Shown: piece by piece, positions 1 to 29,997 of the stretch
Layout: every line of letters starts with the position of its first letter
Numbering within the stretch: position 1 is the stretch's first letter
NCBI GenBank assembly: GCA_016212295.1
Contig: JACRGO010000048.1
Coordinates: forward strand, 1-29,997
Direction: 5' to 3'
From: Nitrospinota bacterium
Lineage (GTDB): Bacteria; Nitrospinota; Nitrospinia; JACRGO01
DNA: 29,997 bases
Made by a program: the position numbers and the translations under genes
The notes under the pieces: generated by a model
Database searches by the model: none
The model's input: the letters and a program-made list of their open reading frames with translations, nothing else
What the model was told of the DNA's origin: nothing

Positions 1-171
1 GCCATTATATCATCCTTTTTTACTATAAATTTAATAATTAATGCATAATAGACACATATTACCATATAGTTAATATAAAATCTAGCCCGCCTAACTAATT
101 GAAAACAAAGGCTTTTTTCCTTAACTTAATGGCAGTGAGGGTCCTCCCTGGGGGCGCTGATTATGAAGGCC

Positions 172-236
172 CCGCCTCCTAATGGCACGAGGCGGAGTCT
201 CGCGGCCCGGCATTCCCAGGCAGGTGCCTTGGGAAC
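172..236. repeat. Two adjacent short inverted repeats
   Basis: CCGCCTC at 172-178 pairs with GAGGCGG at 189-195. Immediately beyond, TTCCCAGGC and GCCTTGGGAA around 213-235 form a second hairpin with a four-base loop. Both are GC-rich stems in non-coding DNA next to a copy of the main dispersed repeat (242-316). Hairpins of the TTCCCA...TGGGAA type are familiar intergenic repeats in many environmental proteobacteria; that comparison is from memory. Confidence 0.55.
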
Positions 237-241
237 GAGAA

Positions 242-316
242 AACCCACCCCGGCGCTCCGCGCCACCCCTCCAAGGAGGGGAATTTTTATGTGCGTTCTA
301 TTTGAGACTGTTAATA
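242..316 (+). repeat. Dispersed palindromic repeat, family A, copy 1
   Basis: It begins ACCCACCCCGGCGC, passes through the palindromic core CCCCTCCAAGGAGGGG, and ends TTTGAGACTGTTAATA. The same order of blocks recurs at 11665-11754 and 23595-23684, with related halves at 22349-22408, 23104-23165 and 23223-23275. This copy lacks the ATAGTATTGATAT block present at the left of the other two long copies. Confidence 0.8.
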
Positions 317-361
317 AGTTACGTTCTCTGCGACTTTTCCATTGCCGGGCCTTGTTGCCCA

Positions 362-1774
362 CTACTGAATATACCCCAGCGCCTTGAGCTTGCTCTTCAG
401 GAAATCATCCTCCTTTGATCTTACCGGCTTATCGGAGTGTTTCCAATCCTTGGAATGGGTCGGTATTTTTCTTACGGCATGGCTGTCCAGAAAATCCTTG
501 CCGATGGCGTCCACCAAAACCCTTCCAGGCATGTCCTCTCCCACCGGAAGCCCCATGAGGGCCAAAAGCGTCGGCGTTATGTCCAATACGGAAGCCGCCT
601 TCAGATGCGCGCCCTTTTTAATGTCCGTGCCTGACAAAATCAATATCCCGTCAGGGGCGTTATCGTGGTATCCGCTTGCGAACCGCGCGTAACCTATCTC
701 CTCTCCTCCGGTCCCATGCAAGGGGTTCGCTTCATGCCCATGGTCGGACACCACCACGACCGTGGTCTCTTCCTCCGGGTAGATGGCGAGGAATTTGCCT
801 AGCGCTTCATCCATGTAGATATAATAATTTATTATCGCGTTTTCGTATAACAAGATTTCCTCTTCCGGTATGTGTATGCTGTATTTTTCCGGCTCCAGGT
901 ATTTCCAGAAGTGGTGCTCCATTGCGTCCAGGCCGTTTAAATAGATGGTGAAAAAATCCGGACCGTACTTCTTCAGGGCGTAGAGTCCGGAAGCCGTGAA
1001 GGACTCATCGTTCAGCAGGCCGAATTTCAACACGCTCAATTTGTTGTCCCTGGAAAATGCCTGTATTCCCTGGATTTCGGCGATCTTATCGGGCGGGAAA
1101 TCCGCGAAGCGTTTTATAAGACCGGGGTCGAGTTCCGCGTGCATATTAACGGAACCGGCTATCTCCCCATGCAGCTTTGGAGGATAAATCTCCCCTTCCT
1201 CCGGCCTGTCCATTCCTTTTTCCGTGAGGCTAAGCACGTCCTTGTAAATCTTTTTCCGCGAGTAATTTGCATGGTCGGATATAATGAATCCGTTGACGAC
1301 CTCAGCCGGAAAGGAGGCCCACCATCCCACGACCCCCACGCTATAGCCGGATTCGGAAAAAATATTCCACAACGCTTTCACCTTTCGCATGTTGCTGGAG
1401 GGAAGGGCTGTTTCCCTGGAGCCTGGGACCTCGACTATAAAGGACTCGATTCCGTGGACTTCCGGCAGGACCCCTGTGGCCATGGTGTTCCATATCCTTG
1501 GGGAATGCGTTGGTTTCAGGGTTTTCAGGTTGGCCCGGACGCCGTTTTCGATCAGCTTCGCGAAATGGGGCAGCCTGCCTTCCTTCAACAGCGGGTCCAT
1601 GACGCGCCACGAGGCGCCGTCCAGGCCAAAGAGGAATATCTTCCGCTGGACCTTTTCATGACCGGTATTCTTTTCCCTTGAGTCTTTTGAGCACCCTGAT
1701 AACGGCGCAAAGATAAAGAGCAGGGCCAATATAAAAAATAAGACTCCTTGCCTTGGAAATAATTTAGAGCGCAT
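362..1774 (-). CDS. Lipoprotein alkaline-phosphatase-superfamily phosphohydrolase/phosphodiesterase
   Basis: Predicted metal-dependent phosphohydrolase of the alkaline phosphatase superfamily, nearest to the type I phosphodiesterase / COG3379 group. Metal-ligand motifs occur in the expected order: GLDGASW near the N-terminus, DAMEHHFW in the middle, SDHGH, then GYHD. Ser in THSP before IWNTMATG aligns with the nucleophile position; this is inferred from spacing. The C-terminus ends LKALGYIQ, as its neighbour ends LRALGYIE. The N-terminus is a lipoprotein signal: basic residues, a hydrophobic run, then LSGC, so it should be membrane-anchored outside the cytoplasm. I prefer the ATG at 1774 because AAAGGA lies 9 bases upstream; another in-frame ATG is at 1792. 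It is paralogous to the gene at 2088-3374, about 300 bp away on the same strand. The substrate is unknown. Confidence 0.85.
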   Translation of the reverse strand: MRSKLFPRQGVLFFILALLFIFAPLSGCSKDSREKNTGHEKVQRKIFLFGLDGASWRVMDPLLKEGRLPHFAKLIENGVRANLKTLKPTHSPRIWNTMATGVLPEVHGIESFIVEVPGSRETALPSSNMRKVKALWNIFSESGYSVGVVGWWASFPAEVVNGFIISDHANYSRKKIYKDVLSLTEKGMDRPEEGEIYPPKLHGEIAGSVNMHAELDPGLIKRFADFPPDKIAEIQGIQAFSRDNKLSVLKFGLLNDESFTASGLYALKKYGPDFFTIYLNGLDAMEHHFWKYLEPEKYSIHIPEEEILLYENAIINYYIYMDEALGKFLAIYPEEETTVVVVSDHGHEANPLHGTGGEEIGYARFASGYHDNAPDGILILSGTDIKKGAHLKAASVLDITPTLLALMGLPVGEDMPGRVLVDAIGKDFLDSHAVRKIPTHSKDWKHSDKPVRSKEDDFLKSKLKALGYIQ

Positions 1775-1792
1775 GTTTTTAATTCCTTTCAT

Positions 1793-2087
1793 TTTTCACC
1801 ATTCATCATTAGATTTTTACTCGGCAATTCTAAAAATCCGTCTCTCACAATAAATGATCCCCGCCGCAAGCATCGGGATATTTGTTGGAAATTTTTATAA
1901 CATCCCCCTTAGTCCCCCTTTGTTAAGGGGGAATCATTGGAAACCCGCGGCAAGCCACGGGAATTATCTGATTAAATTTAAATTTGTAGTGGATTTTTTC
2001 TTTTTATATTCTTCCAATCTAAAATCAACAATCTGAAATTTAAAATATTCATTACTGGCCTTTCACCCTTCGCCTTCAGCCTTTCAC
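1793..2087. other. Intergenic repeat-bearing spacer
   Basis: This 295-base spacer between the two phosphohydrolase genes has no credible coding frame. It contains the CGTCTCTCACAAT motif (1839-1851), a C-run/G-run palindrome (1901-1934), an AATCT/AAATC-type degenerate array near 2016-2045 and a CTTTCACC-type direct repeat near 2058-2088. Confidence 0.6.
1901..1934. repeat. CCCCC/GGGGG palindromic repeat
   Basis: Starts CATCCCCC, contains CCCCCTTTGTTAAGGGGG and ends AAT. The inner palindrome can form a hairpin. The same design occurs twice, in opposite orientations, between purA and hrcA (7801-7836 and 7895-7930), so this is a solitary copy of that family. Confidence 0.7.
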
Positions 2088-3374
2088 CTATTCAATATAC
2101 CCCAAGGCCCGCAGCTTGTTTTTATACTCATCCTCCCCGCCGGACTCCACCGGAACGTAATTGCCCATATCCTTGGGAGAATGCGTCTCAATCGTTGAGA
2201 CCGGGTTTTTCTCCAGAAAAGCGGATTTAAACGCCCCGGATAAAACCTTCCCGTCCATGTCTTCTCCAACGGGCTTTCCGTGAAGGGCCAGGAGAGTGGG
2301 GGTTATGTCCAGGACCGAGGCCCCGGAAATCACGGCCCCTTCCCTGAATTCCGGGCCGGAAAGCAGCAATATGCCGTCAGGGCCGTGCTCGTGCGTGCCG
2401 CTTGCGATCTTCCAATAACCGGAGGCCCGGTTCGTCCCGTAATCTACATTTGGCCCATGTCCATGGTCGCTTAAGATAATAACCCTGTCGCCGCTGGAAT
2501 AAAAGCCAAGAAATTCTCCAAGGACCTCGTCCAGGTAAATATAATAATTTTCTATGGCCTTCCCGTACCGCTCTGCAAGCTCGCTTGGAACGCCTGGAAA
2601 TTTTCCAGGCTCCATGAACTTCCAGAAATGGTGCTCCACCGCGTCCACGCCCGCCAAAAAGACCGCGAAGAGATCGGGCTGAAATTTTTTGAGGGCATGC
2701 AGACCGGAACGCCGGAAGGACTCGTCATAGATGTAAACGTATTTTAAAACGCTTAGGCATTCATCGCGGCTCAGAGTGGAATAAGCCGTTAGCCGCTTAA
2801 GGTCTTCCCCGCCAAGTTGGACAAATCTTCCCAGCCTTGAATTATCGAATTCATAAGCATACCTGATATGCGGCTCTATTTCCCGGTACAGGGACTCAGG
2901 AAAAGTCTCCTTCGGTTCAGGGGCGCATAGGGCATTGTCCGTTAGTTCCAGACAATCCTTTAGAATTTCCTTTTTATAATAATTCGCGTGGTCTGAAATA
3001 ATAAAGCCGTTCACCCTCTCCGCCGGGAAAGTGGACCACCAGCCAACGACGCCGACGGAATAATCAGGGGAGGACAGTATATTCCAGAAGGCGCTTTTTC
3101 TTCGGAGATTGCTGGTGGGGAGGGTGGTCTTGTCCGTTCCCGGGACCTTTACCATGAAGCTCTCTATTCCATGTTTTTCCGGGCGCGCGCCGGTGGCGAT
3201 GCTGGTCCAGATTTGGGGCGATTCCGTGGGGGTGAGGGTCGTAAGCCCGGCCTTGGTCCCTTTTTTCATCAAGGCCGCCATATTGGGCATCACGCCGGAA
3301 TCAATCAGTGGATCAATGATGTCCCAAGTTGCCCCGTCAATTGCGAAGATGAAGGTTTTTGTTTTTTTTTCCAT
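2088..3374 (-). CDS. Cytosolic alkaline-phosphatase-superfamily phosphohydrolase
   Basis: A 428-residue paralogue of the lipoprotein gene at 362-1774 with the same family motifs: AIDGATWD at the N-terminus, TESPQIWTSIATG with the likely Ser nucleophile, KHGIESF, DAVEHHFW, SDHGHG and GTHEHGPDG, and the shared ending LRALGYIE. It lacks any signal peptide or membrane segment: the metal-binding DG motif starts at about residue 13. The pair therefore looks like a duplication followed by divergence in location. No good Shine-Dalgarno precedes the ATG at 3374, but the next in-frame Met would cut into the first metal-binding strand. The substrate is unknown; hydrolysis of a phosphodiester or phosphomonoester is inferred. 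Confidence 0.83.
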   Translation of the reverse strand: MEKKTKTFIFAIDGATWDIIDPLIDSGVMPNMAALMKKGTKAGLTTLTPTESPQIWTSIATGARPEKHGIESFMVKVPGTDKTTLPTSNLRRKSAFWNILSSPDYSVGVVGWWSTFPAERVNGFIISDHANYYKKEILKDCLELTDNALCAPEPKETFPESLYREIEPHIRYAYEFDNSRLGRFVQLGGEDLKRLTAYSTLSRDECLSVLKYVYIYDESFRRSGLHALKKFQPDLFAVFLAGVDAVEHHFWKFMEPGKFPGVPSELAERYGKAIENYYIYLDEVLGEFLGFYSSGDRVIILSDHGHGPNVDYGTNRASGYWKIASGTHEHGPDGILLLSGPEFREGAVISGASVLDITPTLLALHGKPVGEDMDGKVLSGAFKSAFLEKNPVSTIETHSPKDMGNYVPVESGGEDEYKNKLRALGYIE

Positions 3375-3479
3375 GCTTTATCATAGAGCGGCATGGCCGC
3401 AACCAAAATAAATTTCGATGTATTCAAACGTTTGATGATATATGATAACCAAATCCGAAACAATATCAAAATGTAAGTT

Positions 3480-3655
3480 AAATATAGCCAAAATATTTGA
3501 AATTCTCAGAATAGGCGAGCAAGTAAGCAGGGGACGAAAGGGCAGCTTTGCAAACCATTATCTGATTGCTATACAATTTCCTGTGATGGAACAATGGCAT
3601 TTGGGATTTAAATCAGAAATCGAAAGTTCTAAATATAGCCAAGATATTTGAAATT
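3480..3655 (+). repeat. 25-bp direct repeat pair, period 151
   Basis: Bases 3480-3504 and 3631-3655 match at 24 of 25 positions. Each contains AAATATAGCCAA and ATATTTGAAATT, and one A/G difference separates them. The 151-base period is not a multiple of three, so it is not a protein repeat. It may be the duplicated flank of a lost insertion. Confidence 0.7.
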
Positions 3656-3671
3656 TAAATTTTGGTGGATC

Positions 3672-3760
3672 GAATAACGAATATAGAACAAGGAACCGCG
3701 GAATTTTGAAGGTTTTCCTTCGACATTTGTTATTCCTTGTTCGATATTCCGCGGTTCTAC
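3672..3760. repeat. Long imperfect inverted repeat
   Basis: AACCGCGGAAT at 3694-3704 pairs with ATTCCGCGGTT at 3746-3756, GAACAAGGA at 3686-3694 is complementary to TCCTTGTTC at 3734-3742, and the centre GAAGGTTTTCCTTC (3708-3721) is a perfect small hairpin. The modules are shuffled between arms, as expected for a repeat built from GAACAAGGAATA-like units that has expanded and decayed. Confidence 0.75.
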
Positions 3761-3843
3761 AAGCCTGAATTATAAATTGTGAGAGACGAATTTTCTTGAG
3801 TGGGCGTGTAAGTATCTAAAATTTAAATACGAAGGACATCACA

Positions 3844-5610
3844 TTGTTAAAAGAAGGAAAAAAGGAAAGAATCGCCCTGGGATACGGACCTGATGCCACG
3901 CTCTTAATAGGAGCCGCCTTTGGCTTGATTTCCTGGATTTTGGATTGCGCTATAGACGCCTACGTGTTCTCCGAAGAAGGCTCCTTCCTGGAGCAAATGT
4001 TTAATCCTGAGATTTCGGAAGTGTACTTCAGATCTCAGGTCCTGGCGCTTTTCCTGGCCTTCGGGTTCTACTCGCGCCACACACTTAAAAGGCGCCTCCA
4101 AATCATGGAGAGGCTGCGAAGAAGCGAGGAGCATTTCAGGAGAATATTCGAGGAAGGACCTATTGGGATAGCCATCGTCGATTTCGGGCATAGATTCGTA
4201 ATGGCCAATCCAGCCATGCTAGTGCTTACTGGATACACAAACGAGGAACTCGCATGCCTCAACATAGCTGATATCACCCATCCGGAAGACAGGGAAAAAG
4301 ATATCCAACTCGCGGCCCAACTCCTCCAGGGCAATATTCCTAGCTATCGCATTGAAAAACGATTCGTAAGAAAAGACGACAAGACCATTTGGACCCACCT
4401 GACCGCTTCCCTCGTACGCGATGAAAATGGAAAACCCCTCTGTGTGATGAGAATGATCAAGGACATCTCGGAAAGAAAGGAGGCTGAGGACAAACTCAGA
4501 AATAATGCCAGGGAGCTTGAGGAAAAAAACCTGATGCTGGCCGAGGCCAAGGAAAAGGCAGAGAAAGCAACCAGGCTCAAGGACGATTTCGTGGCCCTGG
4601 TGAGCCACGACATTAAGTCGCCCCTTACTTCCGTTATCGGCTATTTGAAGCTGCTGGAATCCGAGGCCGGCCAATGCTCGGAGAAAGAGCGGAATGAAAT
4701 GATAAACGCCGCGCTCGGGAGCGCCAAAAGCATGCTCAATATGGCCGATTCCGTGCTTGAAATAAACCGCCTTCAGTCCGGCAGGATAAAGCCTGACACC
4801 GCCTTTATAGACGCCCATGAAATCGTCCGGACCGTCATAATGAATATTGGCGCCCATGCCGCTCAAAAGGGTATAGCCCTGGTCAACGAGGTGCCGAAGC
4901 ATACCAGGATATACGCGGATGGCGTCCTTTATTCACGCGTCATTCAGAATCTCATGGCCAATGCCGTCAAGTTTTGCCATCCAGGCGGGCTGGTCAGGAT
5001 TTTTTCTCCAACCGGACAAAAGGACACGGTCGCGGTCCAGGACAACGGCGTTGGGATGCCAAAGGACATGCTCCCGGACCTCTTCAGGCACGACGTCAAG
5101 ACTTCCATGACTGGGACCGCTGGCGAGAGAGGCACCGGCCTTGGCCTCCCGTTCTCCCATGAAATCATGCATGCCCACGGCGGAAGCCTTGAAGTGGAGT
5201 CGACGGAGGGCGTTGGAAGCGTCTTTTACGCGCGCCTCCCTCACGTGAGGCCGCGTATTTTAATAGTTGACGATGAGCCGGATACGCGCTTTCTGTTCAA
5301 ATGCTACGCCGAGGGGATGGATTCCAGTGTGCTGGAGGCAGGAAACGGACAAGAAGCATTGGAAGTGCTTGAAAAAACCCCGGTCCATTTAATCACCGCC
5401 AACATCCGGATGCCCAATATGGACGGCTTTGAATTTCTGGAACGGATAAAGAAAAATCCGGAAACCAGCCCTATTCCCATCGTTGTCATCTCAGGCGACG
5501 TTCGGCCGGAAACCAGGAAGCTGGCGATCCGGTTGGGTGCGGATGATTTTGCTTCCAAGCCTATTCTGGATGAGGATTTTGTCCGCAAGGCAAGGCCATT
5601 CGTCCACTGA
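3844..5610 (+). CDS. Membrane PAS hybrid histidine kinase with degenerate receiver
   Basis: A 588-residue sensor kinase. The start is TTG, supported by GAAGGA at 3831-3836 with a 7-base gap. Two hydrophobic segments lie at about residues 14-36 and 66-78. A PAS/PAC domain follows (about 92-215, ending MIKDISERKEAE), then a coiled coil and the dimerization/phospho-acceptor segment VSHDIKSPLTSV with His255. ATPase motifs are NLMANAVKFC, DNGVGMP and GTGLGLPFS. The C-terminal receiver (about 470-588) keeps the acidic VDDE, ISG and SKP motifs, but the phospho-acceptor position before IRMPNMDG is Asn520 (codon AAC at 5401) instead of Asp. The receiver therefore probably cannot be phosphorylated and may act as a docking or regulatory domain. 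No response regulator is adjacent, so partner and signal are unknown. Confidence 0.9.
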   Translation: MLKEGKKERIALGYGPDATLLIGAAFGLISWILDCAIDAYVFSEEGSFLEQMFNPEISEVYFRSQVLALFLAFGFYSRHTLKRRLQIMERLRRSEEHFRRIFEEGPIGIAIVDFGHRFVMANPAMLVLTGYTNEELACLNIADITHPEDREKDIQLAAQLLQGNIPSYRIEKRFVRKDDKTIWTHLTASLVRDENGKPLCVMRMIKDISERKEAEDKLRNNARELEEKNLMLAEAKEKAEKATRLKDDFVALVSHDIKSPLTSVIGYLKLLESEAGQCSEKERNEMINAALGSAKSMLNMADSVLEINRLQSGRIKPDTAFIDAHEIVRTVIMNIGAHAAQKGIALVNEVPKHTRIYADGVLYSRVIQNLMANAVKFCHPGGLVRIFSPTGQKDTVAVQDNGVGMPKDMLPDLFRHDVKTSMTGTAGERGTGLGLPFSHEIMHAHGGSLEVESTEGVGSVFYARLPHVRPRILIVDDEPDTRFLFKCYAEGMDSSVLEAGNGQEALEVLEKTPVHLITANIRMPNMDGFEFLERIKKNPETSPIPIVVISGDVRPETRKLAIRLGADDFASKPILDEDFVRKARPFVH

Positions 5611-5705
5611 AGGAGCGAATGTTTTTGAACTTATCGCCTTTAGGACGGACTTTAAAGAATTAACATCGAAATAAGTCATGCGTAGTGCGTCATGCGTTCA
5701 AGACT

Positions 5706-5784
5706 CATGACACATGACACATTACACATGACACATTCCTTTCTTCGATGTTGGACGTTCGACGTTCAATGTTCGATGTTCAAG
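5706..5784. repeat. Two degenerate short tandem arrays
   Basis: Between the kinase and the 3' end of grpE there are two simple arrays. 5706-5737 is built of ATGACACAT-type units. 5746-5784 is built of GTTCGA/GTTCAA-type units (GACGTTCGACGTTCAATG and relatives). No coding frame or terminator is seen here. The second array runs up to the grpE stop codon. Confidence 0.65.
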
Positions 5785-6436
5785 TTTTTCCTTCAGAAGC
5801 CTCTCCGTTCCCGGAAGGTTTTTTGGAGACCACCACCTTGGCTGGACATAGGAGCCGGTCATGCAGCAGATAACCCTTTTCAAACTCATGCATCACCGTG
5901 TTTTCCTCGTGTTCCCCGGATTCCACGCAAGAAACAACCTCATGGCGTGAGGGGTCGAATGGCAGGCCGGAGCTTTGGACCGGCTCAACACCGGCCCTTT
6001 TCAACGCCTCATAAAACATGCTTAAAATCATCTCCACTCCAACCCGCAGTGACTCAATGTCCTTGTTGGACTTTGCCGCGTCGTTGGCCCGCTCCAGGTT
6101 GCTGATGACCGGAAGCAGGGACTTTATCAAATTTTCATTAGAATACTTGAGGAACTGGGCGTTTTCCTTGGCCTGCCTTTTCTTGAAGTTTTCGAACTCT
6201 GCCCGGACCCGCAGCAACTGCTCGTAATGGGAAGCCGCTTCCTTGGTCTTGTCCTCAAGGGCCTTGCATAGGCGGGCTATTTCACTGTCCTTGTCCACGT
6301 CAGCCTTTGGCGCCCCCTTTCCTTCCTTATCTCCCCCTTTTTTGTCCTTTCTGGCCGCTTCTCTTTTCCGGATTTCCTTTTCGATTGCACTTTCTTTCTT
6401 GGGGGCGTCAGCCCCCTTAGCGTGATTTTGTTCCAT
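5780..6436 (-). CDS. grpE: GrpE, nucleotide exchange factor for DnaK
   Basis: A 218-residue GrpE, the factor that releases ADP from DnaK in the cytosolic Hsp70 cycle. Residues 1-50 are a charged, Lys-rich, disordered tail. The long dimerizing helix follows, with the family signature RVRAEFENFKKRQAKE and then LLPVISNLERA. The C-terminal beta domain contains GVEPVQSSGLPFDPSRHEVV and the closing GYLLHDRLLCPAKVVVSK. AGGA lies about 9 bases before the ATG. It lies downstream of hrcA on the same strand, 183 bp away across a hairpin repeat. dnaK, the usual next gene, is absent; the next gene is the convergent histidine kinase. Confidence 0.96.
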   Translation of the reverse strand: MEQNHAKGADAPKKESAIEKEIRKREAARKDKKGGDKEGKGAPKADVDKDSEIARLCKALEDKTKEAASHYEQLLRVRAEFENFKKRQAKENAQFLKYSNENLIKSLLPVISNLERANDAAKSNKDIESLRVGVEMILSMFYEALKRAGVEPVQSSGLPFDPSRHEVVSCVESGEHEENTVMHEFEKGYLLHDRLLCPAKVVVSKKPSGNGEASEGKT

Positions 6437-6519
6437 TATTCATTGTCCTAATTTTAATAACGAAAAGTGTTTACCTGCCATTTTGTTTTTTAAACTAATT
6501 TGTGATTTGATGTTTGTTT

Positions 6520-6567
6520 ATCAGGAGCCAGAATATAAAAAATTCTTACTCTATTCTGGCCCCTGAT
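6520..6567. repeat. Hairpin repeat between hrcA and grpE
   Basis: ATCAGGAGCCAGAATA (6520-6535) and TATTCTGGCCCCTGAT (6552-6567) are inverted copies with one mismatch around a 16-base AT-rich loop. On the minus strand it would form in the hrcA-grpE messenger. There is no T-run after it, so it is not a typical intrinsic terminator, though it could be an RNA processing or stability element. A trailing GATACCTGGCACCTGA is another fragment of the same repeat style. Confidence 0.75.
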
Positions 6568-6619
6568 ACCTGGCACCTGAATTCCATATCCTTCGCGGCA
6601 TTCGTGTTCTAAATTTTTC

Positions 6620-7684
6620 CTATAATCTGGTTTCCGAGAGCTTCCGGCTCAGGAAGGCGGCCATGTAGTTTACTATTGAGATGATTCTCGGATATTCCAT
6701 GCGCTTATGGCCAATCACCCCTATGGCGCCTATGGGCCTGTCGCCGCACTTATAACTGTGCGCTATAACCGCGCATTCCGTGATTTCATCATTTTCCATT
6801 TCCGAACCTATGAAAATGGAGGAGTCTTCTCCTTCCAGGCACTTGTCTAGGATCATTATCAGGGCCGCCTTGCTTTCCAGGGTCTTGAATATTTTCCTCA
6901 TGGTGGAGGCGTCTTCCCTGAACTCCTGCTGGTTGAAGAGGCTCTCGACTCCCGTGAAGCGCAAATCGTCCTCTGACTTGTTTACATCCAGAAATTTAGA
7001 GCATATCTCCATTGCCTTCTTCACCAGTGAGTCATAACGCTTTCTGTCGTCCGTCATTTCACGGAAGACCTTTTCCCTGATGGATGGCATGGTGAGGCCT
7101 GAATACTTATCGTTAAGAAACCTGGAGATGGAGTTCAAGAGTTCCTGGGAAAGGTCTTCGTCCATGTGGACGTATTTGTTGAAGACGTCTCCAAGCGATC
7201 CAACGATGACCACGAGAATATTTTCAGCGCTGATTCTGATCAGTTCAACGCGCTTCAGGATTGTCTTGTCCAATTTGGGGCAAAGTATGATCCCGGCCTT
7301 GTTGGTCAATCGCGAAAGGACCTTCAGGAAAATCCTGGGAAGCTCTTCCATCTCCAAGGTTGCGCCGGAGAAACTTTTTTCGATAAAGCGCGCCTCTTGC
7401 GGACCAAGGGAAAAGGCGTTTTGGGAATCAACGTAAAAGCGGTATCCTTTGTCCGTGGGGATTCTGCCGGAGGAGGTGTGGGGCTTGCTCAAATATCCGT
7501 CGCAAACTAGGCTGGACATCACGCTCCTGATGGTGGCGGAGCTTAAATCGCTGAAATATTTGCGGCAGAGGGTACCGGAGCCTACAGGCTCGGCGGTTGA
7601 GATGTAGTCCCGCACCACCACGTTCAGGACCGATTGTTTCCTTTTGTTCAATTCCGGCATTGCTAATTTGGCATAGGAGTTCAT
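6620..7684 (-). CDS. hrcA: HrcA, heat-inducible transcription repressor
   Basis: A 354-residue HrcA, the repressor that normally binds CIRCE operators upstream of chaperone operons. The N-terminal winged helix is characteristic: VVVRDYISTAEPVGS, then SSATIRSVMSSL and PHTSSGRIPTDKGYRFYVD. The middle and C-terminal GAF-like dimerization region includes GAIGVIGHKRMEYPRII, standard for the family. The start at 7684 is the longest; an ATG at 7660 just before ELNKRKQSV is equally plausible and neither has a strong Shine-Dalgarno. No CIRCE sequence (TTAGCACTC-N9-GAGTGCTAA) is visible upstream of hrcA or grpE, so its targets probably lie elsewhere. Confidence 0.94.
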   Translation of the reverse strand: MNSYAKLAMPELNKRKQSVLNVVVRDYISTAEPVGSGTLCRKYFSDLSSATIRSVMSSLVCDGYLSKPHTSSGRIPTDKGYRFYVDSQNAFSLGPQEARFIEKSFSGATLEMEELPRIFLKVLSRLTNKAGIILCPKLDKTILKRVELIRISAENILVVIVGSLGDVFNKYVHMDEDLSQELLNSISRFLNDKYSGLTMPSIREKVFREMTDDRKRYDSLVKKAMEICSKFLDVNKSEDDLRFTGVESLFNQQEFREDASTMRKIFKTLESKAALIMILDKCLEGEDSSIFIGSEMENDEITECAVIAHSYKCGDRPIGAIGVIGHKRMEYPRIISIVNYMAAFLSRKLSETRL

Positions 7685-7800
7685 ATTTTAAACTTAGTGG
7701 ACCTTAGTGCCTTTGCGCCTTTGTGCCCATCATTTTTTTTGCCACTAAGACACAAAGAAACATGGCGCGGCCTTTTCAGGGGATATATTTTTTCTTTTGG

Positions 7801-7930
7801 TTTACATCCCCCTGGCCCCCTTTTTTAAGGGGGAATATTTTCGATGCCCTCGGTTATATAATCAGCTTTGCCGCGGCATAGAGTTCCAGCGATAATTCCC
7901 CCTTGGAAAAGGGGGCCAGGGGGATGTAAA
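7801..7930. repeat. 130-bp composite inverted repeat (MITE-like)
   Basis: Two 36-bp arms, 7801-7836 and 7895-7930, are inverted copies apart from a couple of central mismatches. Each starts or ends with TTTACATCCCCCTGGCCCCC and is itself a small C-run/G-run palindrome. The 58-base middle has no coding frame. It lies in the purA-hrcA gap and shares its design with 1901-1934. Upstream, 7691-7756 carries CTTAGTG/CTTTGTG-type inverted simple repeats. The whole gap is non-coding. Confidence 0.85.
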
Positions 7931-7956
7931 GCTGTCCGGCTAAAACAAAATCATGG

Positions 7957-9264
7957 CTAAAACAGTCTCTTCAAAATTATTGTTTCGTCTCTCCTTTGTC
8001 CAGTGGAAATCATGGCGAATTCAATCCCAAGGAGATTGGAAATAGCCTCCACGTAAGCCTTGGCCTTGTCCGGCAGCTTGCTGAAGTCATCTATTCCAGT
8101 GGTGGGGCTCATCCAACCAGCGTATTCCTGGTATACCGGCTCGCAGTTTTCGAGGATTTTAAGCGAGGCGGGCATTTCATCGTAAATTCTATTGCCGTAC
8201 TTATAACCCACGCATACTTTGATATTGGGAGTATTATCCAGGACGTCAAGCTTCGTGAGCGCCAAGTGGGTGATCCCGTTCAATTTTGCCGAGAACTGCG
8301 CCACTACCCCGTCAAACCATCCGCAGCGCCTTGGCCTTCCTGTTGTGGCCCCATACTCCTTCCCCTGCTCCCGGAGTAAATTTCCCTGCTCCCCGGTGAG
8401 TTCAGTGGGGAAAGGGCCCTCGCCCACGCGCGTCGTATAAGCCTTTATTATTCCCAGGACCTTTTTTATGGAAGAAGGCGGTATGCCGAGCCCGGTGCAG
8501 GCCCCGCCTATGGAGGCGTTGGAAGAGGTCACGTAGGGATACGTCCCGTGGTCGATGTCCAGCATCACCCCTTGGGCCCCTTCCAAAAGCACCTTCCTGT
8601 CCTGGGTTATATCGTCGCTGATGAGGTGAAAAACGTTATGGATGTAAGGGGCTATTTTTTTTCTGTACTCCATGAACTCGTCCCACACGGCCTGAAACTC
8701 ATAGCCGGGATGGTTGTATCTCGATGTAAGCAGGAGTTTCTTTGATTCCAGGTTGGCGCGAAGGCGCTTGGCCAATAGTTCATCGTCCAGGAGGTCGACC
8801 ATCCTTATTCCCACCCTGGCGTGTTTATCAGCGTAAGCCGGACCTATTCCGCGGCCTGTTGTGCCGATCTTTTTGGCCCCTTGAATGGTTTCCTCATTCT
8901 GATCATACACGTGATGATAAGGAAAAATCAGGTGGGCGCGCTCGCTTATGAAGAGTCGTCCGGCGAAGGTTATTCCCCTGGATTCCACCTCTTCCATCTC
9001 CTTCACCAGGGCCTTGGGGTCGACCACCACTCCGTTCCCTATATAACATCTCTTTCCCGGTTGGATTATTCCTGATGGAAGGAGGTGCAGGATGAATTTT
9101 TCATCGGCGGCCCCTTTTTGGCCGGAGCGGACGATGACCGTGTGCCCTGCGTTATGTCCGCCCTGGTACCTCGCAATGGAGTCGGCATCCTGGGCCAGGA
9201 TGTCCACCACCTTCCCTTTTCCTTCGTCGCCCCACTGGCAACCTATGACCGCTAATACTGGCAA
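7957..9264 (-). CDS. purA: Adenylosuccinate synthetase
   Basis: A 435-residue PurA, which joins aspartate to IMP using GTP, the first committed step of AMP synthesis in the cytosol. The N-terminal GTP loop is GCQWGDEGKGKVVD with the catalytic Asp, followed by GGHNAGHTV with the catalytic His. Other landmarks are GTTGRGIGPAYADK, LLEGAQGVMLDIDHGTYPYV, ATTGRPRRCGWFD and KLDVLD. Length and ends match the family. AGGAG lies about 8 bases before the ATG (9264). It stands alone: serA ends 209 bp upstream, with a hairpin repeat between them. Confidence 0.97.
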   Translation of the reverse strand: MPVLAVIGCQWGDEGKGKVVDILAQDADSIARYQGGHNAGHTVIVRSGQKGAADEKFILHLLPSGIIQPGKRCYIGNGVVVDPKALVKEMEEVESRGITFAGRLFISERAHLIFPYHHVYDQNEETIQGAKKIGTTGRGIGPAYADKHARVGIRMVDLLDDELLAKRLRANLESKKLLLTSRYNHPGYEFQAVWDEFMEYRKKIAPYIHNVFHLISDDITQDRKVLLEGAQGVMLDIDHGTYPYVTSSNASIGGACTGLGIPPSSIKKVLGIIKAYTTRVGEGPFPTELTGEQGNLLREQGKEYGATTGRPRRCGWFDGVVAQFSAKLNGITHLALTKLDVLDNTPNIKVCVGYKYGNRIYDEMPASLKILENCEPVYQEYAGWMSPTTGIDDFSKLPDKAKAYVEAISNLLGIEFAMISTGQRRDETIILKRLF

Positions 9265-9290
9265 TGTTTTTCTCCTAATTTACTGTATGC

Positions 9291-9409
9291 GAGTGACTAA
9301 AGTGAGCTAAAGTTTAAAGTGACTAAAGTTGTGGAAGTTATTTTTTTACTATAAAAAAAAATATACCACAACTTTAGGCACTTTAGTTCACTTGACACTT
9401 TAGTCACTC
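9291..9409. repeat. 119-bp inverted repeat of GTGACTAAA units
   Basis: GAGTGACTAAAGTG at 9291-9304 is perfectly inverted at 9396-9409. Inside, both arms continue with further AGTGACTAAAGT-like units up to CTAAAGTTGTGG, and the loop is a T-run/A-run (about 9340-9363). The sequence lies between serA and purA and would fold into a strong hairpin in either transcript. The U-rich loop rather than a U-tail argues against an intrinsic terminator. Confidence 0.85.
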
Positions 9410-9473
9410 ATCTTTTTGGAAAATCAGCTATTTGCGAAGTTATGTTCTAACTTTCAGTGGCGCGAAGTATTCT

Positions 9474-11057
9474 TCACGGCAGATAAACCCTTTTGGCGAA
9501 AATAATATTCTTGGGCTTTGTCAATTCATCCAATACGTTGTCCTCAACCGGCGAATCCACGCTGATAAGAGCCAATGCCCTGCCGCTTGGCGTGATCCTG
9601 CTCAGATGAAAACCAGCTATGTTGATATTGTGCCTTCCGAGCGTCATCCCGATATGTCCGATAACTCCCGGCGCGTCGTGATTTGATATGACAAGCATGT
9701 TCCCGCCAGGGACAGCCTCTATGATGTAGTCGTCCAGCCTGACCACCCTCGCGTCTGCCTTGCCCATTACTGTCCCTTGAATCAACCTCTCCTCCGAATC
9801 AGTCGCCACCTCGACATGCACAAGGCTCGCGAAATCATGGGCCAGGCTGGTCTGCGATTCCTGGACCTCTATTCCCCGCTCCCTGGCGATGGACGGGGCG
9901 TTGACCATGTTCACGTCTTCCTTCAAAAAATGGCCGAGAAAGCCGCGTATCACGGACAAAGTAACCGGTTTAAGGTTGTACTTGACTATTTCCCCGCTGT
10001 ATTTCACGGCCAGCCTTTTTACCCCGCCCTCAACCAGATGGGCCAAAAGACGGCCCAGTTTTTCTCCAAGGCTTATATACGGTCCGATCTTTTCCAAGGT
10101 CTCCGCGTCCACTGACGGCGCATTCACCGCGTTCCTGATTTTTCCGGTTTTAAGGAAATCGATTATTTGCTGGGCTATGTCAACCGCCACGTTTTCCTGG
10201 GCCTCGTGGGTGGATGCGCCAAGGTGCGGAGTGCAGACGACCTCCTTCAACTTCAACAATGGATTGTCCCCCGGCGGCTCCTTTTCGAACACGTCCAGGG
10301 CGGCCCCGGCCACCTTTTTTTGCTTTATGGCGTCGCAAAGGGCCTCCTCGTCGATCAATCCCCCCCTGGCGCAATTAATGATCCTGACCCCGTTCTTCAT
10401 GCGGTCGAATTCTTCCTTGCCGATGAATTTTTTCGCGCCGGAAACCTTCGGGACATGGAGGGTGATGAAGTCAGAGCGCTGAAAGATTTCATTCAAATCC
10501 ACTGGCTCCACGCCCAGTTCCCTTACCACGTCCACGCTTATGAACGGATCGTATGCGATGACCTTCATGCCCAAGCCGCGCGCCCTGCCCGCGACTATCC
10601 TCCCGATGCGGCCAAGCCCTATGACCCCAAGCGTTTTATTGTAAACCTCAACACCCATGAGGCCCTTTTTCTCCCACTTCCCCTCCTTGATGGAGGCATT
10701 GGCGAGGGGTATGTTGCGGGCCAGGGAAAGCATCATGGAAATGGCGTGTTCAGCCGTTGTCACGACGTTTCCCTCCGGCGTATTCATCACAACGACGCCT
10801 TTTTTGCTGGCGCTTTCCAGGTCAATGTTGTCAACGCCTATCCCCGCGCGGCCAACAACGCGAAGCTTCTTGCCGGCCTCTATGACGTCCTTGTCCACTA
10901 AAGTCTCGCTGCGCACGACCAGGGCGTCGCAGTCCTTGATTTCACGTAGAAGCTCTTCCTTCGGCATTCCGGTTTTAACCACAACCTCCATGCCTTCCTC
11001 GGCGCGGAACAGGTCTGTCCCCTTGTTTGAAAGATTGTCACTTATTAAGATTTTCAA
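9474..11057 (-). CDS. serA: D-3-phosphoglycerate dehydrogenase, long form with ASB and ACT domains
   Basis: A 527-residue SerA, oxidising 3-phosphoglycerate with NAD as the first step of serine synthesis. The start is the TTG at 11057, giving LKILISDNLS. AAGGGAG lies just upstream and the family N-terminus begins here; the frame open to 11189 reads back into the RDD gene and adds unrelated sequence. Domains are substrate and NAD-binding (GLGRIGRIVAGRARGLG, NCARGGLIDEEAL, catalytic HLGAST), the intervening ASB domain (about residues 315-450), and a C-terminal ACT domain (VISNHDAPGVIGHIG) that usually carries serine feedback inhibition. The gene starts one base after the RDD stop codon, so translation is probably coupled. 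Confidence 0.95.
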   Translation of the reverse strand: MKILISDNLSNKGTDLFRAEEGMEVVVKTGMPKEELLREIKDCDALVVRSETLVDKDVIEAGKKLRVVGRAGIGVDNIDLESASKKGVVVMNTPEGNVVTTAEHAISMMLSLARNIPLANASIKEGKWEKKGLMGVEVYNKTLGVIGLGRIGRIVAGRARGLGMKVIAYDPFISVDVVRELGVEPVDLNEIFQRSDFITLHVPKVSGAKKFIGKEEFDRMKNGVRIINCARGGLIDEEALCDAIKQKKVAGAALDVFEKEPPGDNPLLKLKEVVCTPHLGASTHEAQENVAVDIAQQIIDFLKTGKIRNAVNAPSVDAETLEKIGPYISLGEKLGRLLAHLVEGGVKRLAVKYSGEIVKYNLKPVTLSVIRGFLGHFLKEDVNMVNAPSIARERGIEVQESQTSLAHDFASLVHVEVATDSEERLIQGTVMGKADARVVRLDDYIIEAVPGGNMLVISNHDAPGVIGHIGMTLGRHNINIAGFHLSRITPSGRALALISVDSPVEDNVLDELTKPKNIIFAKRVYLP

Positions 11058-11058
11058 T

Positions 11059-11595
11059 TTAATCTCCCTTGACGACGATGGTTCCTGCAATTTTATCGTG
11101 CCAGGCGCGGCCGTCCTTGTCAAAGACCGCCCATAAAAGGCCCAGCCCAAATAAAGACAAACCAAACATGAATCCAATACACCTGACAAAAGCGCCGCCA
11201 GGCCCAGGAAGGGACCCGTCCAGCCTCACAACCTTGATTCCCAATATATATTTGCCTAGGGTTTGCCCGGACGTCCAATGAAAAAACGTAAAATAAAAAC
11301 CCCAGAACGCCAGGGTGGCAAAAAACATGCAAAGATAAAGCATGATGACCCCGGAAAGTTTCTCGACTTCCAAGGCGCCGCCCAAGAGGTCCATGCCAAA
11401 ATTCATTTCCGAGAGTCTATTCTTCATGGGAAAAAGGGCAAGGAATAAAAAAAATTCCAGGACCATATAATCGATGGCAAGAGCAAGCGACCTCGCCCCT
11501 AAACCGGCCCTTTTCCTTTCCGGCTGAATATTTGAAGAAGCATCTACCACGGATGATGGCATCTCCACCCCGGAAATTTCTTGTGAAATGTTCAT
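11059..11595 (-). CDS. RDD family integral membrane protein
   Basis: A 178-residue membrane protein with the RDD signature. RSLALAIDYMVLE supplies the Arg-Asp pair in the first transmembrane helix, then TSGQTLGKYILGIKVV and the C-terminal GRAWHDKIAGTIVV. Three to four hydrophobic helices are visible (about 38-55, 83-107, 135-155). The first 30 residues are polar. The family role is poorly defined; some members affect ion transport. It is the first gene of a two-gene unit with serA, whose ribosome binding site lies inside its last codons. The ATG at 11595 has only a weak AAAG upstream and an ATG at 11562 is an alternative. Confidence 0.85.
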   Translation of the reverse strand: MNISQEISGVEMPSSVVDASSNIQPERKRAGLGARSLALAIDYMVLEFFLFLALFPMKNRLSEMNFGMDLLGGALEVEKLSGVIMLYLCMFFATLAFWGFYFTFFHWTSGQTLGKYILGIKVVRLDGSLPGPGGAFVRCIGFMFGLSLFGLGLLWAVFDKDGRAWHDKIAGTIVVKGD

Positions 11596-11649
11596 TCTTT
11601 AAACTTATTTTCGTTTAAAACAATAAAAAGCACGAAGTCCCGTTCTTTT

Positions 11650-11754
11650 ATTAACCGTCTCAAGATAGTATTGATATAACCCACCCCGGCGCTTCGCGCC
11701 ACCCCTCCAAGGAGGGGAATTTTCATGTGTGTTCTATTTTGAGACGGTTAATAT
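11650..11754 (+). repeat. Dispersed palindromic repeat, family A, copy 2, with terminal inverted repeats
   Basis: The perfect 14-bp arms ATTAACCGTCTCAA (11650-11663) and TTGAGACGGTTAAT (11739-11752) enclose the CCCCTCCAAGGAGGGG core. From 11665 onward it matches 23595-23684 base for base except for about two positions over 90 bases. The enclosing arms make this the most complete copy and suggest the natural ends of a MITE-like element of about 103 bp. The rest of the 11596-11878 gap has nothing else recognisable. Confidence 0.85.
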
Positions 11755-11878
11755 GTTTCAGGCTTCGTGCTCTTTCAAGGATTTTTCAGGGATTTTTGAC
11801 TATATTACTGCGTTCAGAAACTTATTTTGTCCGCAGCCACGCCGCGCTATGAAATTATATGAATTTAAACCACCGATA

Positions 11879-12748
11879 TCAAGGTTTTTCAGGCCCCTCA
11901 TCCAAGTCGTCAAGCATTAAATCTATGTCGCCATCGAGATCAATGCCATCCTCGGACTCTTCTTCATGGCTTGACGAAATGTCCTCATCTAAATTTATTG
12001 AAAAATCTATGTCTCCAGCGGTTTCAACCAACGCTTCATCATCATTCATATTTACTTTTATATCAGACTCTTCCGCGGCGCCTGCCCCACTCTCTTCCTC
12101 CTCCAAGTCCAGGGTTATCTCCTCCCCCCCCATGTCCAGGCCAGAAAGTCCATCGTCTTCATTGAGATCAACTCCTTCCGGTTCCTTGGAGGCTCGGGCT
12201 GCTCCCCCGCTTCCGGCTTCCTCGATTTCTATTTCAGGGCCTTCCAAAAGATCAATCCCCGCCTCTCCGGCGCCCTGTCTTGTTTCCTCCTCAGACCCCA
12301 TATCAAGCCCTAAAACCCCCTCATCCACCGTGAGATCATGGCCTTCCGCTTCGTCCACGGACAGGGATATATCCTCGCCTCCAACTTCCGCCAGGTCCAG
12401 GCCGATGCCTTCGTCTCCTCCCATGCCACCGGTTTCATTGTCCGCCACTCCAGCGGTCTCTTGTTCCACGCCCATATCCAGGGAATCGAAAAAATTAGTC
12501 TCTGTAACTGAAACCGGCCCTTCGGCCCCCCCATCTTCTCCTCCTTCCCCATACTCCATTTCCTCTGTTTCCACGGCGCTTGGAGCGCTTTCCGCTTTCA
12601 GGCCTTCAGCGTATTTATTCAGGTTAAGATAGCCAGGCTCCATCAAGAATATTCCAGCCTTTTCCTTGAATTCGAACAGGTCCTTGGCGCATTTTTTACA
12701 TGTGTCCAAATATTCAAAGCTTACATATCCGCATTTAGGGCATCTCAT
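11879..12748 (-). CDS. Acidic zinc-ribbon protein of unknown function
   Basis: A 289-residue protein beginning CPKCGYVSFEYLDTCKKC, a four-cysteine zinc ribbon at residues 3-20. The rest is extremely acidic, low in complexity and without membrane segments. It has recurring motifs of the form GLDMG-EE-ITLDL and ISLSVDE, about six loose repeats between residues 80 and 280, ending DIDLMLDDLDEG. GGAGG lies 6 bases before the ATG. It is a single gene between repeats. Similar zinc-ribbon plus acidic-tail proteins exist in deltaproteobacteria, sometimes as adventurous-motility or scaffold proteins, but I cannot assign a role. The acidic tail may be a disordered docking region. Confidence 0.75.
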   Translation of the reverse strand: MRCPKCGYVSFEYLDTCKKCAKDLFEFKEKAGIFLMEPGYLNLNKYAEGLKAESAPSAVETEEMEYGEGGEDGGAEGPVSVTETNFFDSLDMGVEQETAGVADNETGGMGGDEGIGLDLAEVGGEDISLSVDEAEGHDLTVDEGVLGLDMGSEEETRQGAGEAGIDLLEGPEIEIEEAGSGGAARASKEPEGVDLNEDDGLSGLDMGGEEITLDLEEEESGAGAAEESDIKVNMNDDEALVETAGDIDFSINLDEDISSSHEEESEDGIDLDGDIDLMLDDLDEGPEKP

Positions 12749-12787
12749 GGCCTACCTCCGGAAAATTTTGTTCTGTCTATTGTAGTC

Positions 12788-12955
12788 GTTCATGGGTTCA
12801 TGGTTCAAGGTTGAAAAAGGGCGTGAACCACGGCAATATCGCAAGGGATTTTTTAGGGCATTCCATCTTGGTTATAGCGCCGCTCAACAAAAGTCTGCGT
12901 GGGTACAGGGTTTTATAAAACCCTGAACCCTGAACCTGAAACCGTGAACGGTTAC
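12788..12955. repeat. Degenerate GGTTCA / TGAACC inverted arrays with a perfect palindrome
   Basis: 12788-12813 is built of GTTCATGG-type units. 12921-12955 is built of the inverse CCCTGAAC/GTGAAC-type units. Between them lies AGGGTTTTATAAAACCCT (12907-12924), a perfect 18-bp palindrome. Together they fill the non-coding space between the zinc-ribbon gene and the penicillin-binding protein gene. Confidence 0.7.
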
Positions 12956-13013
12956 AAATTATCTAAGCCCATAAACCAATTAAAGCTTTAGCCGCTTTCC
13001 TTTTTTCCCCTTA

Positions 13014-15008
13014 TTACATGCCGCCTGCGTCCGGCGCCTGGTAATACACGCCGAAATCCTCCACCTTTTTATTTACCGCCACACGCATTTTCACTTCAGA
13101 AAGGGCGTCCGCCTCTTTGCCGGTCGATGGGTCCACGTCAATGAACTCAATCCCCCTCGGAATGGGGAAATCGCCCACTGGCTCCCCTTCCATTGCCTTC
13201 AACATGAAGCTCGTCCAGACAGGCAGAGCCCCCTTCCCGCCGGTCAGCCCCTTGCCGCTCTTCATTATCATCGGTTGATTGTCATCATATCCCACCCACA
13301 CGGACGCCCCAAGGGTCGGGGTGAATCCCGTGAACCACGCGTCCCTTGAATCATTCGTCGTGCCGGTCTTGCCGATGGCCGGCCTTGTCCAGCCAAGGCC
13401 CTTGGCCCCTGAGGCGGTCCCGCCGGTCAACACCCCCTTCAGCATGTCAATCAACATGTATGTCTTCTGTGGGTCCAGGACCTGCTTGTGGTTGACGATA
13501 TTTTCCAAAAGCACATTGCCGCGGTTGTCCATTATTTTCTTGATTGCGACCGGCTCCGCATACCTTCCTCCCATTGCCAGGGCCGAGAAAGCGGAAGCCA
13601 TTTCAAGGGGAGAAACGGAGCAAGCGCCAAGGGCAAGGGAAAAATTGGAGGGGAGCTGGGATTTTATTCCTAATTTCCTGGCTGTGGAAATCACGCTCTC
13701 CACCCCGGTCTTCACTATCAATTTCGCTGAAACGACGTTTATGGATTTCATGAGGGCCTGCTTTAATATTACCGGACCCAGGTTCCCGCCGCCGAAGTTC
13801 TCAGGACTCCACGGGCTGGACCCTTTTATTTCCACTGTGAACGGCTCATCCTCCACCACTGTGCTTGGGAGGTAACTCAACTTTTCCAGGGCCGTGTAAT
13901 AAACAAAAGGCTTGAAACCTGAACCGGGCTGCCTGTAGTTGGCGGTTGCCCTGTTATACTGGCTTTCGGAATAGTTCCTGCCCCCCACCATTGCCTTCAG
14001 CCATCCAGTCCCTGGCTCCACAGCCACCAAGGCGCCCTCAACCTTGGACCCGCCGTTTTTATCTTTTAATAGACCGTCTATCTCCGGCAAATACCCCTGG
14101 ACTGCGTCCCACGCAAGGGCCTGAAGCCTCCTGTCAAGAGTTGTGTAGATTTTAAGGCCGCCGTAATTGACCGCCTCCGCCCCGAAGACAGCGGCGGCTT
14201 CCTTTAATATGTATTGGATGAAATAGCCGATTTGATTGGCGTTTCCTTCCCTTTCCGCGAGTTTAAGCGGCTCTTCAATGGCATGTTTCTTTTCATCCTC
14301 TGAAATTATGCCGTTTTCAAGCATCTTTTCCAGGACGTAGCTCTGCCTTTTTTTGGCGTTCTCAGGGTTTCTAAAGGGATTGTAAAAGGTCGGGGATTTA
14401 GGAACGCCGGCCAGCAATGACGCCTCGGAAAGGGAGAGCTCGCTCGCATGCTTGCCGAAATAGGTGCGGGAGGCGTCCTCCACTCCATAAGCGCCGGCCC
14501 CGAAATAGATATGGTTGCAGTAGACCTCCAGGATTTCCTCTTTAGTGAAAGCCGCCTCGAATTGCAAGGCGATCAAAAGCTCGAAGAGTTTTCTTTGAAA
14601 AGTCCTTTCAAAGGAGAAAAACAGGTTCTTTGTCAATTGCTGCGTAATGGTGGAGGCCCCCTGGACCACCTTTCCCGCGCTTATATTGTTCAGGACCGCC
14701 CTTACCAGAGCGGCCTTGTCGATTCCATGGTGGGAAAAGAAATTCTTGTCTTCAGCCGAGAGAATCGCTTGCTTGAAGTGGGATGAGATGGACTCAAGCG
14801 GAACACGATTGATCCCGCCAAGGACGATAAGGACCTCTCCCTTGTCATCGAAAATTTCCGTGGGAACATGGAGGCTGATCTCGTCCAGCGTCTTCGGCAG
14901 CCTGGGAAGTTCCTTGGAGATCAGGAACATGGAAAAAACTCCTAAGCCGATGCAAATCAGAAAGACGGTGATGGAAAAATAAAATAGCGCGCGGCCCAGG
15001 TTCTTCAT
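13014..15008 (-). CDS. mrcA: Bifunctional class A penicillin-binding protein (PBP1A type)
   Basis: A 664-residue peptidoglycan synthase anchored by one N-terminal membrane helix (about residues 8-30). The glycosyltransferase domain (about 50-230) has AEDKNFFSHHGID with the catalytic Glu, GASTITQQLTKNLF and the family KEEILEVYCNHIYFG. The transpeptidase domain (about 325-600) has all three active-site motifs: SGFK (Ser nucleophile), SIN and KTGTT. The enzyme polymerises lipid II glycan strands and cross-links the peptides in the periplasm. It lies 37 bases after the PilZ gene, so the two are probably co-transcribed. No clear Shine-Dalgarno precedes the ATG, which fits translational dependence on the upstream gene. 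The symbol is by domain type only. Confidence 0.93.
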   Translation of the reverse strand: MKNLGRALFYFSITVFLICIGLGVFSMFLISKELPRLPKTLDEISLHVPTEIFDDKGEVLIVLGGINRVPLESISSHFKQAILSAEDKNFFSHHGIDKAALVRAVLNNISAGKVVQGASTITQQLTKNLFFSFERTFQRKLFELLIALQFEAAFTKEEILEVYCNHIYFGAGAYGVEDASRTYFGKHASELSLSEASLLAGVPKSPTFYNPFRNPENAKKRQSYVLEKMLENGIISEDEKKHAIEEPLKLAEREGNANQIGYFIQYILKEAAAVFGAEAVNYGGLKIYTTLDRRLQALAWDAVQGYLPEIDGLLKDKNGGSKVEGALVAVEPGTGWLKAMVGGRNYSESQYNRATANYRQPGSGFKPFVYYTALEKLSYLPSTVVEDEPFTVEIKGSSPWSPENFGGGNLGPVILKQALMKSINVVSAKLIVKTGVESVISTARKLGIKSQLPSNFSLALGACSVSPLEMASAFSALAMGGRYAEPVAIKKIMDNRGNVLLENIVNHKQVLDPQKTYMLIDMLKGVLTGGTASGAKGLGWTRPAIGKTGTTNDSRDAWFTGFTPTLGASVWVGYDDNQPMIMKSGKGLTGGKGALPVWTSFMLKAMEGEPVGDFPIPRGIEFIDVDPSTGKEADALSEVKMRVAVNKKVEDFGVYYQAPDAGGM

Positions 15009-15045
15009 GAAGGAGGAGAAGGGGTGGATTTTCCGGTTTCAGCCA

Positions 15046-16035
15046 CTAATCATATCCCGCCATTTTTCGCCTCATCTTCAGCATTTCCTGCTGCCGCTTA
15101 AAGGTGTACTGGATCAATTCCTCCTTGTCGTCCTCATGAATGGCGACAAACCGGCAGCCATAGGCGTATTTCATCTTTCTATCCAAGGGGTCCTTCTTCA
15201 TTTCCACCCTCATGATTTCCCCAAGGGCCGAGATGGAAAACGGCGGGGAAGCCGGGGGATTGGCTATCAGCTTAAAAACCGTGTTGGGTTTGATTTGCCG
15301 TTTAGTCAGGAATTGCAGGCCGCTTCCGCTAAGGTCCACGCAAGTCGCGGAATTTTCCTCGCCGCCCCCCTTGATTTCCTTTTTAAAGACCCTGGCGGCG
15401 AGTGAAGCGTACTTCTTGTAAAGATCAAGAATGACTTCGGCCACGCGCGGATCGACTTGGGAAAGCTTTGACACAACCTCGCTTTCACTGAAATCCGTGG
15501 AAACCTTGGAGTCATCACGCCTGTCCCTGGTCCTCCGCACTAGATAATCTTTCTTTTTTTGTTCAACGGTGTCCTTTTCAACAATAAAAAACTGTATCGG
15601 AAAGGCGTCTTCCACCCTCGCGGATTCGCGCTGCACCCCGTCCGCCGGTTCCTGGCTTTTCTTTACATATTTTCTGTCAAAATCCGGATCATAATCCGCC
15701 TGATGGACTTCCTCTTCCTTATCTTCCTGCTCAGCCTTCTCCGCCTTTGCTTCATCCTGGCTCTTGACGACGTCTCCGACGCGCACCACTACAATAGGAA
15801 AAGTCTTGTCCTGTACAACTTCTCCCTTTGTCTTGTAGGCCCCGTCCTTCCCGGTCCAGGCGACCATAATCTTGCCTCCCACAGACGCCTCTTCCTTTTT
15901 TTGAAGGTTCGCTATGGCGAAGGCCACCAGGTTTTCCTTGATTTTTTTAACTTGCCCGTCGTATTTCAGACCGCCGCTTTGAGGGGTCCCTATTTTTACA
16001 TCCTGGCCAAGCGATAGTACTTCGTTAATGTCCAT
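15046..16035 (-). CDS. PilZ-domain protein with YcgR-like N-terminal domain
   Basis: A 329-residue cytosolic protein with a PilZ domain, the usual c-di-GMP receptor. Residues 1-90 resemble the beta-rich YcgR-type N domain (SLGQDVKIGTPQSGG...). A charged linker follows (about 95-130). The PilZ signature is split: RESAR (136-140, the RxxxR arm) and DLSGSG (234-239, the D/NxSxxG motif). They lie about 95 residues apart instead of the usual 25-35, because a charged, helical insertion (about 155-220) sits between the first strands. Both ligand motifs are intact, so binding is plausible. AAGGA lies 9 bases before the ATG. It is the first gene of a likely operon with the PBP1A gene, suggesting a link between second messenger and wall synthesis; that link is inferred. 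Confidence 0.85.
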   Translation of the reverse strand: MDINEVLSLGQDVKIGTPQSGGLKYDGQVKKIKENLVAFAIANLQKKEEASVGGKIMVAWTGKDGAYKTKGEVVQDKTFPIVVVRVGDVVKSQDEAKAEKAEQEDKEEEVHQADYDPDFDRKYVKKSQEPADGVQRESARVEDAFPIQFFIVEKDTVEQKKKDYLVRRTRDRRDDSKVSTDFSESEVVSKLSQVDPRVAEVILDLYKKYASLAARVFKKEIKGGGEENSATCVDLSGSGLQFLTKRQIKPNTVFKLIANPPASPPFSISALGEIMRVEMKKDPLDRKMKYAYGCRFVAIHEDDKEELIQYTFKRQQEMLKMRRKMAGYD

Positions 16036-16061
16036 GAAAAAAATTCCTTATAAATTAAAAC

Positions 16062-16130
16062 AATAGAATGCGGATAAAACTTTTTAAAATCCGTGAAAAT
16101 CAGCTTAATCCGTGTCATCCGTGTTCTATT
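16062..16130. repeat. Inverted ATCCGTG-type repeat
   Basis: AATAGAATGCGGAT (16062-16075) and ATCCGTGTTCTATT (16117-16130) are inverted with two mismatches. Between them are further units ATCCGTGAAAATC and AATCCGTGTC. The repeat overlaps the last bases of the HNH gene stop codon, so its right arm touches coding sequence. Confidence 0.75.
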
Positions 16131-16656
16131 AATTCTCCAACTGCGTGTTCCAGTAAAGATAATCGCGCCATGACTCCGGTGTGTTCTTGAAGTGGAAGGT
16201 GATCCGAAGGACCGGGGTCCACCTCGGCTTGGCAGGCCCGCGAAGAAGCCTCATGCCGGCCTGCGAAGGCGTCCTCCCGGCCTTTTTCCGGTTGCAGGGG
16301 ACGCACGCCGTTACAATATTCTCCCACGTGGTTCGTCCTCCCATGAACTTGGGGACCACATGATCAAACGTCAGTTCCTGCTGTTTCAGTTTACCGCCGC
16401 AATACTGGCAGGAAAAGTTGTCCCTGATAAAAATATTCTGCCTTGAAAAATATACTTCCTTCTTCTTCTTTATTCTTACGAATTTCAGCAAACGAACAAT
16501 GGAGGGAAGCCTGATGGAAAAAGAAACGGTCCTGACCTCCCGGTCATATTCCTCCACCACTTCCACCTTGCCAAGGGTCAAAAGGGTCACGGCCTTTTTC
16601 CAATCAAGGACTTTGATCGGCTCGAAAGTGTTGTTCAATAAAAGGACTCTCTCCAT
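16129..16656 (-). CDS. HNH endonuclease family protein
   Basis: A 175-residue solitary HNH nuclease of the common chromosomal type starting LLLNNTFEPIKVLDWKKA. The zinc and active-site motif is complete: CQYCG, then LTFDHVVPKFMGG (the HN/HH position), WENIVTACVPCNRKKA with the second Cys pair. The N-terminal half contains the VEVVEEYDREVRT segment typical of this family. The C-terminal tail after the HNH is about 50 residues. Proteins of this family are widespread single genes of unknown physiological substrate; no intron or restriction system surrounds it. GGAG lies about 9 bases before the ATG, and a fair promoter is seen at 16694-16722. Confidence 0.9.
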   Translation of the reverse strand: MERVLLLNNTFEPIKVLDWKKAVTLLTLGKVEVVEEYDREVRTVSFSIRLPSIVRLLKFVRIKKKKEVYFSRQNIFIRDNFSCQYCGGKLKQQELTFDHVVPKFMGGRTTWENIVTACVPCNRKKAGRTPSQAGMRLLRGPAKPRWTPVLRITFHFKNTPESWRDYLYWNTQLEN

Positions 16657-16693
16657 GAATTACCACTCCAAAATAAGGCAATAAACTCGGATA

Positions 16694-16722
16694 TTTCTAA
16701 CTTATTCTCACTCGTTTGTCAA
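16694..16722 (-). promoter_or_regulatory. Putative sigma-70-type promoter for the HNH gene
   Basis: On the minus strand a perfect TTGACA (16717-16722) is followed after 17 bases by TAGAAA (16694-16699), 38 bases before the HNH start codon. The -35 is ideal and the -10 matches four of six. No other promoter in the gap is as good. Confidence 0.45.
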
Positions 16723-16750
16723 GTTGTCCCATGAGATTTCATGAAAACAA

Positions 16751-16822
16751 ACCACAGATTACACCGATTACACGGATTTTAAAAAAAATAATTTATTCTG
16801 TGCAATCTGCGGAATCTGTGGT
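16751..16822. repeat. Inverted ACCACAGATTACAC-type repeat
   Basis: ACCACAGATT (16751-16760) and AATCTGTGGT (16813-16822) are exact inverses. Looser matches continue inward (GATTACAC against GTGCAATC) around an A/T-rich loop. It sits between the OmpA-domain gene and the HNH gene. Repeats of this sequence type are familiar from many environmental bacterial genomes; this is from memory. Confidence 0.8.
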
Positions 16823-16867
16823 AAAAAAATTTTGGTTGCGGCGAAACTGCGCTATGGATAGACGGCC

Positions 16868-17707
16868 TTACTCCTCCAGGAACTTGAATTCTACCCGCCT
16901 GTTCAAGGCCCTTTCCTCCTCCGTGCCGCGCGGGTTCACCGGAAATTTTTCACCAAATCCCTTTGTTTGAAGCCTTTCCCTGGAAATTTTCTCCTCTGAA
17001 ACCAAATAATCCGCTACAGCATTGGCCCTGTTTTTGGATAGGACCATATTATGGGCGTCCGTTCCCAGATCGCAGGTGTGCCCCTCAATTAGTATCTTCC
17101 CACCAAAATTTCTGATTTGCCCGGCTATGTCCTTAAGCGTTTCCTTGGCCTCATCCCTTATCTCCGACTTATTGAGATCAAAAAATACAGCGGAAGCCAC
17201 ATCCACCTGATAAGCAACCATTTCCTCCTCAACCTTTTTCTCAGAAGGACGGGACGTCAAATCCTGGGCCGACGGGATTAATTTTCCGGTGTCCTGAGCG
17301 GTCTCCTGGGCTTTGGGCGCCGGGCTGAACGGCTCGGCGCGGTCTCCCAGCATGACGGTATGATAATGGGCCACTGGAAAAACGGCGGGATCGACCAGGG
17401 CATGGAGCTGATTCACTGACACGTTTTCATACGACTCAATGGCCTGGACTTCTCCAACGAACAGGGAATATTCCTTCCCCCCGTCCCGGACCCGCCGGAA
17501 GATTTTAAACAGGTCCCCGGCCTTGACTCCCTGGTCCTTGCCCGCGTCTATGACGTAATAAGTGATAGGGTCCTTGGCGATGTCCTCCGGATTAGGGGCC
17601 TTTTCCACCTTGATGACTCTATACAAAGCATCTCCAGCCAGGGCGGGAAAAGGAGCAATAATCATTAAAGCCAGACCAAAAATCAGATAACGAAATAGAA
17701 AAACCAT
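16868..17707 (-). CDS. OmpA/MotB-domain peptidoglycan-binding envelope protein
   Basis: A 279-residue exported protein from the ATG at 17707 (MVFLFRYLIF...). A Sec signal peptide ends near FPALA-GDA. The frame extends to a TTG at 17749, but that would overlap the ubiA stop and put polar residues ahead of the signal. The middle region (about 40-130) has VIDAGKDQGVKAGDLFKIF, a small beta domain of unknown role. The C-terminal OmpA-like domain (about 175-279) contains FDLNKSEI, EGHTCDLGT, LSKNRANAV and NRRVEF, with the Asp and Arg that bind diaminopimelate. It probably tethers the outer envelope to peptidoglycan. It starts 25 bases after ubiA and is likely in one transcript with it. Confidence 0.88.
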   Translation of the reverse strand: MVFLFRYLIFGLALMIIAPFPALAGDALYRVIKVEKAPNPEDIAKDPITYYVIDAGKDQGVKAGDLFKIFRRVRDGGKEYSLFVGEVQAIESYENVSVNQLHALVDPAVFPVAHYHTVMLGDRAEPFSPAPKAQETAQDTGKLIPSAQDLTSRPSEKKVEEEMVAYQVDVASAVFFDLNKSEIRDEAKETLKDIAGQIRNFGGKILIEGHTCDLGTDAHNMVLSKNRANAVADYLVSEEKISRERLQTKGFGEKFPVNPRGTEEERALNRRVEFKFLEE

Positions 17708-17732
17708 GCCTGTTTTAGAATTTAGAATAAGG

Positions 17733-18581
17733 TTAGGAAATAGTATCAATCACCACAAAAAACATCAAAAGAACGCTTATGGCCCCGTTTAGATTAAAAA
17801 ACGCGGCGTTGACCCTCTTCAAGTCGTCCGGCCTCACTATGGAATGCTCGTACCATAAAATGGCCGCTGTAATAACGACGCCGGCCAAATAGACAGCGCC
17901 CAAGGGCCGCGCCAAGGGAAGGGCAAGCAGAAAAAGAACCATGATTGCATGAAAGAGACTGGAAAACTTCAATGACCTGGCCAAGCCGAACTTTTGTGGA
18001 AAGGAAAAGAGGCCGTGCTCCCTGTCGAATTGATAATCCTGGCAGGCATAGATTATGTCAAGTCCTGCAAGCCAGAAGACCACGGCCAGCCCCACCATCA
18101 CTGAAGCCCCTCCTATCTCGTTTGCCACAGCGGCCCATGCTCCTATGGGGGCGAGACTTAAGGCCAGTCCCAGGAAAAAATGGGAAAGCCAGGTAAACCG
18201 CTTTGTAAAGGAATAGAAAAAAACCACGGCCAGCGCCATTGGGGAGAGCATAAGACACAAGGGATTCAACATAGCGCACGCGAACACAAAGGCCCCTATG
18301 GCCGCTGCCAGAAAAACCAGATATTCCCCCTTTCCCACGAATCCGGAGGGAAGGGCGCGGTCCCTGGTCCTTTGATTTTTTGCGTCAATATTGGCGTCCA
18401 CCACGCGGTTAAAGGCCATGGCCGCGCTCCTTGCGCCGAACATGGCCACGAGTATCCAACCCAATTTATTAAGTGGGGGCAGTCCCCGGGCAGCGAGAAA
18501 GGCGCTCATCATGGCGAACGGGAGGGCAAAGACAGTGTGCTGTATTTTGATGTCACGGAGGATAGCCTGCAATTTATTCAT
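17733..18581 (-). CDS. UbiA-family aromatic prenyltransferase (putative 4-hydroxybenzoate / menaquinone-futalosine type)
   Basis: A 282-residue integral membrane prenyltransferase. The two Mg-pyrophosphate motifs are present: NRVVDANIDAKN (NxxxDxxxD) in the first half and DIIYACQDYQFD in the second, with RTRDRALPSG after the first. About eight to nine membrane helices are visible. This subtype is the UbiA-like group often annotated as 4-hydroxybenzoate polyprenyltransferase, and in menaquinone producers is the MqnP-type enzyme; which quinone is made cannot be decided here. No other quinone gene is in the window. It is followed by the OmpA-domain gene after 25 bases. No clear Shine-Dalgarno precedes the ATG. 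Confidence 0.9.
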   Translation of the reverse strand: MNKLQAILRDIKIQHTVFALPFAMMSAFLAARGLPPLNKLGWILVAMFGARSAAMAFNRVVDANIDAKNQRTRDRALPSGFVGKGEYLVFLAAAIGAFVFACAMLNPLCLMLSPMALAVVFFYSFTKRFTWLSHFFLGLALSLAPIGAWAAVANEIGGASVMVGLAVVFWLAGLDIIYACQDYQFDREHGLFSFPQKFGLARSLKFSSLFHAIMVLFLLALPLARPLGAVYLAGVVITAAILWYEHSIVRPDDLKRVNAAFFNLNGAISVLLMFFVVIDTIS

Positions 18582-18672
18582 GCGATTAGTTTAGTGGAAA
18601 TATCGCCGCGCTTCAAGGGGGGTGCGGCCATGGCAAAGCGCGATACGGCCTGATAGCGCCCTTCATAGGGTG

Positions 18673-18875
18673 ACACACCCCGGCCTTCGGCCACCCCTCT
18701 CAAGAGGGGAATTAAACATGCGGCCACCTCAAGAGGAAATTTAGATATACTACGCGGTCCCTGGCAGGAGGGGAGTTTAATATAATAAGCGGCGCCACTC
18801 CCCTCTTGAGAATGACCCAAAGCGGCGGGGTGTGTTTCCCCTCTTGAGAGGGGTGGCCTTTAGGCCGGGGTGTGT
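18673..18875. repeat. Family B palindromic element with inverted 39/40-bp arms
   Basis: The left arm (18673-18711, ACACACCCCGGCC...) and right arm (18836-18875) are inverted copies, differing only in a TTCG versus TTTA-type loop. Each arm holds GGCC-loop-GGCC and CCCCTCTTGAGAGGGG palindromes. The right arm is identical over 40 bases to 22228-22267 and 22987-23026, in the same orientation. Confidence 0.9.
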
Positions 18876-18950
18876 GCCTTTACCCTCCACTCTCTCTTCG
18901 GGTCCCATCCATCTATTCCTTTCCAGCCCCGTTTTTCGCGGAAAAAGTTA

Positions 18951-18979
18951 TTGCCTTTTTCCCCTTCCTGCTGTATATT
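18951..18979 (+). promoter_or_regulatory. Putative promoter of the WD40-caspase gene
   Basis: TTGCCT (18951-18956), a 17-base spacer and TATATT (18974-18979) resemble a sigma-70 promoter with four of six and five of six matches. The start codon is at 19046, leaving a leader of about 60 bases. Confidence 0.4.
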
Positions 18980-19045
18980 TTAGCCCGGTAAGCTGCCTGC
19001 GTCCCATGCTTGGGAAACAAGGAATTATTTTAACTGGAGGTTATT

Positions 19046-22000
19046 ATGCGAATAAACAAAACCAAGGCCGGAGAGCCCGTAGGGACAAGAGGGGCGGTCT
19101 CTCTGCTCCTCCTGGCCTGCATTTTTTTGTTTTCCTGCGCCTCGCCGCCCAGACCCCGTACCCCAGAAGTTGAAGAAGGAAAAGGTTGGACAAGCACACC
19201 CGTTCCAGTTGTTAAAAAAGAAGAAATGCGCCCCTCCCTAGCCAAAATCCAAGCCCCCATCCTGGAGATCGACGCCGGCGGGCACAAGGCAGTGATAAAT
19301 GATGTCATCTTCACCAGGGACGGGAAATACCTGGTCTCAGCCTCGGATGACAAGACGGTCCTGGTCTGGGACGTGGAAACCGGGGAGGTAGTCCGCGCCA
19401 TCCGGGGCCAGATAGGGGAAGGGGATGAAGGTAAGATTTTCGCCGCGGCCCTATCCCCTGACAACCGGGTATTGGCCGTGGGGGGATATGTTAAAAATAA
19501 TGCCATACGCCTCATCGACTTCCAGACCGGCCAAGTGGTCCGCCTCCTGAAGGGACACGGGAATGTGATTAACGGCCTCGCCTTTTCCTCTGACGGCCAA
19601 AGGCTGATTTCCGGGAGCGCCGACTTTACCGCGCGCGTCTGGGACGTCCGCTCAGGGGAGACCCTTCATATATTGAAAGGACACACGGAGCGTATTTACG
19701 CCGTGGCCTTTTCCCCGGACGGAAAAAGGGTTGCCACAGGCAGCCTTGACCATACCCTGAAGCTCTGGGACGCCTCCACCGGCGCCCTCCTTGCCACAAT
19801 GAAAGGGCATAAGAATAATGTAGTTTCCGCCGCCTTCACGCCTGACGGCAAAACCCTCCTCTCCGGGAGTTGGGACAAGACCATCCGGCTCTGGAACGGG
19901 GAGAACGGGGAGTTTATCAAGGTCCTGGCGGAGCAGGATTCCACAGTGGACAGCCTCTCCATCTCCCCGGACGGGACAAAGGTGGTTACGGGAATAGGTA
20001 CAGGTCCCGGCGTGACCAACAACGTCTTTTCCATCCCCTCCGGTGAACGTTTGGCTTCCTTCACAAAACACAAGAACATCGTCCTTGCCACCGCCATCTC
20101 GCCTGATGGCAGGACTGCGGCAACGGGGGGAGGGAGTGACAAGGAAATCTACCTCTGGGACGTCAACACAGGGGAGGTGAAAAAAAGGATGGCGGGCAAG
20201 GGCGGAATAATCTGGAGCGTTGGTTTCGCCAAGGATGGAAAGTCCATCGCCTGGGGAAAGAAATATGATAGAAGCGGTTATAATATGTACCAAATTAATG
20301 GTCCCCTTGAACAATCCTTCCGCTTAAAGGACCCGGACCAGGGCTTTAACCTTGCCATTGGAGAAAAGATTCAGGACATCGCCGTTGCTTCCCAAATCTT
20401 AAATCTCAAATCTCAAATCCGAAATCCCCAGGGTTCTGATTACCTCCGCTCCCTGGAATCAGCCGGCCCCTTCTCCATCCGCACCGCAAACGGAGGCATC
20501 CACCCTACCCTCCAAATCCTGAAAAATGGAAAGGCGGCCCATGAGATAACCCTGGATTCCATCAGCGGCAATGACCACCGAAGCCTCACCCTCACCCCTG
20601 ACAGCGGTACTGTCATAAGCGGCGCGGGCAATGGCTGCCTCGCCTCCTGGAGCACGGAAACAGGCAAAAAGATCCATGACTTCGTGGGCCACACAGGGGA
20701 CGTTTTTGGCGTGGCCGTCTCTCCGGATGGGCGTTATCTGGTCTCCGGCTCCGTTGACCAGACCGTGAAGCTGTGGGAGGTTGCCTCTGGAAAACTCCTA
20801 CTCAGCATCTTTCAAGGGTCGGACGAAGAGTGGGTGGCCTGGGTCCCGGACGGCTTTTATGCTGCCTCCAATAATGGGGGAAAGTACGTGGGATATCACA
20901 TCAACCGGGGAGAGGACAAGGCCGCGGATTACGTGGGCCTGGACCAGATCGGCGAGACTTTTTACCGCCCTGATCTGGTGGCCAAGAGTCTGCAAGGGGG
21001 ATTCGAGGCGGAGATCCGGGCGGAGTTGGAAAGGCTCGGCGGCATAGATGAAATCATCGCCTCCGGCCTTCCGCCCAAGGTGGCGATCCTTTCGGAAAAA
21101 GAACTTAAAATCAACCAACAGGACTTTACCCTGGAATTTTCGCTGGAGGAACAAAAGGGGGGCATAGGAAAGATCCAGTACAAGGTGAATAATGTGGCCA
21201 GGGAATCCGCCGACGCCCGTTCCGGGGACGTTTCCACAGCGCGCAAGTCCGGGGTGATATCCAGAAAATTCACCTTGCCCCACGGCAGGAACGAAATCAC
21301 CGTGACGGCCCATAACAAAGACGGCAGCATCGCGTCCAAGCCGGAAACCGTTGTCGTGAATGTGAATGATCCCCTCGAAGCCGCCCCCTCCCTTTATGTG
21401 CTGGCCGTGGGGATATCCGATTATAGCGACATGGACCTGAAACTAAATCTGGCCCATGCGGACGCCCAGGCCATGGCCAAGGAGTTGGAGCTGAGGGGAA
21501 AGGGGCTTTTCAGGGATATTCACGTGAAACCCCTGGTGGACAAGGAGGCCACCACCGTAGGCATTCAAAAGGAGTTCGAGCGCCTGCGCGGAATCGTCAA
21601 GCCCAGCGACGTGTTCGTGTTGTACCTGGCCGGGCATGGCAAGGCCATGAACGGCAATTACTATTTCATCCCCTGGGAGGCGGAGTATGTGAACATGGAG
21701 TCCTTGATGAAGGCGAGCATTTCCCATGAGAAAATTCAGTCCCTGCTCGCGATGGTCCCGGCCCTTAAGGGTCTTGTTATTATCGACACCTGTTTTTCCG
21801 GACTCGCCGCGGTCCCTGATTCCAAAATGATAGTCGCGGCCCTTTCTCGCGGCGGCGCAGAAGAAAAGGCCGCCATCGACAGGTTGATGCGCTCCACTGG
21901 CAGGACCACCCTGGCCGCCTCATCGGAAGAACAACATGCCCTGGAAGGAATGGGGGAAAAGCATGGGGTATTTACCTATTCCCTGCTGGAAGGCTTAAAA

Positions 22001-22210
22001 GGAAAAGCGGACAGAAAAGGAGAGGGGGAAGGGGTCATCACCATTGATGAGCTGGCCGATTTCGTGGGAAAAGAGGTCCCTGAAATTACCATGAACCGTT
22101 GGGGATACAGACAGGTCCCTATGAGGAATATTTCCGGCGACCCATTTCCCATCGCCTGCGGGGAGGGGTTTGATGGGCCGGGGTGCAAGAAGCAGGGCGG
22201 TGGAAAGTGA
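19046..22210 (+). CDS. WD40-repeat lipoprotein with C-terminal caspase-like (peptidase C14) domain
   Basis: A 1054-residue protein. GGAGG lies 5 bases before the ATG. A lipoprotein signal ends LFSC (Cys31), placing it in the envelope. About ten WD40 blades span residues 75-605, ending in motifs such as VLVWDVETG, ARVWDVRSG, LKLWDASTG and VKLWEVASG. A linker and Ig-like beta region (about 605-770) follow. The caspase-fold domain (about 775-1000) has the catalytic dyad His864 in YLAGHGKAMNG and Cys916 in IIDTCFSG. The family is the bacterial metacaspase/orthocaspase-like group, often with WD40 sensors. An envelope sensor-protease role is inferred. A heptamer DNA repeat inserted in frame (20394-20428) encodes SQILNLKSQIRNPQ between blades. 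The gene is bracketed by identical 40-bp repeats (18836-18875, 22228-22267). Confidence 0.92.
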   Translation: MRINKTKAGEPVGTRGAVSLLLLACIFLFSCASPPRPRTPEVEEGKGWTSTPVPVVKKEEMRPSLAKIQAPILEIDAGGHKAVINDVIFTRDGKYLVSASDDKTVLVWDVETGEVVRAIRGQIGEGDEGKIFAAALSPDNRVLAVGGYVKNNAIRLIDFQTGQVVRLLKGHGNVINGLAFSSDGQRLISGSADFTARVWDVRSGETLHILKGHTERIYAVAFSPDGKRVATGSLDHTLKLWDASTGALLATMKGHKNNVVSAAFTPDGKTLLSGSWDKTIRLWNGENGEFIKVLAEQDSTVDSLSISPDGTKVVTGIGTGPGVTNNVFSIPSGERLASFTKHKNIVLATAISPDGRTAATGGGSDKEIYLWDVNTGEVKKRMAGKGGIIWSVGFAKDGKSIAWGKKYDRSGYNMYQINGPLEQSFRLKDPDQGFNLAIGEKIQDIAVASQILNLKSQIRNPQGSDYLRSLESAGPFSIRTANGGIHPTLQILKNGKAAHEITLDSISGNDHRSLTLTPDSGTVISGAGNGCLASWSTETGKKIHDFVGHTGDVFGVAVSPDGRYLVSGSVDQTVKLWEVASGKLLLSIFQGSDEEWVAWVPDGFYAASNNGGKYVGYHINRGEDKAADYVGLDQIGETFYRPDLVAKSLQGGFEAEIRAELERLGGIDEIIASGLPPKVAILSEKELKINQQDFTLEFSLEEQKGGIGKIQYKVNNVARESADARSGDVSTARKSGVISRKFTLPHGRNEITVTAHNKDGSIASKPETVVVNVNDPLEAAPSLYVLAVGISDYSDMDLKLNLAHADAQAMAKELELRGKGLFRDIHVKPLVDKEATTVGIQKEFERLRGIVKPSDVFVLYLAGHGKAMNGNYYFIPWEAEYVNMESLMKASISHEKIQSLLAMVPALKGLVIIDTCFSGLAAVPDSKMIVAALSRGGAEEKAAIDRLMRSTGRTTLAASSEEQHALEGMGEKHGVFTYSLLEGLKGKADRKGEGEGVITIDELADFVGKEVPEITMNRWGYRQVPMRNISGDPFPIACGEGFDGPGCKKQGGGK
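20394..20428 (+). repeat. Heptamer tandem repeat inside the WD40-caspase gene
   Basis: Five consecutive 7-bp units (AAATCTT, AAATCTC twice, AAATCCG, AAATCCC) lie inside the coding sequence at about residues 450-461. Their composition is unlike the GC-rich surroundings and resembles an intergenic array near 2016-2045. The reading frame stays open. Confidence 0.85.
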
Positions 22211-22221
22211 GAGGCCCATAT

Positions 22222-22408
22222 AATAAATTCCCCTCTTGAGAGGGGTGGCCTTTAGGCCGGGGTGTGTTGTCTTTTTACTACAACATCACGGCAACGGCTT
22301 TGCTTCTTCTTCCCGGAAGAGCAAATAGGGGAGTCGGGGACGTGGAATAACCCACCCCGGCGCTTCGCGTCAAGACGCTACGCGCCACCCCTCCAGGGAG
22401 GGGAATTT
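22222..22408 (+). repeat. Composite repeat D1, upstream copy flanking the DUF559 gene
   Basis: A 187-bp block: family B arm (22228-22267), a unique middle with TTTTTACTACAACATCACGG and a CTTCCCGGAAG palindrome, then a family A-like half (22349-22408) ending CCCCTCCAGGGAGGGG. It is repeated directly at 22981-23165 with one substitution and two small indels. It begins 11 bases after the WD40-caspase stop codon, where its GAGGGG hairpin could affect the end of that transcript. Confidence 0.92.
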
Positions 22409-22503
22409 AACAAAATAAGCGCTTACCTCAAGAGGGGATTCAGGCATAGGAAATTTATGTTCAGGCCGCCCTTGCGCGAAAGGGGGCATAATAGGCACTT
22501 CCC

Positions 22504-22884
22504 ATGAAAAGGAAAATTATCCCTTACAATCCAAGGCTGAAAGAACTTGCGCGGGATTTAAGAAAAAGCGGCAACTTGTCAGAAATATTACTCTGGAAAT
22601 GTCTGAAGGGCAAGCAGATAATGGGGTACGATTTTCACCGCCAAAGTCCCATTGACGAATATATCGTTGACTTTTTTTGTCCTGAACTCTCCCTTGCCGT
22701 GGAAATCGACGGCTGGACCCATTTGGGCAAGTATGAGAAGGATGTAAAGCGGCAAAAGAAGCTGGAGTCCATGGGGGTGCGATTTTTAAGATTTGGAGAT
22801 AAGGATATCAAGCAAAATATGGAGGGGGTTCTTTTAAGGATTAAGGAATGGATAAAGGAGAACAGTCCGCCAATTCCTCTCTGA
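22504..22884 (+). CDS. DUF559 (Vsr-like) endonuclease-domain protein
   Basis: A 126-residue stand-alone DUF559 protein, a small PD-(D/E)XK-fold family related to the Vsr repair nuclease. It has the family N-terminus (YNPRLKELARDLRKSGNLSE), a core with FHRQSPIDEYIVDFFC and LAVEIDGWTH carrying the acidic residues, and VRFLRFGDKDIKQNMEGV. No methyltransferase or mismatch-repair partner is near. It lies between two direct copies of a composite palindromic repeat (22222-22408 and 22981-23165), with a 28-bp tandem array immediately 3'. No convincing Shine-Dalgarno precedes the ATG. The coding sequence looks more AT-rich than the neighbouring caspase gene, by eye. Biochemical activity has rarely been shown for this family. 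A role in repeat mobility is my inference. Confidence 0.9.
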   Translation: MKRKIIPYNPRLKELARDLRKSGNLSEILLWKCLKGKQIMGYDFHRQSPIDEYIVDFFCPELSLAVEIDGWTHLGKYEKDVKRQKKLESMGVRFLRFGDKDIKQNMEGVLLRIKEWIKENSPPIPL

Positions 22885-22913
22885 AAAAGGCATATCATAA
22901 ATTCCCTATGAGG

Positions 22914-22993
22914 AAATGCCGTACAATAAATTCCCCTGGGAAAATGCCGTACAATAAATTCCCCTGGGAAAATGCCGTACAATAAATTCCCCT
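22914..22993 (+). repeat. 28-bp tandem repeat, three units
   Basis: Units at 22914-22941 and 22942-22969 are identical (AAATGCCGTACAATAAATTC then CCCTGGGA). A third, starting at 22970, agrees until it runs into the D2 repeat at 22990. A decayed fourth unit is visible at 22889-22913. The array joins the DUF559 gene to the downstream composite repeat and carries its first bases (AATAAATTCCCCT) in each unit. Confidence 0.9.
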
Positions 22994-23165
22994 CTTGAGA
23001 GGGGTGGCCTTTAGGCCGGGGTGTGTTGTCTTTTTACTACAACATCACGGCAACGGCTTTGCTTCTTCCCGGAAGAGCAAATATGGGGAGTCGGGGACGT
23101 GGAATAACCCACCCCGGCGCTTCGCGTCAAGACGCTCCGCGCCACCCCTCCAGGGAGGGGAATTT
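22981..23165 (+). repeat. Composite repeat D2, downstream copy flanking the DUF559 gene
   Basis: A 185-bp direct copy of 22222-22408: the same order of blocks and the same unique middle, one base substitution (CTCCGCG for CTACGCG), one 3-base deletion and one 1-base insertion. The high identity implies a recent duplication or ongoing homogenisation. A 70-codon minus frame across it is repeat-derived. Confidence 0.92.
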
Positions 23166-23222
23166 TAATATAGCGGCAGGCGCCACTCTCAAGAAGGGGG
23201 TTTAAATATAACGGGCGGCTCA

Positions 23223-23275
23223 TCTCTCAAGAGGGGAATTTTTATGCGCGTTCTATTTTGAGACTGTTAATAAAT
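23223..23275 (+). repeat. Family A/B hybrid half-copy
   Basis: It starts with the family B core TCTCAAGAGGGGAATT and ends with the family A tail TTCTATTTTGAGACTGTTAA. The junction shows that the two families share or exchange modules. It lies directly 5' of the small membrane peptide gene. Confidence 0.75.
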
Positions 23276-23301
23276 CGTTTTCTCAAATTTTTTAAAACGC
23301 C

Positions 23302-23481
23302 ATGGGCAAAAAGAAAAACATAAATAAATTTACCCGCATTTTAAAATACATCAGCGGCTATTGGCCCGCCCTTGGTCTTTGCTTCACGATAATGGGCGTT
23401 TTGGCGGGATGGGTCTTTTACGATGTGAAACCTTTTCAGCCTTTTGAAGAAATCGCGGCGAAGAAAAAAGAATATATTTAG
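23302..23481 (+). CDS. Small single-span membrane protein, 59 residues, unknown function
   Basis: ATG at 23302 to TAG at 23481. The peptide has a basic N-terminus (MGKKKNINKF), one hydrophobic span (about residues 20-40, including LGLCFTIMGVLAGWVFY) and a charged tail KPFQPFEEIAAKKKEYI. Its composition and positive-inside charge look like a genuine small membrane protein; I do not recognise a family. Its stop codon ends exactly at the first base of the MITE-like element at 23481-23592, so the original C-terminus may have been cut or replaced by the insertion. No strong Shine-Dalgarno is visible. Confidence 0.5.
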   Translation: MGKKKNINKFTRILKYISGYWPALGLCFTIMGVLAGWVFYDVKPFQPFEEIAAKKKEYI

Positions 23482-23592
23482 CGGGGTATCCACTTAGAGC
23501 AAGTAAGGCCAAAATATCTACAATAGATGGTATCAATAGATAACAACCGAATACAATATATAGTATTAACTTGCGTTAAGTGGATACCCCGC
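23481..23592. mobile_element. MITE-like element with perfect 16-bp terminal inverted repeats
   Basis: GCGGGGTATCCACTTA (23481-23496) and TAAGTGGATACCCCGC (23577-23592) are perfect inverses. Pairing continues inward for eight more positions with two mismatches (to GCAAGT). The 112-bp element encodes nothing and is AT-rich inside. Its outer ends and size are typical of a non-autonomous transposon derivative. No obvious target duplication is seen; a copy of repeat family A starts three bases after its right end. No matching transposase is in the window. Confidence 0.8.
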
Positions 23593-23594
23593 AA

Positions 23595-23684
23595 ATAGTA
23601 TTGATATAACCCACCCCGGCGCTCCGCGCCACCCCTCCAAGGAGGGGAATTTTTATGTGTGTTCTATTTTGAGACGGTTAATAT
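23595..23684 (+). repeat. Dispersed palindromic repeat, family A, copy 3
   Basis: Ninety bases nearly identical to 11665-11754, starting ATAGTATTGATAT and ending TTTGAGACGGTTAATAT. Unlike copy 2 it lacks the left ATTAACCGTCTCAA arm, which is replaced by the end of the MITE-like element. Beyond it, 23685-23882 contains a decayed CCCCTCTCAAGAGGGG at about 23716-23731 and no gene. Confidence 0.85.
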
Positions 23685-23882
23685 CTTTCCACGTTTTTAA
23701 CACACCCCTTTATCCCCTCTCAAGAGGGGAAACTCTCCCGGCCTTCGAGCGTCCTTCCTAAGGGCCAGACTCACGGCCCTCGCCATCCCCTATTACTGCT
23801 CTTCACCTGCTTGTTTGTCCATTGGTCCTTGTTGTTTTCTTATAACGCCATTTCAGATTTTCAGCAGGCGGGTCAGGTATTT

Positions 23883-25280
23883 TCAGGCAGGTTCCGCCTT
23901 TGCAAGGCCGTCATTATCCGGCAAAATTGTCTCCACTTTATAAATGGCCGGGACTAAATATCCTGACAATCCCACAACCGCTGCCATCAATCCAGAGAAA
24001 ACGATCAACAGGCCCATGCCGGAACCAGGTCCAACGCCGACGAGCCAGGAGAAAGCCGAGGGCAAACCAGTCCCGGCGCGCGCGGCGGGCTCAAGCGCGA
24101 AGTCAGCCAGAACCCCGGCAATGACCGGGGAGAACGGGGTCGCTATGCTCCCGATCAGACGCCGGCTGGTAAAGACGCGGCCTTGCAGGTCCTGCGCCAC
24201 CTTGGATTGCCAGATGGCCTGGTTCGATCCGTTCACCAAGGGGACCGCGATGGAAAACAACGCCATGCCCGTGACCCAGACGGGCAATCCTCCGGCAAAG
24301 CCGATGGCCGAAGTCCCAATGCCGACCCAAATCCAGCCAAGAAGGACCCCATGTATACGCCGTTTGAACCCTCCCCACGCGCTCATGATAGCGCCTCCAG
24401 CCAGGCTGCCCATGGCGCCTGCTGTTTGAACGGACCCCAACATAAGGCTGTCATTGCCGGTGCGTGAAAGGATCATGGGGGCCAGCAAGGTAACTCCCAT
24501 TCCCAGGAACAGATTTCCGGCGAAAAAGACCAGTTGCAGGCACAAAAGACCGGGCCGCTTTAAAATATACCTGAAGCCATAAAACGCCTCTTTCAGCATG
24601 CCTCCCCTGGCTTGCGCGCCTTCCCGGGTACGCTCAGGCCGAGGGATATGGACGATCATCAGGGCGCAGATTGCAAGCAGAAAGGTGGTGAAGTCAACAA
24701 GCAAAATGCCGGCCAGCCCAATTACCGGAAGCAGCGCGCCTGCCAGGATGGGGGTGATTACTCCAGGGCCCGCGTCAAGCAGGGACATCATTCCGTATGC
24801 GCGTCCCAGGTGTTTCTTGGGCATCATTGTGGAGATGGCGGCTGAATAGGCAGGCCATTGAAAGGCCATTCCCAGTCCGAAGACGCTGGACGCCACATAC
24901 ATGTGCCAGAATTGCCATGCCTCAAAATGCACCACTGCGAGGATGAAAAGCGTTGCCAGGCCGGCGGCGAAATCACCGGCCATCATCATCAACTTGCGAT
25001 CATGGCGGTCCACCATCACGCCGGCTACCGGCGAGACCACCAAAAGTGAAAAGAAAAAAAAGACCTGCATCAGCCCAAGGGCAGTGGCGCTTTGGGTCCT
25101 TTCAAACATGAAAATCGACAGGGCGAACTGGCTCATACCGCTTGCAAGAACTGAAATAACCTGGCCAAGCCAGACAATCATGAAGCCGAACATGCCTGAG
25201 GGGCGGGCGTTTCGCCGGACCGTTTTCCATCCTGCGCTCCATATTTTTATTTTTTCCCGCCATGCCGTTGAGTCCTTCAT
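23883..25280 (-). CDS. MFS transporter, DHA3/EntS-like drug or metabolite exporter
   Basis: A 465-residue major facilitator with about 12 membrane helices. The loop 2-3 signature appears as GVMVDRHDRKLMMM, with an equivalent around GGFKRRIHG in the second half. The pattern SQFALSIFMFERTQSATALG fits the MFS_3 / DHA3 exporters (EntS, MefA relatives). The substrate cannot be told. The ATG lies one base after the cheR stop codon, so the two are translationally coupled. That pairing is unusual, since neither chemotaxis partners nor a resistance regulator is near. The C-terminal tail is short and acidic. Confidence 0.88.
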   Translation of the reverse strand: MKDSTAWREKIKIWSAGWKTVRRNARPSGMFGFMIVWLGQVISVLASGMSQFALSIFMFERTQSATALGLMQVFFFFSLLVVSPVAGVMVDRHDRKLMMMAGDFAAGLATLFILAVVHFEAWQFWHMYVASSVFGLGMAFQWPAYSAAISTMMPKKHLGRAYGMMSLLDAGPGVITPILAGALLPVIGLAGILLVDFTTFLLAICALMIVHIPRPERTREGAQARGGMLKEAFYGFRYILKRPGLLCLQLVFFAGNLFLGMGVTLLAPMILSRTGNDSLMLGSVQTAGAMGSLAGGAIMSAWGGFKRRIHGVLLGWIWVGIGTSAIGFAGGLPVWVTGMALFSIAVPLVNGSNQAIWQSKVAQDLQGRVFTSRRLIGSIATPFSPVIAGVLADFALEPAARAGTGLPSAFSWLVGVGPGSGMGLLIVFSGLMAAVVGLSGYLVPAIYKVETILPDNDGLAKAEPA

Positions 25281-25281
25281 A

Positions 25282-26094
25282 TTATTTTTTGTATATTGAT
25301 GGCTTGATGACCTTGAAGTCGGTCTCTATCCCCATCAGACTTTCGGAATGGCCCACGATCAGATAGCCCCCCTTTTTCAGGAGCCGGTGGATTTCGGCCA
25401 CAAGTTTTGCCCTGGTTGCCTTATCGAAATAAATCATCACGTTGCGGCAAAAGACCACGTCCAGGGGACCCTGCATGGGAAAGGACGGCGCCGAGAGATT
25501 TATGCGCGTGAACGTGATTAAGTCCTTTAATAAATCCTTGGCGCGGTAGAAAGTTTTTCCGCCTTCCCTGGAGCTTTCAAAATATCTGTCCAGGATGAGG
25601 GGAGATACCCCGGCCAATTTGGATTTCTCATAAACACCCGATTTGCATTTTTCCAAAACGCGGGTGGAAATGTCAGTCGCGAGGATTTTTACGTCGCTCT
25701 TGGATTCCCTGAGGGTCTCCATAAGAGTTATGGCCATGGAGTAGGGTTCCTCCCCGCTGGAACTGGCAGCCGACCAGAACCGGAACCGTTTATGCCCGCT
25801 GGCTGACCATTCCGAAACGACATTATGAAGAAATTCAAAATGGTCCGGCTCCCGGAAAAAACTAGTAACGTTTGTGGAAATAACATCGAGCAGATTTACG
25901 ATCTCGTCCTCGGTTTCGTCCTGCATAACATATTTGAGATATTCCGTGAAACCACTGATGCCCAGGACGCGCATCCGTTTACTTACTCGCGCCATGACCA
26001 GGGCCTCCTTCCCTTCCCCAAGGGAGATGCCGCTCTTTTCATAGACAATATTTCTGAACTTATCGAAGGTTTTTCTGTCCACGTTTTCAACCAC
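25282..26094 (-). CDS. cheR: CheR-type chemoreceptor methyltransferase
   Basis: A 270-residue protein-glutamate O-methyltransferase using S-adenosylmethionine. The N-terminal helical domain has VLGISGFTEYLKYV and ISTNVTSFFRE. The catalytic domain has RFWSAASSSGEEPYSMAI (SAM loop), ILATDIS, then FCRNVMIYFD and GGYLIVGHSESL. The start is GTG at 26094; another GTG at 26082 would have a better-spaced GGAG. No receptor, CheA, CheW or CheB gene is in the window, and the downstream gene is an MFS exporter. Its target receptor is therefore unknown; it may belong to an alternative cellular function system. Confidence 0.93.
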   Translation of the reverse strand: MVENVDRKTFDKFRNIVYEKSGISLGEGKEALVMARVSKRMRVLGISGFTEYLKYVMQDETEDEIVNLLDVISTNVTSFFREPDHFEFLHNVVSEWSASGHKRFRFWSAASSSGEEPYSMAITLMETLRESKSDVKILATDISTRVLEKCKSGVYEKSKLAGVSPLILDRYFESSREGGKTFYRAKDLLKDLITFTRINLSAPSFPMQGPLDVVFCRNVMIYFDKATRAKLVAEIHRLLKKGGYLIVGHSESLMGIETDFKVIKPSIYKK

Positions 26095-26252
26095 TCCAAA
26101 ATTCTTCGCGCTAAAAACGCGAATCGCAGTCGTTAAATCTTTGACATTATGATGCTATTTTTGTTAAGGTTTTGAAAACTTTTAACTATAGTCAACGCTT
26201 TTTAAAAAATGCCATGATTTTCAATGCTTTTCATTAATCAATTAGCGAAGCT

Positions 26253-27521
26253 ATGTTCTTGACCCTTGCCACCATCCTGTTCGCCCTTCTGGGAACGCCT
26301 CTCTTTGCCGTCATCGCCTTCATCGCCCTCTATGCCTTCCACGGCGTGGGGATCGATTCCTCCGCCATCATGGTGGAGATGTACCGCCTGGCCAGCGCCC
26401 CGGTGCTCCTTGCCATACCTCTCTTCACCTACACCGGATACGTGATGGCCGAAAGCGGCGTCCCAAGGAGAATGATGAACCTCTCCAACGCCTTTTTGGG
26501 CGGACTCCCGGCAGGGCTGGCCTACGTGGCCCTGGTCTCCTGCGCCTTTTTCACCGCCTTTACCGGCGCGTCCGGGGTCACCATCATCGCCTTGGGCGGT
26601 CTCCTCTATCCCATTCTACTCAAGGACGGGTACGGAAAACTATTTTCCCTGGGTCTCATGACCTCATCCGGCAGCCTTGGACTGCTCTTTCCCCCGTCCC
26701 TCCCGCTCATACTTTACGGACTCGTTTCCAACGCCCAGGTGGACAAGCTGTTCATCGCTGGAATTGTCCCCGGGACCTTGATGATCCTTATCATAGGGGC
26801 TTACAGCGCCTGGAAAAGTCCAAGGGAAAAAGGGGCGGACCATGATACTTCCCTCTCCGCCAGATTGGCCGCATTGAGGGCAAGCGCTTGGGAACTGCCT
26901 ATACCGGTCATAATCTTCGGGGGGATTTACGGGGGATTCACCACAGTGACCGAGGCCGCGGCCATTTCGGCCTTTTACGTGACAGTGGCGGAGACCTTCA
27001 TAAAAAAAGACCTGGGCCTGAAGGACATCCCGAAAATCATGCGCGAAAGCATGGTGCTGGTTGGAGGTATTTTGATCATCCTGGGAATGGCAATGGGCCT
27101 CACCAACTTCCTCATCGACGCAGAGATCCCGATGAAGATCTTTGCCTTCATAAGGGAATACATAGACAGCAAGCTCACTTTCCTTATGCTGCTCAATATT
27201 TTCCTCCTCATAGTCGGGTGCATGATGGACATCTTCTCAGCCACAATGGTGGTGGTGCCTATCATCGTTCCCATCGCGCAAAGTTTCGGGGTCGACCTGA
27301 TCCATCTCGGCATTATTTTCCTGACTAACATGGAGATAGGATATTCCACCCCGCCTGTAGGCATAAATCTCTTCATAGCCGGCTCCAGGTTCGAGGAGCC
27401 GGTGGCGAGCCTCTACAGGGCCGTGCTGCCATTCATCGTATTGCGCCTCATAGGCCTTACTTTCATTACCTACGTCCCGGAATTGAGCCTTTATCCCTTG
27501 AGGCTTTTTTGGGGGGAATGA
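26253..27521 (+). CDS. dctM: TRAP transporter large permease subunit (DctM type), orphan
   Basis: A 422-residue inner-membrane permease of a tripartite ATP-independent periplasmic transporter, which uses an ion gradient to import carboxylates and similar solutes. About 12 hydrophobic segments are visible, with family motifs IPLFTYTGYVMAESG, SGASGVT-like TGASGVTIIALG, LLFPPSLPLILYG and NMEIGYSTPPVGINLF. The sequence is full length. Neither the substrate-binding protein (DctP) nor the small permease (DctQ) is adjacent: cheR diverges upstream and tRNA-Ala follows. There is no clear Shine-Dalgarno before the ATG and no obvious promoter in the 158-base gap. The partners may be encoded elsewhere or lost. 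Confidence 0.93.
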   Translation: MFLTLATILFALLGTPLFAVIAFIALYAFHGVGIDSSAIMVEMYRLASAPVLLAIPLFTYTGYVMAESGVPRRMMNLSNAFLGGLPAGLAYVALVSCAFFTAFTGASGVTIIALGGLLYPILLKDGYGKLFSLGLMTSSGSLGLLFPPSLPLILYGLVSNAQVDKLFIAGIVPGTLMILIIGAYSAWKSPREKGADHDTSLSARLAALRASAWELPIPVIIFGGIYGGFTTVTEAAAISAFYVTVAETFIKKDLGLKDIPKIMRESMVLVGGILIILGMAMGLTNFLIDAEIPMKIFAFIREYIDSKLTFLMLLNIFLLIVGCMMDIFSATMVVVPIIVPIAQSFGVDLIHLGIIFLTNMEIGYSTPPVGINLFIAGSRFEEPVASLYRAVLPFIVLRLIGLTFITYVPELSLYPLRLFWGE

Positions 27522-27557
27522 GGCATGAATTTCCGCGATACCGTGACTCACGCCACG

Positions 27558-27586
27558 TTGTTTAATTCATGTTTTTTATATATAAT
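27558..27586 (+). promoter_or_regulatory. Promoter of tRNA-Ala
   Basis: TTGTTT (27558-27563), a 17-base spacer and a perfect TATAAT (27581-27586) lie 11 bases before the first base of the tRNA. It starts 37 bases after the dctM stop, so the tRNA has its own promoter. Confidence 0.65.
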
Positions 27587-27596
27587 CTTCCGTTGT

Positions 27597-27672
27597 GGGG
27601 CAGTAGCTCAGCTGGGAGAGCGCAGCGTTCGCAACGCTGAGGCCGAGGGTTCGATCCCCTTCTGCTCCACCA
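27597..27672 (+). tRNA. tRNA-Ala, anticodon CGC
   Basis: A 76-base cloverleaf with encoded CCA. The acceptor arm GGGGCAG pairs with CTGCTCC and contains the G3-U70 wobble that identifies alanine tRNAs. The D arm is GCTC-GAGC. The anticodon stem CAGCG/CGCTG encloses TTCGCAA, giving anticodon CGC (reads GCG). The T arm GAGGG-TTCGATC-CCCTT closes with a G-U pair. A discriminator A precedes CCA. The following T-run (27673-27678) may assist termination but no stem precedes it apart from the tRNA. Confidence 0.97.
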
Positions 27673-27690
27673 TTTTTTCATTAGATCCAC

Positions 27691-27724
27691 TTTTCCACAT
27701 AACCTGTGGAAAACCTGTGGAAAA
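27691..27724. promoter_or_regulatory. Cluster of DnaA-box-like TTTTCCACA motifs
   Basis: TTTTCCACA at 27691-27699, its inverse TGTGGAAAA at 27705-27713 and again at 27716-27724, the last two as tandem 11-bp CCTGTGGAAAA units. A fourth copy is at 27884-27892, within the downstream reading frame. Each differs from the E. coli DnaA box TTATCCACA at one position. The first two also form a 9-bp hairpin with a five-base loop. They may bind DnaA or be a plain repeat. No dnaA, dnaN, rpmH or gidA is near. Confidence 0.35.
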
Positions 27725-27834
27725 CCCTGTCTAAAGCCATAAAATCTCCAAGAAATTCATGGGGTTATCCTCTTTCGCCTAAAATTTAATCACTTCAAGA
27801 AATTCCTTATAAATCAATGTGTTACGACAAACAA

Positions 27835-28083
27835 TCAAACTGTTGATCTGAATTTTTCCATATTTTCAATGCCTTGGAAATAGTTTTCCACAGGCCGGTT
27901 CACTGGACCCTTTATTTTAGCCACTTTTTTGAGCGCCATGCCCCTCGAATCCCGTACCCGCAAGGAGAAAATTTTTATCGTATGGGAGATTTCCATAACG
28001 GGAGCGGATAAAACCGGAAAGGCATCGGGAACTGTCCGAAAATAAAGGGATTCGCTCTCATTCGTAACTTCAATAAGGCCAAT
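27835..28083 (-). pseudogene. Coding-like reading frame continuing after the SPOR gene stop, 82 codons
   Basis: In the same frame as the SPOR gene, immediately after its TGA, 82 sense codons run to a TGA at 27835. The translation has a coding look, for example ESESLYFRTVPDAFPVL and HTIKIFSLRVRDSRGMALKK, ending ENMEKFRSTV. The first in-frame ATG is at 27996, giving 53 residues; no ribosome binding site supports it. I do not recognise the family. Either the start is non-standard, or this is the rest of a gene whose 5' part was lost, or the SPOR gene once read through. Which one cannot be told from the sequence. Confidence 0.4.
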
Positions 28084-28902
28084 TCATTCTCTTTCCAAAA
28101 CAATCAGGGTGGAGAGTTTTTCCCTGGATTGAAGGCCATTTTCCGCTTTTTGGGCCGACTCGTAAGTTTCATACTTTCCGATATACACCCGGTACCAGGT
28201 CCCTTTTCCAGACAATTCCACCGGCTGGACAAATATTCCGGAATATCCCTTGTCCATTAACTCTTTCTTCTTTCTTGCCGCCTCCGCTTCCAGGGCAAAG
28301 GAGGCTACCTGAATTTTATACTTTTTCCCTCCCGAATCCTCAACTTTTGCCGCGATTTTTACCTCCTTAACAGTGGCCCTTTCTTCCTTCGCCGCGGCCT
28401 TTTCCACTTTTGCCGCCTTTGGCATCGCTTTCTCCACTGGCGCTGGCGCCGCCTTTGGGACAGACTTTTCCGCAGGCGCCTTGTCCTGCCCTCTTTCCTC
28501 CACCATTGCGCCTTCCGGGATATCCGTTTCCTTTATGATAGTGGATTTTTTCTCAGGCATGCCCGGTACGTTCATGGATTTTTTCTCAGGCGGGGCTTCG
28601 GGTATTTCATCCTGGGCTTCTTTTTCAGGATTGGAAAGAAGGGTTTTAAAAAAGGTCAGTTCCTCGGGTTTCAAGGACGCCTTCGGAGACGGGGTATTTT
28701 CCTCCGTTTCCACGATGATTTTCTCTGGCAATTCCCTTTTGGTCTCCGGGGGCGGAGAGGAATTCACCTCGATATCGCCCTCCCATTTGGCCAGGTAAAC
28801 CCCGATAAGGAAACAGGCCAGGCAGATGAAAAAAGCGGCGGTCAAAAAAGAAACTGACTTTCTGCTTTTTGGGGGGTTATTGTCTTTTTCCTTTTTTTTC
28901 AC
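28084..28902 (-). CDS. SPOR-domain membrane protein
   Basis: A 272-residue single-span inner-membrane protein with a periplasmic C-terminus. The start is GTG at 28902 with AAAGG 9 bases upstream. The cytosolic head is basic (KKKEKDNNPPKSRKS), the membrane helix lies at about residues 18-38, then a long Pro/Ala/Lys/Glu-rich linker (about 45-195) and the SPOR domain (about 196-270: KKYKIQVASFALEAEAARKK, WYRVYIGKYETYESAQKAE). SPOR domains bind glycan strands stripped of stem peptides at the division septum, so a septal role is likely. It lies 48 bases after recO on the same strand; that gap has AATTCGTG-type repeat units. Confidence 0.9.
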   Translation of the reverse strand: MKKKEKDNNPPKSRKSVSFLTAAFFICLACFLIGVYLAKWEGDIEVNSSPPPETKRELPEKIIVETEENTPSPKASLKPEELTFFKTLLSNPEKEAQDEIPEAPPEKKSMNVPGMPEKKSTIIKETDIPEGAMVEERGQDKAPAEKSVPKAAPAPVEKAMPKAAKVEKAAAKEERATVKEVKIAAKVEDSGGKKYKIQVASFALEAEAARKKKELMDKGYSGIFVQPVELSGKGTWYRVYIGKYETYESAQKAENGLQSREKLSTLIVLERE

Positions 28903-28950
28903 TCGAAAATACCTTTTAATTCGTGTAAATTCGTGGCTGATATTCAGGCA

Positions 28951-29694
28951 CTATAACTCCAAAAATCGATATGACTTCAATTTTTTTCCAAGCCTGGAAA
29001 CCAGGAAATGGTGGGACAGGATTTCAACCTCCTGCGCGAGTCCCCTTGGAATTTTCAACCTCTCGATATGCCTGCCGGAAATTGCGATTCCCTTAGCGGC
29101 GAAGGCCAGCGCCCCGGGAGACACCTTGGGGCCTGCCGCCTTGCCATCCGAGCAATGGGAACAAATGATCCCGCCCTTTTCAAAATTAAAACACAGACAC
29201 GACTTGCCAGGCCCCTTGCCGCACAGCACACATGCGTCCAACTTGGGAGAATAACCGGTGAGGGCCAGCATACGCAACTCAAAGACCCTGACCAGGGTCT
29301 CATACGATCCAGCGCCTTCCAGGAGCGAAAGCGATCCATGAAGAAGATGGAAAACGGAAGGATTGGCGTCGCTTTCCTTCAGCCATGAGTCCACAAGCTC
29401 CAAAAAATAAAAGGCCGCGAACATCCTTTGCAGTTCCCCCCATATTCCCTTGAAGGGGTCCACTATTTCGCAGGAATTAAAAAAACAGAGGCCCTGCGTC
29501 CCCCTTTCGGAATAAGTCAGGAAAACGCACGCCCCTGACTCAAACATTCCATGGTATTTGTTCCTGAAGAAATAAAGCCCCTTGGCCCAAAAACGCAGCT
29601 TGCCGGATGATTCGGTAAAAACCGTTACTATCGCGTCCCCTTCGGAAATGCGGGTTTTCTTGATGACTATGGCCTTTGTCTTGAGGAGTTTCAT
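28951..29694 (-). CDS. recO: RecO, recombination mediator
   Basis: A 247-residue RecO, which with RecR loads RecA on SSB-coated DNA and anneals strands. The N-terminal OB fold (about 1-80) has AIVIKKTRISEGDAIVTVFT and GKLRFWAKGL. The helical domain includes AFYFLELVDSWL and YETLVRVFELRMLALTGYSP. A complete zinc finger is present (CVLCG ... CSHC). Length matches the family. The ATG at 29694 has a weak GGTG upstream. The 3' end of a group II intron lies about 10 bases upstream on the same strand, so the recO leader is the intron's downstream exon. Confidence 0.94.
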   Translation of the reverse strand: MKLLKTKAIVIKKTRISEGDAIVTVFTESSGKLRFWAKGLYFFRNKYHGMFESGACVFLTYSERGTQGLCFFNSCEIVDPFKGIWGELQRMFAAFYFLELVDSWLKESDANPSVFHLLHGSLSLLEGAGSYETLVRVFELRMLALTGYSPKLDACVLCGKGPGKSCLCFNFEKGGIICSHCSDGKAAGPKVSPGALAFAAKGIAISGRHIERLKIPRGLAQEVEILSHHFLVSRLGKKLKSYRFLEL

Positions 29695-29711
29695 TTTTCA
29701 CCAGTAGAGTA

Positions 29712-29735
29712 ACCCCGGGGGTTTAATCCCGGGGT
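29712..29735 (-). ncRNA. Group II intron domain VI-like hairpin
   Basis: On the minus strand ACCCCGGG and CCCGGGGT form an 8-bp stem with an eight-base loop, seven bases after domain V. The 3' side runs into TTACTCTAC. The branch-point adenosine would be expected near the base of this stem on the 3' side; its exact identity is uncertain. Confidence 0.55.
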
Positions 29736-29742
29736 CCTCGTC

Positions 29743-29776
29743 GAACCGTAGACAGAGATTTCCACTAATACGGCTC
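29743..29776 (-). ncRNA. Group II intron domain V
   Basis: A 34-nt element on the minus strand with GAGCCGTA at the 5' side and TACGGTTC at the 3' side, perfectly paired, and GAAA at positions 15-18 where the tetraloop belongs. This matches the bacterial domain V consensus in length, both stem ends and loop. The upper stem (TTAGTG against TCTCTG) has several mismatches, so the ribozyme may be weakened. Confidence 0.75.
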
Positions 29777-29828
29777 ACCCGTTATTCTCGTCGCAAGGCA
29801 TGCACAGGAAAACCCGATTCTGCTGGTA

Positions 29829-29996
29829 TCAAAGAGGTTCTGAGCCCATTCTACTGAATCCTGCATAGAGGCTTTCTCCATCTCTGAGAGGTCGGCATCG
29901 TCGTTGGCTTCGATGATTTATAAATGATTTGAAGCGATCCAGTACAAACCAGTTTATATCTCTGAAGCATTTCCTTGGATATCCTTTGCTGAAATA
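29829..29996 (-). CDS. ltrA: Group II intron reverse transcriptase/maturase, C-terminal fragment
   Basis: The last 55 codons of a frame entering from beyond the window and ending at TGA (29831-29829). It begins YFSKGYPRKCFRDINWFVL and continues through HRSQRRCRPLRDGES to YAGFSRMG. This is the usual C-terminal ending of bacterial group II intron proteins (GYPRKVFR..N, RSQRR, a Leu/Met-Gly near the end). The enzyme would assist splicing and copy the intron into new sites. The frame carries no stops, so the protein may be intact; only its end is visible. Confidence 0.85.
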   Translation of the reverse strand, partial: YFSKGYPRKCFRDINWFVLDRFKSFINHRSQRRCRPLRDGESLYAGFSRMGSEPL

Positions 29997-29997
29997 A

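Follow-up and report, generated by a model that had tools for sequence, protein, structure and literature searches.

Why should a small nuclease gene sit between two almost identical copies of a palindromic repeat? This question is raised by the stretch of Nitrospinota DNA analyzed here (29,997 nucleotides, hereafter the window), in which a gene of the DUF559 family is enclosed by such copies. The preliminary description had placed the gene between near-identical direct repeats that differ by one substitution and two tiny indels, and had noted a 28-bp array joining gene and repeat; these features are all present, the two indels being of 3 nt and 1 nt. The predicted protein matches the PF04480 profile with E = 8e-29 and 100.2 bits (curated cut-off 20.6), which places it within DUF559. 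The locus is built as follows, TM standing for the triplex motif described below:

22216-22408 (direct copy 22222-22408), no strand: TM-pair cassette, copy 1, with two inverted triplex motifs, tails inward
22425-22439, no strand: half-palindrome ACCTCAAGAGGGGAT of family D5, upstream of the DUF559 gene
22504-22884, plus strand: DUF559 (PF04480) nuclease gene, 126 aa, predicted EDxHD/Vsr-like fold, with E27, D56, E67, D69 and H73 present
22861-22890, plus strand: 3' end of the ORF, AACAGTCCGCCAATTCCTCTCTGAAAAAGG, with the look of a decayed right end
22897-22993, plus strand: 28-bp tandem array of 3.4 copies, with the flank/TM junction CCGTACAATAAATTCCCCT, bridging the gene and the second cassette copy
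22975-23165 (direct copy 22981-23165), no strand: TM-pair cassette, copy 2

The half-palindrome upstream of the gene is probably the decayed left end of an element, and the 3' end of the ORF may represent its decayed right end; an intact form of this right end, AACACACCCCTAACCCCTCTCAAGAGGGG, overlaps the end of the coding sequence in L025 and in other loci. Judged by these remnants, the native ends of the window copy look decayed, with the gene now lying between two copies of a TM-pair cassette.

To follow the gene beyond this locus, 80 homologues were fetched using the protein alone, and random positions were taken in the same loci. The homologues came from Bacteroidetes, Ignavibacteria, Planctomycetota, Chlamydiota, Verrucomicrobia, Desulfurellaceae, Lysobacterales and Dojkabacteria. 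A matching palindrome was found within 350 bp of the gene in 75 of the 80, as compared to 2.9% of the random positions, in agreement with the enrichment of DUF559 genes beside the repeats that had been set beforehand as a check. The density of palindromes fell from 11 per kb at 0-50 bp from the gene to ~0.03 per kb past 2 kb. We then counted a wider set of 144 genes, composed of the set of 80 and of further DUF559 copies, taken both from the genomes of that set and from class relatives of the window's genome, with duplicates and also a few non-duplicate loci (L200, L201) left out. Here a homopurine/homopyrimidine hairpin lay within 150 bp of 129 of the 144 genes (1.6% at random positions), and hairpins occurred on both sides of the gene in 84 of the 144, as opposed to 0 of 9159 random positions. 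The association between gene and repeat is not due to chance. The same anatomy was seen in plasmid-borne homologues of Azospirillum, Sinorhizobium, Sphingomonas, Deinococcus and Picosynechococcus, and was not clearly present in a homologue on a Photobacterium plasmid.

The association was also examined from the side of the repeat, using a TM pattern of 23 fixed bases in 296 Bacteroidota genomes. The pattern was present in 12 of these genomes, 11 of which carried a DUF559 homologue, as compared to 118 of the remaining 284 (Fisher p = 0.0006; since the loci are interrelated the p-values given here are indicative, the effect sizes not being marginal). In Flavobacterium, 12 of 38 genomes with a full DUF559 gene had the palindrome, versus 4 of 63 without one (p = 0.0012, likewise indicative). 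A DUF559 gene was found within 300 bp of the TM in 9 of 30 repeat loci fetched from other genomes, and most TM copies in a genome do not lie beside DUF559. Several Flavobacterium genomes also encode proteins of ~150 aa that match DUF559 positions 66-108 only, possibly a separate or domesticated family.

Inspection of the repeats revealed more than palindromes. Past the palindrome lies a conserved tail, typically AGGGGTGTGT, which is the mirror image of the purine arm of the hairpin when read by the purine-motif triplex code, in which G lies over G and either A or T over A. Pairs of arm and third strand obeying this code include AGAGGGG/GGGGTGT, GGAGGGG/GGGGTGG, AGGAGGGA/AGGGAGGT, AAGGGGG/GGGGGAT, GGGAGAGG/GGTGAGGG and GGGAGAAGG/GGATGAGGG. 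Full mirror matches were found in 85.8% of 260 ends, as compared to 9.0% with arms of other classes and 9.8% with shuffled arms. The gap forming the second loop was 3 nt in 149 of 233 full matches, and when it was fixed at 3 nt, the 260 ends gave 147 mirror, 6 direct and 5 shuffled matches. A direct-repeat model for the tail, with 18% full matches versus 11% with other arms, was rejected in favor of the mirror model.

Each end thus carries, on one strand, a pyrimidine (Y) arm, a purine (R) arm and an antiparallel third strand with G.GC and A/T.AT pairing, and by this layout and pairing code the ends are class II intrastrand triplex motifs (TM/BoxC/PIT). The preliminary description had recorded composite palindromic repeats with CCCCTC/GAGGGG modules scattered across the window; the palindromes are real and recurrent, and this picture is to be amended in that the repeats are triplex motifs, not just palindromes. 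The window contains 13 complete triplex motifs, as compared to 0 in 20 mononucleotide shuffles, several of them with a small hairpin within the second loop. These include the following:

245-281, minus strand: solo triplex motif
11681-11717, minus strand: solo triplex motif, inside a MITE with terminal inverted repeat TTAACCGTCTCAA.ATAG
18675-18709, minus strand: triplex motif, left member of an outward-facing pair
18838-18873, plus strand: triplex motif, right member of the same pair
22230-22265, plus strand: triplex motif with Y arm CCCCTCT, R arm AGAGGGG, loop-2 hairpin GGCCTTTAGGCC and third strand GGGGTGT
22352-22403, minus strand: triplex motif with arms CCCCTCC / GGAGGGG, a 29-nt loop 2 and third strand GGGGTGG
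22989-23024, plus strand: triplex motif (CCCCTCT / GGGGTGT)
23109-23160, minus strand: triplex motif (CCCCTCC / GGGGTGG)
23611-23647, minus strand: solo triplex motif (CCCCTCC / GGGGTGG)
23702-23730, minus strand: triplex motif TCCCCTCTTGAGAGGGGATAAAGGGGTGT

A second family of triplex motifs, with CCCCCTT arms and GGGGGAT third strand, occurs in the window at 1902-1932, 7806-7833 and 7898-7925, and no DUF559 gene of the CCCCCTT-arm class was seen near this family in the window.

Under the name BoxC, intrastrand triplex repeats have been recognized since the 1990s; hundreds of bacterial genomes contain them in abundance, and they have been linked to genome instability. To our knowledge, no enzyme that spreads them has been described. 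The E. coli motif was reported to form a stable triplex in vitro and to lack terminator activity (PMC4666352). A transcription terminator was considered as the main role of the ends described here and was rejected, as the conserved third strand and the copies inside ORFs do not fit. The constraint points to folded DNA, because the mirror sequence lacks duplex symmetry and because purine-motif triplexes do not form in RNA (PMC4666352). The surroundings of TMs were found to be more rearranged in genomes in the same study (Holder et al. 2015), which reported no transposase or integrase remnants or mobility genes nearby and did not mention an endonuclease (PMC4666352).

Do gene and ends form a unit? 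At 91 loci with both ends, the distance between the outer hairpin edges was 396-644 bp, mostly 410-560 bp, and DUF559 was the only gene inside. The unit has terminal inverted repeats, in the form of the inverted TM ends flanking 84 of the 144 genes, with the right end often overlapping the 3' end of the gene. Stand-alone copies with the order end-gene-inverted end had tails facing the gene (tails-in) in 60 cases and tails-out in 9, as compared to 4 tails-in and 11 tails-out among copies inside ORFs (Fisher p = 8e-6, again indicative). This occurrence of ends in both orientations relative to the gene counts against a mobile element, since a simple element-end model fails to explain it; it would be expected if the unit of activity were the pair of inverted motifs.

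Sites without the element were found in other species. The hemC-hemD gap measures 452 bp where it holds a 432-bp element, versus 2-143 bp in Flavobacterium genomes without other inserted genes, and the paaD-paaZ gap is 83 bp in Deinococcus sp. QL22, the order in D. psychrotolerans being paaD-DUF559-paaZ, with terminal inverted repeats of ~57 bp (L245). No target-site duplication was recognized by eye at the 91 elements, the empty sites coming from other species only. Among the Sinorhizobium and Azospirillum plasmids examined for empty sites in close strains none was usable, and in these between-species comparisons no transposition was caught at the strain level. In L003, L004 and L067, a duplicate of the flanking host sequence, with the 3' ends of neighboring genes, stands on either side of the DUF559 gene, like the cassette in the window. 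Such direct flank duplications also count against the model, as recombination or tandem duplication would account for them no less well than transposition.

About 20 DUF559 copies reside within longer ORFs. Domain scans placed DUF559 between host domains in MetH, LeuRS (at two different sites), IleRS, RecG, HsdR and CinA; in HisF it is N-terminal. The LeuRS insert separates two neighboring residues of the Thermus enzyme, 236 and 237, and in RecG 3 residues (516-518 of the Thermotoga chain) were left unaligned. DUF559 is in frame, and no splicing domain (intron or intein) was found in the nine interrupted ORFs scanned. The host proteins include essential enzymes, and the inserts must therefore be tolerated. 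Some in-ORF copies, for example that in MetH, now have no triplex ends and may be domesticated.

We next turn to the protein. E27, D56, E67, D69 and H73 are invariant in 57 sequences, and the structure model (pLDDT 89) matched NGO0050 (3HRL; Z 15.8), I-Bth0305I, a homing endonuclease (3R3P; Z 11.9), and Vsr (1CW0, Z 9.0; 1VSR, Z 8.9). In this model, the nuclease is folded like Vsr and like I-Bth0305I, which is of the EDxHD type. The arm 7-mer was common to an element and its nearest protein relative in another genome at a frequency of 0.644, as compared to a permuted mean of 0.376 (relatives below 75% identity; 1000 permutations, the highest 52%), and copies within the same genome shared it at only 0.269. 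The sequence of the ends therefore follows the nuclease clade and not the host, as would be expected if the enzyme reads the ends.

The genome from which the window comes (3.74 Mb in 237 contigs) contains 160 CCCCTC-N4-GAGGGG palindromes. There are 7 in one genome of the same genus, where no DUF559 gene stands alone and the only match, a weak one, is part of a 1,541-aa frame, and 0-3 in relatives of the same class; the repeats are thus not equally abundant where DUF559 is lacking, a point that had also been set as a check beforehand. The only other DUF559 sequence in the window's genome is a partial match in a 586-aa frame. About half of the modules sampled in this genome (L102-L131 and L132-L151) lie within MITE-like repeats of two families. 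The first has the terminal repeat TTAACCGTCTCAAAATAG and a solo module (13 of 28 sampled with the left repeat, 7 with both; including 11681-11717 of the window), and the second has the terminal repeat AGAAGCTGTCTTGAAAA and an inverted pair within ~330 bp (14 of 22 sampled; including 18675-18873). We accordingly rejected in part the idea that the 160 palindromes are direct products of DUF559, as 13 of 28 solo and 14 of 22 paired modules have MITE-like terminal repeats. Another transposase, carrying the modules as cargo, probably accounts for part of the high copy number here. These MITE-borne modules, like the majority of TM copies that lie away from DUF559, weigh against the mobile-element reading.

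A DUF559 gene is also present in E. coli as ycjD, at sapF-fabI, with a perfect triplex motif, CCCTCTGGGGAGAGGGTTAGGGTGA, 174 bp downstream. The ycjD region was covered in 3333 of 5426 complete E. coli genomes (L246/L256), and the query matched a median of 4 places per genome, with a 41-bp match at query positions 1011-1051 that coincides with the triplex motif. As a comparison of filled and empty sites ycjD was uninformative, since the strains checked that lack it carry an efflux operon after sapF.

Taken together, a DUF559 gene between inverted triplex-capable repeats across many phyla suggests a minimal selfish element. We estimate at roughly two in three the probability that the gene and its two inverted repeats form a minimal mobile element of ~0.4-0.56 kb, whose nuclease acts on its own triplex-forming ends. 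Each end would comprise a Y arm, a short loop, an R arm, a second loop (usually 3 nt, in the window a small hairpin) and the mirror third strand. Exposed as a single strand, as might happen on the lagging strand or in the course of repair, an end of this kind could form first a hairpin and then, with its third strand, a triplex. DUF559 would most likely recognize its cognate fold and cut at or beside the end, a step for which the association, the co-variation of ends and clade, and the mirror code all speak. The element might then be copied or joined elsewhere through host recombination or repair, with short solo or paired motifs arising as non-autonomous derivatives, and inserts that are in frame and located in linkers would survive selection. 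A broader proposal, that DUF559 proteins are the dedicated enzymes of widespread elements with folded three-stranded ends and clade-specific hairpins, and that dispersed BoxC/PIT/TM repeats, those of E. coli among them, derive from such elements as non-autonomous forms, is offered tentatively, and we hold it to be somewhat less probable than its opposite.

The preliminary description had seen a candidate repeat-mobilizing system in which the nuclease may nick or process the hairpins, or be a passenger spread with them. Its view of a repeat-linked nuclease is supported overall. The association on which it was founded holds, and two amendments apply: the gene appears to lie inside one mobile element, and many copies in this genome are carried by MITEs. 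Nicking or processing of the ends would fit the data, and the passenger alternative is weakened. In that alternative, other machinery such as a host transposase acting in trans or replication slippage spreads the triplex repeats, and DUF559 is trapped cargo. It is favored by the many copies here that belong to two MITE-like families, each with its own terminal inverted repeats, and by the absence of DUF559 near most solo TMs, but it does not sit well with the same single gene recurring between the repeats in many phyla, in units that hold no other gene, or with ends that track the nuclease clade rather than the host genome. We regard it as unlikely.

The structural relationships invite two further explanations. 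DUF559 could be a free-standing homing endonuclease that cuts a conserved site in the empty allele and is copied in by double-strand-break repair, the TMs being recognition sites or by-products of repair. I-Bth0305I, the closest solved relative with known biology (E 4.5e-6), is an EDxHD homing endonuclease, the inserts sit in conserved genes and operons, and a GIY-YIG nuclease gene occupies the sufB-sufC interval in Azospirillum lipoferum 4B (NC_016623.1 254866-256695). However, the many unrelated insertion sites and genes are unlike those of a site-specific homing enzyme, homing endonuclease genes need no terminal repeats such as the inverted TMs found at both ends, and the nine interrupted ORFs scanned contain neither intein nor intron, making this explanation quite improbable. 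The resemblance to Vsr raises the possibility of a house-keeping nuclease of mismatch repair (VSP), with the nearby repeats having a separate role or being mutagenic side effects. The Caulobacter DUF559 protein VsrA was proposed to be a VSP repair nuclease that causes DNA damage, its mismatch activity being a prediction in that work (PMC12907096). A repair function fails to predict two-sided inverted triplex ends, in-frame insertion in unrelated proteins, or the agreement of ends with clade, and we consider it very improbable.

Compared with known systems, the putative mobile element shares with TM/BoxC/PIT repeats the class II layout of Y arm, R arm and third strand, the mirror code, a second loop usually of 3 nt (TTA and others) and the frequent inverted pairs (PMC4666352), and differs in the link of the motif to a nuclease gene, in its clade-specific arms and in the 0.4-0.56-kb unit. 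The parallel to RAYT/REP (REPIN) pairs drawn in the preliminary description stands insofar as a lone gene for a DNA-processing enzyme is flanked by inverted, dispersed palindromic repeats whose sequence is tied to the enzyme clade. There is, however, no HUH Y1 tyrosine transposase, the only enzyme being DUF559, a PD-(D/E)XK-like nuclease of EDxHD/Vsr fold; in addition, the ends follow a triplex code, no GTAG tag was seen in them, and in-frame insertion into ORFs is common. EDxHD homing endonucleases such as I-Bth0305I are alike in fold and in the pattern of catalytic residues, whereas the protein here is one small domain, with no intron or intein, with terminal inverted triplex repeats and at many unrelated sites. 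Vsr is similar in fold, and the context of DUF559 is repeats rather than dcm. Rickettsia palindromic elements are palindrome-bearing inserts that are likewise tolerated in frame in protein genes; they are not known to encode a nuclease domain.

Both the nuclease family and the repeat family are known, and their combination into one element is apparently undescribed; in the open-license PMC literature, we found no paper that connects DUF559 or ycjD with these repeats. A one-gene nuclease partner provides a candidate enzyme for a repeat family previously without one, and makes the question of mobility directly testable. If the element is real, its ends would be a natural case of a three-stranded DNA code under selection, with dozens of arm/third-strand combinations obeying the pairing rules. 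It would also suggest what a large family of functionally uncharacterized proteins may do, and would exemplify mobile DNA hidden in frame in essential proteins such as leucyl-tRNA synthetase.

Several other features were observed along the way. Directly upstream of the cassette, 19046-22210 encodes a 1054-aa protein with many WD40 repeats, the C-terminal stretch of which reads VIIDTCFSG and thereby hints at a caspase-like (metacaspase) domain. Close by on the right side of the cassette, 23471-23602 forms a 47-nt imperfect inverted repeat (GCGGGGTATCCACTTA...TAAGTGGATACCCCGC) around a 38-nt center, possibly another MITE. Finally, the sufB-sufC interval that holds the GIY-YIG gene in A. lipoferum 4B holds a DUF559 gene on a Sphingomonas plasmid, so that two unrelated nucleases are found at one spot.
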